Assembly (NCBI RefSeq): GCF_007752345.1
Contig: NZ_CP036299.1
Span: forward strand, 2,247,001-2,311,000
Direction: 5' to 3'
Source of the DNA: Planctopirus ephydatiae
GTDB lineage: Bacteria > Planctomycetota > Planctomycetia > Planctomycetales > Planctomycetaceae
Length of the DNA: 64,000 nucleotides
Part shown: in pieces, positions 1-64,000 of the stretch
How positions within the stretch are numbered: position 1 is the first letter of the stretch
Layout of the letters: each line of letters opens with the position of its first letter
Position numbers and translations under genes: made by a program
The notes under the pieces: generated by a model
What the model saw: the letters and a program-made list of their open reading frames with translations, nothing else
The model's database searches: none
Told to the model about the DNA's origin: nothing

Positions 1-55
1 TTCACAAGCAGACGGGCCAGACAACTTCAGATGCGTCACCGACGGATGTTTTCTC

Positions 56-1540
56 ATGCGGATTGTTTTGACCAGTTCTGAAGCCGTACCTTTCTCAAAA
101 ACCGGGGGACTGGCTGATGTTTCATCCGCTCTACCCAAAGCACTGGCCGCCCTCGGGCACGAACTCTGGCTCATTACTCCTTATTATCCGCAGCAGGCTG
201 AACTGAACGGCTTGGCCAAGCAGATTCAATCCACAGAGCAGTCGATTACCATTACCATCGGTCATAACGATGTGACTGCCCGAATCCTCGAATCCCGCAT
301 TCCCGGAACATCCGTTCGAGTCTTTCTCGTCGATCAACCGGAATACTTCGATCGCCCCGGCCTTTATGGAGATGCCCAGGGCGATTATCGGGACAGTTGC
401 GAGCGATTTGTGTTTCTCAGTCGCGCGGTTCTCGAAATCTGCCGCAAGTTTGACATTCGTCCGGATGTGATCCATGCCAACGACTGGCAGACGGGGCTGG
501 TTCCTGCCTTATTGAAAATCGAAGGGCATAGTTACGGCCTCGAACGCACCGCCAGCATTTACACCATCCATAATATGGCTTTTCAAGGGCAGTTCTGGCA
601 CTGGGATATGGTGCTCACAGGTCTCGACTGGAAGTACTTCAACTGGCGACAGATGGAGTTCCACGGACAGCTCAACCTGCTGAAAACCGGGATCACTTTC
701 GCCGACATGCTGACGACGGTCAGCCCTACATACGCCCGGGAAATTCAGACAGCCGAGTTCGGCAACGGTCTCAACGGCGTGCTGACATCCCGCCGGGAAG
801 ACCTGGTGGGCATTCTGAACGGCATTGATGAAGAAGTCTGGAACCCAGCCAGCGATCCTTACATTGCAGAAAACTACGACCACACGACAGTTTCCATCGG
901 TAAGCCCGTCTGTAAAGTGGCTTTGCAAAAAGCGATGGGGCTCCCCGTCCACATGAATGTTCCGCTCTTTGGAATGATCAGTCGGATTACCTCGCAAAAG
1001 GGCCTCGACCTGATTCTGGGATGTTCCCGCGATCTGGCCGATTTGAATGTGCAATGTGTTTTTCTGGGAACGGGAGATCCTGTCCTCGAAAAAGGATTGA
1101 TGGCACTCGCGAAAGAGCATCCCGAAAAATTCGCCGTCAAGATTGGCTATGACGAAGCGCTCTCGCACCAGATTGAAGCCGGCAGTGACATTTTTCTGAT
1201 GCCCAGCCAGTTCGAGCCTTGCGGCCTCAATCAGATGTACAGCCTTGCTTATGGCACTGTTCCTATCGTGAGAGCTGTGGGTGGTCTGGCCGATTCGGTC
1301 ATTGATGTCACCGAAGCAAATCTTGGCAAAGGGACAGCCAATGGCTTCAGCTTCTACGAATACAAAAGCGAAGTTCTCTTCCGGCAGATCTGCCGAACTT
1401 TAGGTTACTTCTTCGACAAAACCACCTGGCTCAAACTGCAGAAGACCGGCATGACTCGTGACTGGTCATGGAAGCGGAGTGCTCAAGAGTATCTCAATGC
1501 CTACCAGCAGGCTTGCCTCAAGCGATCTCATGGTCATTGA
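56..1540 (+). CDS. glgA: Glycogen synthase (ADP-glucose type)
   Basis: Transfers glucose from ADP-glucose to the growing alpha-1,4-glucan chain in the cytoplasm (GT5 family). The N-terminus carries the KTGGLADV nucleotide-sugar loop at residues 15-22. The C-terminal Rossmann half carries the FEPCGL segment near residue 387 and a GGLADSV segment near 408. The length of 494 aa is normal for bacterial GlgA. The ATG at 56 places the canonical MRIVLTSSEA beginning directly at the start. The gene stands alone, because the convergent mdh gene lies downstream behind a strong shared hairpin. No other glycogen genes are visible in the window. Identification is secure. Confidence 0.96.
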   Translation: MRIVLTSSEAVPFSKTGGLADVSSALPKALAALGHELWLITPYYPQQAELNGLAKQIQSTEQSITITIGHNDVTARILESRIPGTSVRVFLVDQPEYFDRPGLYGDAQGDYRDSCERFVFLSRAVLEICRKFDIRPDVIHANDWQTGLVPALLKIEGHSYGLERTASIYTIHNMAFQGQFWHWDMVLTGLDWKYFNWRQMEFHGQLNLLKTGITFADMLTTVSPTYAREIQTAEFGNGLNGVLTSRREDLVGILNGIDEEVWNPASDPYIAENYDHTTVSIGKPVCKVALQKAMGLPVHMNVPLFGMISRITSQKGLDLILGCSRDLADLNVQCVFLGTGDPVLEKGLMALAKEHPEKFAVKIGYDEALSHQIEAGSDIFLMPSQFEPCGLNQMYSLAYGTVPIVRAVGGLADSVIDVTEANLGKGTANGFSFYEYKSEVLFRQICRTLGYFFDKTTWLKLQKTGMTRDWSWKRSAQEYLNAYQQACLKRSHGH

Positions 1541-1571
1541 TTCGACCCACCGACATTGTCGATCCATCAAA

Positions 1572-1609
1572 AAAACCGGTCGATTGCATCCTGGCAATCG
1601 ACCGGTTTT
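1572..1609. terminator. Bidirectional hairpin terminator between glgA and mdh
   Basis: A perfect 16-bp inverted repeat (1572-1587 with 1594-1609) encloses a 6-nt loop. The stem has A-runs on the left and T-runs on the right, so it reads as an intrinsic terminator on either strand. It sits between the convergent stops of glgA and mdh. Confidence 0.85.
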
Positions 1610-1649
1610 ACGTTGAAGTCTTCTGTTTATCGGAAGGACATCGATCCGG

Positions 1650-2639
1650 TTAAGGGAGCAGATCTTTCACAGTGTCCCGCTCGGCCTTCAGTTCATTGAT
1701 GGTCGCATCAATTTTCGAGCGGCTGAATTCATCCACCTGGAAGCCCTGAATGATCTTCCAGTTTTTGCCGTCGCTGGAGAGCGGGAAGCCGCTGATGATC
1801 CCTTCTTCGACACCGTAGCTGCCATCACTCAAGACGGCGGCTGAAATACACGTTCCAGCCGGTGTCGGATTCACCAGACTCTTGACGGTATCAAGAGCAG
1901 CATTCGCTGCCGAGGCTGCGCTGGAGGCGCCACGGGCAGCAATCACAGCAGCACCGCGTTGCTGGACAGTCGAGATAAAGGTCGATTTCAGCCAATCATG
2001 ATCAGTAATGACCTGAGAAGCTGGCTGCCCATCAATCTTGGCGTTCATGAAATCCGGGTACTGAGTGGCGGAGTGATTGCCCCAGATCGCCACGTTCTGA
2101 ACGGCTGCCACAGGACGCTGGGCCTTGATGGCCAGTTGTGAGGCTGCCCGGTTCTGATCCAGACGGGTCATGGCGAACCAATTCGCACGGGGAATGTCTG
2201 GAGCATGGGACATGGCAATGAGGCAGTTGGTATTGCAGGGGTTCCCCACAACCAGCACCTTCACATCGCGAGAGGCTGCTGCATTAATGGCCTTGCCGGT
2301 ATTGGTGAAGATCGGGCCGTTAATGCGAATCAGATCGCTGCGTTCCATCCCCTTTCCACGAGGAATTGAACCAATGCACAGCACCCAGTCAACATCCTTG
2401 AAAGCCAGTTCGAGATTGTCACTCGAAAACTTTTCGACGCCTGCCAGAGTGGGGAAGGCACAGTCATCCAGTTCCATGTGAATGCCATCCAAAGCCCCTT
2501 GGGCCTGTGGCAACTCAATGAGGTGCAGAATGACCGGTTGCTGGGCACCGAAAATCTCGCCCGATGCCAGGCGGAAAAGTGTGGCGTATCCAATCTGACC
2601 AGCGGCACCAGTCACTGCCACGCGGAGAGGCTTAGTCAT
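1650..2639 (-). CDS. mdh: Malate dehydrogenase, cytosolic (type 2)
   Basis: Interconverts malate and oxaloacetate with NAD(H) in the TCA cycle. The start is the ATG at 2639, because AGGAG lies 9 nt upstream; an in-frame start at 2666 lacks this. The 329-aa protein has the GAAGQIG dinucleotide loop at 11-17. An acidic residue (E42) at the end of beta-2 suggests NAD preference. The substrate arginines are R94, R100 and R164, and the catalytic pair is D161 with H189. Sequence style matches the cytosolic/type 2 MDH group rather than the LDH-like group, which is represented separately at 51967. It is transcribed divergently from metG. Confidence 0.95.
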
Positions 2640-3072
2640 GTTCGTTAACTCCTTTGTGCAGGCCATGTTCGGCTGCGAAACATCTCAAGGGTGGGAAAAT
2701 CAAAGTCCCGGTACCAAGACCACTGTTCGACGAGTTTCAAACCTCAATGCAGGTTAGCCTGACCACTCGTGAACAGCAATTGAGCGATCGGTCCGCGTCA
2801 ACAGAGAATTTTTGACATCAGCGGAAAAATCTGACCGTTTCCGTCAAAACATGATACCTAGACCGTTCGCTGGATCGGCTCTGGTATCGTCAACGTAGAC
2901 ACCATGGCAGACAGGTTCTACGCTATCGTGCTCTGTGAGCGCTCAGTCCCAGACGATCAACAGGCCTGAATAATCAACAGCCCCAGTGAATCATCGGCCA
3001 CTGTTGATCGAACCGGGCTAATCGCCAGAGAGTTTGAACTCGAAGAATTGAATCGCTGAGAAATCGAGATCC
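2640..3072. other. Intergenic region between divergent mdh and metG
   Basis: This stretch carries both 5' regions. It includes the AAAGGAG Shine-Dalgarno of mdh and a TTGACA hexamer at 2812-2817. No well-spaced -10 box follows that hexamer. I saw no T-box, SAM riboswitch or small gene. Confidence 0.5.
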
Positions 3073-5163
3073 ATGACACGCCAGATTCTTGTGACTTCTG
3101 CTCTCCCCTATGCCAATGGACACATTCATATTGGCCATCTGGTCGAGTATCTCCAGACTGATATCTGGGTCCGATTCCAGAAACTGGTTGGGAACCGCTG
3201 TGTTTACGTCTGTGCCGACGACACTCACGGCACAGCCATTATGATCCGCGCCCGCCAGGAAGGCCGATCAGAACTAGAAGTCATTGCCGAAATGCGAGAG
3301 TCGCATCTTAAGGACTTCACCGGCTTCGGAATTGAGTTCGACAACTACGGCAGCACCCACTCCGATGAAAATCGGGCACTCTGTGCGGAGATCTGGAAGT
3401 CGTTGCGCAATGCTGATCTGATTGTGGAGCGTCACGTCGAACGCTTCTACGACCCGGCCGAAGAAACGTTTCTGGCAGATCGATTTGTTAAAGGGACCTG
3501 CCCCAAATGTGGGGCAGAAAACCAGTATGGCGATAACTGCGAGAAGTGCGGCTCCACCTACGATGCGACGGAGGTCATCAACCCCATCAGCACGCTGTCG
3601 GGTGCCACACCCGTACGCCGCGAGTCGCTGCAGCTTTTTGTCGAGTTGGAGAAGTTGCACGGCTGGCTCAATGAATGGACACAAACAGGCGGTCATCTTC
3701 AGGAGGAGATTGCCAATTACCTGCAAGGCCACTTCCTGAACGATCCTTTACGCGATTGGGATGTCTCCCGCCCCGCTCGTTACTTCGGCTTCGAGATTCC
3801 CGATTCCCCCGGCAACTACTGGTATGTCTGGTTTGATGCACCGATTGGTTATATCGCCTCGACACATCAGTGGTGCAAGGCCCATGGGGAAAAGCTGGAA
3901 GACTGGTGGAAAAGCCACCAGACGGAAATCCATCACTTCATCGGGAAAGACATTACCTATTTCCACACACTCTTCTGGCCAGCGATGCTCAAGACGGCAG
4001 GGCTGAACCTGCCGAAGAAAGTCCACATTCACGGCTTCCTGCGGGTGAATGGTGAGAAAATGTCCAAGTCGAAGGGGACCTTCGTCATGGCGTCGACTTA
4101 TCTTAAGCATCTGGATCCGGCTTACCTGCGATACTATTACGCCTCCAAGCTCAGCAGCCGAGTGGAAGACCTCGATCTGAACCTCGACGAATTCGTGGCC
4201 CGTATCAACTCGGATCTGGTGGGGAAGGTGGTCAACCTCGCCAGCCGGACGGCACGTTTTTCTCAGCCAACAGGCCTATCGGCTCAATATCCCGACGATG
4301 GCGGGCTGTTCGCGGAAGCGGCTGCCGAAGCTGGAAAAATCGCAGAGCTCTATGAAGCCTGTGAATATGCTCAGGCCATGAGGGCCATTATGGTCCTCGC
4401 GGAGAAGGCGAATAAGTACGTCGAAGACAACGCTCCCTGGACACTGAAGAAAGACCCTGCTCAGGCGGGCAAGCTTCAGGATGTCTGTACGGTGGCACTC
4501 AATCTGTTCCGTCAGTTGGCAATCTATCTGGCTCCCGTGTTGCCTCAGTTGGCCGCACAGACCGGACGCCTGCTGAATGCACCGATGAAATCGTGGGATG
4601 AAGCCCAGACTCCTCTGGTCGCTTCGCCTGTTAATCCATTCGAACACCTCATGAAGCGGGTTGATCCCGCACAGGTTCAAGCGATGACCGATGAAAGCCA
4701 GTCTGCACCGGCTGAAACCCCAGCTCCAACCCCTGCATTAGAGAGTTCGGCAGCGGCTGCGGCTCCCGCACCGACAACCGCCAATGCCTTTGGTGACACG
4801 CTGGAAGCCCTCACAAAAGAGCCACTCACCGAAGCCTATTGCTCGATCGATGACTTCGTGAAAGTCGATCTGCGGGTGGGGCGTGTGCTGACAGCCGATT
4901 TCGTGGAGGGTTCCGACAAGCTGCTGAAGCTCACACTTTCTCTCGGGGGAGATGTGACGAAAACGATTTTCGCCGGGATCCGTCAGGCCTACGAGCCCGC
5001 GGCACTGGTCGGCCGAATGGTGGTCTTCTGTGCCAACCTGGCCCCTCGCAAAATGCGTTTTGGAACCAGCGAGGGGATGGTTCTCGCTGCCGGTGAAGGC
5101 GGGACTCAGGTTTTCGTCCTGAGCCCGGATAGTGGTGCCAAAGTGGGGCATCGCATTCACTAA
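3073..5163 (+). CDS. metG: Methionine--tRNA ligase with C-terminal tRNA-binding domain
   Basis: Charges tRNA-Met in the cytoplasm. The class I signatures are present: HIGH in [11 protein letters not shown] near residue 20, and KMSKS in EKMSKSKG near residue 333. A four-cysteine zinc knuckle (CPKC...CEKC) lies around residues 143-160, marking the zinc-containing E. coli-like type. After an Ala/Pro-rich linker at about 540-570, an EMAP/Trbp111-like tRNA-binding domain occupies roughly 590-696, with the DLRVGRV segment. The total of 696 aa is typical for the dimeric full-length form. Shine-Dalgarno complementarity before the ATG is weak. It is a single gene with no operon partner in the same direction within 200 bp. 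Confidence 0.97.
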
Positions 5164-5367
5164 ATTCCGATGCGACTGAATTCCCAGAAACTTCGACATG
5201 CATCGCCAGAACTTCTTTTCTTTCGGTAGAGGGAAGAAGATTTGCCAATCATTTTGCGGTGATTTGAGGGTGGGATTGGGGCTGGTGTAAGTTCACCGAT
5301 TTGGCCACAATCTCGCCGCAATTACTTTGGTCATTGTCTTTCCCTCTCAGGATGGATCGCAGCAAGG

Positions 5368-6471
5368 ATGCTGTTCTGGCTGTTGAACATTTATGCCGAC
5401 GAGATCTCACGCTGGCAGAGCACCTCGCCAGGCGAGACTCGCGTCTATTTAACGGCTCGAACTGCTCTTGCCACGTTTTCTTCGTTCCTGGTGGCAATCT
5501 TTTACGGCCCCTTTGCCATTCGCTGGCTGAAGTCGAACTTTCAAGAGCGTATCGATAGTGCCTCCGCACGATTGAACGAGTTGCATTCGTCCAAAAAGTC
5601 GACGCCGACGATGGGTGGGCTCTTTATTGTCGTGGCGATCGTCGTGGCGGCGCTTTTGTGCGGCGACCTCAGCAATCGATACCTTCAGTTGGCATTGTTG
5701 ACTGTCGTGCTGTTCGGTGCGATTGGTGCCATCGATGACTGGGTCAAGAACCGCACCTCGCGGCGCGGTCTGACGGCTCGTCAAAAATTCGCCGCCCAAT
5801 GCATCGCCAGTATGCTGGTGCTGTTTCCACTCTACTGGGGTTTACGAACCGCACCGCAACTTGAAGATCTGCCACTGAATCTGGGGTTGGCAACCATCAG
5901 TCTGGGCCCGGCATTCGTGCTGTGGGGCAGCTTCGTCATGGTCGGCAGTTCCAATGGGGTCAATCTCACTGATGGGCTCGATGGACTGGCGGGAGGATGC
6001 CTCCTGATTGCCGGGTCGGCCATGGCCGCTCTCTGTTACCTTTCGGGGCACAAGACGATGGCTGCTTATCTCGAAATGACCCATGTCGTCGGTGCAGGGG
6101 AGTTATGCATTGTCTTTGGAGCGATGACCGGTGCGATCCTGGGTTTTCTCTGGTTCAATTGTCATCCGGCTATGGTCTTTATGGGGGATACTGGCTCACT
6201 TCCACTGGGGGCTTTGCTGGCTTTCGGAGCCCTCGTCATTCGGCAGGAACTCCTGCTGATGATGATTGGCGGGATCTTTGTTGTGGAGACGTTGAGTGTG
6301 ATGGCTCAAGTTGCGTCATTTAAATTGACGGGAAAACGCGTACTGCTCTGCTCACCGCTGCACAACCACTTCGTCTTTCGAGGTGATCCGGAAACTCGGA
6401 TCGTGGTGAGATTTTGGATTGGAGCGGCCGTATTGGCATTATTGGCTGTCGCCAGCCTCAAGCTCCGATAA
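5368..6471 (+). CDS. mraY: Phospho-N-acetylmuramoyl-pentapeptide-transferase
   Basis: Transfers phospho-MurNAc-pentapeptide from UDP to undecaprenyl phosphate, making lipid I at the inner membrane. The 367-aa polytopic protein has the family's acidic residues: the DD pair at 123-124, D202 and D205 in NLTDGLDGLAGG, and D274 in FMGDTGSLPLG. The basic LHNHF loop lies near residue 331. The N-terminus MLFWLLNIYADEI is typical. ftsW starts 66 bp after the stop, so the two are probably cotranscribed. In a classical dcw cluster murD would lie between them; it is absent here. The ribosome-binding site is weak. Confidence 0.95.
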   Translation: MLFWLLNIYADEISRWQSTSPGETRVYLTARTALATFSSFLVAIFYGPFAIRWLKSNFQERIDSASARLNELHSSKKSTPTMGGLFIVVAIVVAALLCGDLSNRYLQLALLTVVLFGAIGAIDDWVKNRTSRRGLTARQKFAAQCIASMLVLFPLYWGLRTAPQLEDLPLNLGLATISLGPAFVLWGSFVMVGSSNGVNLTDGLDGLAGGCLLIAGSAMAALCYLSGHKTMAAYLEMTHVVGAGELCIVFGAMTGAILGFLWFNCHPAMVFMGDTGSLPLGALLAFGALVIRQELLLMMIGGIFVVETLSVMAQVASFKLTGKRVLLCSPLHNHFVFRGDPETRIVVRFWIGAAVLALLAVASLKLR

Positions 6472-6537
6472 ACACTCACGGTGAGAAATCGCCCGGGGAG
6501 TGTCGTTGTCGCGTGAAATGTGGAGCTGAGGGGACAA

Positions 6538-7758
6538 ATGAGCACTGCCATTTCCCCGGAAATCCTGGAACTTAAGCCCACGGTTCCCACCAGCGACGAA
6601 AAACTGGCCTCTCAGATCGAGTTTACGAGAACTGTCTTTGTGGCTCTCGCGGGCTTGCTGCTAGGTTTCGGACTCTTTGTGGTCCACAGTGCCAGTGTGA
6701 CCAGTCGCCCGACAGAAATTGACCAGGTTTATCTTTCCAAGCATCTGACATTCATCGCCCTCGGACTCGTTGCGGCTGGTCTAGCGGCCGCGATCCCGGC
6801 AAAAATCTGGGTGAGAGCCGCACCCTGGCTCCTCCTGGGAGTCATGATTCTTCTGGTGTTGGTCCTGATCCCGGGAATTGGGGTCCGGGTAAAAGGAGCC
6901 CGGCGCTGGCTGCGCCTGGCGGGATTGACACTGCAACCTTCAGAACTGGCCAAGATTGCCTTGCCACTTTGGGTTGCCGTGAGAATTTCCCTGCAGAATC
7001 CGACTTTGCCTCGCTGGTCGCTCAGTGAAACATTGACTGGCTTTCGCGTCCCGCTGCTTCTTCCGCCATTCATTGTCATGGGTCTGGTGGCACTGCAGCC
7101 CGATCTGGGGACGACCTTGTTTCTCTTTGGCGGAGTCCTGCTCACATTATTCACGGCCGGATTGCCACTGCGGTATTTCGGATGGGGACTACTGTCGTTG
7201 ATTCCTGCCAGTTTGGGAGTTTTTCTCCTGAAGGATTATCAGCTTCGGAGAATTACAGGCTTCCTGGAGACATGGAGCGATTGGCGCGAGGCACCTTACC
7301 AGTTGAAACAATCTCTGGTGACTTTGGGAAGTGGCGGCTGGACGGGTGTTGGTTTAGGGATGGGATATCAGAAGCTCAGCTTTCTGCCAGAAGCGAATAC
7401 CGATTTTGTGTTCGCCGTGATCGGCGAGGAACTGGGCCTCGTGGGAACACTCTCTCTGCTGATTTTATGGGGCAGCCTCTTCTATTTCGGTCTGCAACTC
7501 ATTCGACAGGCGGGAAGAGAAGAGAGACCAGAACTGAATGTCGGGCGATTGGCCAGTTTTGTGCTGCTCACTCAACTGGTCGGGCAGGCCTTGTTGAATA
7601 TCGCTGTGGTGACAGCGATGGTTCCCCCCAAGGGAATTTCTCATCCACTGATCAGTGCGGGAGGGAGTAATCTCATTGTCAGCCTCGTCAGCATGGGGAT
7701 GATTTTAAGCCTGACGAGACAAAGTAAATTTCCTGAAGCCCCTGTCTTACCATCTTGA
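6538..7758 (+). CDS. ftsW: FtsW/RodA/SpoVE (SEDS) glycan polymerase, FtsW-like
   Basis: A SEDS-family membrane protein that polymerises lipid II into glycan strands during division. The ATG at 6538 is chosen because GAGGGG lies just upstream; an in-frame ATG at 6520 has no such site. The 406-aa product has about ten hydrophobic segments. Family motifs are GARRWLRL, PSELAK, NTDFVFAVIGEELG in the large extracytoplasmic loop, and PPKGISHPLISAGGSN near the C-terminus. These fit FtsW better than RodA, as does the position after mraY. Neither murD nor murG flanks it. FtsW versus another SEDS paralogue cannot be settled without a tree. Confidence 0.88.
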   Translation: MSTAISPEILELKPTVPTSDEKLASQIEFTRTVFVALAGLLLGFGLFVVHSASVTSRPTEIDQVYLSKHLTFIALGLVAAGLAAAIPAKIWVRAAPWLLLGVMILLVLVLIPGIGVRVKGARRWLRLAGLTLQPSELAKIALPLWVAVRISLQNPTLPRWSLSETLTGFRVPLLLPPFIVMGLVALQPDLGTTLFLFGGVLLTLFTAGLPLRYFGWGLLSLIPASLGVFLLKDYQLRRITGFLETWSDWREAPYQLKQSLVTLGSGGWTGVGLGMGYQKLSFLPEANTDFVFAVIGEELGLVGTLSLLILWGSLFYFGLQLIRQAGREERPELNVGRLASFVLLTQLVGQALLNIAVVTAMVPPKGISHPLISAGGSNLIVSLVSMGMILSLTRQSKFPEAPVLPS

Positions 7759-8059
7759 AGCCCTTGTCTGACGATCTAGAAGACTGAGTCGATCAATCAG
7801 TCAATCTGCGTTGAGATTATCGGCTGTAACGTTACCATCGGCTGTAAGGTGCTGATGGATAAAATCGATCAATCAGGCCGGCTCTGGCGCCACTTGTGAA
7901 TCAACTGGAAGAATCGACATCGCCGATACTTCTCGCATGGTGGATAGCCCAGCCATCTCGCACGGATGCGAGAGTCGATGAAACTGCAAGTCGCGGCAAG
8001 ATGTCGCGACTGCAGCTTTCGCCTCGGGCTCTAGTCCTCTTGTGATTTCGGGGAATGCA
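7759..8059. other. Intergenic region with nested hairpins
   Basis: No gene is visible here. Inverted repeats are packed into 7932-8015. CTCGCAT (7932-7938) pairs with ATGCGAG (7966-7972), or alternatively CTCGCA (7957-7962) pairs with TGCGAG (7967-7972). A longer imperfect stem joins 7984-7995 with 8005-8015 (CTGCA-GTCGCG with one bulged A). They could end ftsW transcription or form the leader of the next gene. No T-run follows. Confidence 0.5.
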
Positions 8060-9010
8060 ATGTCTTTGCGTACTTTGGCCTGTTCTGCGGCGATTCTTCT
8101 GGGGTTGGTTCCTGCCCTGGCTGATGCACAACTCGTCCCCGGTACTGGGACACTCCTTTCCAACGCCTGTGATGACTTCGAAGACGAAAACTGGAACTTT
8201 ACTTACAACTTGCCTAAGGCAAGTTCCAACATTGATAAGACCGTTCGCCATCCGGCAGGATTTTCTGCCAATTACAAATGGCACGAGAGTACCTATCGCG
8301 GCACTCCCGATTTCGTGAAACGCGTGGAAACTCCCGCTGGCGGAATCGCCGGCAGTAAAGGAGCACTCGCGATTCAGACTTTGAATTCAGGAATCCCCGG
8401 TCAGCTCTCCGGCAAGTTCCAGCAGGACGATCTGATCGCCGGTGTCGCTCAGACGATTGGTTACCTGCCAGTCAATCGTTCACCCAGCTTTGTGGTACGC
8501 GTCTATATGCCCCCCTTTGAACAGTGGGAAAAGCGAACAGGCTCACAGTTTGGCTTTCGTACTGATTGTCAGACAACCATTAACAATCCCGCCGCCAGCA
8601 GTGGCTTTGGGCGATTGAGACGCAACTCGACTCCTTCAAGGAAACTGGAGAACTACTGGCCAGGCTTTTTTGTGCAGTTCAATCGTAAAGCCGATGGTTA
8701 TCAGGAAGACCATGCGATTCTCTTGCTTCGCTCGGGCTCACGTGGTGAAGATGTTCCCGGGCCGAAAATCACTCAGCCCGGCTGGTGGACGTTGGGGATG
8801 TCTTTCACCCCTGATGGACAGGTGCATTACTATGCCCATCCTGGTGTTGAAGACCTCAAGGCAAGCGATCACCTGTATTCGAGCTTCCCTTACAGCTATC
8901 GCTGTGAGCAGGTGAATACCTTCTTCTTCAATATCGTCAACATGGATGATGGCAAGACCTGGTCAACTCGATTTATTGTCGATGACCCCAAGATCTATTC
9001 CGTTCGATAA
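8060..9010 (+). CDS. Exported protein of unknown function (planctomycete type)
   Basis: I do not recognise a characterised family. The ATG at 8060 (MSLRTLACSAA) begins a clear signal peptide ending near ALADA at residues 21-25; an in-frame start at 8042 would only add six residues. The roughly 316-aa mature region is rich in aromatic and beta-strand-like segments. Several features look like an extracellular concanavalin/LamG-type beta sandwich: AGSKGALAIQT, PSFVVRVYMP, GWWTLGMSFTPDGQVHYYAHPG and IVDDPKIYSVR. That fold is inference only. The gene stands alone and is followed by a strong bidirectional terminator. Confidence 0.8.
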   Translation: MSLRTLACSAAILLGLVPALADAQLVPGTGTLLSNACDDFEDENWNFTYNLPKASSNIDKTVRHPAGFSANYKWHESTYRGTPDFVKRVETPAGGIAGSKGALAIQTLNSGIPGQLSGKFQQDDLIAGVAQTIGYLPVNRSPSFVVRVYMPPFEQWEKRTGSQFGFRTDCQTTINNPAASSGFGRLRRNSTPSRKLENYWPGFFVQFNRKADGYQEDHAILLLRSGSRGEDVPGPKITQPGWWTLGMSFTPDGQVHYYAHPGVEDLKASDHLYSSFPYSYRCEQVNTFFFNIVNMDDGKTWSTRFIVDDPKIYSVR

Positions 9011-9064
9011 TGAACGGCCCCAATGAGTCCGCTCAACAACTCTTGAGGGCATTGCATCTCACAG

Positions 9065-9097
9065 GCCGATGGAACTTTCTGATGAAGTTCCATCGGC
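9065..9097. terminator. Bidirectional hairpin terminator
   Basis: A perfect 13-bp stem (9065-9077 with 9085-9097) with a 7-nt loop lies between the convergent exported-protein gene and the ATPase gene. TGTTT follows on the plus strand. Confidence 0.75.
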
Positions 9098-9118
9098 TGT
9101 TTGATTTGCCGAAGTAGT

Positions 9119-10546
9119 TTATTTGCCGTATTGGAGCCCGGTCCCACGGGGTTGGCGGCTCAATCGATTGCTGCAGTACAGGCCATCCAGCAGAAATTCA
9201 GCCACGCTGGCATGCACTGCTGTTTTTGTAGCCCCCTCCAGCAGAGTTGGCTCGAGCTTTCTGGCAGCAGCTTCCACTTGCTCGCTGAAGCCGCGAATGG
9301 CACTCAATTTCTGCCACGTTTCTTCAGAGGAGAGTCCATCACCCAGCTCGATTGATTCTCCCAGATCGAAATGTTCGACGACATTTCGAAACTGCTTGGG
9401 ATTAAAGTGCTGGTCGAAGATGTTCTTGGTGGCCTCATCAATGATGCGTCCCAGGAGTTTATCTTCCTCACCCGATTCATCCGACATCGAAAGCTCGAGC
9501 TTGCCGCGCGAACTGCTGACCATCGAATTGAGATCACAAGTCCGGGCGACTGCCAGGCTCTCATGCTGCACGATGGCTCGTCTTTCCGCATTGGAGACGA
9601 GGTTTTCATAGTTGGCGATCGACATCCGGACGCTGACTCCCGACGCCTGATTGACATGGGGGCTCTGGCGTGCCAGGCGAGCCGTTTCTTCGACAATTTC
9701 TTTGAGGAATGTCGGCACAATCACTTGGGTGGAGGAATCGCGATCTGTCCAGGCATTCTGATCGGTGATCGACATCCCCAATTCGCGCGTAAGGGGATAA
9801 TGCGTACGGATGACAGACCCAATCCGATCCTTGAGGGGAGTCACGATTCGCCCACGGTTCGTGTAATCCTCAGGATTCGCACTGAAGACGATACAGACAT
9901 CCAGATTCAAACGGATCGGGAATCCGCGAATTTGAATGTCTCGCTCTTCGAGCACATTAAACAATCCCACCTGGATTTTGGGGCTCAGGTCGGGAACTTC
10001 ATTCATACAGAAGATTCCGCGATGAGCACGCGGGATCAGGCCAAAATGAAGCACATCTTCGCTGGCAAGCTCTTTCCCTGAAGCATGTTTCACGAGATCG
10101 ATTTCGCCAATGAGATCGGCAATCGTCACATCGGGCGTCGCCAGCTTTTCAAAGTATCGATCCGCAGTTCCTACATAATCAATGGGGCAATTGTTGCCTT
10201 CGACGGCGATCCGATCACGGGCATATTTCGAGAGTGGTGCAAAAGGGTCATCATGAATTTCCGATCCCGCCACCACGGGCAAGGCATCATCCAGCAGTGA
10301 CGTTAACGACCTCAGAATGCGAGTTTTGCCCTGACCTCTCAGACCCAGAAAAAGCATATCGTGACGGGAAAGAATCGCATTGACGATCTGCGGGGTGACA
10401 GTTTCCTCGTAGCCAACAATTCCCGGAAACAGATTTTCACCTGAGCGCAATTTACGAATGAGGTTCTTTCTCATTTCGTCCTTAACGCTCTGTGGTCGAT
10501 AGCCTGATTCCCGAAGTTGACCAACTGTCTGGGGACGATCCACCAT
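9119..10546 (-). CDS. MoxR/magnesium-chelatase-type AAA+ ATPase
   Basis: A cytoplasmic AAA+ ATPase of about 475 aa resembling the Mg-chelatase I/MoxR branch. The start at 10546 (MVDRPQTVGQL) has AAGGA six nt upstream; an upstream in-frame start at 10618 does not. Walker A is GLRGQGKT at about 68-75. The Walker B region reads FCMNEVPDLS, with Asn where Asp is usual. VFSANPEDYTNRGRIVTPLKDRIGS contains the sensor 1 and arginine-finger region. Such ATPases usually pair with a VWA-domain gene, and none is adjacent here. I recall NE-type Walker B in related annotated proteins, so it may be natural to this subfamily. The substrate is unknown. Confidence 0.85.
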   Translation of the reverse strand: MVDRPQTVGQLRESGYRPQSVKDEMRKNLIRKLRSGENLFPGIVGYEETVTPQIVNAILSRHDMLFLGLRGQGKTRILRSLTSLLDDALPVVAGSEIHDDPFAPLSKYARDRIAVEGNNCPIDYVGTADRYFEKLATPDVTIADLIGEIDLVKHASGKELASEDVLHFGLIPRAHRGIFCMNEVPDLSPKIQVGLFNVLEERDIQIRGFPIRLNLDVCIVFSANPEDYTNRGRIVTPLKDRIGSVIRTHYPLTRELGMSITDQNAWTDRDSSTQVIVPTFLKEIVEETARLARQSPHVNQASGVSVRMSIANYENLVSNAERRAIVQHESLAVARTCDLNSMVSSSRGKLELSMSDESGEEDKLLGRIIDEATKNIFDQHFNPKQFRNVVEHFDLGESIELGDGLSSEETWQKLSAIRGFSEQVEAAARKLEPTLLEGATKTAVHASVAEFLLDGLYCSNRLSRQPRGTGLQYGK

Positions 10547-10930
10547 TACCTGTCCTTCAACGATGAAGTTCTCGGCCTTGTTCGACCACATCAGCACGCT
10601 TCCCCACATTATAGACAAGGGGGCATGATGTCGAACGCCAAATGAAATGTGGGAAAACGAGAGTCATCCCATTCTTTACGTCCCGGAACAGGTGAGACAG
10701 GTTGGGCTCTCCCGTTTTGAAGCCACCAGATGATGTGGCTTCTGCCAGGAACTTGAGGCAAAAGTGGGGAACGACTGCTAAATCCTGAATTTTCTCTTTT
10801 CGTCCATCAAAAGCTTTGTTACTTTCCCATACTCTCCGACAGGATGTCGCGATAGATTATGGATGAGCTGAAGGTTTTCGTATTTTACAACGAGCCTCGA
10901 TAGACTCGAAGTTTGATTGGCAAGGAGGCC
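10547..10930. other. Intergenic region between the divergent ATPase and rimI
   Basis: It holds the GAAGGA ribosome site of the ATPase on the minus strand and the AAGGAGG of rimI at 10922-10928. I see no other gene, strong hairpin or promoter. Confidence 0.4.
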
Positions 10931-11497
10931 ATGGTGACAACCGGCAAAACCACGAGCAGCAATCCTTCGGCCTGGCTGTGTGACATGCAGATTCGTTGGA
11001 TGATCCGCCGAGACATGCCGGAAGTGCTCGAAATCGAGAAAAAGAGCTTCGAATACTCCTGGTCTGAAGAAGACTTTCTGAACTGCCTTCGCCAACGTAA
11101 CTGCATTGGCATGGTGGCCGAGCATCACGAGCAGATTGTGGGCTATATGGTCTACGAACTGCTGAAAGACCAGCTTCATATTTTGAACTTTGCAGTCGCA
11201 CCGGGTCATCGCCGGCAAGGCGTAGGCACTCGTCTGATGGATAAGCTGGTTGGCAAACTGGCCATGCAGCGCCGGCAGGAAATCACTTTCGAAGTCCGCG
11301 AAACGAATCTCGCTGCCCAGCTCTTTTTCAAGAGCCGAGGCTGCCAGGCTGTCGATGTGCTCCGCGGTCATTACGTCGATACCGATGAAGATGCTTACCA
11401 GATGGCTTACTCGCCATTTGGAAGCGATGTACTCCGCATGGATCGCGACAAGAAAAATCGCCTGCCTGATTGGGATGACGATCGCGCCGCTGCATAA
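10931..11497 (+). CDS. rimI: Ribosomal-protein-alanine N-acetyltransferase (GNAT)
   Basis: A GNAT acetyltransferase expected to acetylate the N-terminal alanine of ribosomal protein S18. The GNAT core is visible: MIRRDMPEVLEIEKKSF at the N-terminus, LHILNFAVAPGHRRQGVGTRLM as the acetyl-CoA loop, and FEVRETNLAAQLFFKSRGC as motif B. The start is ambiguous. AAGGAGG at 10922-10928 lies only 2 nt before the ATG at 10931 and 5 nt before an in-frame GTG at 10934. A TTG at 10913 also opens the frame, and the domain itself begins around 10985. The roughly 40-residue C-terminal extension is longer than in E. coli RimI. The S18 substrate is inferred from the family. Confidence 0.85.
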   Translation: MVTTGKTTSSNPSAWLCDMQIRWMIRRDMPEVLEIEKKSFEYSWSEEDFLNCLRQRNCIGMVAEHHEQIVGYMVYELLKDQLHILNFAVAPGHRRQGVGTRLMDKLVGKLAMQRRQEITFEVRETNLAAQLFFKSRGCQAVDVLRGHYVDTDEDAYQMAYSPFGSDVLRMDRDKKNRLPDWDDDRAAA

Positions 11498-11531
11498 CGA
11501 AGTTTGTTTTCAGACATTGCCATGAACATAG

Positions 11532-11556
11532 ACGGGGATCGATTTTCGATCCCCGT
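11532..11556 (+). terminator. Intrinsic terminator after rimI
   Basis: An 11-bp perfect GC-rich stem (11532-11542 with 11546-11556) with a TTT loop is followed by TTGTTATT. It lies 35 nt after the rimI stop. Confidence 0.8.
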
Positions 11557-11683
11557 TTGTTATTGGACGTGCCGGTGTTGGCTGCTCAACTGACCCCTTT
11601 GAGGTTGTTGGCTCTGATCGATCGATCACACATTTCACGAAACACACTTGCATCTGTTGATTCGATCGGGAAGGATTCTCATT

Positions 11684-13027
11684 ATGAGAAACACCTTCCC
11701 CATTATCGCTATTGCTCTGTTCATCACACTTTGCCTTTCAGGCTCCAGCTCGGCGGCAGACAAACCGCTGGTTAAAGAACCACCGGCTATCGTCCAGTAT
11801 CTCTCGATCCCGGAAACAGATGATGGACTTCCCGGTGCAGGTCCGATCCGCCGGTATGAGTGGTTCCGCAATCTTTGGAAACAGCGGCGGTCGATGTGGG
11901 TTGAAAGTGCCCAGAACGACGTCGGCTCTGTCGTCTTCTATGGTGATTCGATCACGCAAGGTTGGGGAGATCGCCTCCAAAAGTTCTTCCCCGGACTCAA
12001 GACCGCCAACCGCGGTATCAGCGGCGACACAACTCGCGGCATGCTCCTCCGTGTGCACGACGACGCCCTGCGTCTGAGCCCCCAAGCCATGGTGCTCCTC
12101 ATGGGAACCAACGATTTGGAGGAAGGGGCCTCGCCCGAGGTGATCGTCGCCAATGTGCAACTCATCCTGCAGGCGATTGAAGCGTCCAACGCAAAAATGC
12201 CCGTCATCCTCTCACTCGTCTTCCCGAGTTCAGAAACGAAAAAACGCCCCGCTGCTCAAATCAAAGCGATCAACGTGGGGTTGGCAAAGATGGCGAAAGA
12301 TTTTCCCCAGGTGACAGTTCTCGATACCTGGACACTCTTTGCCAAGGAAACAGGTGATGCCAAAGCCGCTGAATTTCCCGATCTGCTGCATCCCAATGAT
12401 GCAGGCTATGAAAAGTGGGCCAATGCTTTGCGGCCACTTTTCGCCACTGCTGGCCTGATCGAGACCGAAGTTGATTCTTTTGTACCCGAAGAAGGATTCG
12501 TCAGCCTCTTCAATGGCAAGGATCTCACGGGCTGGGGCTGGCGTGGCAAGAAAACACCAGAAGGACAGACTGCTGCCGGCAATCCCGCAGGAATCGTTTC
12601 ATTCGATGGCAAAACTGCATCAGATGACGGTCGTTATCAAGTCATCAATGGTCGCATTGTGGTCACCACACCCATTGAAGGCCGACGAGTCCAGCAAATG
12701 TGGACGACAGCGGAGTTCCCTAAAGACTTTGAATTCCGACTGGAATTTCGAGCCACACCGAATGCAGATAGTGGTGTGTTTATTCGCAAGCCACAGCTTC
12801 AATGTCGAGATTACCCATTAGCCGGGCCTTACAAAAATCTCAAGAACTACAAGCCTCAGGATTGGAACGAACTGGTCGTCGTGGTCAAAGACGGCAAGGC
12901 CTACTGCACCTGCAATGGTGAAGTTCTGGAAGCGGCGCTGCCTGTTCCAGAAACGGGCCCCATTGGCCTCGAAGGAGACCGTGGCCAGATGGAATACCGA
13001 CGTTTGCGGCTCAAAACCTTGAATTGA
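11684..13027 (+). CDS. Exported SGNH hydrolase fused to a DUF1080 (3-keto-disaccharide hydrolase-like) domain
   Basis: The start is the ATG at 11684, with GGAAGGA 8 nt upstream. The 447-aa product begins with a signal peptide (MRNTFPIIAIALFITLC...SSSAA). The SGNH/GDSL esterase domain spans roughly 60-245. Its blocks are FYGDSITQGW (nucleophile Ser89), GDTTRGM, GTNDLEEG, and LHPNDAGY with the catalytic Asp/His. From about 255 a DUF1080 jelly-roll domain runs to the end (GFVSLFNGKDLTGW, PNADSGVFIR, DWNELVVVVKDGK). DUF1080 proteins include 3-keto-glycoside hydrolases. A two-enzyme protein that deacylates and then cleaves a decorated sugar in the periplasm is plausible, but the substrate is unknown. 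Confidence 0.88.
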   Translation: MRNTFPIIAIALFITLCLSGSSSAADKPLVKEPPAIVQYLSIPETDDGLPGAGPIRRYEWFRNLWKQRRSMWVESAQNDVGSVVFYGDSITQGWGDRLQKFFPGLKTANRGISGDTTRGMLLRVHDDALRLSPQAMVLLMGTNDLEEGASPEVIVANVQLILQAIEASNAKMPVILSLVFPSSETKKRPAAQIKAINVGLAKMAKDFPQVTVLDTWTLFAKETGDAKAAEFPDLLHPNDAGYEKWANALRPLFATAGLIETEVDSFVPEEGFVSLFNGKDLTGWGWRGKKTPEGQTAAGNPAGIVSFDGKTASDDGRYQVINGRIVVTTPIEGRRVQQMWTTAEFPKDFEFRLEFRATPNADSGVFIRKPQLQCRDYPLAGPYKNLKNYKPQDWNELVVVVKDGKAYCTCNGEVLEAALPVPETGPIGLEGDRGQMEYRRLRLKTLN

Positions 13028-13106
13028 GTTCTTTCAACAGAACTTTGCGAAGCGTGATCAGTCGTATTTCCGCAGAGAATTGCTCGATGACAGCGCTCAA
13101 ACTGTC

Positions 13107-16100
13107 TTATGCCGCACCGGAAGCTGTCGATGGGCGGAAATGGCCATCATCGGAGACATCTTCGAAACGGACAGACATTCTTTTCGAGACACCAGATTCT
13201 TCCATCGTGACACCGTACAGCACATCAGCGACGACCATCGATCGTTTGTGATGAGTAATCATGATGAACTGTGTGTCTTCACGAAACTCGCGGATGACAG
13301 CTGTAAAACGCTCAACGTTGGCTTCATCAAGGGCTGCATCCACTTCATCAAGAATACAAAAGGGGCTGGGCTTGGTACGAAAGATCGCCATGATGAGTGC
13401 AATGGCCGTCATCGTTCGCTCGCCACCTGAAAGCAGCGAAATACTGCGCAGTTCTTTACCCGGCGGCCGAGCCTTGATATCGATGCCGCATTCAAGAATC
13501 TGATTGGGGTCTTCCAGAACAATATCTCCTTCACCGCCACCAAAGACCTTGCGGAAAAGATCCTGAAAGTTGGAGCGAATCGTCGCAAAGGTTTCGGCAA
13601 AGAGCTTTCGGCTTTCCTGTTTGATGCGTCGAATGATGTCTTCCAGTGTGGCTTTCGCTTCCACGAGATCCTGGAGTTGTGCCGCCAGTTGTTGATACCG
13701 CTGCTCCAGTTGTTCGAGGTCATTAAGGCTCTCGGTATTCACACTGCCCAGCAGTTTGAGTTTTCGTCGTAATCGCTGGACGTGTGCATCGACTTCGGGG
13801 CGAATGGCCTCAAAAGTAATGTCTTCCAAGGCCAGATCAGAGCTCGTTAACGGCGCTGTCTCCTCTTCGCTTGCAGCGGTTTCATGATGTGCTGATAAAC
13901 GCTGCTCCCGATAGTTTTTCAGCGCACTATGTTCCGAAGCCGCGAGTTCCTCAGGTTGCGGGTGCCCCTCTTCCTGAAGTCGCTCGGCAATAGCAGCTAA
14001 CGCATGTTCCAGATCGCGTTGCCGCATGACGATCGCTTGCCGCTCATCATCGAGTTTACGTTCTTGTTGACGTAATTTGAGTTCTAATTGCAGTGTCTGG
14101 CTGCGGCTGGAACGGAGCTCCTGCTTCTGGTGTTCGAGTCTGGCGGAAGTGATCGCCAGGCTTTCAATTTCGATCATCGATTCGTCTGTCAGAGCGGAAG
14201 CATTCAGCATCTGCAGCGTCAATTCGGATCGCGTCGCTAAGGCTTCCTGAACCCGACGTTCGGCTTCATCGCGCTGGGCCAACCGGCTTTGCACTTCTTC
14301 GGCCAGACGGGCACTTTGTTTTTGCCAGCCAGCAAGTCGTTCGGCCTGCGTGGCCAGTTCCAGTTGTTCGCGATTGATGGCCTCGATGAGTTGCCTGCGT
14401 GCCAGGGCGGTCTGATCCAGCAGGTTACGAGCCTTCTGGAGTGTGATCTCTTGAGAACGGCACTGTTCTTCGAGACGAGTTTTCTCTTCAGTCAACTCGG
14501 TTTGAGAAGTCTGCAGATGGTGCAATTGAGTTTCTACCGCAGCACGGTTGGCATGGGCTTTTTCCAGTTCAGACTGCAGTCGATGTTCGATCTGTTCGGC
14601 CATCGAAACCTGTGAACGCACCTCGGCGAGTCGTGTCGCTGCCGTGTCCGCTTCAGTCGCGGCGGCTTCGAGTGAAGCGTCAGCAGCAGACAACTGGGTG
14701 TAAGTGATGTTCACCGATTGTTCTTGCCGCTCGATGTCGCGTTCCAGGCGAGAAATATCGATGCGCAGTTGACGCAATTCGCTTTTTCTCGGGATGACCG
14801 CAGTATCTGTGCGCAATGTTCCCAGTGCAATCGCGCCGTTGGCTTCGAGAACTTCCCCCTGCAAAGTGACAAACCGACAGCCTTGCCCTTCCCCTGCGGA
14901 AAGTCTGACTGCCGCCGGCAGGTCATGAACGATCCATGTATCTGCCAGGACAGCCGCGGCCAATCCATGGACACCACGTTCCTGACGGATCAAGCGATCG
15001 GCCCGAGTGACGACACCCGGTTGTCCATCGAGAGAAACCAGTCGACGGTGATCGAGTGGGAAGTGAATGAACCGGGTTCCCTGCCAGGCTGGCTGACGGA
15101 AATCAGATCCTTCTGTTTCGGGAATCGCGAGGAACTGAACCCGCGACGAAAGTTGAGCCTGACTGCGTCCCAGGTAATCCAGCAGTGGCTGGTATTCTCG
15201 AAGCACAATGATATGTGCGCGCGAGCCCAGTGCCACTTCGACCAGGGCAGCATCATTGAGATCAACATCCAGAAGATCGGACAGGCTTCCGACGACAGAA
15301 TCCCACGGACCCTGCCTTGTTGTGCGGGCTCGATGCAGAATTTCACGCACACCGATCCCGAGACCTTCTTCACGCGATTCGAGATCTTCCAACACTGACT
15401 TACGAGCCATGGCAGCACTGCGCTGCTCACGCAGGCTGGACAATCTTTCGCGAGCACTGTCTTGAGTACCAATCAGTTGGAATCTCTGAGATTGCACGCT
15501 TTTGAGCTGTTCCAGCGTCTGTGCATGATGAGTCGAGGCCAGATTCATCTCGGCATGAAGCACAGTCCTTTTCTGCTGAGCATGATGCAGCTTTTCTCGA
15601 AGTTCGTCGATTTGCTGTTCATTCATCAGCAGGGCCAGTTGCTGACTGTCAGTCTGTGCCGCCAGTTGTGTTAACTGACTCTCGATCTGCTGGGTTTTGC
15701 GCTCAAGTTCCCGCAACTGCTGTTCCTGTAACTGCAGTTGAATCGAGTCACTTTCCTGCTGCTGATCGAGATGAACCAACTGTAATTGCTGTTGTTCAAA
15801 ACACTCCAGGCGATGGGCATATTCTGTCTGTATTTCTGCAGATCGAGCTGCAGAAGACTGAACTTCCTGGAACGAAGAGTCATATCGCTGAGCGAGCATG
15901 ACCCGCTGGCGATAAAGACGCGTCAATTCGCTTTCGAGCTCACTCATGCGAGATTTGAGAAACTGAACAGTCGCCTGATCTCCGGCGACTTCTTGTCGCA
16001 GGCCGTTTAACTTCTCGTTGACCTGACGAATTTCTCCATCGAGTGCGGATAACTCGTGCTCAGTCAGTTTTTCATCGGCTTCGATCTTCTGATGCTCGCT

Positions 16101-16874
16101 GGTCAGATTTTCCCGTTCGGCATCGAGAGCCACGATTTTCGCAGAGAGTTCATTCAGTTGGAATTGCAAAGCCCGCGTATCGTCTGCCGCCAGGCCAAGC
16201 CACCATCTGGTGAGTTCCTGATGGAGTTCCCGATATTTGACGGCTTTAGCCGCCTGGCTGCGCGTCGAGTTCAATCGGCCTTCGACTTCATCGACAATAT
16301 CTGTCAGTCGCAGCAGGTTCTGATCGACACGCTCAAGTTTGCGCAGCGCTTCCTGCTCGCGAGTTCGAAATCGACTGATCCCCGCTGCTTCTTCAAAAAC
16401 AGCACGCCGACTGGATGGGTTTCCCTGAAGAATCTGATCAACTCGCCCCTGCTCGATGATCGAATAGGCCGACGCACCGGCGCCAGTTCCCATGAACAGA
16501 TCGCGAACATCCTTGAGCCGGGCATTTTGCCGATTGATGAGATACTCGGCTTCACCATTTCGCCAGATGCGCCGCCCGACAGTCACTTCGGGAGTTTCAA
16601 TCGGCAGGAGGCCCGAGGAGTTATCAAAGGTTAATGTGGCTTCGGCATAGGCATTGGGTTTTCGTCCAGCCGAACCGTTGAAGATCACATCGGTCATCTC
16701 TTTGCCGCGCAGGCTCTTGGCACTTTGATCGCCAAGAATCCACTTCAGAGCATCGACGACGTTACTTTTTCCACTGCCATTGGGGCCAACAACCGACGTG
16801 ATCCCGGAGGCGAAATCGAAACGTGTTCGATCCGCGAAGCTCTTGAAGCCGAAAAGTTCCAGCGCTTTGAGCAT
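13107..16874 (-). CDS. smc: Chromosome segregation protein SMC
   Basis: The structural-maintenance-of-chromosomes ATPase that compacts and segregates DNA with ScpA/ScpB. The 1255-aa product is slightly longer than most bacterial SMC. Walker A is GPNGSGKS at 30-37 in the N-terminal head. Two long Gln/Glu/Arg-rich coiled coils flank a hinge at about 500-660. The C-terminal head has the [11 protein letters not shown] signature and the Walker [16 protein letters not shown]. The start [17 protein letters not shown] is canonical, although no good ribosome site precedes it. It begins 62 bp after the FlgI-like gene on the same strand, so the two are probably cotranscribed. No scpAB is in the window. 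Confidence 0.96.
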
Positions 16875-16936
16875 GGGAAGAACACTTGAAACAATGGAAC
16901 ATCAACAACCGGAATCACATACCCCGAGGAATTGTC

Positions 16937-19084
16937 TTATTTCACAGGAGTACGTTTGAACGCAGGGAGCCAGCGAGACTGGATCTTCTCTGACGATGAA
17001 TCTGGCTCATCATCGGCAGCGGAGCGATCGGCTGTCGGTTTTGAGGACGATTGTTTCTCAGCTCGTGGGGAGTCATCAGGCTCAGATTGAGAAGGGAGCC
17101 CCGAGTTTGGTTCGTTCTTCTCCGAGCTCTTTTCCGGTGTTTTTCTGGAGGCCGGTTTCTTCTCGGAACCATCGTTTCTCACACTCGCCATCGAAGGCTC
17201 AGCATTCTTATCTGCCGGGCTGGGTTCGCTGGCATCAGACTTTTGCGTGACGGCCTTCAGGCTCTCTGCATCGGTCTTAAGTGCCAGGGGATCGGATTCT
17301 TCACCAATCGCCTTTTCGGGTGAGATGGGGAACATATTGGGTGAGAGATTTTCACGGCCCACGCGGGCTTTACGGCTGGCTGGCAACGATCCATCAGCGT
17401 CGGGGCGACTATAGAAACGCCCGGCTTTCGGGAGTGCATCCATCGCAAACTCACCGGGAAGATTCTGCTGACGATTGGCCTGCACCAGAAGTTGCACAAT
17501 ATCTGGATAACTGGCACCCATCTCAGCGGCAGCATAGATCACGTCTGCCACTCTAAGAGACGTTTCTTTCCGTTCATCGGCCTGGCCAACCGCAAACTTT
17601 GCGACGGAGACCGTGCGACTGCCTGGAGGAATCGTGACCATAATGCCGCGACCAGCCGTAGCGTACATGGGGGCAATAAACTCCTGATCGGCACCGAACA
17701 GCACGATTTCCGGTCGAGTTCGCAGCGTGACGTGAGTCATCGGCTGGCCAGTCGTCTTGAGGACATGCAGTTGATACTGCTTATCCTTGAGTGGGATTCC
17801 GCGGATAAAAGGCTCCTCGCGAGAAGCCGTCCACATGGCCCGGAAGGCGCCGTAACGAGTCTCTGCCGTTGGTTCGCTCATGAGTTCGCGAAGTTTGACA
17901 TACGATTCGGCGTCTTCGATCGTCGAAAGTGCAGAAAGGGCAAACACGCGAAATGCCGGTTCTTCCCGAACGCACTTCTCAAGCACATCCACGCCCGAAG
18001 TATCCCCTAAGTAGGCCAGTGCGACGGCCGCATAGAACTGACATTCCAGAAGCGGGGCTTCCAGTGCTCCCTTTAATGTCGGAATCGCATCCTTACCCAC
18101 AGCTTCCAGTTGTAATGAGGCACTCTCGGCTTTATCTGGTTCAAAGATATCTTTCGCCAGCTTCTGCAATCTGACCCGGCGAGTGACCGTTGTTTCTCGA
18201 AAGGCGATGCTCCGAATGACTTGCAGGTAACGGGGATAATTTTCGCGGTAAGTGGGGTGAATTTTCAGAATGATTTTCTGATCGGTTTTGGCCTCGGCCA
18301 TCGACATTTTGATGCCCGATTTGTCGTAATCGTGGAAGCGAATGCCAATCGCTTCGGCAATACGCGAAGAGTTACGGACAGATCGCACATCGTTCCGCAG
18401 AAAAATGGCCAGATCTCGTTCGCGCAGCACAGTCGCACCACCCAGAACTCGCCCCATCCGCTTTTGCAGTTCGACTTCTGATTTTGAGCCACCCAGGACA
18501 GACGAAGTGAGGATCGGGCCTTTGGCCTTGGCAAAAGTATGTCCTTCGAGCAAACCACGACCAGGAACAAATGCATGTTCCGTCAGATCGCAATCGAGCA
18601 GATAACCACCTTCAAGACTGGTGGCTTGTGCACTTTCGGGAATCTTGACTTCCACATCGATCGTGGCCCCTTTTTCAATCAAAGGTGGCAGGTAAGCCTT
18701 AATGACCACGAGAGCTGTGTTGGGCGAAGCCAGAATCTGGTTGGGATTGGGCACATTTCTCCGCTTCATGTCTTCCAGCAGCAACGAGCGGAATTGCGAA
18801 GGAGCAGGGTCTCCACCAGTTCCATTGAGGCCGACCACCAGACCAACACCTTCAAGTACCACAGGTTCAAGCCCTGCGAAACTAGCGTAAGTTCCAATCA
18901 GAGGAGTCTCGGTTTTTGTGGCGAATTCATCTTCGATCTCTTCTTCAGATTTCGATTCCGATGCCGCCTTGGACTTCTCAGATTTCCCGAACTTGAAGGG
19001 ATTCATCGCCATGTGAGTAGCGCAAAACCCCGTGGTGGCTAACAGCACAATCAGCGACCAGCAAAATCGATGTCCAGAGATCAT
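16937..19084 (-). CDS. FlgI (P-ring)-like protein with inserted HEAT repeats
   Basis: The start is the ATG at 19084, with GGGAG 6 nt upstream; the frame stays open to 19387 but that part looks non-coding. The 715-aa protein has a signal peptide (about 1-27) and an acidic spacer. A FlgI-like N-terminal segment at 62-200 contains VVLEGVGLVVGLNGTGGDP, ALVVIKAYLPPLIEKGATIDV and SLEGGYLLDCDL. Residues 318-420 look like HEAT/armadillo repeats. A second globular part follows (540-600 contains RGIMVTIPPGSRTV). The last 110 residues are Ser/Pro/Lys/Glu-rich and probably disordered. A true FlgI is about 370 aa and sits among flagellar genes. Here the neighbour is smc, so I infer a ring-like or periplasmic scaffold role rather than a motor part. 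Confidence 0.75.
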   Translation of the reverse strand: MISGHRFCWSLIVLLATTGFCATHMAMNPFKFGKSEKSKAASESKSEEEIEDEFATKTETPLIGTYASFAGLEPVVLEGVGLVVGLNGTGGDPAPSQFRSLLLEDMKRRNVPNPNQILASPNTALVVIKAYLPPLIEKGATIDVEVKIPESAQATSLEGGYLLDCDLTEHAFVPGRGLLEGHTFAKAKGPILTSSVLGGSKSEVELQKRMGRVLGGATVLRERDLAIFLRNDVRSVRNSSRIAEAIGIRFHDYDKSGIKMSMAEAKTDQKIILKIHPTYRENYPRYLQVIRSIAFRETTVTRRVRLQKLAKDIFEPDKAESASLQLEAVGKDAIPTLKGALEAPLLECQFYAAVALAYLGDTSGVDVLEKCVREEPAFRVFALSALSTIEDAESYVKLRELMSEPTAETRYGAFRAMWTASREEPFIRGIPLKDKQYQLHVLKTTGQPMTHVTLRTRPEIVLFGADQEFIAPMYATAGRGIMVTIPPGSRTVSVAKFAVGQADERKETSLRVADVIYAAAEMGASYPDIVQLLVQANRQQNLPGEFAMDALPKAGRFYSRPDADGSLPASRKARVGRENLSPNMFPISPEKAIGEESDPLALKTDAESLKAVTQKSDASEPSPADKNAEPSMASVRNDGSEKKPASRKTPEKSSEKNEPNSGLPSQSEPDDSPRAEKQSSSKPTADRSAADDEPDSSSEKIQSRWLPAFKRTPVK

Positions 19085-19544
19085 GGAGGACTCCCGGCGA
19101 GAAACGGCCTGGTGGCACGCTCTTTTTGCGAACGAGAACGGATCAATCGTGTTGGCAAAGGGTCTTGCCACTCGAAAATCAATAAGTTTGAAGGCGAAAA
19201 ACTTGAGGTGAAAACTCAAATGGCAGGCTGGAACGGTATGGAAAGAGTGGGAATTGCAATTGACGTGAGCAGGAGGAAGGTAGGCCTTGATTCTGAAGAG
19301 TAGTTTCCGGGGGTCGATCAGGTCAAGACGAGGTTGATTCACCGACCATGGTCCAGGTGAAGAATTTCTGGAAGTTGAGATATTCAAAAGATTTGTCGTC
19401 AGCGTGTTTGGCTTTTGTTAGACTGTTATTCACCTCGATTCATGGTAGATATTGGCTTTTGCCGGATCTGCCATGGCAAATAGTCAACGAGTTATTGCAC
19501 GCAGCGAGAAATCGTAGTCCGGCTTGCCGAAGGATCAATTCACG
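19085..19544. other. Intergenic region between the divergent FlgI-like gene and a zinc-ribbon gene
   Basis: No supported gene is present. It contains the GGGAG ribosome site of the minus-strand gene and GAAGGA upstream of the plus-strand start. The part near 19380-19440 is AT-richer and is the likeliest promoter area. No convincing -35/-10 pair was seen. Confidence 0.4.
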
Positions 19545-21404
19545 ATGTCAGCCAGCCTGATTATCACCTGTCCCGCCTGTCAGCGGGAACTGAAGATTCA
19601 TGATCGTCGTATGCTGGGCCGGAAAGGGAAGTGCCCTAAATGCCAGCATGTCTTCGTGATGGAAGAACCACCAGAGGTGGTGTTAGAAGCCGTTGATGAG
19701 ACTCAAGCGGCTGAACGCAACCGCCCTGCAGCTTCTGTGGCTGCTCAGGCAGAACAGATGATCCAGCCAACGGGATTTCCTGGAGGATTTCATGGTCTTG
19801 AAGTCGAACCGACTTCGATTCGCTCGATCAAGTCGAAGCGTAAGCCCAAAAGTCTCGTGAACCGTTTAGTCGGTCCGATCCTGGCGCTTGCTGTAGTGGC
19901 TGGCGGTGGTGCCCTCGCTTATGTTTCATTCGGGTCTTCCGCTGTCGGAAAGCCAGCAGCTTTCTCGCCCAATCCCGCCGAGTTACAGCCGGCTGTGAAT
20001 CTTACAGCGGCCTCTCCTGTGGCTGCTCCAAAATTTACAATTGACTCCATCGAGTTTCAGCCACCAACAACGAAGCAGCCTCTCGTGCTCCGTTATGTCC
20101 CTGCGGGAACACGAGTGATTGTCCATTTGCGTCCCGCCGATCTGTGGAAAGCGAACACTCTGGAAGAAGAAGTTCGCTACTCATTAGGGCCCATTGCCGA
20201 GTTCGCTGCGGCACAGATCAAGCTGTACTCTGGAGTAGAACCTGCCAACGTGGAACAGGCCACGTTCTGTCTGATACCCACACAGCGTGGCATGGCCCCC
20301 AGTGTGGCTGCCGTCTTTACTTTCGTGGAGCCGATTAAGAAGAGCGACTTTCTCGAAAAGTACGGCGGTCAGCGCGATGACACGAATGGGTATCCGATCT
20401 ATCTCACCGATAAATTAGGCTACCTGCTTTCCAGTGATGCCAAAACCATGGCCATTGCTCCGATTGAACTCGCCCCCGAGATGGCCCAGGCTTCGACCAA
20501 TCCCAATCCGACGATTGGCGGGATTGAAGAATTGCTGCCGGTGCTCGATTCCAGTCGGCAGATGACGGTTGTGTTTGAACCTCTGGCTGTCAGGCTCGAT
20601 GCCGAATTTCTGGTGCCAGCCCCCGCCCGCCCGATGCTCGACAAAATGCTGGACTGGCTGGGTGATGATGTCGAAGCGGCCGCATGGAGCTTGCATTTGA
20701 GCGAAAAAGGCTTGTTCTCGCACATGTGGCTGAGAAACTCGAATGTCATTCAGCCCAATCGGCTGGCCAAGCTGATCGATCAGAAACTGGACGCGTTGCC
20801 GCAGATTTTTTTGAGTGCCGTTCAGTCCATGTCACCGCGCGAGATGGGTAAGCGTCAGTTAATTGGCCGATTTCCAGCGATGGCCAGAGCCTTCAGTATG
20901 GCCAGTCGAACCAAAGTCGGCTCGCATCATGTCGAAGTCATTACACCCTTACCCGAACGGGCGGCACCCAACCTGGCGCTGGCAGCACTTTTGGCGTGGG
21001 ATGAATCGACCCGCACTGATTTCTCGCGTAAACCTGCAGCCCAGACCATGGCACAAACGAACGCTCCAGCAACAGGCCCCAAACTCCCTGAGGCTTTGAG
21101 TAAAGTGATTGATGTTGATTTCCGGCGAACGCCTCTCCAGGAAGCATTTGCCTACGTAGCCGATGAGTTGAAGATCACCATCGATATCGATGGTGATGCT
21201 CTCAAACTTTCGGGTTACACCAAAAACATGCCTCAAGAGTTTCAGTTGAATCAGGTGAGTGCCAACAAAGCCCTCGCTGAAATCCTGAAAAAGTACGACA
21301 AAATGTGCCTGGTGATTGATCAGAAGCAGAATCGAGTCCTGGTAACGACCTATCCTGTCGCGGAAACGCAAAAGCTGACCCCTTATGTGTTTCCCAAGGA
21401 GTAA
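19545..21404 (+). CDS. Membrane-anchored zinc-ribbon protein with STN-like C-terminus
   Basis: The function is not known. The 619-aa product starts at the ATG at 19545, with GAAGGA 10 nt upstream. Residues 9-33 form a zinc ribbon, C9-x2-C12 and C30-x2-C33 (ITCPACQREL, KCPKCQHVF). One membrane segment lies at about 110-135 (LVGPILALAVVAGGGALAYV). A large non-cytoplasmic region of beta-rich, PilZ-unlike sequence follows. Residues about 525-610 (RRTPLQEAFAYVADELKI, FQLNQVSANKALAEILKKY) resemble the secretin/TonB short N-terminal (STN) fold. The next gene, 110 bp downstream, has the same overall plan. I infer a cytoplasmic zinc ribbon tethered to an outward-facing domain; the partners are unknown. 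Confidence 0.82.
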   Translation: MSASLIITCPACQRELKIHDRRMLGRKGKCPKCQHVFVMEEPPEVVLEAVDETQAAERNRPAASVAAQAEQMIQPTGFPGGFHGLEVEPTSIRSIKSKRKPKSLVNRLVGPILALAVVAGGGALAYVSFGSSAVGKPAAFSPNPAELQPAVNLTAASPVAAPKFTIDSIEFQPPTTKQPLVLRYVPAGTRVIVHLRPADLWKANTLEEEVRYSLGPIAEFAAAQIKLYSGVEPANVEQATFCLIPTQRGMAPSVAAVFTFVEPIKKSDFLEKYGGQRDDTNGYPIYLTDKLGYLLSSDAKTMAIAPIELAPEMAQASTNPNPTIGGIEELLPVLDSSRQMTVVFEPLAVRLDAEFLVPAPARPMLDKMLDWLGDDVEAAAWSLHLSEKGLFSHMWLRNSNVIQPNRLAKLIDQKLDALPQIFLSAVQSMSPREMGKRQLIGRFPAMARAFSMASRTKVGSHHVEVITPLPERAAPNLALAALLAWDESTRTDFSRKPAAQTMAQTNAPATGPKLPEALSKVIDVDFRRTPLQEAFAYVADELKITIDIDGDALKLSGYTKNMPQEFQLNQVSANKALAEILKKYDKMCLVIDQKQNRVLVTTYPVAETQKLTPYVFPKE

Positions 21405-21514
21405 CTGACTCCTTGAACATGTCGTTAAGTAATTTTTACTCAAGGCGTTAGCGTCTCTTGGACTGAGCGTATTGATTTTCGATCTGGCGAAACTTTGTTG
21501 ATCTGGTGGGCTCA

Positions 21515-23275
21515 ATGCCATTTCCTGCCTGCCCTAAGTGCCTGGCTCCGATTCGTATTCGTGATCGGAAGTTTGTCGGTCGGGAGATTCCCTGCCCAAG
21601 CTGTGCTGCGCACATTGTGCCGCTCGTGACTGGGCACGATGAATGGCAAGTCATCCTTCCCGAGGAGTACGCGAGACAATCCGCAGCGACAAGCAATTCA
21701 GCGAAATCGAATCTGGAAAAGCAAACGACAGGGGTGCATGCGTCAACAGGCCCGGCAATCGTCAAACCACTGGGGGCAAATACGCTGCGTGCAGGCGGCC
21801 GGCAGTTGAAAGCACCTTCGCCCTTTGTCATGGCCTGGATTGGTTCGGGAGTTATCACGTTTTGTATCGTGATGGTTATTGTGCAGTCCTTTTCGCGTCG
21901 GGATCACCAGGCCCGCGAGTTAGTGACTCAGCAACCGAATGAAAGCTCACAGCAACAGCCTGTCCAGCCAATTGAGAATTCCGATCCCGGTCAAACAACG
22001 GGTGAAAAGGAACTCGTGCCACAGCCACTTCCTGCCTCGCATGAGAAGCTGGCTGGCCTGGGACAGTGGCTCTCTGGCGAACTCGCCAGCCAGGGAGCCT
22101 TTCCTGCTGCCACCACTGGTAAGAGTGAGAACCCGGAGGAAGCCTGGGGTTGGTTGAACCGATACGTCGCTCAGACTCAGCCGACGATCGTGCCACCACC
22201 TTTTGAAGGTTCATGGCGCGGCCCGACTCACGATCGATTCGTGCGTCGTCGCATGAATTCCCTCTTGATCAATGAGCAGGAGGGCCTCATTGGCGGTGAT
22301 GGATATCCAGCGACTCAACTGGTCGGTGTGGCGGGAGTCGGCATCGATGGCCCCCACTTACCTGCCAGTTCAGAGTATGCGGGGATATTTGCGTACGGTC
22401 GAACGACCCGTCAGCGCGACATTCTCGATGGATTGAGCCAGACGGCGATGGTCGCTTCCGTGAAAGAAGATCTTGCCTCCTGGGCCAGCGGAGGCAAGGG
22501 GGGTATTCGTTCGCTGACAGCAGCACCTGTGATAGATGGGCCGGACGGGTTTGGAATTGTCGGGCAATCGGGACAATTGCTCCTCATGGCGGATGGAAGT
22601 GTCAAGGAGCTCACCAATGCGGCAGATCCAGTCATCATGAGGCGAATGTTCACGATGGCTGAGGGAATTGATCTCGCGGAGGCTGCCTCTCCGGATGCTC
22701 CACTTTTTCCCGCCAGAGCCGCATCTCGTCAGACCATGCCCATGGCAGATCCTCCCGGCGGCAGTGAATCTGTGGCTGACAGTCATTCTTCAGCTCCAAC
22801 CGGGATCAGTCCAGAAAAGGATGATCCTGCTGCTGAAAAACCGAATGGCAAAGTCGAAAAATCCTCAACGGGCGAAGTAGTCGCTCCACCTGCGGCTCAG
22901 GCTCCCTTGCCGCCCGCGATGGTCGTACAGAAACAGGATTTAAAGATCAATCTGGGATTGTCGCTCCAGAGATTTCGGACGGATGAACCTGTCGCTCGCC
23001 GACGGTTGGTGAAGTCAGCCGCTGATCTTCTGGGGGCTCCAGTCATTACTCCAGAGGGACCTCTCCCGGCAGAACTCGTGGAGATTCTTGATCAGAAGAT
23101 CACCATCGATCTCGAAAAAGTTTCGATCGAGAATCTGCTCCATGAGATCTTTCGCGATTCTCAGGCCCGGTGGAGTCTTCAGGATGGTCAATTACTGATT
23201 CAGCTCAGCAGTGAGGTCGTCCCAGGCCCGCCACCGGCAACGGGGGGAGAACCTCGCGAAGTGGCGGTTCCATAA
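21515..23275 (+). CDS. Membrane-anchored zinc-ribbon protein with DUF1559-like and STN-like parts
   Basis: A 586-aa product from the ATG at 21515 (MPFPACPKC); an in-frame GTG at 21506 is also possible. The N-terminal zinc ribbon uses C6, C9, C27 and C30. One membrane segment lies near 107-128 (MAWIGSGVITFCIVMVIVQ). The middle region has DUF1559-type features of planctomycete pseudopilin-like proteins: SLLINEQEG, ILDGLSQTAMVASVKED and LLLMADGSVKELT. A low-complexity linker at about 390-465 leads to an STN-like C-terminus (ITIDLEKVSIENLLHEIF, RWSLQDGQLLIQL). It shares ribbon, membrane segment and C-terminal type with the preceding gene, so the pair probably acts together. The biochemical role is unknown. 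Confidence 0.8.
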   Translation: MPFPACPKCLAPIRIRDRKFVGREIPCPSCAAHIVPLVTGHDEWQVILPEEYARQSAATSNSAKSNLEKQTTGVHASTGPAIVKPLGANTLRAGGRQLKAPSPFVMAWIGSGVITFCIVMVIVQSFSRRDHQARELVTQQPNESSQQQPVQPIENSDPGQTTGEKELVPQPLPASHEKLAGLGQWLSGELASQGAFPAATTGKSENPEEAWGWLNRYVAQTQPTIVPPPFEGSWRGPTHDRFVRRRMNSLLINEQEGLIGGDGYPATQLVGVAGVGIDGPHLPASSEYAGIFAYGRTTRQRDILDGLSQTAMVASVKEDLASWASGGKGGIRSLTAAPVIDGPDGFGIVGQSGQLLLMADGSVKELTNAADPVIMRRMFTMAEGIDLAEAASPDAPLFPARAASRQTMPMADPPGGSESVADSHSSAPTGISPEKDDPAAEKPNGKVEKSSTGEVVAPPAAQAPLPPAMVVQKQDLKINLGLSLQRFRTDEPVARRRLVKSAADLLGAPVITPEGPLPAELVEILDQKITIDLEKVSIENLLHEIFRDSQARWSLQDGQLLIQLSSEVVPGPPPATGGEPREVAVP

Positions 23276-23353
23276 GTTGACGGACTTTTTGCGATGGGTG
23301 CTCATTAATCAATCGAGGATCCGCAGCACAGATTGAGTACTCAAAGGTTGATT

Positions 23354-23728
23354 ATGGAACTGGACGATACGATCTGCTTTTGTTTCCATATTACCAAACG
23401 GAAGGTGATGAACTTTATTCGTGTTCACCGCCCCCGTGTGGCCAGTCAGGTCAGTGAATGCGGAGGTGCAGGGACGGGTTGCGGCTGGTGTCGTAAGTAT
23501 CTCAAAAGGTACTTTGACGAGTCACAAGGGCGCATGCCCGCGACATCGGGTGGACTTGATGCCCACACAGAAGAAGCCCCGGAAATCACCCTCGAAGAGT
23601 ATGCGACCTCTCGTGCGGCCTATATCCGGGCAGGTCACGGAAAACCGGCGGCAGGTGCCATCCCATTGCCAGGCGTCACCACAGAACCAACTCTTCAGCA
23701 GCCATCCGATCCGGAATCGCCTGAGTAG
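23354..23728 (+). CDS. BFD-like [2Fe-2S]-binding protein
   Basis: A small iron-sulfur protein resembling bacterioferritin-associated ferredoxin. From the ATG at 23354 (AAAGG six nt upstream) it is 124 aa. The cysteine pattern is C8-x-C10, then C43-x2-C46, with 32 residues between the pairs as in BFD domains; an extra C36 is present. The BFD-like part covers the first 55 residues. The remaining 70 are Pro/Ala/Glu-rich and appear disordered, which is unusual for the family. No ferritin or nitrite-reductase gene is nearby, so the electron partner is unknown. A copy of the palindromic intergenic element follows 47 bp after the stop. Confidence 0.8.
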   Translation: MELDDTICFCFHITKRKVMNFIRVHRPRVASQVSECGGAGTGCGWCRKYLKRYFDESQGRMPATSGGLDAHTEEAPEITLEEYATSRAAYIRAGHGKPAAGAIPLPGVTTEPTLQQPSDPESPE

Positions 23729-23775
23729 CTGATCGATTTTCTTGTTTAGATTCCACGATTCGATCTCGCTTTATG

Positions 23776-23807
23776 TGCCATGCTTGCGGCTCGGAGCAAG
23801 CATGCTT
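23776..23807. repeat. Palindromic intergenic element, copy 1
   Basis: A 32-nt element with a 9-bp stem, CATGCTTGC at 23779-23787 and GCAAGCATG at 23796-23804, and an 8-nt loop. It is identical over 32 nt to the copy at 59821 and a divergent copy lies at 63621. It sits between convergent gene ends. Confidence 0.85.
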
Positions 23808-23846
23808 AATCGACCTTCGACGGGCCGTTGATTTCCCGGCTGAGTA

Positions 23847-24266
23847 TCAGTCGGTTTTGACTTCGATCTTCCTGGGGATCGCCTTCGTCGCGCGAGGGAG
23901 GAAAACCTCCAGCACTCCGTGGGCGAGTCTGGCTGTGATTTTCTCGTGGTCAACTTCGTCATTGAGAATAAATGATCTCAAAAAGTGCCCGATGGGATAC
24001 TCCTGATGGAGAGTCTGGACCCCTTCCAGCCATTGAGTCTGGACACGACCGTAGAGTGTTAAACGGTTATCCTGGACTTGCAGCTCTAATGTCTCCAGTG
24101 TGACGCCTGGCAAGTCCGCTAGCAGAATGAGGCCATCCGGCCGTTCGAAAATATCAATGGGCGGTGTGAAGACCACTTGTTGTTCGACCGGCTGCTCAAT
24201 AGCGGCATCTCCAGGGTTACGAATTGATGCTCGACCGGGCGGAATCTCGGGTTGCTCAGCTCTCAT
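23847..24266 (-). CDS. Hsp20/alpha-crystallin family small heat-shock protein
   Basis: An ATP-independent holdase that binds unfolding proteins. The 139-aa product has an alpha-crystallin domain at about 35-130 (IFERPDGLILLADLPGVTLETLELQVQDN, ARLAHGVLEVFLPRATKA). The short N-terminal arm has no hydrophobic stretch. The C-terminus ends in KIEVKTD after PRKI, with no classical I-x-I beyond it. Its start overlaps the 3' end of the upstream hsp20 gene by 11 nt, which implies translational coupling. The two may form hetero-oligomers. Confidence 0.92.
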   Translation of the reverse strand: MRAEQPEIPPGRASIRNPGDAAIEQPVEQQVVFTPPIDIFERPDGLILLADLPGVTLETLELQVQDNRLTLYGRVQTQWLEGVQTLHQEYPIGHFLRSFILNDEVDHEKITARLAHGVLEVFLPRATKAIPRKIEVKTD

Positions 24267-24813
24267 GAGATTCCCTTTCCTTGGGTTCTATCAATCCAGA
24301 GACCTGACCTGGCTCAGTCGCAATTCTCCGGGCCGGTGTGGGAATCGCTTCTGGGACCGACTCGACGGGAGGAGGATTTTCGGCAACAGCCGTGACCGTA
24401 ATTTGCCTTGCCGGCTTGGGAGGCACTTTGGGCAGACGAATCAGGAGCACTCCATTTGAAAACTGTGCCGAAACCGCTTCTTCACGAATACCATCGGGGA
24501 GCTTGAGAGTACGCTGCCATTTGCCGCGAGGTCGTTCCTGCCGGCGAAAGGCTTCGTCGGGAACACCTTCCGGGCCCAGGTGCCGTCCTTTCAGCGTGAG
24601 GGAGCCTTCGTTGACGCTGATATCCAGTTCTTCGAGACGAATTCCGGGCAACTCTGCAGTGATCAGCAGTTGGTCAGGAAGTTCATACAGGTTCACAGCA
24701 GGGTAATGTCTGACAACGCGCAGTCCTTGAAGAACACCAGCGAGCAGGGAGTCGACCTCCTGCTCGAAGTTCTCCATGGCCTGCCAGGCATTTCCCCATC
24801 GAAAGATGGCCAT
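24256..24813 (-). CDS. Hsp20/alpha-crystallin family small heat-shock protein
   Basis: The first gene of an Hsp20 pair. AGGAG lies 9 nt before the ATG at 24813. The 185-aa product starts MAIFRWGNAWQAMENFEQEVD. Its alpha-crystallin domain runs from about 40 to 135 (LPDQLLITAELPGIRLEELDISVNEGSLTLKG, SAQFSNGVLLIRLPK). A Pro-rich tail of roughly 50 residues includes the overlap with the next gene. I saw no CIRCE element (TTAGCACTC-type inverted repeat) upstream, so HrcA control is not supported by sequence. A sigma-32-like promoter was not evident either. Confidence 0.92.
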   Translation of the reverse strand: MAIFRWGNAWQAMENFEQEVDSLLAGVLQGLRVVRHYPAVNLYELPDQLLITAELPGIRLEELDISVNEGSLTLKGRHLGPEGVPDEAFRRQERPRGKWQRTLKLPDGIREEAVSAQFSNGVLLIRLPKVPPKPARQITVTAVAENPPPVESVPEAIPTPARRIATEPGQVSGLIEPKERESHES

Positions 24814-25369
24814 ATTGCTTTACTCCTGAATCAACATCAAATCTCCGAAGACGCAACTGACATGCCAGTCCGGTGTGATTCATTCCCTTAATCTTTGAAT
24901 TGACACAAAGGTATTCAGGAATTTGAGTTATAGAGCAAGACCAGATTCAGGGCGCAAATGCGGAACAAGGGCTTTGGCGGTGGAAAATGGAATTAGGCGC
25001 GAAATCATCTGCCACTATGGCAGGTTCTGATCAATACTCAATTTCGCGTCCTCACCGGTCTGACCCATGCCAGACTGATCCATGCCAGATTCGAGGGAAA
25101 TCGCCCGCACTCAAACGAGGGAAATCTTCCCCTTCTCGAAGTTGTACAGTCGGGTGACCGACAAATTCACTCAACTTTTCAACGTGGTGCTGAAGCCAGG
25201 ATTCATCAATGACGTTTGCTGAATGGAAGCCTCACGGGGTAACATCTTTAAAGTCATTGAAATGATTCGCCGCAGGGGCTTGAGCCATCGCCTTGAAAAA
25301 GCGTTGATGGAGTGTAGGCCCTGGGCGAGAGTGACTTTTATCTCCAACTTACAGCCTGAGGATGACACC
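24814..25369. other. Intergenic region between divergent hsp20 and usp, with tandem repeats
   Basis: The part before 25370 includes a 49-codon in-frame extension of usp that I regard as non-coding. Two 15-bp direct repeats abut at 25060-25074 and 25075-25089 (CTGAYCCATGCCAGA, one mismatch). A second pair, CGAGGGAAATC, lies at 25092-25102 and 25116-25126. Both could be operators. A TTGACA at 24900-24905 has no -10 at 16-18 nt. Confidence 0.5.
25060..25126 (+). repeat. Two pairs of short direct repeats upstream of usp
   Basis: Adjacent 15-bp repeats (25060-25074, 25075-25089; 14 of 15 identical) are followed by an 11-bp repeat pair (25092-25102, 25116-25126; identical). They lie 245-310 bp before the chosen usp start. 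Confidence 0.7.
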
Positions 25370-25858
25370 GTGAAACTGCTGCTTTGTGTCGATGCATCGG
25401 GATCATCAGACCGAGCGATCTCCCGCGTGACTGAACTTGGTTTAGGTCACTCCAAGTCAAACTCAGTGACACTTTTTACCGTTTGCGAATCACTTCCTGA
25501 GCATGTCTTCGAGATCAGCGAAAAAGTGGGCATGCACGCCAAAGAGCTTGCCTCAGCATGGTCTTTGAAGTCGCGATCTGCAGGGGAACAGGCGTTGGCT
25601 CAAGCGAAGGCCAAGCTGCTGGAGAGTGGTCTGCCGGAATCAGCCATCCATATCAAGCTGTGCGTCGCTGATGCCACTCCTGAGTCTCGCCAGGTGGCAG
25701 CCGCTGCCAGCCTGATCGAAGAGATGACCAGCGGGAACTACGACCTGGTGGTCATTGGTCGGCGTGGTGCCAAACATCTCTCCGAAAACCTGATTGGCAG
25801 TGTCGCTGATAAGGTGATTCGAGCCGCTTCAGGTCGAAGTGTCTTGCTCGTCGATTAG
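25370..25858 (+). CDS. Universal stress protein (UspA family)
   Basis: A cytoplasmic stress protein of the UspA alpha/beta fold. I chose the GTG at 25370 (VKLLLCVDASGSSDRAI) because GAGGA lies seven nt upstream and this is where the family begins. An ATG at 25223 would add 49 residues with no family similarity. The 162-aa product has the first-strand D (LCVDAS) and the C-terminal nucleotide-loop-like VVIGRRGAKHLSENLIGSVADKVIRAASGRSVLLVD. This resembles the ATP-binding G-x2-G-x9-G-S/T pattern of the MJ0577 type, with some spacing differences. Proximity to the hsp20 pair suggests a small stress-response locus. The regulator is unknown. Confidence 0.85.
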   Translation: MKLLLCVDASGSSDRAISRVTELGLGHSKSNSVTLFTVCESLPEHVFEISEKVGMHAKELASAWSLKSRSAGEQALAQAKAKLLESGLPESAIHIKLCVADATPESRQVAAAASLIEEMTSGNYDLVVIGRRGAKHLSENLIGSVADKVIRAASGRSVLLVD

Positions 25859-26238
25859 ACTTCGTTGCGACTCCCAGATCTTTTGTGCCTCGAACGAGTG
25901 GCTTTCGGCCATGAATGGCGTGGTGTTTACGTTGCAGGGTGTGTCCCATTTGATTCAAGTGGAATCGATAGAACACAACCGACCTCATACCACTGGGTGC
26001 CAGCGGCTTCTCGTGGAAGCAGAACCATGTGAAATTGAGTCGACAATGTTGTTGTCTTCTCGCTTTCACATGGTTCAAGGCATAAAATGACTTTGGATCT
26101 TATTTAACAGGCGTACTGGTGCTGAAAATGTCGTCAAACCATCGTCTGGTTTCCAATCGCTGATCCTTTCCTGTATTGCGGATGATATTCCGCATGGCAC
26201 CTCTCTGGTGCCAGGTCACCACGCTGAAAGATTCTGCT
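25859..26238. other. Intergenic region containing a long hairpin
   Basis: No gene is supported. The main feature is the 55-nt hairpin at 26022-26076, listed separately. The frame of the following gene opens at 26176, but the zinc-ribbon start at 26239 is preferred. Confidence 0.45.
26022..26076. other. 55-nt hairpin with 13-bp perfect outer stem
   Basis: GAACCATGTGAAA (26022-26034) pairs perfectly with TTTCACATGGTTC (26064-26076). An inner 5-bp stem (GACAA 26042-26046 with TTGTC 26052-26056) lies inside the loop. No T-run follows on the plus strand, so a simple terminator is not indicated. Confidence 0.6.
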
Positions 26239-28827
26239 ATGGACTTCGCTGTCTGTCCCAGTTGCAAGCAGTCGGTCCTGGATGATGATGCCGTCGACTG
26301 CCCCTTTTGTGGTGCACCGATGAAAGGTGGCCCCAGGCCTGGTGGCGCGCCAGCCAAACCGGCTGCATCCAAAGCTGCGCAGTCTCCAAAATCTGTTTCT
26401 GCCAGTGCCGCCAATACAGTAAGTGCCACCAACACAGTGAATCGTGGTGCCGCCAATAAAAATGCAGGCAAATCGTCTTCTGCGGATCAATCTTCGGGAA
26501 CTGATGACCTCCCGTTTGAAACCGAGACAAAAGCCGCTACGACCGTTGCGGTGGCAACCGCGACCAAGCAGCGATCTTTCCGGATCGTCTGCCCCATGTG
26601 TGAGACTGTCGGGTACATCTCACCAAAATCAGCGGGTACAAGAGTCAAGTGCGCAAATCCCAAATGTCTGGTTCCTGTATTCGATGCTCCGCAATTGCCT
26701 CCACCCGAACCAGAAAAGCCACCAGAACCTCCACGTAAGCCAAACTATATTCTTCTTGGTGGAGGAACTGCCGCGATCTGCATCATTGGTGGCATCGTCG
26801 CTCTCTTTGTCGCAAGCCAGCCAGCTGCGAGTCCTGTGGCAGTCAACCGCATGACTCCGGAGGAAGCTGCTCGCCTACTGGCCGAAACCGCACCTGCCGC
26901 CAATAACACAAGTAATCAAACCAAGAATTCCGGCACACCCGACGGAAGCCCACAGACCACGACGGAAACAAAACCCAACCCGGGCGATACGAAAACCGCG
27001 GCCAGCTCGACTGTTGATCTTGCAAAAGAGCTGCCCATTCTCATTGAGAAGACAGTCCTGATCAGGGGGAGCCAGAATCGCAGCTTGCCCTTTTCTCGGC
27101 AAATGGCTGCGGAAGCCTATGCGCTTCTCGGCAACATTGAAAAAGCACAAGAGCAGGCCGTGGCCTTTGATCGTGTGGGGCAGAATGTCCCTTTCTACAA
27201 GATCTCGATTCTCACAGAACTGGGCTGGGCACAACTTCGAGCGGGAACCAGCGATGCTGCTAAAGCTTCGGCCCTCGCTGCCTACAATCTCGTCAATAAA
27301 CTTCCCGGCAACGGGCGCTCGCGGCTCATTTTTGCCTCTCGTCTGGGAAGCCTGTTGATTGCCACTGGAGAGGCCGACAAAGCGACCCAGTTGGCCAATG
27401 ACTACGCCACCACGTGGAAGCCGGGACTGATTGATTCCAATCAGGTGGCTGAACGACTGGAACGCCAGGATGGTCAAGTCGCTGCTTTGCTTCAGGCAGG
27501 TCTGGATGACTTCGCCGGCTCAATTGCCCAGGTGACAGCCACCAGGCCGGGAGTTGTCTGGTTTGAACCGCAGGCGGCAGCGATGGCACGATCGGCTGCA
27601 GCTCAAGGTTTTAGCGAGGCGGCGATCTCCTGGGCTATCAGCCAGCCGGAAGTTCGACAGCTGGAAACTCTGGGTGAAATCGCTGCTCTTGAAGGCGCAA
27701 TAGCAGCACCAGATGTCACTGCTGAAGCTCTGAAAGCCAAAATCGAAGGCTGGGGTGCCAACGCTTCTGTAATGAAGTTGCCAGCCTCGAAAGCTTATCT
27801 CTTCGCGCGGGCGGCGGCGGCAGTCGCTTCGGTTTCGAAGCCGGCAGCCCTGGGGCTGATCAAGGAGGCCCAGGCGCTCCTTGAACCCGTAGAGCTTCCA
27901 GCACCCATGACCTGGCCCAATACCCAGGGGCTGGTAAATCCACAGCTGCCAGCCATCGCGCCATTAGAACGCCTTTTCGTGGCCTGGGCAGAAGTTTCCA
28001 TCGCCTGTCAGTTGGCGGGAGATGCCGATGGTTGTGATTCAGCGCTGAGTAAAGCTCTAGCGACACTGCAAGGCGTTGGCCCGGCATTAAACTATGTTGA
28101 TCAATTTCTGGAACAGCTCAATGGCCCGGATGTGGCGAGCATTCGAGATCGACTCAAAGACGAACTGGGAATTCGGACAGAAGATGCCGCCCGGCAGGCT
28201 TTCTCCAGTTATCGCCGGGGAACTTTGAATTATCGAGAACATGCCGCCATTCGATATGATTTCGAACTCCAGGCTCTGGATCGGTTGGCACAAGCCGGCG
28301 GCCAAGCCATTGTCTGGAAGAAGCTTCAGGAGATGGCCACCGAGACAAACGCTGTTCAGAAGCAGCTTCCCAGCGAAATCTCGATGAAACTGGTTTCTTC
28401 ATTGGCAACGGCATTCCAGCTAGCGAATGAACCCACACAGGCACAGGCAGTGACCGATTGGTATTCCGGCATCACGAGAATTGGGGCAATCACGCCCTCG
28501 GCGATGTTGCTGTCTGCTTCTCGATTTGGGGCGAAAGATGGCGCTGGTGCAGTGACTGTGTTGAAAGAGGCTGATGCTCCCACACGGGCTTTGATGACCA
28601 GCCTTCTTGCGGGCCAATTGAAAGATGCAGGCATGGTTGAGCCTGCACTGGTCTTGGTCGGCCAGACGAGCGATTTGAGTGTGAGGGAAGAGGCCTCGAT
28701 ATTCGCGGCACATGCTGCCCATCATCTGGGAGAAGCCGCCAGAATCGTGACTCACCTGCAAACACTTCCACAAGCCACCGAGAGGTTATCCTGGATTCGC
28801 GGCTTATCAATGCCCATCAAGAAGTAG
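26239..28827 (+). CDS. Membrane-anchored double zinc-ribbon protein with TPR-like repeat region
   Basis: A large protein of unknown function, 862 aa from the ATG at 26239 (MDFAVCPSCKQSV). The first zinc ribbon uses C6, C9, C21 and C24. A second ribbon follows a low-complexity Ala/Thr/Ser stretch (CPMCETVGYIS...CANPKC, about 120-146). One membrane segment lies near 170-195 (YILLGGGTAAICIIGGIVALFVA). After a disordered linker, the remaining 590 residues are Ala-rich helical repeats resembling TPR/solenoid units (AYALLGNIEKAQEQAVAF, LGWAQLRAGTSDAAKASALAAY). The ribbon-plus-membrane plan matches the two proteins at 19545-23275, so the three may belong to one planctomycete family of anchored zinc-ribbon proteins. 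The partners are unknown. Confidence 0.8.
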   Translation: MDFAVCPSCKQSVLDDDAVDCPFCGAPMKGGPRPGGAPAKPAASKAAQSPKSVSASAANTVSATNTVNRGAANKNAGKSSSADQSSGTDDLPFETETKAATTVAVATATKQRSFRIVCPMCETVGYISPKSAGTRVKCANPKCLVPVFDAPQLPPPEPEKPPEPPRKPNYILLGGGTAAICIIGGIVALFVASQPAASPVAVNRMTPEEAARLLAETAPAANNTSNQTKNSGTPDGSPQTTTETKPNPGDTKTAASSTVDLAKELPILIEKTVLIRGSQNRSLPFSRQMAAEAYALLGNIEKAQEQAVAFDRVGQNVPFYKISILTELGWAQLRAGTSDAAKASALAAYNLVNKLPGNGRSRLIFASRLGSLLIATGEADKATQLANDYATTWKPGLIDSNQVAERLERQDGQVAALLQAGLDDFAGSIAQVTATRPGVVWFEPQAAAMARSAAAQGFSEAAISWAISQPEVRQLETLGEIAALEGAIAAPDVTAEALKAKIEGWGANASVMKLPASKAYLFARAAAAVASVSKPAALGLIKEAQALLEPVELPAPMTWPNTQGLVNPQLPAIAPLERLFVAWAEVSIACQLAGDADGCDSALSKALATLQGVGPALNYVDQFLEQLNGPDVASIRDRLKDELGIRTEDAARQAFSSYRRGTLNYREHAAIRYDFELQALDRLAQAGGQAIVWKKLQEMATETNAVQKQLPSEISMKLVSSLATAFQLANEPTQAQAVTDWYSGITRIGAITPSAMLLSASRFGAKDGAGAVTVLKEADAPTRALMTSLLAGQLKDAGMVEPALVLVGQTSDLSVREEASIFAAHAAHHLGEAARIVTHLQTLPQATERLSWIRGLSMPIKK

Positions 28828-28923
28828 CGATTGACCCGAATCATGGATGATGGCGGTACTCAGAGCCAGATTTAGCAAGCTGGGATCGAGTACTGAGAAC
28901 ACTTGCAGTGACGAAGAGATGCC

Positions 28924-29412
28924 ATGCCGCGATTCGCACTGCTGGAACACGATTGGCCGGAGAATCATGGAGATTTTCTTCTCGAAGTCCCCGGGCTCAA
29001 GTCTCGCGATGGTCTTGGGCTCTGTTGGACATGGCGATTTCCAGGGGATCGAAAGGTCTGGGAAAGATTGTTCCTGCAGGGTGGTTCGATCGAAGCCGAA
29101 CGGAATACCGACCACAGGGCCCATTATCTCGATTATCAGGGGGCAGTGACTCCCGCAGCCGATGGCACCCCTCGGGGCTTTGTGATGATTGTCTTTCAGG
29201 GGGAATTTCAATGGGCCGATCCATGGGAACTCTCGCCGCTGGAAGGTCCGCCAGTTTTGCCCGATTTCCTTCAGATGGTCTTTCAGGTTCATCCGGGAAA
29301 ACAAATGATGGCAGGTCAGATGCAACTCTTGGAGTCACCAGAAGGCTGGAAGTTCACGATTCTGCCTGAGACGAATTCCAAGGCTCTCAAGACAGATAAA
29401 GTGCATTCGTAA
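28924..29412 (+). CDS. LigD 3'-phosphoesterase-like protein
   Basis: A 162-aa stand-alone protein resembling the 3'-phosphoesterase domain of the repair ligase LigD. The start MPRFALLEHDWPENHGDFLLE matches the common N-terminus of such proteins. The metal/phosphate motif HD-x4-H-x-D-x3-E is intact as H9, D10, H15, D17 and E21. The family's RAHYLDYQGAV segment follows near 65-75, where conserved basic residues recognise the DNA end. No ku gene, ligase or polymerase domain is adjacent. It may trim 3' ends or bind nucleic acid, and the activity is unproven. The coding frame is favoured over the opposite strand by this motif conservation. Confidence 0.75.
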   Translation: MPRFALLEHDWPENHGDFLLEVPGLKSRDGLGLCWTWRFPGDRKVWERLFLQGGSIEAERNTDHRAHYLDYQGAVTPAADGTPRGFVMIVFQGEFQWADPWELSPLEGPPVLPDFLQMVFQVHPGKQMMAGQMQLLESPEGWKFTILPETNSKALKTDKVHS

Positions 29413-29515
29413 TACAATACTGCAAAACAAGCGTAGTGCTGCGTGACGAGTGGCATGCTCTCTCGATCGAAGCATTCTGTCCGCAAGTGAAATCTCATCA
29501 GGGCCTGTGAATCTT

Positions 29516-31636
29516 ATGAACCTTGTGAATCGTCTGGCGGCAGAGACCAGCCTGTATCTTAATCAGCATGCCCAGAATCCGGTCGCCTGGCAGCCGTGGG
29601 ATGATGAAGCGTGGAGACTTGCACGCGAGCTCGATCGACCAGTCTTTCTGTCGATCGGGTACAGTGCCTGCCACTGGTGTCATGTGATGGAGCACGAAAG
29701 CTTTGAGAATCCACGCATTGCGGAACTGCTGAATCAGTGGTTTGTGAGTATCAAGGTGGATCGCGAAGAGCGGCCAGACCTCGATCAGATCTATATGGCG
29801 GCTGTCATTGCCATGACTCAGCAGGGTGGCTGGCCAATGTCGGTCTTTCTCACACCCCAGGGGCATCCGTTTTACGGAGGAACCTATTTTCCTCCCACCA
29901 GCCGATATGGACGACCGGGGTTTGCTGAAGTCCTCGCAGCCATCCACGATGCCTGGGAGAACCGTCGTGAAGTGGTGACTGAGCAAGCCTCTCAATTAAC
30001 CATGTCAGTCCACGATCAACTGTCTGAACGACAGGAGCCGACGACTCTGCAGGAGAGTCTGCTGGAGAAAGCTGGCCGTACGCTGGTGCGAGTTTGTGAT
30101 CGTGTGAATGGTGGTTTTGGACATGCTCCCAAGTTTCCTCATGCGATGGATTTACGGCTCGCTTTGCGCCTCGCGCATCGATTCGATACGACGGAAACAG
30201 CCGAAGTGGCTGAGCTGGGGCTGACGGCGATGGCCAAAGGTGGGATTCACGACCACCTGGGAGGCGGCTTCGCCCGCTACTCGACCGATGAAGTCTGGCT
30301 GGTGCCGCACTTCGAAAAAATGCTGTATGACAACGCGCTCTTGCTGCAGGCCTATCTGGATGGCTGGCAGTTTTATAAGACCGATTTTTACCGCCGGACG
30401 GCCCAGTCGATTGTGCATTACGTTTTACGGGAAATGCAGGTTCCCGGGGCCGAACTGCCTGGTGGATTCTGTGCGGCCCAGGATGCTGACAGCGAGGGTG
30501 AAGAGGGGCGATTTTTTGTCTGGTCACAATCCGAGATTCGCACTGTCCTCTCAGGAAGTGAACTGGGGAATGACGATTCGCGGCTTTTTGAGCGGGCCTA
30601 CGGTGTGACCTCGGGAGGGAACTGGGAAGGTCATAACATTTTGAATTTGCCGAAGACGATCGCCGCACTCGGACGCGAACTCGGCATGGCGGAAACTGCC
30701 CTCGAGCAAAAGCTTTCACTGCTGAGAGCGAAGTTGTTTGAGCACAGGAAAAGTCGGATTGCCCCAGGTCGTGATGAAAAACTGATCGTGGCCTGGAATG
30801 GTTTGATGATCTCTGCACTGGCCCGCTCGGGACTGGTGCTCGATGATCAAGAGGCACTTCAGGCCGCTCAACGGGCCGCCCGCGTGATTCTCGACATGGC
30901 GGAGAGCCTGCCGTATGGCTTGCCTCATTCGATTCAAAAGGGGCAGCCCAAGCATGGTGCCTATCTGGATGATTATGGATGCTTTTTGGAAGCACTGATC
31001 GAATTGTTCCTGGCGGATGGTGATCCCTCCTGGTTATCACGGGCTCTCCCACTGATCGACCGCCTGGTGAATGAGTTTCATGATGAACAGGGCGGGTTTT
31101 ACTTTACGAGTAATAAAGCCGAGAAACTGATCAGTCGCAGTCGAGATTTTCAGGATAACGTGACACCCTCTGGCAATGCGGCTGTGGCCAATGCACTGCT
31201 GAAGTTCGGTCGAATCACGGGAGACGCCCGCAGTCAAGAGTTGGCACATGAAGTTCTTCAGGCTGCCTCGGGCCTGATGCAGCAATCCACAATGGCCACA
31301 GCCCACTCGCTGGCCGCTCTCGATTGGTGGCTGGGCGCCAATTACGAATGTGTGTATGTACCCGCTGAGACGACATCAACAACGGATGCTGAGCCTTTGA
31401 AACAGAATGCCGTTGAGCGAGTGGCCCATGAGCTGTACCTGCCGAACGTCCTGTTTCTCACGGGAAGAGCGCAATGGGAGGGGACATTGGCAGCTGGTCT
31501 AGTCAATGGGCGCCTGGCCCCAGCAAGTGAACCGGTGCTCTATGTCTGTCAAAAGGGAGCCTGCCAACTCCCCGTGGTCGGTGAAGCGGCGATCATCGCC
31601 CGACTCAAAGGGCTGGCACAAAGTACTGATGAATAA
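29516..31636 (+). CDS. Thioredoxin-domain protein of the YyaL/SPATA20 (DUF255) family
   Basis: A 706-aa product from the ATG at 29516 ([25 protein letters not shown]). Upstream in-frame codons to 29450 add only an unrelated tail. The N-terminal thioredoxin-like domain carries C52-H-W-C55 in [14 protein letters not shown], followed by [11 protein letters not shown] and [24 protein letters not shown]. From about 200 onward an (alpha/alpha)6-like barrel includes [29 protein letters not shown] and [14 protein letters not shown]. The full length and motif order are those of the family. The physiological substrate is not established. There is no signal peptide, so it is presumably cytoplasmic. Confidence 0.93.
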
Positions 31637-31722
31637 CTTCAAAGACACCCATTCCGATATCTGAGCGCTCGATTCAGGTCACTATCAAGTGTCGTGTCAG
31701 TGATCAATTCTGGAGGAGCTGT

Positions 31723-32307
31723 CTAATGAGAAGTGGCCGGCGGGCTGGTGAGATTCAAACTGCACGAGGAATTCGAGCGGGGAGTCGAATTCCAGGGCAT
31801 GCGAGCGATTAATAATCCCATGGCACAGGTATCGGTCACACCGGCAAAGACGAGACCGGCTCCGACAAAGGCAGCCAGTCCGAAGGCGTAAGGAGTGACA
31901 AAGGCTCCCAGAGCACAGCCCAGAACGACCAGCGAACCGGCCGCGATACGAACCTGTCGTTCCAGTGACATGATTTTTTTGCCACGATGAACCGGCAGGC
32001 CGGCAGCCTCCCAACCCTGAGTTCCCCCCTCGATGTTGATGGGCTGCCAAGGGCCTTTGGCCAATAGTTTTTCGCAGGCTTTTTTGCCTCGACCTCCAGA
32101 ACGGCAGATCAGGTAGACCGTCTTGCTCTCAGGATTCACAAAACTGGAGAGCTTCTCCGCTTCGAGCTCATCCAAGGGAATGTTGACTGCACCATGAGCA
32201 TGCACTTCCTGAAATTCCAGGGGCGTGCGAACGTCAATAATGGTCACTGGTTCTGCAGCATCAATGTGGGTTTTCAGTTCGATGGGCAGGATGGTGGGGA
32301 TCGTCAT
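31723..32307 (-). CDS. Rhodanese-like protein with DUF2892 membrane region
   Basis: A 194-aa protein with an N-terminal rhodanese domain (about 5-115) and a two-helix membrane region (about 120-170; RIAAGSLVVLGCALG and AYGLAAFVGAGLVFAG-like segments). It is organised like E. coli YgaP. The active-site loop is C68-RSGGR, and the DVRTPLEFQEVHAHGAVNIP segment is typical. The start at 32307 has GAGG five nt upstream. YgaP-type proteins transfer sulfane sulfur at the membrane face. The tail after residue 172 is Ser/Pro/Asn-rich. It is divergent from the Xer recombinase gene. Confidence 0.9.
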   Translation of the reverse strand: MTIPTILPIELKTHIDAAEPVTIIDVRTPLEFQEVHAHGAVNIPLDELEAEKLSSFVNPESKTVYLICRSGGRGKKACEKLLAKGPWQPINIEGGTQGWEAAGLPVHRGKKIMSLERQVRIAAGSLVVLGCALGAFVTPYAFGLAAFVGAGLVFAGVTDTCAMGLLIARMPWNSTPRSNSSCSLNLTSPPATSH

Positions 32308-32685
32308 GGCAACCTCACTGATTGAAATGTAGGAACCTTTCGACCTATGTTACTGGGTATGTGCAGTTCTCTTTCAGAAAATTGATGGAAGCGATCAGTT
32401 CTTTGAGGAATTTTTTCCCGGAAGATGGTGTCGGCTGGCCTGATGTCATCGATCTGCAAGCGTGGTAATGACGTAACATGTTTTTTAGTAATAGGATGCG
32501 GCAATCATTTGTTCTTGTGGGGGCATCCCGTTTCAGACGCGGAAACGAAGAGTCAAAGTTTCGCTGATCGCTGAGCTCGCGCCGGCTTGGCAGAAATCGA
32601 CCGGGAACTGTGCTGTTGTGTCTCTTTTAAAAGTCTCTTTGGCCGATACTGACAGGAGGGAGCGACACTTTTTCGGGAGACCGCC
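32308..32685. other. Intergenic region between divergent rhodanese and xer genes
   Basis: Only the 5' regions of the two genes are recognised: GTGAGG on the minus strand and GGGAG before the xer ATG. No hairpin, dif-like site or small gene was found by eye. Confidence 0.4.
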
Positions 32686-33633
32686 ATGCCACCACGCTTC
32701 AAGCCAGTGCAGAATTCGGTCGCCAGTGCTCTACCAACGGCCTTGCCATCGACTCATGTCGAAGGGTTTGTGGCCTATCTTCAGGGAGAGTGCGGGCTCG
32801 CGCGAAACACGGTCATTTCCTACGAGCGCGATATCAAAAGATTCAGCGACTGGTTCCATGAATCCGCTGTGGCGCGTGTGACAGACATCACGCTACAGGA
32901 TCTCTCTGGATATTTGAGATATCTGCACGAGTTGAAACTGGCGACCAGCACGATTGCCAGGCATCTGGTTTCGCTGAAGATGTTCTTCCGGTATCTCATG
33001 CTGGAAGGGATTCTCAAAGAGAGTGTCGCCGATCTGCTGAACTCTCCCAAGCTTTGGGAGCATTTGCCCAAGGTGCTTTCGGAAGATGCGGTTAATCGTC
33101 TTCTCGATGCCCCGATGCATCAGGATTTGAATCCTTATCGCGACCGCGCGTTGCTGGCGGTGTTGTATGCGACGGGTTGCCGGGCCAGTGAAGTCTGCAG
33201 TCTGAAGATGCGCGATCTGCAGCTTGACGAAGGCTTTTGCCGCTGTGTGGGTAAAGGGAATAAGGAGCGTCTGGTCTCTTTGAATCCAGTCGCAGTGGCA
33301 GCACTGAAGACCTATCTGGCTCGAGAACGGCCCGCTCGCGCGGGAACGAGCCTCGACAGCCCCGTATTTACCTCGAGATCAGGCAGATCCATCGACCGCA
33401 TTCAGGTCTGGAAACTTGTCAAGCGGTATGCCTCACGGATTGGATTAAGCGATGCCGTCACGCCGCATACTTTGAGGCACAGTTTTGCCACGCATATGCT
33501 GGCCAATGGAGCGGAAATTCGAGCACTGCAGGAACTTTTGGGTCACGCCAGTATTCGCACGACTCAGATCTACACCCATGTCGAACATTCCCGGCTCAAG
33601 GCCATCCATAAACAATGCCACCCCCGCGGGTAA
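32686..33633 (+). CDS. Tyrosine recombinase XerC/XerD
   Basis: A site-specific tyrosine recombinase of 315 aa, expected to resolve chromosome dimers at dif. The N-terminal SAM-like core-binding domain spans about 25-110 (VEGFVAYLQGECGLARNTVISYERDIKRF). The catalytic domain carries Arg in ATGCRASEVCSL, Lys in GKGNKERLVSL, HTLRHSFATHML (His-x2-Arg), GHASIRTTQ and the nucleophile Tyr in IYTHV. All the catalytic positions are present. It lacks integrase-type extensions and no mobile-element context surrounds it, so a housekeeping Xer is most likely. XerD-type is slightly favoured by length and N-terminus. Confidence 0.92.
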   Translation: MPPRFKPVQNSVASALPTALPSTHVEGFVAYLQGECGLARNTVISYERDIKRFSDWFHESAVARVTDITLQDLSGYLRYLHELKLATSTIARHLVSLKMFFRYLMLEGILKESVADLLNSPKLWEHLPKVLSEDAVNRLLDAPMHQDLNPYRDRALLAVLYATGCRASEVCSLKMRDLQLDEGFCRCVGKGNKERLVSLNPVAVAALKTYLARERPARAGTSLDSPVFTSRSGRSIDRIQVWKLVKRYASRIGLSDAVTPHTLRHSFATHMLANGAEIRALQELLGHASIRTTQIYTHVEHSRLKAIHKQCHPRG

Positions 33634-33639
33634 AAGAAA

Positions 33640-33674
33640 AAGACCTGCACCAACGCGAAGTTGATGCAGGTCTT
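33640..33674 (-). terminator. Hairpin terminator, oriented for the YTV-protein gene
   Basis: AAGACCTGCA-c-CAAC (33640-33654) pairs with GTTG-a-TGCAGGTCTT (33660-33674). There is one internal mismatch and a 5-nt loop. On the minus strand the stem is followed by a T-rich tract, so it ends the Cys-rich gene. It may also serve xer. Confidence 0.7.
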
Positions 33675-33703
33675 GAAAAGTCATCGCTCAGTGGATAATT
33701 CGA

Positions 33704-35071
33704 CTACACGCCTGGTGCCGGAGCAGCAGGAGTTGTTTCAGGAATCGGAGCGATCGGTGGTTTGGCGGTATCGGTTGGTGTCGGCACACCAGCAGCCGGG
33801 GCAGAAACTCCACCACAGCTTCCATCAGCACAGCCACCCGCACAAGCTCCAGTTTCGCAACTGTTGCAGGCGGTCGTTGGGCAGACAGTCTGGGGCACTA
33901 ACCGACAGACTTCATAGTTCTCGACGCGGGGAACGCAACGCGTCACATAGCGAGTACAGTTCACGTTCTCTGTGCGAGGAACGCAGCGTGCCACGCGACG
34001 AGTGACCGTGAATGGCTCCTGACGGGTCACGCAGAACGGAACGCGGCAAGTCTTGGTTTCGGTAACCATCTTGCAGGTGCGAACGGGAATCTTGCGGACA
34101 CATTCTTCGCTCACCATCTTGCAGGTGCGAACTGGTACCTTCTGGCTCACAACCTGTTCTGTCCAGCGGCAAACCTGCACGGGAACCTGATCAACAACAG
34201 TTTCGCAGGTCATGCGGCAAACTCGCTGAGGAACCTTGGTCACAACCACTTCGGGAACGAGGCGGCATACTGTTACCGGGCAGGACTGACGAACCTGACG
34301 TGTCACGTAAGTGGTGCAGGGGATCTGGCGTTCCACAACTTGTGGGCACCAGACACGACGGCAAACCACTGGCCCTGGTCTTTGAACCATCGTCAACCGC
34401 GGACATCCACAGGCATCTGGTACCAGTGTGGGGCAGCAGCGACCAGGGAGTTGAACCTGTTGTGTCACCCAGCGGCCACAATCCTGACGAACTGTGCGGA
34501 AGGTTGTCACTGGCTCGCAGACATTGAAGCAGCGTTCCTGGTTGACTGTTTCTGTCACCTGACGCATGACCGTCTGGCGGCACTCACGCTCAATGGTTTC
34601 AAAGACGGGGCGCTGCACCACACGACGGCACTCGCGCATCTGTGTTTCATAAACAGGGCGGCGAACTGTGTAGCTGCAGTCGCGGAAGCTGGTCTCAAAG
34701 ACTGGCTTCTGAACTGTGTAACGTTCTTCCCGGCAACTGGTTTCGTAGACAGGCCGGCAGACCTGGTACGATTGTTCCCGGTACTGGGTTTCCACCACGT
34801 TGCGGTAGCACGTTTCCTGGATATCTTCGAATGTCTGGTCGTAGACCGTGCGCTGAACTGTAAACTGCTGTGGTTCTTGAACGGTGTCGTACACAGTTCG
34901 CTGACAGGTCTGCCGTTCAACCCGGCAGGTGGTGTAGCAGGCCGTCGGCTGGCAGGCTGTGGTTGGACAACAGCTGTAACTGGCTGCCCCACAATATCTG
35001 GCCGCTTCAGCGAACTGTCCACTTGCCATCGTGACCAGCGTGATCGCTGCGCTGATCCAAAAATTCTTCAT
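33704..35071 (-). CDS. Exported Cys-rich YTV-motif repeat protein (cell-wall type)
   Basis: A 455-aa protein from the ATG at 35071, with AGGGGG seven nt upstream. A signal peptide ends at about residue 23 (FAEA/ARYCG). The mature part holds 43 cysteines. It has a loose repeat of about 15-20 residues with the pattern C-R-x-V/Y-x-E-T and Y-T-V: RPVYETSCREERYTV, KPVFETSFRDCSYTV, RPVYETQMRECRRVV. Later repeats shift to VPVRTCKMV and RCVPR. A Cys/Gly-rich then Pro-rich tail ends the protein. Planctomycetes such as Rhodopirellula have YTV-motif Cys-rich proteins as cell-wall components, and I infer the same role here, probably disulfide-crosslinked. Confidence 0.85.
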   Translation of the reverse strand: MKNFWISAAITLVTMASGQFAEAARYCGAASYSCCPTTACQPTACYTTCRVERQTCQRTVYDTVQEPQQFTVQRTVYDQTFEDIQETCYRNVVETQYREQSYQVCRPVYETSCREERYTVQKPVFETSFRDCSYTVRRPVYETQMRECRRVVQRPVFETIERECRQTVMRQVTETVNQERCFNVCEPVTTFRTVRQDCGRWVTQQVQLPGRCCPTLVPDACGCPRLTMVQRPGPVVCRRVWCPQVVERQIPCTTYVTRQVRQSCPVTVCRLVPEVVVTKVPQRVCRMTCETVVDQVPVQVCRWTEQVVSQKVPVRTCKMVSEECVRKIPVRTCKMVTETKTCRVPFCVTRQEPFTVTRRVARCVPRTENVNCTRYVTRCVPRVENYEVCRLVPQTVCPTTACNSCETGACAGGCADGSCGGVSAPAAGVPTPTDTAKPPIAPIPETTPAAPAPGV

Positions 35072-35869
35072 TTCCGTTCCCCCTGGAGAATACTTACCGT
35101 CATGTTTGTTCAGTCTTCCCACTCGATCCCGAAGTTCATTGAAGGCTTCACGACCTGAAATGACTTGGGAAATCATGTTTCAGGCCTGATTCAATGTCCG
35201 CATCACTTGGTAATGAGTGGCTGGGTGTGCAGTGACAGGAACCGCGTTTACCCGACTTTAACCAATTTCCTCAATGCCGCCGAATCGCTGGATTCCCTAA
35301 AACTCCAACAGCCCGGCATTATGCGCATTCTGACACACCAGTTGCAAAGGAATAGTTCTGCAGGGAGGGGGCCGTCCGCAAAAACCGTATGCAAAGGCGA
35401 TCAAGTTTACCCGAACACCACAGACGAGGTGCCGGGCCACTGCCAAAGGATAGATCGAATTCATGCCAGCAGAGCCACTTCTTTGCAGAAGACCATGCTC
35501 CACGTCATGTGGTCTTCAGATAATCGCCATCATGACGATCATACCGCCCAATCACAGAGTAACGTGTCGAACCGAAAAAACATGGAAAAATTGCCGGGCT
35601 CTGCGGACTTTCGATTGGACGGTTTGAAATCGCAAAGACCGTCATCGAAGATTTTTCAGGACTTTGTTGAGTCGAGGGCTCTCCTTAAGAGCTGTTTGAA
35701 TCGGAGGTTATGGGGAAATACCGTGCCGCAAGCTCCCGATGCGGGGCAGGGAAAAACTGGTTTTTCCGCAGCAGTCATTCTGAAAAGATGCTCCTGGATA
35801 GTCTGTGAAGCCGGCAGAGACTATTGTCAGATATTCAACTTCTCCCATAAAAAACTCTGGTTTCCGCGA
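35072..35869. other. Long intergenic region between the divergent YTV gene and surE
   Basis: About 800 bp with no recognisable gene. The frame leading into surE has no stop from 35165, but the 235 codons give a composition unlike a protein and no family. Several runs of A and C occur near 35580-35720. The likely promoter of the YTV gene lies just after 35072. I see no strong hairpin or repeat. Confidence 0.5.
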
Positions 35870-36682
35870 ATGCACATTCTCTTAGTGAACGATGACGGCA
35901 TCCACGCCCCCGGCCTCAATAGTTTGCATGCCGAGCTGGTGAAGTTTGCCCAGGTGACGGTCGTGGCTCCGGCTGTTGAACAAAGTGGAGTCGGGCATTC
36001 GATCACTTATCTGCATCCACTTCTGGCCCACCGAGAGTATCGGCAGGACGAGTTTTTCGGCTGGAAAGTCGAGGGGAGTCCGGCTGACTGCGTAAAACTT
36101 GGCATCATGGAACTGGCGCAGCCTCGGCCAGATCTCGTGGTGAGTGGCATCAATCACGGTGCGAATGTGGGCATCAACATTCTGTATTCAGGGACCGTAG
36201 CCGCTGCGATTGAAGGGGCTTTTTTCGGAGTGACCTCATTCGCACTGTCGCAATGGCTGGGAAACAGTGCCCCGAGATTTCCACAAGCTGCCCGCCTGGG
36301 GGCACAACTTATCCAGCAGATTATGGCGCAAAATCCGCCCGCAGGATCACTCTGGAATATCAACTTTCCCACGTGGTCTACAAATGACCAATCGTCTGCT
36401 GAATCATGGCCCAGGGGCGTCCGGTTGACTTCGATGGGAGTCAGCAGGCAACGGGAGACTTTGGAAAAACGGATCGACCCCAGAGGACGCACGTATTATT
36501 GGACGGGTCTGGAACCTATTCACGGTCATGAGCTGGTCGAAGGGAGTGATGTCGCCGCTCTCGTCGATGGCTATGTGACTGTCACTCCACTGCACTTTGA
36601 TCTGACCAATCGATCTCAGCTCACGCAAGCCGAGACGAACTGGTCCCCCCTGGTCATCCCACCGCAGCATGATCAGGAATGA
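35870..36682 (+). CDS. surE: 5'/3'-nucleotidase SurE
   Basis: A metal-dependent nucleoside 5'/3'-monophosphatase of the cytoplasm. The ATG at 35870 gives MHILLVNDDGIHAPG, the invariant SurE start with N7, D8 and D9 as metal ligands. VAPAVEQSGVGHSIT and VVSGINHGANVGINILYSGTVAAAIEG complete the site. The 270-aa length is normal. The open frame upstream is ignored because no family member extends there. The stop overlaps the start of the cation-efflux gene by 14 nt, so the two are translationally coupled. Confidence 0.94.
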   Translation: MHILLVNDDGIHAPGLNSLHAELVKFAQVTVVAPAVEQSGVGHSITYLHPLLAHREYRQDEFFGWKVEGSPADCVKLGIMELAQPRPDLVVSGINHGANVGINILYSGTVAAAIEGAFFGVTSFALSQWLGNSAPRFPQAARLGAQLIQQIMAQNPPAGSLWNINFPTWSTNDQSSAESWPRGVRLTSMGVSRQRETLEKRIDPRGRTYYWTGLEPIHGHELVEGSDVAALVDGYVTVTPLHFDLTNRSQLTQAETNWSPLVIPPQHDQE

Positions 36683-37655
36683 GGCTTTGGAACAATTACC
36701 CGAAGTCCATCTTGAGGCATCAAAAGTAACGTCGAACAACCTTCGTCAGTTGAGGTACCGCGATGCGCTCTTTGGAGCCTGGCTGGGCCTGTGGATCAAT
36801 CTGGCTTTAGGAATTACCAAGTTGATCGCCGGGATTATCGGTCAATCCTTTGCGCTGCTGGCCGATGCCTTCAATTCATTGAGCGATTGTGTCACTTCGT
36901 CGGCGGTGATTTTTGCACTCAACTATTCACAGAGGCCGGCCAACTCAAACCATCCCTATGGTTTCTCGAAAGCCGAGGCTCTCGCGGGCTCACATGTGGC
37001 ACTGGCAATTCTGATTTCATGTTTTCTCTTGGGATGGGAGGCCATTGAACGTTTGACAGTTCAGCACGGTTTGCCACCCTGGTGGACGTTGGCCGTGGCG
37101 GCAGCCAATGCCGTCATTAAAGAGTCGCTGTACTGGTACAAACTGAAGATTGCCAAAAGCACGGGCAGTACGGCCCTGCTGGCTCATGCCTGGGACCACC
37201 GCAACGATGCGCTGTGTTCGGTGGCTGTACTCATTGGCCTGAGTGTCGTGCGAATCGGTGGCGAAGCCTGGCGATCGGCAGATGAGGTGGCTTCGCTGGT
37301 GGTGGTGTGTGTGGTCGGATTTTCCGCAGCCAGCATTTTTCGGCAAAGTCTGCGCGAGATGCTGGATCTGCAAATCGATGAGACCGAAGTGGATGCCATG
37401 CGCGCCACTGTTCAGAGAGTTCCCGGAGTGCAGGGCATTGAAAAGTTTCGAGTTCGGAAAACAGGGATAGAACAGATTGCCGAACTCCACTTGCGGCTCC
37501 CTGCGGAAATCACCGTCTTCGCAGGCCATGCTCTTGCTCATCAGGTGAAAGCCGAACTGATGCAGCAGCATCCCATGCTCAGAGATGTGATCATTCACGT
37601 TGAGCCGGCAAGCGAACCAGCCAGCCACAGTTCGCCGGAAGAATCATCAAGATGA
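36669..37655 (+). CDS. Cation diffusion facilitator family transporter
   Basis: A CDF metal/proton antiporter of 328 aa with about six membrane helices and a C-terminal cytoplasmic domain (about 235-315, VPGVQGIEKFRVRKTG). The transport site in helix 2 reads N69-x3-D73 (LLADAFNSLSD), and helix 5 reads D176-x3-D180 (WDHRNDALCS). Classical zinc CDFs use D/H-x3-D and H-x3-D, so the metal cannot be assigned from motifs. The gene begins inside the last codons of surE. The 14-residue tail is Ser/Glu-rich. No metal-responsive regulator is adjacent. Confidence 0.92.
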   Translation: MIRNEALEQLPEVHLEASKVTSNNLRQLRYRDALFGAWLGLWINLALGITKLIAGIIGQSFALLADAFNSLSDCVTSSAVIFALNYSQRPANSNHPYGFSKAEALAGSHVALAILISCFLLGWEAIERLTVQHGLPPWWTLAVAAANAVIKESLYWYKLKIAKSTGSTALLAHAWDHRNDALCSVAVLIGLSVVRIGGEAWRSADEVASLVVVCVVGFSAASIFRQSLREMLDLQIDETEVDAMRATVQRVPGVQGIEKFRVRKTGIEQIAELHLRLPAEITVFAGHALAHQVKAELMQQHPMLRDVIIHVEPASEPASHSSPEESSR

Positions 37656-37692
37656 CCACATGGACAATTCTGAAATGTCTCCACAGAAGTTG

Positions 37693-38988
37693 TCACGCCC
37701 ATATGGCACCTTCTGGAAATCGATAGGCCGCAATGGTCTCGGGAAGCATTTCGATGCTGTAACCCGGTGCCAAAGGAGCCTGGTAGCGCCCATTCTTCAT
37801 CGAGATCGGATGGACGAAATGTTCATGCAGATGATCGGCATGTTCGCAGAAGCGATTTTCCCAGCTACCGCTGATCGCAATAAAGTCGATCATCGAGAGA
37901 TGCTGCACGTATTCACATAACCCGACACCACCGGCATGGGGGCAAACGGGGATACCAAATTTTTCGGCCAGCAGCATGACCGCCAGAACTTCGTTCACAC
38001 CTCCCAGGCGGCAGCTATCAATCTGACAGATGCCAATGGCCCCCGCCTGCAAAAACTGTTTGAACATCACTCGATTCGCGCAATGCTCACCTGTGGCGAC
38101 GGCAATCGGATGCACTGCTTTGGCAATGGCCGCATGACCGAGAATATCATCCGGGCTGGTGGGTTCTTCGATGAACCAAGGGTGGAATTTCGCGAGTTCA
38201 CGTACCCAGTCGATCGCCGTTGAAACATCCCAGACCTGATTCGCATCGATCATGAGGCGGCGTTCAGGGCCAATCTCTTCGCGAATGATCGTTAAGCGGC
38301 GGAGATCGTCGTCGAGATTCCGTCCCACTTTGACTTTGAAGACTTCCCAGCCTTGTGCCAGATTGGAGCGACACAACTGTCTCAGTTTCTCATCTGAGTA
38401 TCCCAGCCAGCCGGCACTGGTCGTGTAGGCGGGATAGCCTGTGGCCAGCAACTGCTCGACACGCGCGGATTTGCCGGCCACTTTTCGTTCGAGACGTTCG
38501 ATGGCTTCAGCGGGTGTCAGCGCATCGGTCAGGTATCGGAAGTCGATACAGTTGACCAACTGTGCGGGAGTGAAGTCGGTGACGAGTTTCCAGAGGGGCT
38601 TCTGTTCGATTTTGGCCCAGAGATCCCAGAGCGCATTGACCAGAGCGGCCGTGGCGAGATGGATCACGCCTTTCTCTGGGCCCAGCCAGCGTAACTGGCT
38701 GTCACCCGTCAGTTCGCGCCAGAATTGGCCGGGAGCTTCGGTGAACTCGCTCAGATCTCGACCAATGAGGAGTTTGCCCAGCGATTCAATGGCCGCCACA
38801 CACAGTTCGTTTCCTCGACCGATGGTAAATGTCATGCCATGCCCCGCGGGGAGCGCTGCATCATCGGTTTTGAGAATTACATACGCGGCTGAATAGTCCG
38901 GATCCGGATTCATCGCGTCGGAACCATCCAGCAGACGCGAGGTGGGAAAACGGAGATCAATGGCCTGAATCCCGGAGAACTTGGGCAT
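37693..38988 (-). CDS. L-fuconate dehydratase (enolase superfamily)
   Basis: Dehydrates L-fuconate to 2-keto-3-deoxy-L-fuconate in L-fucose breakdown. GGGGAG lies seven nt before the ATG. The 431-aa length and sequence fit the FucD group of the mandelate racemase subgroup. Catalytic features are KVKVG (K-x-K base), metal ligands in MIDANQVWD, FIEEPTSPDD and VATGEHCANR, and the opposite-face His in CPHAGGVGL. GSWENRF follows. Mandelate racemase-like paralogues are possible, but the N-terminal DLRFPTSRLLDGSDAMNPDPDYSAAY is characteristic. No other fucose genes are near. Confidence 0.88.
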   Translation of the reverse strand: MPKFSGIQAIDLRFPTSRLLDGSDAMNPDPDYSAAYVILKTDDAALPAGHGMTFTIGRGNELCVAAIESLGKLLIGRDLSEFTEAPGQFWRELTGDSQLRWLGPEKGVIHLATAALVNALWDLWAKIEQKPLWKLVTDFTPAQLVNCIDFRYLTDALTPAEAIERLERKVAGKSARVEQLLATGYPAYTTSAGWLGYSDEKLRQLCRSNLAQGWEVFKVKVGRNLDDDLRRLTIIREEIGPERRLMIDANQVWDVSTAIDWVRELAKFHPWFIEEPTSPDDILGHAAIAKAVHPIAVATGEHCANRVMFKQFLQAGAIGICQIDSCRLGGVNEVLAVMLLAEKFGIPVCPHAGGVGLCEYVQHLSMIDFIAISGSWENRFCEHADHLHEHFVHPISMKNGRYQAPLAPGYSIEMLPETIAAYRFPEGAIWA

Positions 38989-39040
38989 AAGGCAACTCCC
39001 CTAGCACGATCAAGTTGAAGAATATTGCAACAACCACCCA

Positions 39041-40411
39041 CTACCATTTGGTGCGACCGGAACGCTCGAGTGAGAGAACTGAGCTGCCATTGCGGAAGAC
39101 GGTGACCGTCCCCGTGGATTGGCTGACCGTGATCGCCATGGCTTGTGTGTGAGCCGAGATGGCGGCTGCGGTTTGATGGCGTGCCCCCAGACCATGTGCC
39201 ACACTTCCCGAAGCGGATTTGGGAGTGAGGTAGGTTCCCGCAGAAAGCACAGTTCCGTCGCCCTGAATGATAAAGGCCCCGTCGATGAGGGCGAACTCCT
39301 TCATCGTTTCTGCCAGGCTCGGATCGAGGACATTTCGCAGTTGCCGGGCATAACCATGAAAAGGGTTAAGCACGAGTTGCTGTGAGTGCCTCAGTACCTG
39401 CCGGGAATCACCAATCACGAACAAGGCACCAATGGGGTGCGCTTCGCGACCTTCGGCGGCAATCTCGATCGCCAGAGTCAAGACGCGCAGCATGACAGCG
39501 GGACGTACGACATCCGCACCACGTCGATTTTTTTCTGAGAGCATCGCCCGAAAATGGACTTCCGGTTTGGTGACATTGATGCTGTCGAGCCGGCGACCAT
39601 CGGGGCCTGTCACACAGACCACGCTGTTTTTTTCGGTGAGTAAACCGCTGGATGCAGCCAACAAGAGCCCGAGATTGGCGCGATCCGCACGAGAAAGCGA
39701 TGCGTGTGCCACATCAAAAATATGCAGATCTTCCCGCTTATGATCGAACTCTTCAGAGTGTTGCGACGTAACCAGGAGCAAGCGGCCCTTGTAGTTGGCC
39801 AGTGCCTCCCACGGAACGTTTTCCACTCGCTCGACCGCCAGAAGCAAAGCCTGGGCGGCGAGGCTTTCTGTCAGCTGAATAGCAGTCTTCACCATGTTGA
39901 CAGTCAAGCGGGGAATGCTCGGCCCCCGGACGGGACGATTCTCAGGCTGAATACCGGCTTGCGTCATCAAGAGCAGATCGATGGCCTTGATGTCTTTGGC
40001 GTCAATCAGATTTTGTCGGAAGTCGGGACTTTTGAGCAGTTCGGCAAGAGCAGCGAGAACTTCCACATGTGTCTGCTGCAGTCGGCGCCCAATGACCAGG
40101 AGCACAATCAGTTGGACATTAACGCCGGCAGGCCCGCCATAATCGACGCGAGATTTGCTGCGACCGAGGACGATGCGGAAGTCGCCATCCCAGTCGATAA
40201 ATGCATGTGGTAATGCAAAGTCATTGGCCACAAGGGTTTGTGCGGCGGCCTCACGTTCCTCGATGGCTTCGAGAACATTTTCAGGATTGATTCCATCATC
40301 ATCCCAGTTGGCGGCCTGAACCAGAGCGCGGATCGCTCCCTGACGCGTTTTGGCAGTCAACTCGACAATCCGGATTCCACTGACCAGGTCTGCCAGATCC
40401 ACGATGATCAC
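39041..40411 (-). CDS. PTS EIIA (type 2)-like domain fused to a diadenylate cyclase (DisA_N/DAC) domain
   Basis: A 456-aa cytoplasmic fusion starting at a GTG at 40411. Residues about 5-150 resemble PTS EIIA-2 domains (the Fru/Ntr type), with the phosphorylatable H69 in DFALPHAFIDW and the helical DAKDIKAIDLLL end. Residues about 170-300 resemble the pyruvate-kinase alpha/beta-like module found before archaeal DAC domains. Residues about 335-446 form a DAC domain: I376-DGA-F for substrate and GLGA-R411-H412-Q413 for nucleotide. Canonical DAC proteins read R-H-R, so the third position differs here. The protein should make c-di-AMP and could be gated by EIIA phosphorylation. No DhaL/EI/HPr gene is adjacent. 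It lies 52 bp upstream of fucD on the same strand. Confidence 0.82.
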   Translation of the reverse strand: MIIVDLADLVSGIRIVELTAKTRQGAIRALVQAANWDDDGINPENVLEAIEEREAAAQTLVANDFALPHAFIDWDGDFRIVLGRSKSRVDYGGPAGVNVQLIVLLVIGRRLQQTHVEVLAALAELLKSPDFRQNLIDAKDIKAIDLLLMTQAGIQPENRPVRGPSIPRLTVNMVKTAIQLTESLAAQALLLAVERVENVPWEALANYKGRLLLVTSQHSEEFDHKREDLHIFDVAHASLSRADRANLGLLLAASSGLLTEKNSVVCVTGPDGRRLDSINVTKPEVHFRAMLSEKNRRGADVVRPAVMLRVLTLAIEIAAEGREAHPIGALFVIGDSRQVLRHSQQLVLNPFHGYARQLRNVLDPSLAETMKEFALIDGAFIIQGDGTVLSAGTYLTPKSASGSVAHGLGARHQTAAAISAHTQAMAITVSQSTGTVTVFRNGSSVLSLERSGRTKW

Positions 40412-40755
40412 CCCCGGAAGCTGACTGTAACTGATTTCATCAAATGTCCCAACTTCTGTGATTATCAGTAGTTATAAACATGAGATGATCTTGTGCCAAC
40501 CCCACGAAATTCGCGAAGTTCACTTTCTCGGCGGTCGATCAAATATAGCTGAAGCGGAAAGGTGCGTATGTTAAGAGGAGTTTCAGAGGTTGAGAAAGTG
40601 TTGAGAAATGCTGTTTTTTTCGTGAGTTTTACTATCGGTCAACTTTGAGTCGGTTTCCGAACTTGTCTCAATTTGGTAGATGGCGTAATAATTAAAGTAG
40701 ATGGTGACTGTTGGTTCATGTAAGGGTTGGTGGTTGATGGCTTGAAGGTGTACAG
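40412..40755. other. Intergenic region between the divergent cyclase gene and a small gene
   Basis: A 344-bp AT-richer stretch with no recognisable gene. Two TTGAGAAA copies occur near 40592-40610. No ydaO-type c-di-AMP riboswitch was recognised. A GAAGGTG site lies just before the next ATG. Confidence 0.4.
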
Positions 40756-41118
40756 ATGGCGCAGTTTCATCCAGGTGACTATGTGGTTTTTCGAATCACC
40801 AAGTTCAGTACTGAGCCTGGGCCGCGTGCTCAGGATGTGCGCCCTGCCCCTTTTGGCGAAACTTACAACTACTACGTTGATAAGTACTGGACAGTTCGCT
40901 CAGTCTCTCCTGATGGCACCTTGCAGCTCGTCACTCGTCGAGGCAAGCAGCATCAAGTCAACGTGAACGATCCCAGACTGCGTCATGCGACTTTGTTCGA
41001 GAAGTGGTTCAAGGCAGATCGCTTTCCGACAAAAGACACCTTTTCTCAGGTCTCACAGAACGGAATGAACACCCCCGATTCCGGGCGGGTGGCACAGATT
41101 TCTGGTGGGATGCGCTGA
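40756..41118 (+). CDS. Conserved planctomycete small protein of unknown function
   Basis: A 120-aa protein with a good ribosome site (GAAGGTG) before the ATG. It opens MAQFHPGDYVVFRITKFSTEPGPRA. The middle YYVDKYWTVRSVSPDGTLQLVTRRGKQHQVNVNDPRLRHA resembles a small beta-barrel, possibly SH3- or KOW-like. I recall similar proteins in other planctomycetes with the HPGDYVVFR and RRGKQH motifs. There is no signal peptide or membrane helix. The function is unknown. Confidence 0.75.
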   Translation: MAQFHPGDYVVFRITKFSTEPGPRAQDVRPAPFGETYNYYVDKYWTVRSVSPDGTLQLVTRRGKQHQVNVNDPRLRHATLFEKWFKADRFPTKDTFSQVSQNGMNTPDSGRVAQISGGMR

Positions 41119-41214
41119 GCTCTGGTTTGCTGTGTTTCAGGTTGCTGTATTTTTGGCCCTGAATTCCGCTCCGTGAATTCGGCGAAACCACATTCGCAGA
41201 GAACTGTTCAATCC

Positions 41215-41453
41215 ATGAACAGTGAATCCTTCTCTCCGCTTTCTCTGGCTTCTTATGGCACAGTCCATCTTGTGACGCAGGGTCAAAACTCACCGCTGAC
41301 GCGCCAGGTTGTGGATCGATGAGCGCGGAAGTAGACTTCCTGTGAATTCAGGAAGTTCTGAGGCGAGAGAGATTTTGTCATCTGGCAAAGTGAACATTCG
41401 ACCGGCACGATTGTCCGTGTCAGGATTGTCAGCGTCAAATTGACAGTCGAATG
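41215..41453 (+). promoter_or_regulatory. Candidate structured leader of ilvH
   Basis: A 35-codon ORF (41215-41322) ends 12 nt before an 8-bp hairpin (41335-41342 with 41349-41356). A long-range inverted repeat (CATTCGAC 41395-41402, GTCGAATG 41446-41453) follows. An 11-nt palindrome GTCAAATTGAC lies inside it (41434-41444). The ORF has four Leu and four Val but no run of them and no Ile, so classical attenuation is only a possibility. The whole 41119-41563 gap has no other gene. Confidence 0.3.
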
Positions 41454-41563
41454 ATTACTGAGGCATGACGTCAATCTGGTCTCAGGAGATAAGCCAGAAT
41501 TGAATGGTTTCAATTCGCCTTATGACATCCTGTTTGAAGCGTATCAATTAAGAGATCAAGTCG

Positions 41564-42112
41564 ATGATGAAACATGTTTTGTCGGCCATGGTGATGAATC
41601 AGCCAGGCGTTCTGGCCCATATTTCCGGGATGCTGGCTTCCCGTGCATTCAATATTGAAAGTCTGGCTGTCGGAGAGACGGAAAGGCCAGATTTTTCCCG
41701 GATCACGTTTGTTGTGGCAGGCGACAATAAAGTTGTCGATCAGGTCCGTAAGCAGCTCGAAAAGATTGTCACCGTGGTCAAGGTGATGGATTACCGCGAT
41801 CAGGACATTCTTGAGCGGGATCTCATGCTGTTGAAGGTCTCGACGGTTGAAAGTGGACTTTCCAAAGTCAAAGAACTGGCGGAAATCTTCCGCGCAAAGA
41901 TCGTCGATGTGGGCCAAAGCCACGTCATGATCGAACTCTCCGGGCCGGAACGCAAAATCGACGCTTTTATCGATCTGATGCGACCATTTGGCATCCTCGA
42001 ACTGGTGCGTACCGGACGGATTGCACTGGCTCGGGAAGTGTCATTGTCTGTCGAGGATGCTCTGAAGCCTCCGACCCCTTACGATACTTCCGAAGTCGAA
42101 ATCGAAGTCTAA
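41564..42112 (+). CDS. ilvH: Acetolactate synthase small (regulatory) subunit
   Basis: The regulatory subunit of acetohydroxyacid synthase, giving valine feedback. The 182-aa product has an N-terminal ACT domain (about 4-76; VMNQPGVLAHISGMLASRAFNIESLAVG) and the IlvH C-terminal domain (about 85-160; DLMLLKVSTVE, RAKIVDVGQSHVMIELSG). The length is slightly above the usual 160-170. The catalytic subunit gene ilvB is not adjacent. ilvC begins 295 bp downstream on the same strand, so a shared leader transcript is possible. The ribosome site is weak. Confidence 0.95.
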   Translation: MMKHVLSAMVMNQPGVLAHISGMLASRAFNIESLAVGETERPDFSRITFVVAGDNKVVDQVRKQLEKIVTVVKVMDYRDQDILERDLMLLKVSTVESGLSKVKELAEIFRAKIVDVGQSHVMIELSGPERKIDAFIDLMRPFGILELVRTGRIALAREVSLSVEDALKPPTPYDTSEVEIEV

Positions 42113-42407
42113 GCCGAATGGATGTGGGGTCACATTTTCTGGTGAAACGATTCCCCTGTCATGAGTTCGACTTCACGGGAATTGACGGCGATCAGCGAAC
42201 TTCTGGCACCTTTTCTTGCAATTGGTGCCCACTCTGCTGAAAATCTGCGGGAATTGATTAAACTCTCGCCTTACGGATCGATTCTCGAAAGGTTCTAGCA
42301 CCTTGGCGGGCATCGCTGGTTTGTTCTGTCTGTTAATCAACTCTGTCAGTTAATCAACAGAGCGAGACTTGTTGCTTTTTGACACTCTACGAAAGAATCA
42401 CAGCACC

Positions 42408-43412
<1,005 letters not shown>

Positions 43413-43463
43413 GCCGTAAACATCGAAAGCGCCGATTCCCAGGAATCTCTCGCTTTGACAATC

Positions 43464-43505
43464 ATCGACCCCGGTTGTGCTCGCTGCAACCGGGGTCGAT
43501 TTTTT
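43464..43505 (+). terminator. Intrinsic terminator after ilvC
   Basis: A 14-bp perfect stem (43464-43477 with 43487-43500) is followed by a T6 run ending at 43505. It lies 52 nt after the ilvC stop. Confidence 0.92.
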
Positions 43506-43532
43506 GCCAGAGGAGTTGCAAAGCGGATTCTC

Positions 43533-44024
43533 CTATTCGGCAAATCGCTCCATGGCGAGTTCAAAGTGATGTCTGGCGGAGCGACCGCTGATGGTCGTAC
43601 GGCTGATCAGTTCCCGGGCAATCTCCTCCACGGCCAGCCATGGGCCTACCTGGGAAAGAATATGCTCGACCTTATTGAGCAGCCGCTGTTCCAGACGTTC
43701 GACTTGCCTGATGTTGGTCGCCCGCATACTCGAAAAATGTCTGACTTGCCTTAAATCACTCACGGCGCCTTCCCAGCGATAATCGCCTCGATACCTTGCT
43801 TCAGCCGCGACACCCGCCAGGAGAATCAGTATCTCTCCTTCCAGCACATCTTTGCTGGGCTTGAAATTTCCTTTGTTCAGCCGGCATTGACCCAATCGCA
43901 AGCTGTTAGGCTCGATGGTCACTTCGTGAACAGGTCTGCCCAGAAAAAGTGCGACCACCGCATGCCCCGCTTCGTGGTAAGCGGTCGCAGTCAATTCGGT
44001 CTGTGGGAGAGGTGCGGAGTCCAT
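43533..44024 (-). CDS. Stand-alone M41 (FtsH-type) peptidase domain
   Basis: A 163-aa protein consisting only of an FtsH-like M41 zinc-protease domain without the AAA ATPase. The metal motif H17-E18-A-G-H21 is intact, and D90 in GAVSDLRQVR matches the third ligand of FtsH. There is no membrane segment or signal peptide. It begins 29 bp after the murA stop on the same strand, so the two are probably cotranscribed. Without its own unfoldase it may act on partly folded proteins, be inactive, or use a separate ATPase. No ribosome site is evident before the ATG. Confidence 0.82.
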   Translation of the reverse strand: MDSAPLPQTELTATAYHEAGHAVVALFLGRPVHEVTIEPNSLRLGQCRLNKGNFKPSKDVLEGEILILLAGVAAEARYRGDYRWEGAVSDLRQVRHFSSMRATNIRQVERLEQRLLNKVEHILSQVGPWLAVEEIARELISRTTISGRSARHHFELAMERFAE

Positions 44025-44053
44025 AAGGGGTTCAATAACCCGAGGAATGAATA

Positions 44054-45541
44054 CTATGGAAGATCGACAGCTGGTGCTGTGAAATTATCGGATTGTGAAA
44101 CCATGGGGTTGGCAATCGAATAACCGTCGCTTAGAAAATGAGGTTTTGTCGGCTGATTCTGGAAAGGTTGAGTGAACCTGCCGGGGATCTCCTGGATTTT
44201 GTGTTGCTCAATCGTTGATTCTCCCGTCATGCGGAGGCTGTCCGGCAAGGCTTCGGGATGGTCGGTTGTTCTTTGAATCTGTGCACCGAGTTGTCGCAGC
44301 TTTTCGTCGTGCTTTTCATAGCCACGATCCAGATGATACACACGACGAATGACGGATTCGCCCTCTGCAGCCAGAGCGGCAATCACGAGGGCAGCACTGG
44401 CTCTTAAGTCGGAAGCCATCACATTGGTACCACTCAAATGTGCGGGCCCGGCAATAATGGCACTCGCCCCTTCCCGGCGAACTTGTGCCCCCATTCGTAA
44501 CAATTCAGGCACATGCATAAACCGGTCGGGGAATACTTTGTCAGTAATAATGCTGATCCCCGGGACAAGGCAAAGCAGGGCTGTGAGTTGTGCCTGAAGA
44601 TCGGTCGGTACTCCAGGATAAGGCAATGCGGTGCAATCAGCCGGATTCAAGTGGGCGGCACCTGAAACATGCAGGCCTGTCCGACCATCGCTCGTTGAGG
44701 AGGGTTCAATTGAGACTCCAATCTGACGCAGGATGTCGATCACTGCCGAAAGGTGACGCGGCTGGGCATCTTCAATCAAGACATCGCCGCAAGTGGCTGC
44801 GGCAGCAATCATCATCGTGCCAGCTTCGATCCGATCGGGAATGACGGCATGCTCCACGCCATGCAACTCGTCAACACCTTCAATCTCGATGACGGGTGTG
44901 CCGTGCCCGGTGATGCGGGCCCCGGCGGCATTCAGAAAGTTTCCCAGATCGACGATTTCCGGCTCACAGGCTGCTGCCGAGATTCGAGTCATCCCTCGTG
45001 CCAGGCTTGCGGCTGTCATGATGTTTGCAGTCCCTGTGACCGTGCTGCCAAATGGGCCACCCAGGTAAATCTCTGCGCCATGCAGCCGTGTGGCGTCGGC
45101 GTGAACGTAGCCTCTTTCAATACGAATCCGAGCTCCCAGTGCCACCAATCCTTTGAGATGCAGGTCGATTGGTCTGTGACCAATATTGCACCCGCCGGGA
45201 AGTGAAACAACGGCTTTTCCCCAGCGTGCCAGAAGAGGGCCCAGGACACAGACGCTGGCTCGCATTCGCCTGACCAGATCGTAATCGGCAATACCGGTTG
45301 TTGCCTGGGGAGGGGTAATGGCCAATTCACCTGTCGAGAGATCCCGGGTGACAACAGCTCCCAATGATTCGAGTACTTGTGTTAATGTCGAGACATCAGC
45401 CAGTTGAGGAACACGCCGCAATTGTGATAAACCACTGACGGCAATCGATGCTGCCATAATCGGGAGAGAGGCGTTCTTGGCGCCAGCGAGGCGGACATTG
45501 CCGGCCAGTGGGATGCCTCCCCGAATAATCAGCATGTCCAT
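44054..45541 (-). CDS. murA: UDP-N-acetylglucosamine 1-carboxyvinyltransferase
   Basis: Catalyses the first committed step of peptidoglycan synthesis. The ATG at 45541 ([12 protein letters not shown]) has AGGAG seven nt upstream; an in-frame start at 45577 lacks it. The 495-aa product is about 75 residues longer than typical MurA, from a C-terminal tail of mixed composition. K22-N23 and C118 in [14 protein letters not shown] are the PEP-binding and catalytic residues. The retained Cys predicts fosfomycin binding. It precedes the M41 gene and follows the protease gene at 155 bp. Confidence 0.93.
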
Positions 45542-45695
45542 CCATGGACTCCTCTGGATTTCAATCTGGTAAGTCAATGGCTTACCTTGGCCCGCATGAT
45601 CTTAACGTGAGTTCAACATGACAAACAATTGTTGGCAATGTCAGTTTTCGGGAGAGTCTTGCCTTTGATCGAGACTAGAGCTTTGAGCTTCGAGA

Positions 45696-46517
45696 TTAAT
45701 TGAAGCATACCGAATCGCTGGAAGGCGCTGGATGTGGATTTGCTGGAAGAATTCCTTCGATAATCTGTGGGATCAAGCTGGCAAACCAGGTGACGTTTAA
45801 CCCAAGTCGATCATCGTACATCGGGTCTCGATTGGAAACATCTAACGTGGCGGCATGAATTCCCAACAGGCACCAGCGCTCCTCAAATTGACCAGCGACC
45901 GGGGTGGGTCTGAGCAGTTTCGTCACCACAGGAGATCCACTTGTGCCGCGATGTGTCCGCGCATCGGTCACAAAATAAGGGTTGCCCTTAAACGGTCTCG
46001 AAAAGTCGCTGGCGACCACGGCCTGCCGGACAAGTGGCAAGTTATTTAATGTATCGTGGAATCCGAGAGGAAAACCGGTGATGAGCACTTGTTGACCAGG
46101 TGGTAATGTTTCCTCAGGGCCCAGAATATCTGACGCTCCAAAACTGGAAATCACATAGTTCTGTTTAAGCAGTTTACCAGGTAACGGGACAGCTACGACA
46201 TCAATATCGTTCACTGGACGGGGATACGCTTTCCAGAGAGGCACGCCCTGCTTGTAGAGCTGAATTTCCAGGGGCCCGCTTTTCGTGAGATCGTCCTTAA
46301 CCGTGTGCAACTGAAGTTTGAGAGTGTCAGGCCGATGCCCGGCCATTTCATCGACGCAAACATGCCGATTCGTGATGAGATAAAGCTCGGATTGCCATTC
46401 GAAAAAGAAACCGCTGGCATTTGTCAATAATTGGCCTTGGCCATAGGTTTCGACTTTGGCAACTCGCAAGAACAGTTCAGGAACCAGCATCCAGTCTCCT
46501 TGGTAACTCATAGCCAT
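45696..46517 (-). CDS. Trypsin-like serine protease without signal peptide
   Basis: A 273-aa trypsin-fold peptidase. The triad is H52 (ITNRHV), an aspartate in NDIDVV at 104 or 106, and S193 in HRGTSGSPVV. The oxyanion Gly191 and the ITGFPLG segment fit bacterial S1/HtrA-like enzymes. No signal peptide, PDZ domain or membrane helix is seen, so a cytoplasmic location is likely. The start is weakly defined, with no good ribosome site; an ATG two codons later (46511) is equally possible. It lies upstream of murA in the same direction. Confidence 0.82.
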   Translation of the reverse strand: MAMSYQGDWMLVPELFLRVAKVETYGQGQLLTNASGFFFEWQSELYLITNRHVCVDEMAGHRPDTLKLQLHTVKDDLTKSGPLEIQLYKQGVPLWKAYPRPVNDIDVVAVPLPGKLLKQNYVISSFGASDILGPEETLPPGQQVLITGFPLGFHDTLNNLPLVRQAVVASDFSRPFKGNPYFVTDARTHRGTSGSPVVTKLLRPTPVAGQFEERWCLLGIHAATLDVSNRDPMYDDRLGLNVTWFASLIPQIIEGILPANPHPAPSSDSVCFN

Positions 46518-46853
46518 GAGTTCGAGTGATTGTGGCCATGGTTGACTTACGAGCAGACTTTCAAAGTGTGCCCATCATGCAGGTTTGATGCAGTCGGCCA
46601 GGATAGCAACTAGTATCATGGCAGATTCCGAGTGTTTTCGCACCTCTGGAGTCATCAGATGGTGCCGCCATAGAAATGCCTGGTGACGAATCGTCGCTCA
46701 TACAGGATGGTGACTCAGCGTGTCATTCTCTGGTGTGATCAGGTTGCTCGACCTCACAGGAAGATCTACTATGAAAGAGATCGATCTGTTCGGGGAAATA
46801 GAACAACTCCTGCACCAGAGCCTGAGTGGCTGCCCGTGGATGCGGGAAGAGCA
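46518..46853. other. Intergenic region upstream of the protease gene
   Basis: A 336-bp gap on the minus strand between the YhcH-family gene and the protease gene. No gene, hairpin or promoter was recognised. Confidence 0.35.
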
Positions 46854-47327
46854 TCAGTCCTGATTAAAGACCCAGTCGCCTCGCACCTTCATGACAATCT
46901 TGCGAACGGGACTGGGTTCATTAACCGCCAGTCCGGGAGCATGAATATCCTGCGGGAAAAAGATGAGAAACATCCCGGCTGATGCGACAAATCGCTGTGT
47001 TCCCGGATGGTAAAAGACGACATCTCGCTCATCTGAGTAGGGTGTGCGAATGGTGAGATTGTCGGAAGTACGTGCGAGTCCAAACGCTTCTTCTCCACGG
47101 ACGATGTACTGGACATCGACATACTTTCGATGAGATTCCCAGACAGCCTCCGTCGGCTGTTTCGTCTGATACTCCTCAACAATGGCAATCAGAGCATCCG
47201 AATCGAGCCGATGTTTTCCCGTTGGTAACTCATGGGCCGCCGGCGAGGCGAGGAATTGCAAGGCTCTGGTAATGGCCGGGTGGCAATGAGAGTAAAAGTG
47301 CTGATTCGCGAGTTCGTCGATGATCAC
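46854..47327 (-). CDS. YhcH/YjgK/YiaL family protein (DUF386)
   Basis: A 157-aa cupin-like protein, starting at a GTG at 47327 (VIIDELANQHFY). The family motifs are GKHRLDSDALIAIVEEYQTK, ESHRKYVDVQYIVRGEE (with conserved His and Glu), and MFLIFFPQDIHAPGL near the C-terminus. Members in other bacteria occur with sialic acid or other sugar operons and are proposed to be sugar-binding or isomerase-like. No such operon is visible here. The function is not established. Confidence 0.9.
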   Translation of the reverse strand: MIIDELANQHFYSHCHPAITRALQFLASPAAHELPTGKHRLDSDALIAIVEEYQTKQPTEAVWESHRKYVDVQYIVRGEEAFGLARTSDNLTIRTPYSDERDVVFYHPGTQRFVASAGMFLIFFPQDIHAPGLAVNEPSPVRKIVMKVRGDWVFNQD

Positions 47328-47417
47328 TGTTTACACTGATCCCTGATTGGGGCCATGATGCCTGAAGAGGTAATCCCTCTGCGAATTTGTCGTTTCACGA
47401 CAGTTCAGAGCCCTGAG

Positions 47418-47606
47418 CTATTCTTTCTGCAGGTCACTGCCGCGCAGGGATTTAACAAAATCTTGAACTGTGATTCTGAGAATTGACTGCAGTCGATAGG
47501 TTTCGCTGTTCCGAGAAATGCCACGGTTCCTGGCGACATCGATCAGCAAAGCACTCAGAAGCAATGCGGCGGCCAAAAGGAAAGTCGTAAGTATTGCTCG
47601 AACCAT
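47418..47606 (-). CDS. Possible small membrane protein
   Basis: A 62-aa reading frame starting at 47606 (MVRAILTTFLLAAALLLSALLI), with one strong membrane helix at residues 3-24 and a basic tail. There is no recognised family, and no ribosome site precedes the start. It lies between the YhcH-type gene and the MarR gene on the same strand. The hydrophobic helix and plausible codon use support it only moderately. Confidence 0.4.
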   Translation of the reverse strand: MVRAILTTFLLAAALLLSALLIDVARNRGISRNSETYRLQSILRITVQDFVKSLRGSDLQKE

Positions 47607-47694
47607 GATGATCAAAGAATTTCTGGTCAGATCATCGTTCAGGATGACCGTAATCCATAGGAAGCATGAGTACTGAACGCTTCATCAAGAACAT

Positions 47695-48333
47695 TCATGA
47701 AATCGGTTGAACGACCTCTGGGGTTTGTGCCACAACGTTATCGTGCAGTTTTCTCAGCCCGGTGATCAGTGACTGAATTTCTTCGGCCGTGAAATTCTCG
47801 ACGGCCATGGCCCGGACATCGAGGACACAATCGACAATCTTTTCCCAGATAGGCTCTGCGGCAGGGAGCAGTCGAATGATCTTTTTGCGGCGATCGCCAT
47901 AAGCTTCTGTCCGCTCGATGAGTTTCGCCTGCTCCATTCGATCCAGAATTCGAACCAGTGTAGGAGGTTCAATCATCATGCGTTCGGCCAGTTCTGTCTG
48001 GCACAGTTCCTTGTCTTTCGCCAGCCAGCCAATCACATGGGACTGACGATAGGTGATGCCGTACTTTTCGAGTTCTGCATTCAGTGCTCTCTGGTAACTC
48101 TGTGTGGCTGTCCCTAACCAATACCCCACGCTGCTTTCGAAATCATACTGTCTCAAGATGGGCCCAATTTGAAAGGAGGAGACGAAAAGATGAGGTGTCG
48201 GAAAAACAGACAAGGTGTCGAACGGTGAGCAAGCGAACGATGTTTGCTGAATGGTCGTCAAATCGCTAGTTAATGATTGGACTTCGCCTGAGAACGATTT
48301 GCAAGAGCATTTAATTGCTGATAAGACTGACAA
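47695..48333 (-). CDS. MarR family transcriptional regulator
   Basis: A winged-helix MarR repressor. The conserved domain begins near residue 62 (YDFESSVGYWLGTATQSYQRALNAELEK). It includes the recognition part CQTELAERMMIEPPTLVRILDRMEQAKLIERT and the wing YGDRRKKIIRLLP. The listed start at 48333 is a TTG and gives about 60 extra N-terminal residues. MarR proteins are usually 140-160 aa, so the true start is likely closer to 48150, perhaps the TTG at 48156. It is divergent from zwf, which suggests control of zwf or itself. The ligand is unknown. Confidence 0.8.
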   Translation of the reverse strand: MSVLSAIKCSCKSFSGEVQSLTSDLTTIQQTSFACSPFDTLSVFPTPHLFVSSFQIGPILRQYDFESSVGYWLGTATQSYQRALNAELEKYGITYRQSHVIGWLAKDKELCQTELAERMMIEPPTLVRILDRMEQAKLIERTEAYGDRRKKIIRLLPAAEPIWEKIVDCVLDVRAMAVENFTAEEIQSLITGLRKLHDNVVAQTPEVVQPIS

Positions 48334-48759
48334 CGTTGTTATGTCCAGAATTTGATTTGATTCAGATTATCCAACTTTTGGCCCCGCACAATCAATGAAT
48401 TCACAGAAAATACACGGTATCGGATTGGTGAAGACGCGAAGGTTTCAAGCACGATGCTGGACTTTGTAGACGGCGGCAAAGCTAGCAAGTTGTTCCGTCG
48501 ACTGAATGAAAACAACGACGTTTTATTAGTGAACAAAATATTCGTTTCGATATAACTCCTTAAATATGCTTGTTGTATCAACGACGTGCGGTGCTGTTGA
48601 TCGTGCATCCACGAAGTTGGGTGCTGGCGTTAATCGGGCCAAGGGGAGTTGCTCAAAACGTGTGCCCATGGCAGGATGCTCGAACAGCCGGATACTATCT
48701 GAATCAAACAGTGCCTCGTATCAACCTTTCTGGCGATAAGCCGTCCTGAAGGAAGAGAA
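48334..48759. other. AT-rich intergenic region between divergent marR and zwf
   Basis: A 426-bp region that should contain both promoters. It is AT-richer than the surroundings at 48340-48580. No convincing MarR-type palindrome or -10/-35 pair was seen. GAAGGAAGAG precedes the zwf ATG. Confidence 0.4.
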
Positions 48760-50328
48760 ATGACTGGTCAGTCGACGACGACACCTCAAGCAACCGTGGT
48801 GATTTTTGGTGCCTCCGGCGACCTGACAGCACGCAAGCTTCTGCCTGCTCTGTACGACCTCTGGAACGATGGGTATCTCAGCGATACGTCACCAATTGTG
48901 GGGGTGGCCCGTCGCGAAAAATCGCATGAAGAATTTCGCAACGAGATCTTCGAAGCCATTCAATCCTCGGTGCGTGATGGAAAGATTCCTGCTGAAAAGT
49001 GGGCCAGTTTCTCAGCACGGCTTTATTACCGACAGACCGATATTTCGGATGGCAACGAGTATGCGGGTCTGGATGAGGATCTGAAAGCTCTTGAGGCTCA
49101 AGCCGGTCACGGTGCCAACAGAGTGATTTATATGGCGACATCGCCGGACCTGTTTTTACCGGCTGTGGAGCATCTGTCACTCGCGGGAATGATCCCGGAT
49201 CGCGACGACGAGCGCTGGTTGCGCGTCGTTTTTGAAAAGCCATTCGGGCACGATCTCGAATCGGCCCAGCAGCTCAGTGCCAATCTGAAGCGTTTGCTGC
49301 GCGAAGATCAGATTTATCGAATTGACCATTATCTGGGCAAAGAAACTGTCCAGAACATCCTGCTGTTCCGATTTGGAAACTCGATTTTTGAACCACTGCT
49401 CAATCGCAGCCATGTGGAACATGTGCAGATTACGGTGGCCGAATCACAAGGCATGGAACGAGGTCGCGGCGGTTACTACGACAAATCGGGTGCCTTGCGT
49501 GATGTTCTGCAGAACCATGTGCTGCAACTCCTTTGCCTGATTGGTATGGAGCCACCCGCTCGCTTTCTGGCTTCCGACCTGCATGACGAAAAACTGAAAG
49601 TCCTGAAATGTTTAAGGCCTGGTACCAAAGGGGATATTTCGTCGTGGGTTGTTCCCGGCCAATACTCCACAGGGATGGTCGATGGTCAGACCGCCATCAG
49701 TTATCTCTCGGAGGATCGCATCGCGCCCGATTCCCGCACCGAAACCTACGTCGCCATGAAAGTGGAAATCGACAACTGGCGCTGGGCCGGTGTCCCGTTC
49801 TATTTGCGAACCGGCAAAAGGCTTCCCAAACGAGTTTCCGAGATTGCCATTCAATTCAAACTTCCACCGCTAAACCTCTTCAGCACGGTGGAATGTGAAG
49901 GGGATATCTGTGACCTCGTGGGGGCTCGTCCGAACACATTGATCTTCCGCATTCAGCCCAGTGAATCGATTTCGCTGAGATTCTCGACCAAGCAACCCGG
50001 TATGCAGTACCAGATTCATCCCGTGAAGATGGATTTCAAATACGAAGAGGCCTTCACTCAGGCACTGCCAGAGGCCTACGAGCGGCTCTTGCTGGAAGTT
50101 CTCCGCGGAGATTCCACACTCTTCATGCGCAGTGACGAGCTGGAAGCCGCCTGGCAATTTGTGGATCCGGTCCTGAATTTCTGGGAAAAGAAAACCGTGG
50201 TTCCCGAACCTTATCGAGCAGGTTCGTGGGGGCCGCGTGAAGCCGATGAACTGCTTTGGGAGTCTGGCCATCGCTGGCGAACACCGGGAGAATCTGGCCC
50301 TTCGGGTGAACTGAAACCTGCGACGTAA
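48760..50328 (+). CDS. zwf: Glucose-6-phosphate 1-dehydrogenase
   Basis: The first enzyme of the oxidative pentose-phosphate pathway. The 522-aa product has the N-terminal VVIFGASGDLTARKLLPALY coenzyme loop. The signature RIDHYLGKETVQN lies near residues 187-199, with the catalytic His following the family order. The length is normal. A clear GAAGGAAGAG site precedes the ATG. A small membrane-protein gene follows 76 bp downstream. Confidence 0.96.
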   Translation: MTGQSTTTPQATVVIFGASGDLTARKLLPALYDLWNDGYLSDTSPIVGVARREKSHEEFRNEIFEAIQSSVRDGKIPAEKWASFSARLYYRQTDISDGNEYAGLDEDLKALEAQAGHGANRVIYMATSPDLFLPAVEHLSLAGMIPDRDDERWLRVVFEKPFGHDLESAQQLSANLKRLLREDQIYRIDHYLGKETVQNILLFRFGNSIFEPLLNRSHVEHVQITVAESQGMERGRGGYYDKSGALRDVLQNHVLQLLCLIGMEPPARFLASDLHDEKLKVLKCLRPGTKGDISSWVVPGQYSTGMVDGQTAISYLSEDRIAPDSRTETYVAMKVEIDNWRWAGVPFYLRTGKRLPKRVSEIAIQFKLPPLNLFSTVECEGDICDLVGARPNTLIFRIQPSESISLRFSTKQPGMQYQIHPVKMDFKYEEAFTQALPEAYERLLLEVLRGDSTLFMRSDELEAAWQFVDPVLNFWEKKTVVPEPYRAGSWGPREADELLWESGHRWRTPGESGPSGELKPAT

Positions 50329-50404
50329 TCCGAGTTCGATCAGGCGAAGCCACACCCGGGTTTGAATTCATCCCTTTGCAAATTCTCATGTCGCAGGAAA
50401 TCGA

Positions 50405-50746
50405 ATGGCACCGTCCGCCTCAGTGAATCGCACACTGCTGGGGTGGCTTGCCATAGGCATACTGGGGACGGCGATCTTTCTGATTCTGACAGATCGCGAG
50501 CAGGCGGATGGCCTGGGGGGAATCTTGATCCGTATCGGGATCGTCGTCGGTGCCTTTTGGCTCCTCGGTCCGAAACAGTGGAATCTCAGTCTGCGGTCGA
50601 AATTCTCGTGGTGGCTGATCGGTGGCATGACACTAGCCATCGTCATCATGTCCCGCGTTCGCATTCCACTGGTTTATTTTGTGTTAGCGGCCACTCTGTT
50701 CGTGGGCCTCTTGTGGTTTGCTCGACCCAAAAAGAAAGCACCCTAA
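50405..50746 (+). CDS. Small membrane protein of unknown function
   Basis: A 113-aa hydrophobic protein with about four membrane segments: LLGWLAIGILGTAIFLIL, ILIRIGIVVGAFWLL, WWLIGGMTLAIVIM and YFVLAATLFVGLLWFA. It has a basic C-terminal RPKKKAP. CAGGAA lies 5 nt before the ATG. The hydrophobic profile supports this frame over a longer out-of-frame reading frame across 50362-50946. It is probably cotranscribed with zwf. The function is unknown. Confidence 0.7.
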   Translation: MAPSASVNRTLLGWLAIGILGTAIFLILTDREQADGLGGILIRIGIVVGAFWLLGPKQWNLSLRSKFSWWLIGGMTLAIVIMSRVRIPLVYFVLAATLFVGLLWFARPKKKAP

Positions 50747-50850
50747 GGTCGTTCTGCCAATCAACAGAAGCGCAGACTTCAGACCTCGTCACATTGATTG
50801 ACCAGCACTGCATGACTCATGAACTGACCGTGAGTTACCCGGATCAGAAA

Positions 50851-51468
50851 TCACTCTCCATGGATGAATGCCTTCCACGAACGATACTTGGAAGAATCCA
50901 GGTGTTGCTGCATGGTCGGGCTGCGAGATGGCTTGGAGGGAGTTGACATCAGCTTCATGCCGGCTTCGTGAGGAGTGCGACCACCTTTGCGAACATTGCA
51001 ATCCAGGCATGAGCAGACAATGTTTTCCCAAGAGGTGGGCCCGCCTCGACTTTTCGGCATCACATGGTCGAGACTGAGTTTGTGCAGGCTGAACTTCTTG
51101 CCGCAATATTGGCAGCGATTCTCATCTCTTAGGAAGATGTTGCGACGGTTGAATTTGACGGCATTGCGAGGCATGCGATCGTAAGACAACAGACGAATGA
51201 TTTTCGGAACTTGAATCGCAAAGCTGACCGATTGCACCCAGTCCGCATCCTCTTCGTAATCTCCCAAAGAGGCCTTGATCTGGCTGATTTCCAGCCACTG
51301 TCCAAAATCAAGGGATTGGTAGGAACGTTCTTCTACGGAAATAACCTCTGCCAGTTCTTTCGCCAGCAGGCAAAAGGCACGCTTGGCGGAAATCACCTGC
51401 ACGGCAGCGTAATGGCGATTTAATGCCAGGACGCTCGCATGCAGACCTGTCGTTCGACCCGCAATCAT
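50851..51468 (-). CDS. HNH endonuclease family protein
   Basis: A 205-aa protein of the widespread chromosomal HNH family. The N-terminus ASVLALNRHYAAVQVISAKRAFCLL is its hallmark. The HNH core is CQYCGKKFSLHKLSLDHVMPKSRGGPTSWENIVCSCLDCNVRKG, holding His, Asn and two CxxC pairs for zinc. It is not embedded in an intron or mobile element. The function is unclear for the family; a DNA maintenance role is possible. It is divergent from the lactate dehydrogenase gene. Confidence 0.88.
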   Translation of the reverse strand: MIAGRTTGLHASVLALNRHYAAVQVISAKRAFCLLAKELAEVISVEERSYQSLDFGQWLEISQIKASLGDYEEDADWVQSVSFAIQVPKIIRLLSYDRMPRNAVKFNRRNIFLRDENRCQYCGKKFSLHKLSLDHVMPKSRGGPTSWENIVCSCLDCNVRKGGRTPHEAGMKLMSTPSKPSRSPTMQQHLDSSKYRSWKAFIHGE

Positions 51469-51966
51469 CGCGACTCGATTCCTTTCCTGCTCCGGGCTGG
51501 ATCATCCATCACATCGGTGCCTCGACAAGAACACGAACTGTGAATCAAGACCCGTCACATACTAACCACAAGCAATCAGTACAGATTTCAGAGAGTCGTC
51601 ATCCACAATCATTTTGCGAATTGTAACCGTCAAAAAATCTTGGGGCAATTCCCTAGTTTCGATCAGAACAATTCTGCTCCCAGTGGTCACATGAATTTCA
51701 CTTCATTTTGATGTTTTCTTTGGGCTGACTGGAACTCGTCAGTCGAGCTGAGCTGAACCTGCGAAAACGACACACTTCCCCAAAGCCAACAGGTTCGAGT
51801 GAAATCTTCTTTGTTTGCGGATCCCTGCCAGAGTCTAATGCCATTTGTCAGGTTCGCAGTTCTCCCGGGAAAAGACTCATCTCTATAGGAGGAAGTCTGT
51901 TTTCCCCATAGATTTGCTGGTGCGTCCATCGGCAAGATGGCGTTTCAGAAAAGATAGGAACATCAC
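51469..51966. other. Intergenic region between divergent HNH and ldh genes
   Basis: A 498-bp region with no recognisable gene. A TAGGA site lies seven nt before the ldh ATG. No strong hairpin or tRNA was found; a GGTTCGA-like string near 51788 lacks any cloverleaf context. Confidence 0.4.
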
Positions 51967-52908
51967 ATGAAGGTCGGAATTGTCGGTTGTGGTATGGTCG
52001 GTTCCTCCGCCGCTTTTGCCATGATCATGAGTGGTATTGGCCGGGAGATTGTGCTCGTCGATCGCAATACGGCACGAGCCGAAGCGGAAGCCGACGATCT
52101 TTTTCATGCTGTCCCTTTTGCGCATAACTTGCGCGTGAAGGCGGGCGGGTACTCAGATCTGGCCAATGCGAGTGTCGTGGTACTCACAGCAGGTGTTAAT
52201 CAGAAACCAGGGGAAACTCGTCTCGAACTCCTGGGCCGCAATAAAGCGGTCTTCGAAGAGATTGTTCCTCAGGTTCTCAAGTATGCGCCGGGTGCCATGA
52301 TTGTGGTGGCGTCAAATCCTGTCGATGTCATGACACACCTCACAGCGAATATCGCCATGCGCTACGGCATGTCTTCGAATCGAGTCATTGGCTCGGGAAC
52401 CATGCTGGATACCGCGCGGTTCCGCACACTGGTGGGAGAAGCCCTGCAGGTCGACTCTCACCATGTCCATGCCTATGTGATTGGTGAGCATGGCGATTCC
52501 GAAGTTTTGACATGGTCGCTGGCCACAGTCGCCGGGCTGCACCTCGATGAATACTGCCATTCTCTGGGAATCTGTCTGCATGAGCATCAGAAGCAGATCA
52601 TCGATGACCGGGTGCGTGGTGCTGCATATCGCATCATTCAGGGAAAAGGCTCGACGTACTACGGGATCGGTTCAGCTCTGGCTCGACTGGTGAAAACCAT
52701 TCTGAATGACCATCGAGCCGTGTTGACAGTTTGTGCCCGCGAGAAGCTGGTCGAAGGTGTCGAGGACGTCACACTCTCGATGCCCCGGATTGTGGGTGGC
52801 TCTGGTGTCCAATCGACAATTCCATTGCACCTGGCTCCCGAGGAGCATCAGGGGTTGCGAAAAAGCGCTCTCGTATTGAAAGAAGCCATCAGTTCGATTG
52901 AAACGTAA
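51967..52908 (+). CDS. ldh: L-lactate dehydrogenase
   Basis: Reduces pyruvate to L-lactate with NADH. The 313-aa product has the [10 protein letters not shown] loop at 7-16 and D32 for NAD. The specificity loop [11 protein letters not shown] has Q79, the lactate rather than malate residue, and R85. Also present are NPVDV, a [12 protein letters not shown] segment, and GEHGDS with the catalytic His. Together these favour LDH over an LDH-type malate dehydrogenase. A separate cytosolic-type MDH is at 1650. No allosteric extension is seen. Confidence 0.92.
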
Positions 52909-53172
52909 TGCGGGCAGTCGCAACTTGATTTGGAGTTTTTGAGGAGGGGAACCGGGCTCGGACAGGCAGAATCTGCCGACGCCTCAATAGATGGAGGATG
53001 TCGGAGGACTTCGAGCAGTACTTGTTCAAAAAATGGAATGTCAGTGGATTAACTTTCGTGGCTTCGCCAGTCGATATAATCGTTAATCTCGCCCTCCATT
53101 CATCTGAATTGTTCGTGCCAATTGCCGCCAGTTCAGCCTGCCTGCCCCTCTTCACAAATTGAACTCCTCCCA

Positions 53173-54753
53173 ATGTTTGCTCAGCAAATATTCTTGCCAG
53201 AGGTTCAGCGAAGACGTGAGAGCCATCGTTTGGGTTTGAATTCAACTGCCCGATTTCAGCGAACTTTGACTTCCACAAAAGTGGTTCTGGTTGCGGGGCT
53301 GATGATGGCCTGGAGTATCTGTCTGGCCGTAAGCTCGGCTTTCGCCCAACATTCTCAGGCACCGGTTTACTTTGAGCCGGAGTTGCTGGCGCAGAGCAAT
53401 CAGGGTTTTCTGAAGCTTCCTGACGAACTGCTTTCTGCTCCTGCTGTCGAAGAAACGGATTCGACAAATGATCAATTGTTGGAGGATCTTCGTCTGCTGC
53501 GACAACGTCTAGACATTATTGAGGATGAATTGGCAGCCGAAAGAGCCCAGCAGAAGAAGTCTGAATTCACAGCCAAAGTCGCCAAAGAAAAACGTCCCTC
53601 CATCGACTGGACAGCCCAGCTTCAGGTCGACACGGTTTTCTCAGATCAATCCGAGGAAAATCGACTCGCTGTGGGTGACGCACCCAACGGTACCGATTTT
53701 CGCCGAGCCCGGCTGGGAGCCGTCGGACGATATCAGGAATTTTACGAGTATCGCATCGAAATGGATTTTGCTCTCCCCGGCAGACCATCATTTCTGGATG
53801 TCTGGGTGGGGCATCATAATGTGAAATACTTTGGAACCATCCGTGTCGGGCATTTCTTTGAACCCGTTAGTCTAGAAAGGCTCTCGGCCAATCGGTTCAG
53901 CACATTTATGGAGCGAGGACTGGCCGATGCGATTGTTCCTGCGCGTAACACAGGGATTGCTGTCCATAATGCGACAGAATCTCAACGTCTGATGTGGCAG
54001 TATGGCTTTTTTAAGTCAGGCAGCGACAACTACGGCGATGACACCGGCGACTCTCCCGACTGGGCTTTCTCTCATCGTATCGTGTGGGCACCGGGGCTGG
54101 ATAAAGCCAACACACGTTACCTGAATCACTTTGGTTTTGCTCATAGCATCCGGCGGCCGGATGATCGTCTTTACAGCATTGCCTCGACACCAGAAATCCG
54201 TATGTCAGAAACTGGCGGGGCAAGCATTCCGAACTTTGTGAACACGGGAAACATCCCTGCCAGTACCGTCGATTTGATCAATTTTGAAATGGCCTTCGTG
54301 CGTGGGCCGCTGTCATTTCAGACCGAATACAATTATGCGCAGGTCGATCAGATCAATGGGCCGCGTGTGAATTTCCACGGAGCTTATGCATTTGTGAGCT
54401 GGTTCATAACTGGTGAGCATCGACCCTACGCCGTCGCCCAGAATGAAAACTCCAGACCGATCGGCATGTTTGGTCGCCCGATTCCTTTCACAAATGTCTT
54501 GCCGGCTCCGGGATCGACAGAGACACCTTCGGGGCCGGGTGCCTGGGAATTGGCTGCTCGCTGGTCCTGGCTTGATCTGAATGACCAGAATATCCAGGGA
54601 GGTAATCTCCATGACCTCACTTTTGGGGTGAACTGGTATCTGAACCCTTACACGAAGGTGCAGTTCAACTACATCCACCCAATCCTCTACAAACAGAATT
54701 TCGGTACCAGCACTGCCAATTTTGTCGGCATGCGTGTGAACTGGGACTTTTAA
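53173..54753 (+). CDS. Phosphate-selective-type porin (OprO/OprP family)
   Basis: An outer-membrane beta-barrel porin of about 526 aa. The start is uncertain; the ATG at 53173 is used and the signal peptide core is TSTKVVLVAGLMMAWSICLAVSSAFAQ. A short coiled coil (about 97-138, LLEDLRLLRQRLDIIEDELAAERAQQ) likely trimerises or anchors it, as in planctomycete porins. The barrel part includes DFRRARLGAVGRYQEFYEYRIEMDFA, FGTIRVGHFFEPVSLERL and a C-terminal NFVGMRVNWDF ending in Phe. The substrate is not determined; phosphate selectivity is a family label only. Confidence 0.85.
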   Translation: MFAQQIFLPEVQRRRESHRLGLNSTARFQRTLTSTKVVLVAGLMMAWSICLAVSSAFAQHSQAPVYFEPELLAQSNQGFLKLPDELLSAPAVEETDSTNDQLLEDLRLLRQRLDIIEDELAAERAQQKKSEFTAKVAKEKRPSIDWTAQLQVDTVFSDQSEENRLAVGDAPNGTDFRRARLGAVGRYQEFYEYRIEMDFALPGRPSFLDVWVGHHNVKYFGTIRVGHFFEPVSLERLSANRFSTFMERGLADAIVPARNTGIAVHNATESQRLMWQYGFFKSGSDNYGDDTGDSPDWAFSHRIVWAPGLDKANTRYLNHFGFAHSIRRPDDRLYSIASTPEIRMSETGGASIPNFVNTGNIPASTVDLINFEMAFVRGPLSFQTEYNYAQVDQINGPRVNFHGAYAFVSWFITGEHRPYAVAQNENSRPIGMFGRPIPFTNVLPAPGSTETPSGPGAWELAARWSWLDLNDQNIQGGNLHDLTFGVNWYLNPYTKVQFNYIHPILYKQNFGTSTANFVGMRVNWDF

Positions 54754-55081
54754 ACTGGGGTTCAGATTCACGTCGAACAAGCGAGCAACTTCTCGGCATG
54801 CCCGGGCTAGTGATGTTCCGGTCTGCTCGAAAGCCGAACTCGTGCGCAGTGGTATTGGGGATCACGGGGATTCAGGAACACGGATGACCCCGAAACTCTT
54901 CGAAATCGACAGATTGCAATTATCCCTCAATCTCCTTTGTCTCACGTGATCAATCACAGAGGGTCTCGTCGGCTCTGGCCGCAATTTCTGCCGATGAATC
55001 TGTATGTCCAGGTTTCCAAGAATGCAGATTCATAGTTTCCAGGGGAGTCTGGCGGGCGATTCTTTCGCCGTCAGGGCCAAT
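54754..55081. other. Intergenic region upstream of a large exported protein
   Basis: A 328-bp stretch with no recognised gene or terminator. An open frame upstream of 55082 is considered non-coding. Confidence 0.35.
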
Positions 55082-57952
55082 ATGCTGAGGTTCCGCCTGA
55101 GTACCAGCTTGCGAAGGTCTTTGTTCAAGGCATGGCCCGTCATCTTTCGATGCTGGTATGTCTGGGTCTGTTTTATTGTCCTGCACACTCGGACACTCGC
55201 CGATGAATCTCGACCAGCGGCACCGCCGGTGAACAAGGAAGCAGGCAAACCATCCGCCAGCGATATTCATCAGGACAACGCCCATAGTGAACCTCTTCCC
55301 TCAGGAAGTCTTCCCGCCAACCAGCCGGTGATCGCTCCTCAAACGGTTGCTGAGACTTTTCGCAAGGAACTTTCGACGCCGAAAATCGCTCGGCATTTTT
55401 CCGGAGCCACAGTTGTTCAGGAGTTTCTGTTTGATGATCGGGAAGATCTCGATCAGGATGACCTGCCGGACGGCTGGCTTCGACGTAAAGGGGCACCTTT
55501 TCCACGCTATGTCGAATCGATGATTGATCGAAGTCCGCCGGGGCTGGATCATCAAGCGCTGCGATTTCGAGTGAACGGCGGCCCGGCGGTCTTTTACAGT
55601 CCACTGGTGCGAGTGGATCCCAACTACAATCTGGCTGTGACCGGGAGTATTCAGACCTCAGGGCTGAATCATTCAGCGGGTCTCATTTCGATCTCAGTTC
55701 TCGATGCCAGAAGAGAGAGATTAGCACGCTGGTTATCACAGCCCATCTCCGGCAGTCAGGCATGGGGAGCGGCTGTGATTGGCCCCATTTCCCTCCCCCC
55801 TCAAGCGGCATTTGTGGTTGTCGGTTGTCATGTGGTGGATGGATTTCAAACCGATGTCCGCGGAGATGTCTGGTTTGCAGATCTGCAGGTCGTGCGACTT
55901 CCTAATATCGACTGGGGCAGTTCGCCGCTCAATTGCTTTCAGGATAAAGACCTGAACTTCAATCTGGACATGGCATTTACCGGGCTGGAACCAGCACTCG
56001 AGTATCAACTCGATCTGACGGCTCGTGATGTGGATGGCAACTTGATTGCCCGTGATCAACGCACTTTGAAGCCTGAGCAGCCAAAGCCTGTCGATCAAAG
56101 TGCAAACCCACAGCCCACCCAGGTTGCGGAACCCAGGCGAGTGACGTGGAATCTGGATCAACTGGAATTTGGTCACTATCAGATGGAAGCCCGGCTGACA
56201 CATGATGGCGTGCTGGTCTTGCAGAAAATCAGGCCCTTCGTGCGCTTCGAAACCCTGGAAAAACCGCTGACCACAGGCGAGTTCGGCTGGTCTGTCCCAT
56301 CCGTGATGCCACAGAAAGTTTTGAATGTTCTCTCGGCCATGGTCGATCAGACCGCGACTTCCTGCGTGAAGTACCCTGTCTGGGAATCAGCCGACGATCC
56401 AACTCTGATGAGTGAAACGACAGACTTTTTTGAAGATCTGGCCGAAAAGGGTGTCACAATTGTTGGCGTCTTTGGTGCGCCGCCAAAACCATTACAGGCC
56501 ATGACCAGCCAGGAGTGGCAGGGCTCTGCCGAGATCTTTTCGCTGCCGCGAGAAATCTGGGCGGATTCGATGCAACCGGCCCTGGCCGGATATGGTTCTC
56601 ATATCAGACGCTGGCAACTGGGAAGTGATCGCGATCACAGTTTCGTCGATGGCCTGAATACGGTACTTGGCTTTCGCGTGGCCCGCAGTGAAATTCAATC
56701 GATCAGTCGTGGCTCAATGGTGGGGACTGCCTGGACACCCCAAAGCAAAGAACTTCCTCGCGGGATCGACTTTGTCATCAGTCCGGCAAGTCTCGAATTG
56801 CCTAAACGGAATTCTGCGGAGACCGCTGAGCAGTGGGTGGTTCTGCAAGCAACCGATTTGAAGGGGACGACTTCGCCTCAGATTGCGGGCGAACTTGCCA
56901 AACGACTGATCGAGCAGCGAAAAGCTGGTATCGAAACCATTCTGCATGGAGATCCGTTTCATCCACAGTCAGGAGTGTTCAGTCCAGATGGTTCGCCAGG
57001 AAACATGTTTCTCCCTTGGCGAACTCTGGCGATCTCGTTGTCGGGAAAGGAGTTTGCGGGGGCCTTCACTTTGCCTCAACGCAGTGAAAATGCGGTCTTT
57101 ATCGATGAGCATGAAGCCTGCGTGGTTCTGTGGAACCAGCGCGAAACCACCGAGAAAGCTCATCTGGGAAATGATGCCGTGCTCGTGGATCTGTGGGGAC
57201 GCCAGCGAAAGCTATTAATTGATCAAGTCACTGGACAGCAACTTCTCCCGGTAGGCCCGGTCCCGATCATTATTCGAAAATGTTCGCCGGCACTGGCGAA
57301 GTGGCGCGTAGCCACTCATTTTGAACGGGGCCGCTGCCGCAGTGAATACGGGATGCACGAGGATGCACTGGTTGGCACGAATACGTTTCCACAAGGGGCA
57401 TCGGCTACAGTTGAGCTTTTGCTTCCTAAAGAATGGAATGCCGAGCCACGCAGCAGCAATCTTCAGCTGAGAGCTCGCGAGCCCTGGCGGATTCCTTTCC
57501 GCTTTTTATTGCCCGCCACCGCCAGTCTGGGTGATCACGAGGCTGAGATCGTGTTCAAAATCGATGCGGATCAGCACTACGAATTCCGCATGCCGCTGGT
57601 TTATCGAGTGGGGCTGGATGACATCACCATCGAAGTGATCGATCGACTCCTTCCCGATGGACGACTCGAAATCGAGCAGCGCGTGATGAATCGGACCGAT
57701 CCCGAAGAGATCGTCGATTTCCGTTGCAGCCTGTTTATCCCCAATGAGCGAAGGCAGCGTGTTAAAATCCCTCGACTTGGCCAAGGGCTCGACAAGAAGA
57801 TTTTTTATCTTCCCGACGGGGCACGTTTTGATGGTCAGACGCTCTGGTTGCGGCTCGAACAGGAGAATGGCCGACGAATTCTGAACTACCGCTGGGTCGT
57901 GAAGACCGGCCAAGACTCTCCGGCAACCGGGAACGAATTCAGTTCCAGGTAG
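55082..57952 (+). CDS. Large exported protein of unknown function, possibly glycosidase-like
   Basis: A 956-aa protein with the start chosen at 55082 (MLRFRLSTSLRRSLFKAW), giving a signal-peptide-like N-terminus through CWYVWVCFIVLHTRTLA; the frame is open to 55004. The first 350 residues are beta-rich, with YNLAVTGSIQTSG and FVVVGCHVVDG segments. Residues about 370-640 might be a TIM-barrel-like domain, to judge by the alternating helices and WQLGSDRDHSFVDGL. The C-terminus is again beta-rich. I recognise no named family. The following membrane-protein gene lies 173 bp downstream. Confidence 0.75.
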   Translation: MLRFRLSTSLRRSLFKAWPVIFRCWYVWVCFIVLHTRTLADESRPAAPPVNKEAGKPSASDIHQDNAHSEPLPSGSLPANQPVIAPQTVAETFRKELSTPKIARHFSGATVVQEFLFDDREDLDQDDLPDGWLRRKGAPFPRYVESMIDRSPPGLDHQALRFRVNGGPAVFYSPLVRVDPNYNLAVTGSIQTSGLNHSAGLISISVLDARRERLARWLSQPISGSQAWGAAVIGPISLPPQAAFVVVGCHVVDGFQTDVRGDVWFADLQVVRLPNIDWGSSPLNCFQDKDLNFNLDMAFTGLEPALEYQLDLTARDVDGNLIARDQRTLKPEQPKPVDQSANPQPTQVAEPRRVTWNLDQLEFGHYQMEARLTHDGVLVLQKIRPFVRFETLEKPLTTGEFGWSVPSVMPQKVLNVLSAMVDQTATSCVKYPVWESADDPTLMSETTDFFEDLAEKGVTIVGVFGAPPKPLQAMTSQEWQGSAEIFSLPREIWADSMQPALAGYGSHIRRWQLGSDRDHSFVDGLNTVLGFRVARSEIQSISRGSMVGTAWTPQSKELPRGIDFVISPASLELPKRNSAETAEQWVVLQATDLKGTTSPQIAGELAKRLIEQRKAGIETILHGDPFHPQSGVFSPDGSPGNMFLPWRTLAISLSGKEFAGAFTLPQRSENAVFIDEHEACVVLWNQRETTEKAHLGNDAVLVDLWGRQRKLLIDQVTGQQLLPVGPVPIIIRKCSPALAKWRVATHFERGRCRSEYGMHEDALVGTNTFPQGASATVELLLPKEWNAEPRSSNLQLRAREPWRIPFRFLLPATASLGDHEAEIVFKIDADQHYEFRMPLVYRVGLDDITIEVIDRLLPDGRLEIEQRVMNRTDPEEIVDFRCSLFIPNERRQRVKIPRLGQGLDKKIFYLPDGARFDGQTLWLRLEQENGRRILNYRWVVKTGQDSPATGNEFSSR

Positions 57953-58125
57953 CCACTGATTGTCTCTCGAAAAATCTTCGAAACTGGGGATTCTCGTTCG
58001 AGGCAGAGAAAACGGGAACGATTTTCCCGAGTTCTGCATCAGATTCGCTGAAGAATCCCCTCTCGTTTCGGTGCTAATTTCTGGCTATACTTACGTATGA
58101 AGATTTTGTTCAGCCTGGCGGGAAT

Positions 58126-59766
58126 ATGTCCATGAATGATGTGACCACTCACCTGCTCGAAAAAGTTCGTCGGCGGATGGCGCTGGGCCAATGGGCTGAG
58201 CTTGCCATCCTCAATCTACTGGTGCTCACAGCTTCCATGACTGTACTCACCATTGTGAACAGGCTGACGGCATTTGCGCCGGAACAGATGATCATGTACG
58301 TCTGGCTGGCGATTGTCCCTGCTGCAGCACTTCTGGCTGCCATATTTTTAAAGCGACCCACACTTTCGGAAGCGGCCCATCAGGTGGATCGTGCACTGGG
58401 CGAAAAAGATCTGTTTTTGACAGTATCTCGCCTGTCGTCATCTGTGGGAGAGTATCAGCCTGTCGTGCTGGCTGTGGCCCATGCTAAAGCCCAATCCGTG
58501 GTGCCAGCGAAGGTGTCACCCTGGAATCCTTCACGAAGAATTCGGCCACTGCTCGGCTTAATTTTGCTGGCTGGCGGAATCCAATTCTTTCTTCCCCAGT
58601 GGGATCTGTTTGGTAATCGCGCACAGGCGGCCGTCATCGAGCAGCGTTCGGCTCAACTGAACCTCACTCGCAAGATGACAGAAGTTCGCAAGACTGAACT
58701 AAAGCGGGCCCAGGAATCACGGGAGATGACTCAAGACCAGCAGCTTGAGGAAAACCTCAAGCTCGCATTCCAGAAAATGGAACCATCCCGCAAAGAAGAA
58801 AATCGCAAGGAATTGTTGAAACAGCAGAAAGAGATCAGCCAGCAGTGGAAGGTCAAAGCCGCTTCGAAAAGTTCACCATCTGCCAGCCGATCATCCCCCT
58901 CTGAAGAAGGCCAGAAATTTGGAGATGAAGAGACCGAGACATTGAGGAAAAAGGCCAAAGAGGCGTTGCGCTCGGGCAATATGCAACCTCTCAAAGAGAC
59001 GATGGAACAACTCAAGGATGAACTGGAACAGCTGGCTAAGACAGAAGACCCTGTCGAGCGGGCAGAGAAGCTGGAACAATTGAAAAAGCGGCTGGAAAAT
59101 CTCGAAAAGCTAGCTCGGGAAGAGTTCGGTTCTGAAGAAATGGCCAAAGCCCTCGAACGAGCCCGGCAACAGGCTCAACTGGCCCAGAAAGATGGAGGAA
59201 ATCCCAGCGAAGCCATGCAGGCTGCGATGGAATCGATGGAACTCTCCGAGATGGAACTCTCCCAGGCCATGGAGAATCTGAAGGACATGCAGAATCTGGA
59301 GAAAGCCCTTAAGGCAATTCAGGCTGCCAAAAAGCTCAACGAGCTTGACCCTCTGGATGGAGAAAAGTGCAAGCAGTGCCAGTCACTTTCTGATTATGAA
59401 AAGCTCTATAAAGAAATGCTGGCCAAATGTAATGGTCAAGGTGACGGAAAAGGGAATGGTAACGGCTTAGGAGGCGAAGGTATCGGCAGAGGTGGTAAAG
59501 CCCAGGAGGATGATTCGGTCGAAACATCCTTCGTTGACGAGAAATCACAATCTCAGGTCACGGCCGGTAAAATGCTCCTCTCGATCAAGACTCAAGGGTT
59601 GGGCGAAAAAGGGCAGGCGAGCGAAGATTATCGAAAAGCCGCCACGGCAGTGAAGCAGGGCGTTGCCGAAGCCATCCAGCAGGAGCAGATTCCCCCGGGT
59701 TATCATGAGTCGATCAAGTCCTACTTCGATCAGGTCGCTCCAGAAAAGTCGGGATCTGACAAGTAA
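58126..59766 (+). CDS. Membrane protein with long coiled coil and Gly-rich segment
   Basis: A 546-aa protein of unknown function. Two membrane helices lie at about 25-45 and 55-78, and a third at about 142-160. Then a Glu/Lys/Gln coiled coil runs from roughly 165 to 410 with clear heptads (KELLKQQKEISQQ, LEQLKKRLENLEKL). A CKQC pair lies near 415, and a Gly/Asn-rich linker covers about 430-465. The last 80 residues are helical. The layout resembles DUF4175-like or Bat-associated membrane proteins, but none of the usual aerotolerance genes are adjacent. The start at 58126 has GCGGGA upstream. Confidence 0.78.
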   Translation: MSMNDVTTHLLEKVRRRMALGQWAELAILNLLVLTASMTVLTIVNRLTAFAPEQMIMYVWLAIVPAAALLAAIFLKRPTLSEAAHQVDRALGEKDLFLTVSRLSSSVGEYQPVVLAVAHAKAQSVVPAKVSPWNPSRRIRPLLGLILLAGGIQFFLPQWDLFGNRAQAAVIEQRSAQLNLTRKMTEVRKTELKRAQESREMTQDQQLEENLKLAFQKMEPSRKEENRKELLKQQKEISQQWKVKAASKSSPSASRSSPSEEGQKFGDEETETLRKKAKEALRSGNMQPLKETMEQLKDELEQLAKTEDPVERAEKLEQLKKRLENLEKLAREEFGSEEMAKALERARQQAQLAQKDGGNPSEAMQAAMESMELSEMELSQAMENLKDMQNLEKALKAIQAAKKLNELDPLDGEKCKQCQSLSDYEKLYKEMLAKCNGQGDGKGNGNGLGGEGIGRGGKAQEDDSVETSFVDEKSQSQVTAGKMLLSIKTQGLGEKGQASEDYRKAATAVKQGVAEAIQQEQIPPGYHESIKSYFDQVAPEKSGSDK

Positions 59767-59820
59767 GATCGCCAACCCGATTTGATCTCTTCTGAAGTCA
59801 GTCGGTCCCCACCGCAATTT

Positions 59821-59852
59821 TGCCATGCTTGCGGCTCGGAGCAAGCATGCTT
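59821..59852. repeat. Palindromic intergenic element, copy 2
   Basis: A 32-nt copy identical to that at 23776-23807. The stem arms are CATGCTTGC (59824-59832) and GCAAGCATG (59841-59849). It lies 54 nt after a stop, between convergent genes. Confidence 0.85.
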
Positions 59853-59981
59853 CATTGACCTCAACTCGCCATGGATCTCTCGTTGCGAGTGACTCGTCAG
59901 GACGGCTGAGTTTCTCTCAATGGCGCTTGAATAACTCTCTATGAATTTGGAGTATCAGCCTGAAACCACGTCGAAAAGAAA

Positions 59982-60008
59982 CGGGGCTCAATCATTGATT
60001 GAGCCCCG
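59982..60008 (-). terminator. Hairpin terminator for the Gfo/Idh gene
   Basis: An 11-bp stem (59982-59992 with 59998-60008) with a 5-nt loop. On the minus strand it is followed by a T-rich tract (TTTCTTTTC). It lies 35 nt past the minus-strand stop. Confidence 0.85.
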
Positions 60009-60042
60009 AAAGCATTCATTGAGTCAATGATCTGACGTGTGA

Positions 60043-61350
60043 CTAGATGAACTGTGTCAAGCCGGGCATGGCCACTGGCTCGACGGGAAGTGGACCCCAC
60101 TCGTAAGCCTTGGGGCCCAGAACTTCCTGGCTGTTCATGGCTTGTTCCCACGTGATTTTCTGACCGGTGTAGGCCGACATGCGGCACATGATGGCGAGCA
60201 TGGTGCTGTAGCACATGTATTCGCCATTGTTAATCGGCTGTCCCTTGCGAATCGAAGCGAAAAGCTCATCATGTTCGGTTTGATACATGTTGTTCCTCGG
60301 GCCTTCGTACTTCCAGATCACCTTGCCTTCGTTGTCGACAATCCGGTGCTTGAAGATATCTGCACGGCCCTTGGTTCCCAGAACGTGATCGCTGACATCG
60401 ACCTGGGTGCCATCCTGCTGGCGGCTACGGAAGAACATTTTGACGCCATTAGAGTATTCGTAGGTGGCGGCAAAGTGATCGTAGATGTTGCCAAAATCGG
60501 GGCTGACACGTACCTGACGACCGCCTGTGGCACTACAAACAACCGGTGGAACATCCTTCATCGCCCAGGCCATCTTGTCGAGACTGTGGATAGCCTGCTC
60601 GTTGCCATGGTCACCTGAAAGCCACGTGAAGTAGAGCCAGTTGCGAACCTGCCACTCCATATCACTCCACTCGGGCTTGCGGGGTTTACGCCACAAACCG
60701 CGTGTGTCGTAACTGCACTGCATGGCAACGATATCACCAATCGTTCCCTGATGAATCTGCTCGAACGTAGCTCGCATGCCGTAGTCATAGCGCCAGCAGA
60801 GGCCCGAGACAACAGCCAGATTTCTTTCGGCCGCCTTCTTGGAAGTTTCCAGAACCGAGCGAACGCCAGGAGCATCAACCGCAATCGGTTTTTCGACAAA
60901 CATGTGCACACCCGCATCAACAGCGAGCTTCATATGTTCTGGCCGGAAATGTGGTGGCGAACAGAGGAGGATAACATCGACGCCTGCAGCCAGCATGTTC
61001 TTGCAGCCGTCGAAGCCCGTGAACTTGTGGGCGTCGTCGACGGTGATGCGTCCTGCAAAGCTGTCGTTGGATTGCAGATTCTTCAGTGAGTTTTCAATGT
61101 TATCGCCAAAGGCATCTGCCATGGCGACCAGTTTGGTGTTTTTGTCAGCCGAAAGGGCCTGTGCTGCAGCACCAGTCCCACGGCCACCACAGCCCACCAG
61201 TCCAATGCGCAGCGTATCGTCAGCAGCGGCGTAGGCCCGTGTGGCAATTTGTGAAGCCAGCGCCACTGCCGTGGCCCCGACGGCAGAGGTCTTCAAAAAG
61301 TCTCGACGATTGGCTTGAGCTGATGGGTTTGTGGCGGGGATGTCTGTCAT
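60043..61350 (-). CDS. Gfo/Idh/MocA family oxidoreductase with Tat signal
   Basis: A 435-aa NAD(P)-dependent sugar oxidoreductase. The start at 61350 has GAGG upstream. A twin-arginine signal (RRDFLKTSAVGATAVALASQIA) precedes the mature enzyme, so it is exported folded. The Rossmann loop GLVGCGGRGTGAAA follows. The MFVEKPIAVDAPG motif is the family's catalytic Lys region. The planctomycete-type NRRDFL signal is common to these proteins. It is divergent from a sugar isomerase gene; both could act on 3-keto sugars. The substrate is unknown. Confidence 0.9.
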   Translation of the reverse strand: MTDIPATNPSAQANRRDFLKTSAVGATAVALASQIATRAYAAADDTLRIGLVGCGGRGTGAAAQALSADKNTKLVAMADAFGDNIENSLKNLQSNDSFAGRITVDDAHKFTGFDGCKNMLAAGVDVILLCSPPHFRPEHMKLAVDAGVHMFVEKPIAVDAPGVRSVLETSKKAAERNLAVVSGLCWRYDYGMRATFEQIHQGTIGDIVAMQCSYDTRGLWRKPRKPEWSDMEWQVRNWLYFTWLSGDHGNEQAIHSLDKMAWAMKDVPPVVCSATGGRQVRVSPDFGNIYDHFAATYEYSNGVKMFFRSRQQDGTQVDVSDHVLGTKGRADIFKHRIVDNEGKVIWKYEGPRNNMYQTEHDELFASIRKGQPINNGEYMCYSTMLAIMCRMSAYTGQKITWEQAMNSQEVLGPKAYEWGPLPVEPVAMPGLTQFI

Positions 61351-61640
61351 CAATACCTCGGCAGGATTTGAAAAGGCGTGTGTGGAAGTTACCAAGCGGA
61401 TTGACTTTTCCGCCCGCAACACTGTACCAGATATAAACTGTGAATCGCGAGACAATCTTTACGAAAATCTTGGCTTATTTGTGGGAACAGATTTTCAGCT
61501 CGGTATTGACTCAGACAGCATGATGATCAGACTGCCTGCAGATCTGCCATCACCTTTCGGCATAACGCTGCCAGCCCACAGACCTGCCTTGATTGACGTA
61601 TCAAACTCTGTACCCAGCCAACCAAGAGGAAAACTGCCCC
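61351..61640. other. Intergenic region between the divergent Gfo/Idh and isomerase genes
   Basis: A 290-bp shared upstream region. I see no recognisable operator or hairpin. Confidence 0.35.
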
Positions 61641-62570
61641 ATGGATCGACGATACTTTCTGATGACTGCCGCCAGTGCCTATGGTGCCACATCTCTGCTT
61701 GCCAGCCATGGATTTGCGATGACCCAGCAACCCTCCGCCTCGCAGAGTACGCCTCAACCCAAAGGGCCACTGAAGAAAGCTGTCAAATACAGCATGGTGG
61801 GTGTGAAAGGGACAATCGCCGAGAAGTTTGCAGCGGTGAAGGCCGCTGGCTTCGAGGGGATCGATATGGATGCCCGGGTTAAAGACAAGAATGAAGTGGT
61901 CGAGGCTGCCAAATCGACCGGCTTGCTTGTTCATGGCGTGGTGGATTACGACCATTGGTCATTGCCGCTGTCGAGCCCAGATGAAGCAGTGCGTGCCAAA
62001 GGGTTGGCAGCCCTCGAAGAATCCTTGCACGACGCAAAATTCTATGGCGGTGATACCGTCCTGCTTGTTCCAGCAGTCGTCAACAAAAAGATCTCGTACG
62101 AAGACGCCTACAAACGATCACAGGCAGAGATTCGCAAGGCGTTGCCTTTAGCCAAAGAGCTGGGGATTAAGATCCTCTTTGAAAATGTATGGAATAACTT
62201 CCTGCTCAGCCCGGTCGAATGTGCCCATTACATCGACGAGTTCGAATCGCCTCTAGTCGGCAGTTATTTTGATGTCGGGAATATTGTCCATTATGGCTGG
62301 CCCGAACATTGGATTCGGACATTAGGCCCGCGGATTGGCAAAATCGATATCAAGGAATTCAGCCGGTCGAAAGCCAATAGCCAGGGGAAGGGGGCTGGTT
62401 TTGGTGTCGAGATTGGGGAAGGTGACTGCGACTGGCCGGAAGTTCTTGCCGCATTGAAAGAAGTCGGCTTTTCGGGCTGGGCAACTGCCGAAGTGGGCGG
62501 CGGTGGTGCAGAACGCCTGACAGAGATCTCGGGGCGTATGGATAAAATCTTCGCGACCTGGCAAAGCTGA
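61641..62570 (+). CDS. Sugar phosphate isomerase/epimerase family protein (AP-endonuclease-2 fold)
   Basis: A 309-aa TIM-barrel protein. The ATG at 61641 has AGAGGA about 10 nt upstream. A twin-arginine-like signal (DRRYFLMTAASAYGATSLLASHGFA) indicates export. The barrel contains FEGIDMDARV, HGVVDYDHW, ILFENVWNNFLLSP, GSYFDVGNIVHYG and a WATAEVGGG end, with metal ligands in Glu, Asp and His at the expected strand ends. It is paired divergently with the Gfo/Idh gene, and this combination is common in planctomycete sugar metabolism. The substrate is unknown. Confidence 0.9.
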   Translation: MDRRYFLMTAASAYGATSLLASHGFAMTQQPSASQSTPQPKGPLKKAVKYSMVGVKGTIAEKFAAVKAAGFEGIDMDARVKDKNEVVEAAKSTGLLVHGVVDYDHWSLPLSSPDEAVRAKGLAALEESLHDAKFYGGDTVLLVPAVVNKKISYEDAYKRSQAEIRKALPLAKELGIKILFENVWNNFLLSPVECAHYIDEFESPLVGSYFDVGNIVHYGWPEHWIRTLGPRIGKIDIKEFSRSKANSQGKGAGFGVEIGEGDCDWPEVLAALKEVGFSGWATAEVGGGGAERLTEISGRMDKIFATWQS

Positions 62571-62803
62571 CCGTGTTGCCCGTGAACAGATAAAATCTGA
62601 ATTCTGGGCAAGCTGAAGGCGACAGGCACCAAATGGATGGCAGAAACATGCGGTCACTCTTGCCGATCGGCAGGTTTGGCCGCTTTTTGTTTGAGCGTAT
62701 GGTCGCTTGCTGGATTTCCCTCTGGACACGCTTTTCGAAAGGAGCGAAACCCACGCCCATTGCCCGATTGGGCCCCATAGTTATGTTTCGGGAAGCCAAG
62801 ACC

Positions 62804-63499
62804 ATGTCAAAGATTATGTGCGGTTTGAAAACATCTAAACGCTGGAAGTTTTTCGCTCCACTCTTCGGATTCAGCCTTCTGGCTCCGTTATCGACCGGTT
62901 GCAATCAGCAGCCGGCAGGTGGTGCTGTGGCAGTGGTGGATCTGGATCAAGTGGCTGAACTGACAGGCGTCACGGCAGAAATCAAAACTAAACTCGCTGC
63001 TAAAGAACAGACCCTCAATGGTGAACTGCTGACTGCTCAAGCAAAATTGCGGCAGGAACTGGCGAACCGGAAAACAGCTGCCGGTGAATTGCCATCTCGT
63101 GAAGAAGCCCAGAAACTGCAGCAGTTCGAGGCGAGCGCCAATCGTGCTCTGGCAAGTGCTCGTAACACCGCCAAAACACTGCTCGACCAGGAGCGACTGA
63201 AACTGGTGGCCCAGTTCCGAGAGCAGATCAAGCCGGTCATGGCTGAAATCGCCAAAGAGAAAGGCTACTCCGTCATCATTCCTAAAAATGACGGTTTGCT
63301 ATTGGCGATCTCACCCGGTGTCGAAATCACCGAAGCTGTTTCCGCCAAAATTGGCCGGGGAACCATTCATCTCGGTACAACGGATGTCGCAGTCAAGACA
63401 GAGGCCGCAGCCAGGTCGATGGCTCCCGCTTTGCCTGCCGAACATGAGGCTGCCACCCCAGCCAATACGACACCAGCACCTGAGCTTCCCAACGAATAA
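62804..63499 (+). CDS. OmpH/Skp-like periplasmic lipoprotein
   Basis: A 231-aa protein from the ATG at 62804 (MSKIMCGLKTSKRWKFF). A lipobox LSTG-C at about residue 33 predicts a lipid-anchored periplasmic protein. The OmpH-like core begins VAVVDLDQVAELTGVTAEIKTKL and continues as two long helices (AQAKLRQELANRK, FEASANRALASARNTAKTLL), with KGYSVIIPKNDGLL at the end. Skp family members chaperone outer-membrane proteins. The C-terminal Ala/Pro/Glu tail is extra. The frame is open back to 62633, but the signal makes 62804 the likely start. Confidence 0.85.
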   Translation: MSKIMCGLKTSKRWKFFAPLFGFSLLAPLSTGCNQQPAGGAVAVVDLDQVAELTGVTAEIKTKLAAKEQTLNGELLTAQAKLRQELANRKTAAGELPSREEAQKLQQFEASANRALASARNTAKTLLDQERLKLVAQFREQIKPVMAEIAKEKGYSVIIPKNDGLLLAISPGVEITEAVSAKIGRGTIHLGTTDVAVKTEAAARSMAPALPAEHEAATPANTTPAPELPNE

Positions 63500-63523
63500 G
63501 CCCCTTTCGCTTCAGCGATCATC

Positions 63524-63567
63524 AGCCAGAGGTTCACCGGAGATCGGGAACCTCTGGCTCTTTTTTT
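63524..63567 (+). terminator. Intrinsic terminator after the OmpH-like gene
   Basis: A 12-bp perfect stem (63524-63535 with 63548-63559) with a 12-nt loop is followed by C and a T7 run at 63561-63567. Confidence 0.9.
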
Positions 63568-63620
63568 GTCACAGATCAAAACGCTTGAATACTGATTCGA
63601 GGAATCAACATCGCTTACCG

Positions 63621-63652
63621 TGCCATGCTAGCGACTCTGAGCAAGCATGTTT
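63621..63652. repeat. Palindromic intergenic element, copy 3 (divergent)
   Basis: A 28-of-32 match to the copies at 23776 and 59821. The right arm GCAAGCATG is kept (63641-63649), while the left arm has changed to CATGCTAGC, weakening the stem by one pair. It lies after the OmpH-like terminator. Confidence 0.7.
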
Positions 63653-63920
63653 AAAAGCCCCTCAACACGCGATTGATCGCTGGGGTGCAAACAATTAGAG
63701 AGTTGGAATTCGCTTTCCGATGTCCCATCATCTCCTTCAATTCCTCACAAACATCTGGAACCTTGAGAAAAATCGTTACAGTCACTCTATTCGAATCAAT
63801 CCGCAGTTCTTTTTACGCCGATACGAGATGATGTATGGATCCGGAGATAAGCCCCTCCGGAATGACGAGGCAAATTACGGCGAAAATCGCCGTTGACCGG
63901 CTCATGGAAGGAGCGTTTCG
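63653..63920 (+). other. Upstream region with two leader hairpins
   Basis: A 7-bp hairpin (TCCGGAG 63840-63846 with CTCCGGA 63855-63861) is followed by a 7-bp stem with AAA loop (ACGGCGA 63877-63883 with TCGCCGT 63887-63893). AAGGAG at 63908-63913 follows, so both would sit in the 5' leader of the last gene. Confidence 0.5.
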
Positions 63921-64000
63921 ATGCCTAGAAGAGTGTGGGTTCTCGCTATGTCTGCAGCGGCTGCACTCGCTCCCAGCCTGTGCCCGGCTGCTGAAACTTC
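63921..64000 (+). CDS. Exported protein, N-terminal fragment (cut by window end)
   Basis: A gene that runs off the window. AAGGAG lies seven nt before the ATG at 63921. The 26 visible residues form a signal peptide, MPRRVWVLAMSAAAALAPSL, followed by CPAAET with a likely cleavage near the Ala pair. The product is unknown. Confidence 0.7.
   Translation, partial: MPRRVWVLAMSAAAALAPSLCPAAET

Follow-up and report, generated by a model that had tools for sequence, protein, structure and literature searches.

Can the phosphotransferase system (PTS) adjust c-di-AMP from within the enzyme that makes it? The question is raised by a gene in the 64,000-nucleotide stretch of Planctopirus ephydatiae DNA analysed here (the window; NZ_CP036299.1, positions 2,247,001 to 2,311,000), whose predicted product joins a PTS EIIA domain to a diadenylate cyclase (DAC) domain. 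The signals that adjust c-di-AMP have been called largely unknown (PMC11323494), and a phospho-acceptor from a known relay, built into the cyclase itself, would supply a defined input for this nucleotide. We propose, at a probability of roughly 0.6, that the protein is a DacZ-type diadenylate cyclase gated by EI–HPr phosphotransfer to His69, through which PEP and nitrogen state would be passed on to c-di-AMP and probably to ion homeostasis.

A predicted three-domain cyclase

The open reading frame given in the preliminary description was recovered, on the minus strand, which that description had omitted (Table 1). On this strand, 456 aa can be read from a GTG without a stop, the whole open frame comprising 476 codons, and plus-strand frame 1 across the same interval is interrupted by stops. 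In near relatives the gene begins three codons later, at the codon equivalent to residue 4, where the window has a GTG shortly after a GGGGG stretch. The true start is therefore likely to be the GTG at 40402, which would give a product of 453 aa (39041–40402).

Pfam supports the domain order first read from the letters, with EIIA, a middle module and DAC all scoring above their cut-offs, and a genome search for DAC put that domain at the same spot. The EIIA part aligns with the PtsN structures 3urr, 4gqx and 2a0j, and the best solved chains matching the DAC part are named diadenylate cyclase or CdaA. The middle module had been likened to pyruvate kinase, a comparison that stands as far as DacZ_P passes its cut-off; PK_C itself, in contrast, had no match in the window protein at E ≤ 0.001, and we infer that DacZ_P shares the PK_C fold. 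Among 27 fused proteins scanned at this threshold, the window protein and its near copies included, EIIA_2 and DAC were each found in all 27, DacZ_P in 24 and PK_C in four. Their 42 unfused homologues carry DAC (42/42) and mostly DacZ_P (40/42), and EIIA is absent from the five families listed for them. An AlphaFold2 model built on a shallow six-row alignment, limited to the window protein and rows from related loci, had a mean pLDDT of 41, too poor for any domain contact to be read from it.

Table 1 Coordinates of the fusion gene, its predicted domains and residues, and related features (window coordinates unless a locus is named)
Feature	Coordinates	Strand	Details
EIIA–DacZ_P–DAC fusion gene	39041..40411	minus	456 aa as first read
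PTS_EIIA_2 domain, residues 17–145	39977..40363	minus	Pfam 67.3 bits, cut-off 27
DacZ_P domain (PK_C-like middle module), residues 171–281	39569..39901	minus	Pfam 33.8 bits, cut-off 27.4
DAC domain (diadenylate cyclase), residues 317–443	39083..39463	minus	Pfam 84.2 bits, cut-off 27
Arg53, EIIA active-site arginine by alignment	40253..40255	minus	Arg in 26/28 fused rows; gap in truncated L002; Gly in L047
His69, predicted phosphorylation site, context FALPHAF	40205..40207	minus	His in 28/28 fused rows; lines up with the PH motif of PtsN
His115, second EIIA active-site histidine by alignment	40067..40069	minus	His 16/28, Tyr 12/28
DGA motif, residues 377–379	39275..39283	minus	D, G and A each in 72/72 rows
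RHQ motif, residues 411–413	39173..39181	minus	R411 and H412 in 72/72 rows; third residue variable
MR/MLE (enolase superfamily) gene	37693..38988	minus	52 bases downstream of the fusion gene, same strand
EIIA_2–Na_H_Exchanger	L089:1797-3488; L091:2117-3841		
EIIA_2–Na_H_Exchanger–TrkA_N	L092:3413-5740; L092:5759-8386		

Relationship to known cyclases and EIIA proteins

By its Pfam score and its DGA and RH residues, the C-terminal domain belongs to the DAC superfamily, and the PK_C-like domain ahead of it is the arrangement of DacZ/CdaZ, found likewise in Haloferax volcanii DacZ and Methanocaldococcus CdaZ. The window protein differs from haloarchaeal DacZ by its extra N-terminal EIIA and scores 124.6 bits against the 430 of the haloarchaeal DacZ equivalog NF041371. 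Closer in kind are the unfused planctomycete DacZ_P–DAC proteins, often about 310 aa long, which have the same two-domain core in the same phylum but no EIIA. A position outside the classical DisA, CdaA and CdaS types, as originally suggested, agrees with the scores: the DAC catalytic domain is common to DisA, CdaA, CdaS and CdaM, but the window protein falls far below all four cut-offs (40.5 against 201 for the DisA equivalog; 36.7 against 188.8 for the CdaA equivalog TIGR00159), and Pfam gives no further DisA domain. The N-terminal domain is a type 2 (fructose/Ntr) EIIA, resembling PtsN and fructose-type EIIA over PTS_EIIA_2 with alignable Arg, His and His; unlike these, it is part of a cyclase, and it stays below the equivalogs of PtsN (TIGR01419, 31.3 against 138.7) and FruA (TIGR00848, 59.9 against 103.5).

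Braun et al. (2019) united DacZ and DacY/CdaZ in one family that includes some bacteria, and their tree contains three Planctomycetales proteins; the available text has no mention of EIIA in this family, and "PTS" occurs in it 0 times (PMC6741144). The names DacZ_P and DacZ_T suggest that such proteins have already been sorted by Pfam curators. No published work on an EIIA–cyclase fusion was found in the literature searched, which did not cover catalogues of DAC domains; co-mentions of diadenylate cyclase with planctomycetes or with PTS/EIIA concerned, by their titles, Staphylococcus KdpD, LytTR and Streptococcus mutans.

Conservation of the predicted active sites

Residues were compared in an alignment of 28 fused and 44 unfused rows (72 in all). 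The fused rows include the window protein and its near copies L009, L002 and L001; L007 and L008, two copies of the window gene, were left out, as were L063 and L084, whose proteins are short. The truncated L048 and L085 are still among the 44 unfused rows and, together with the truncated L002, were omitted from the DAC tree and from separate fused (27-row) and unfused alignments. L048, from genome G133, may be a fused gene truncated by the contig end at which it begins.

In the alignment with PtsN 3urr, Arg53, His69 and His115 stand opposite an Arg and two His, and we take these three residues to form the EIIA active site. The phosphorylatable His69 proposed in the preliminary description would thus lie in a PtsN-like site. 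Pro68 is kept alongside His69 in 28/28 fused rows, and His69 is invariant also in the separate 27-row fused alignment. All 12 rows with Tyr at position 115 come from families f28 and f73. This replacement of the second active-site histidine would suit an EIIA that serves as a docking or oligomerisation module, bringing the cyclase to partners such as ion transporters or HPr while phosphorylation leaves the cyclase rate unaffected, and EIIA proteins are described as acting through protein–protein contact (PMC11808508, PMC4848567). The retention of His69 and Arg53, however, is that expected of a phospho-acceptor, and we consider pure docking unlikely.

In the cyclase domain, the DGA and RHQ motifs were found at the residues first assigned to them, and Ser430 is invariant as well (72/72 rows). 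The Gln in third place of the "RHR" motif had been thought capable of altering activity. Since this position varies, Gln413 is unremarkable and says little about activity: the fused rows have Q in 11, R in 14 and A in 3, and the unfused rows have W in 27/44 (27/42 without truncated L048 and L085) with ten other residues in the remainder. We therefore rejected Gln413 as an altered catalytic residue. The same Gln is what could be cited for a DAC domain that makes no c-di-AMP, being inactive or forming another product. We give this view hardly any credence: the third position varies across the whole family, none of the 72 rows departs from D, G, A, R, H or Ser430, and the genome of the window has no other DAC.

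Distribution and descent of the fusion

Whole-genome searches covered 391 genomes of the window's own phylum, with up to four candidates scored per genome. Matches spanning EIIA to the end of DAC were found in at least 22/391 genomes (at least 23 proteins from at least seven families), two of them beginning at residue 45 or 46, and in at least 6/35 genomes of the window's own family. The same domain order is therefore present in other planctomycetes, and its recurrence in so many genomes and families argues that the fusion is no assembly accident. A search of genome contigs gave six loci, all from metagenome-assembled planctomycetes ("Planctomyces sp.", "Schlesneria paludicola"), of which two are pieces from one isolate. 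Such patchy spread would also be expected of an EIIA carried as a passenger without present function, the fusion being kept by descent; His69, however, is retained down to about 30% overall identity and across at least seven families, which makes this reading very improbable.

In a tree of the DacZ_P–DAC part (69 rows), one clade (100/100) unites the four named relatives with the fused proteins from the window's family; its grouping with the fused proteins from f37 and f77 has modest support (90/86). The family's unfused enzymes belong to a distinct clade of 29 rows (100/100), together with unfused ones from other families of the class, and the fused side of the tree also contains 13 unfused rows from other families. 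Mapped as fused or unfused, the DAC tree calls for two changes, with a single change, and hence one origin of the fusion, still admissible. For the origin of the EIIA part, a tree with 20 of the 27 fused proteins gave three changes, again with one admissible, on long branches.

The genome of the window (one contig, 5.2 Mb) has a single DAC, the fused one, and within the family this holds for 5/6 genomes with the fusion, the window's included; in the sixth, G212, an unfused DacZ and a third DAC accompany the fused form. Unfused DacZ is present in most genomes of the window's family. In the other families, each of the 16 genomes with the fusion (16/16) has a further, higher-scoring DAC (138–146 bits). 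This pattern is consistent with the fused enzyme having replaced the ordinary DacZ in the lineage of the window, and it does not discriminate between transfer and an old paralogue that was retained.

PTS genes of the host genome

A link to phosphotransfer, as first suggested, is made plausible by the genes for EI and HPr in the window's genome. There, HPF, EIIA, HPr and EI genes form one same-strand run (locus L086), at a distance from the cyclase gene. Three EIIA_2 domains are encoded in this genome: that of the cyclase fusion, the free EIIA of L086 and that of an HTH_17–EIIA protein (L087).

PTS families were then counted in 50 chosen genomes, 22 with the fusion and 28 without, the window's own included. 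HPr and EIIA_2 were each found in all 50, and the EI N-domain in every genome except G272 (49); the two permease families searched, PTS_EIIC (PF02378) and PTS_IIB (PF02302), were each found in 0/50. In 14 control genomes, the same searches detected HPr in 7, EI in 7, EIIA_2 in 7, PF02378 in 7, PF02302 in 6 and HPr kinase in 3. Because PF02378 EIIC and PF02302 IIB are absent from the 50 genomes, the PTS of the window's genome looks regulatory and is probably of the nitrogen type, and sugar, initially named beside nitrogen as a possible input, becomes less likely. Presence of the PTS does not track the fusion, since the 28 fusion-less genomes carry PTS genes too (HPr 28/28, EI 27/28). PTS-Ntr genes in Planctomycetales are reported in a 2026 review, where the term c-di-AMP is found 0 times (PMC13104625).

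HPr kinase was considered as a second input and set aside, with 0/50 matches over the cut-off and five weak ones, in a search that may miss the gene. Bacillus subtilis has an HPr kinase gene, and the absence is weak evidence because the control search, which caught only 3/14, missed it there.

The HTH_17–EIIA_2 fusion (L087:3392-4099; G000:C1 near 4,009,400) is 235 aa long and, by its domains, a candidate PTS-switched DNA-binding protein. Its gene is adjoined by ORFs that look, by eye only, PIG-L/LmbE-like and PP2C-like.

Other EIIA fusions and ion-related genes

Five long EIIA-bearing ORFs, all in other genomes, were picked from the search list as a choice and not as a count. In four of the five, EIIA_2 is joined to Na_H_Exchanger, in two of these also with TrkA_N (Table 1). 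The fifth (L090:3173-5245) fuses EIIA_2 to a bacterial HCO3_cotransp domain (583 bits), and the Band_3_cyto profile matches the same stretch as EIIA. Fusion to cation/proton exchangers and to a bicarbonate transporter in relatives indicates that EIIA acts near ion transport. It would also fit a reverse flow of information, with DAC as the sensor and EIIA as the output to potassium transport, the nucleotide state in DacZ_P/DAC changing EIIA phosphorylation or binding. Against this stand the invariant DAC catalytic residues (72/72) and the status of the fused enzyme as the genome's only DAC, which together argue for real c-di-AMP synthesis. The N-terminal domains of DACs, moreover, are usually regarded as inputs. 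We hold reverse flow to be quite unlikely.

In the window's own genome, four TrkA_C matches lie in three open frames, whose products may be targets of c-di-AMP; a DHHA1 protein of 380 aa may be a phosphodiesterase.

Proposed mechanism

Based on these findings, we return to gating by phosphotransfer and propose a plausible route. First, phosphate from PEP would pass to EI, then to HPr, both encoded elsewhere in the genome, and from HPr to the cyclase, at His69. Depending on whether His69 carries phosphate, the packing of EIIA on DacZ_P/DAC, or the oligomerisation of DAC, would then change, and the altered packing or oligomerisation would set the output of c-di-AMP from two ATP. As a weak bet on the sign, the cyclase may be more active with unphosphorylated EIIA. 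The cyclase would be one output of a regulatory PTS, beside the free PtsN-like EIIA and the HTH–EIIA protein, and the physiological end would likely be potassium and pH balance.

Gating is favoured by the three domains above cut-off; by His69, Arg53 and, in 28/28 fused rows, DGA and RH; by the HPF–EIIA–HPr–EI run and the absence of EIIC and IIB; by the fusions of EIIA to ion transporters; by the unfused dacZ that precedes a run of PTS genes in G379; and by the single DAC in most fused genomes of the family. Against it count the distance of the gene from EI and HPr, a neighbourhood unshared across families, the restriction of dacZ–PTS adjacency to one of 58 loci, Tyr in place of His115 and a fusion that does not track the PTS. 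Precedents exist in trans. Phosphorylated EIIA-Ntr of Caulobacter is reported to bind SpoT and inhibit its hydrolase (PMC4848567), which likewise places a PTS EIIA on a second-messenger enzyme; there the two act in trans on (p)ppGpp, whereas here EIIA shares one chain with a c-di-AMP synthase. Unphosphorylated PtsN is reported to bind the K+/H+ antiporter YcgO (PMC11808508), and in many bacteria potassium and osmotic balance are described as being under c-di-AMP control (PMC7900238).

Because the only predicted c-di-AMP enzyme of this genome carries a built-in PTS phosphate-receiving domain, the arrangement suggests a direct route from metabolic state to c-di-AMP levels. We tentatively extend the proposal, at somewhat less than even odds, to an evolutionary one: in the window's lineage, the fused cyclase would have taken the place of the ordinary DacZ as the sole c-di-AMP synthase of the cell, with a permease-less PTS setting c-di-AMP in cis and joining PTS-Ntr and c-di-AMP as a metabolic switch of ion homeostasis. 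If so, two regulators known separately for potassium balance would be united in one polypeptide. Gating as such would tie PEP and nitrogen state to c-di-AMP and ion balance in planctomycetes.

Gene neighbourhood

No riboswitch or other known RNA was found in the window at Rfam gathering scores. The scan gave five promoter-like sites (shuffles 2.1, sd 1.6) and five terminator-like sites (shuffles 3.5, sd 2.0), both too weak to use. The MR/MLE gene downstream (Table 1) is possibly co-transcribed with the cyclase gene; it recurs only in L001 among the 19 loci compared and is not a conserved partner. None of the 19 loci revealed a neighbourhood conserved across families, and sharing is confined to close groups: L102 and L103 share a formyl transferase, L099 and L101 share AP_endonuc_2 and Cytochrom_C_2 genes, and the loci of family f28 share a gene block whose two tested ORFs have no Pfam match.

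At locus L056 (L056:1-5916, genome G379), an unfused dacZ lies upstream of genes for a PLP-decarboxylase, HPF, EIIA, HPr and EI, all on one strand. Among 58 loci, for most of which the flanks span just a few kb, this is the one case of dacZ beside PTS genes, and the linkage is an anecdote. Divergent from the cyclase gene, on the plus strand, is a 120-aa ORF (window:40756-41118) with no Pfam match; a related ORF occupies the same place in L001. In family f28, small ORFs (L093:4905-5273, L094:4970-5362 and L103:6777-7136) overlap the end of the fused DAC gene by a base or a few. The one scanned, in L093, has no Pfam match, and the small ORF is a possible partner of the fused cyclase.
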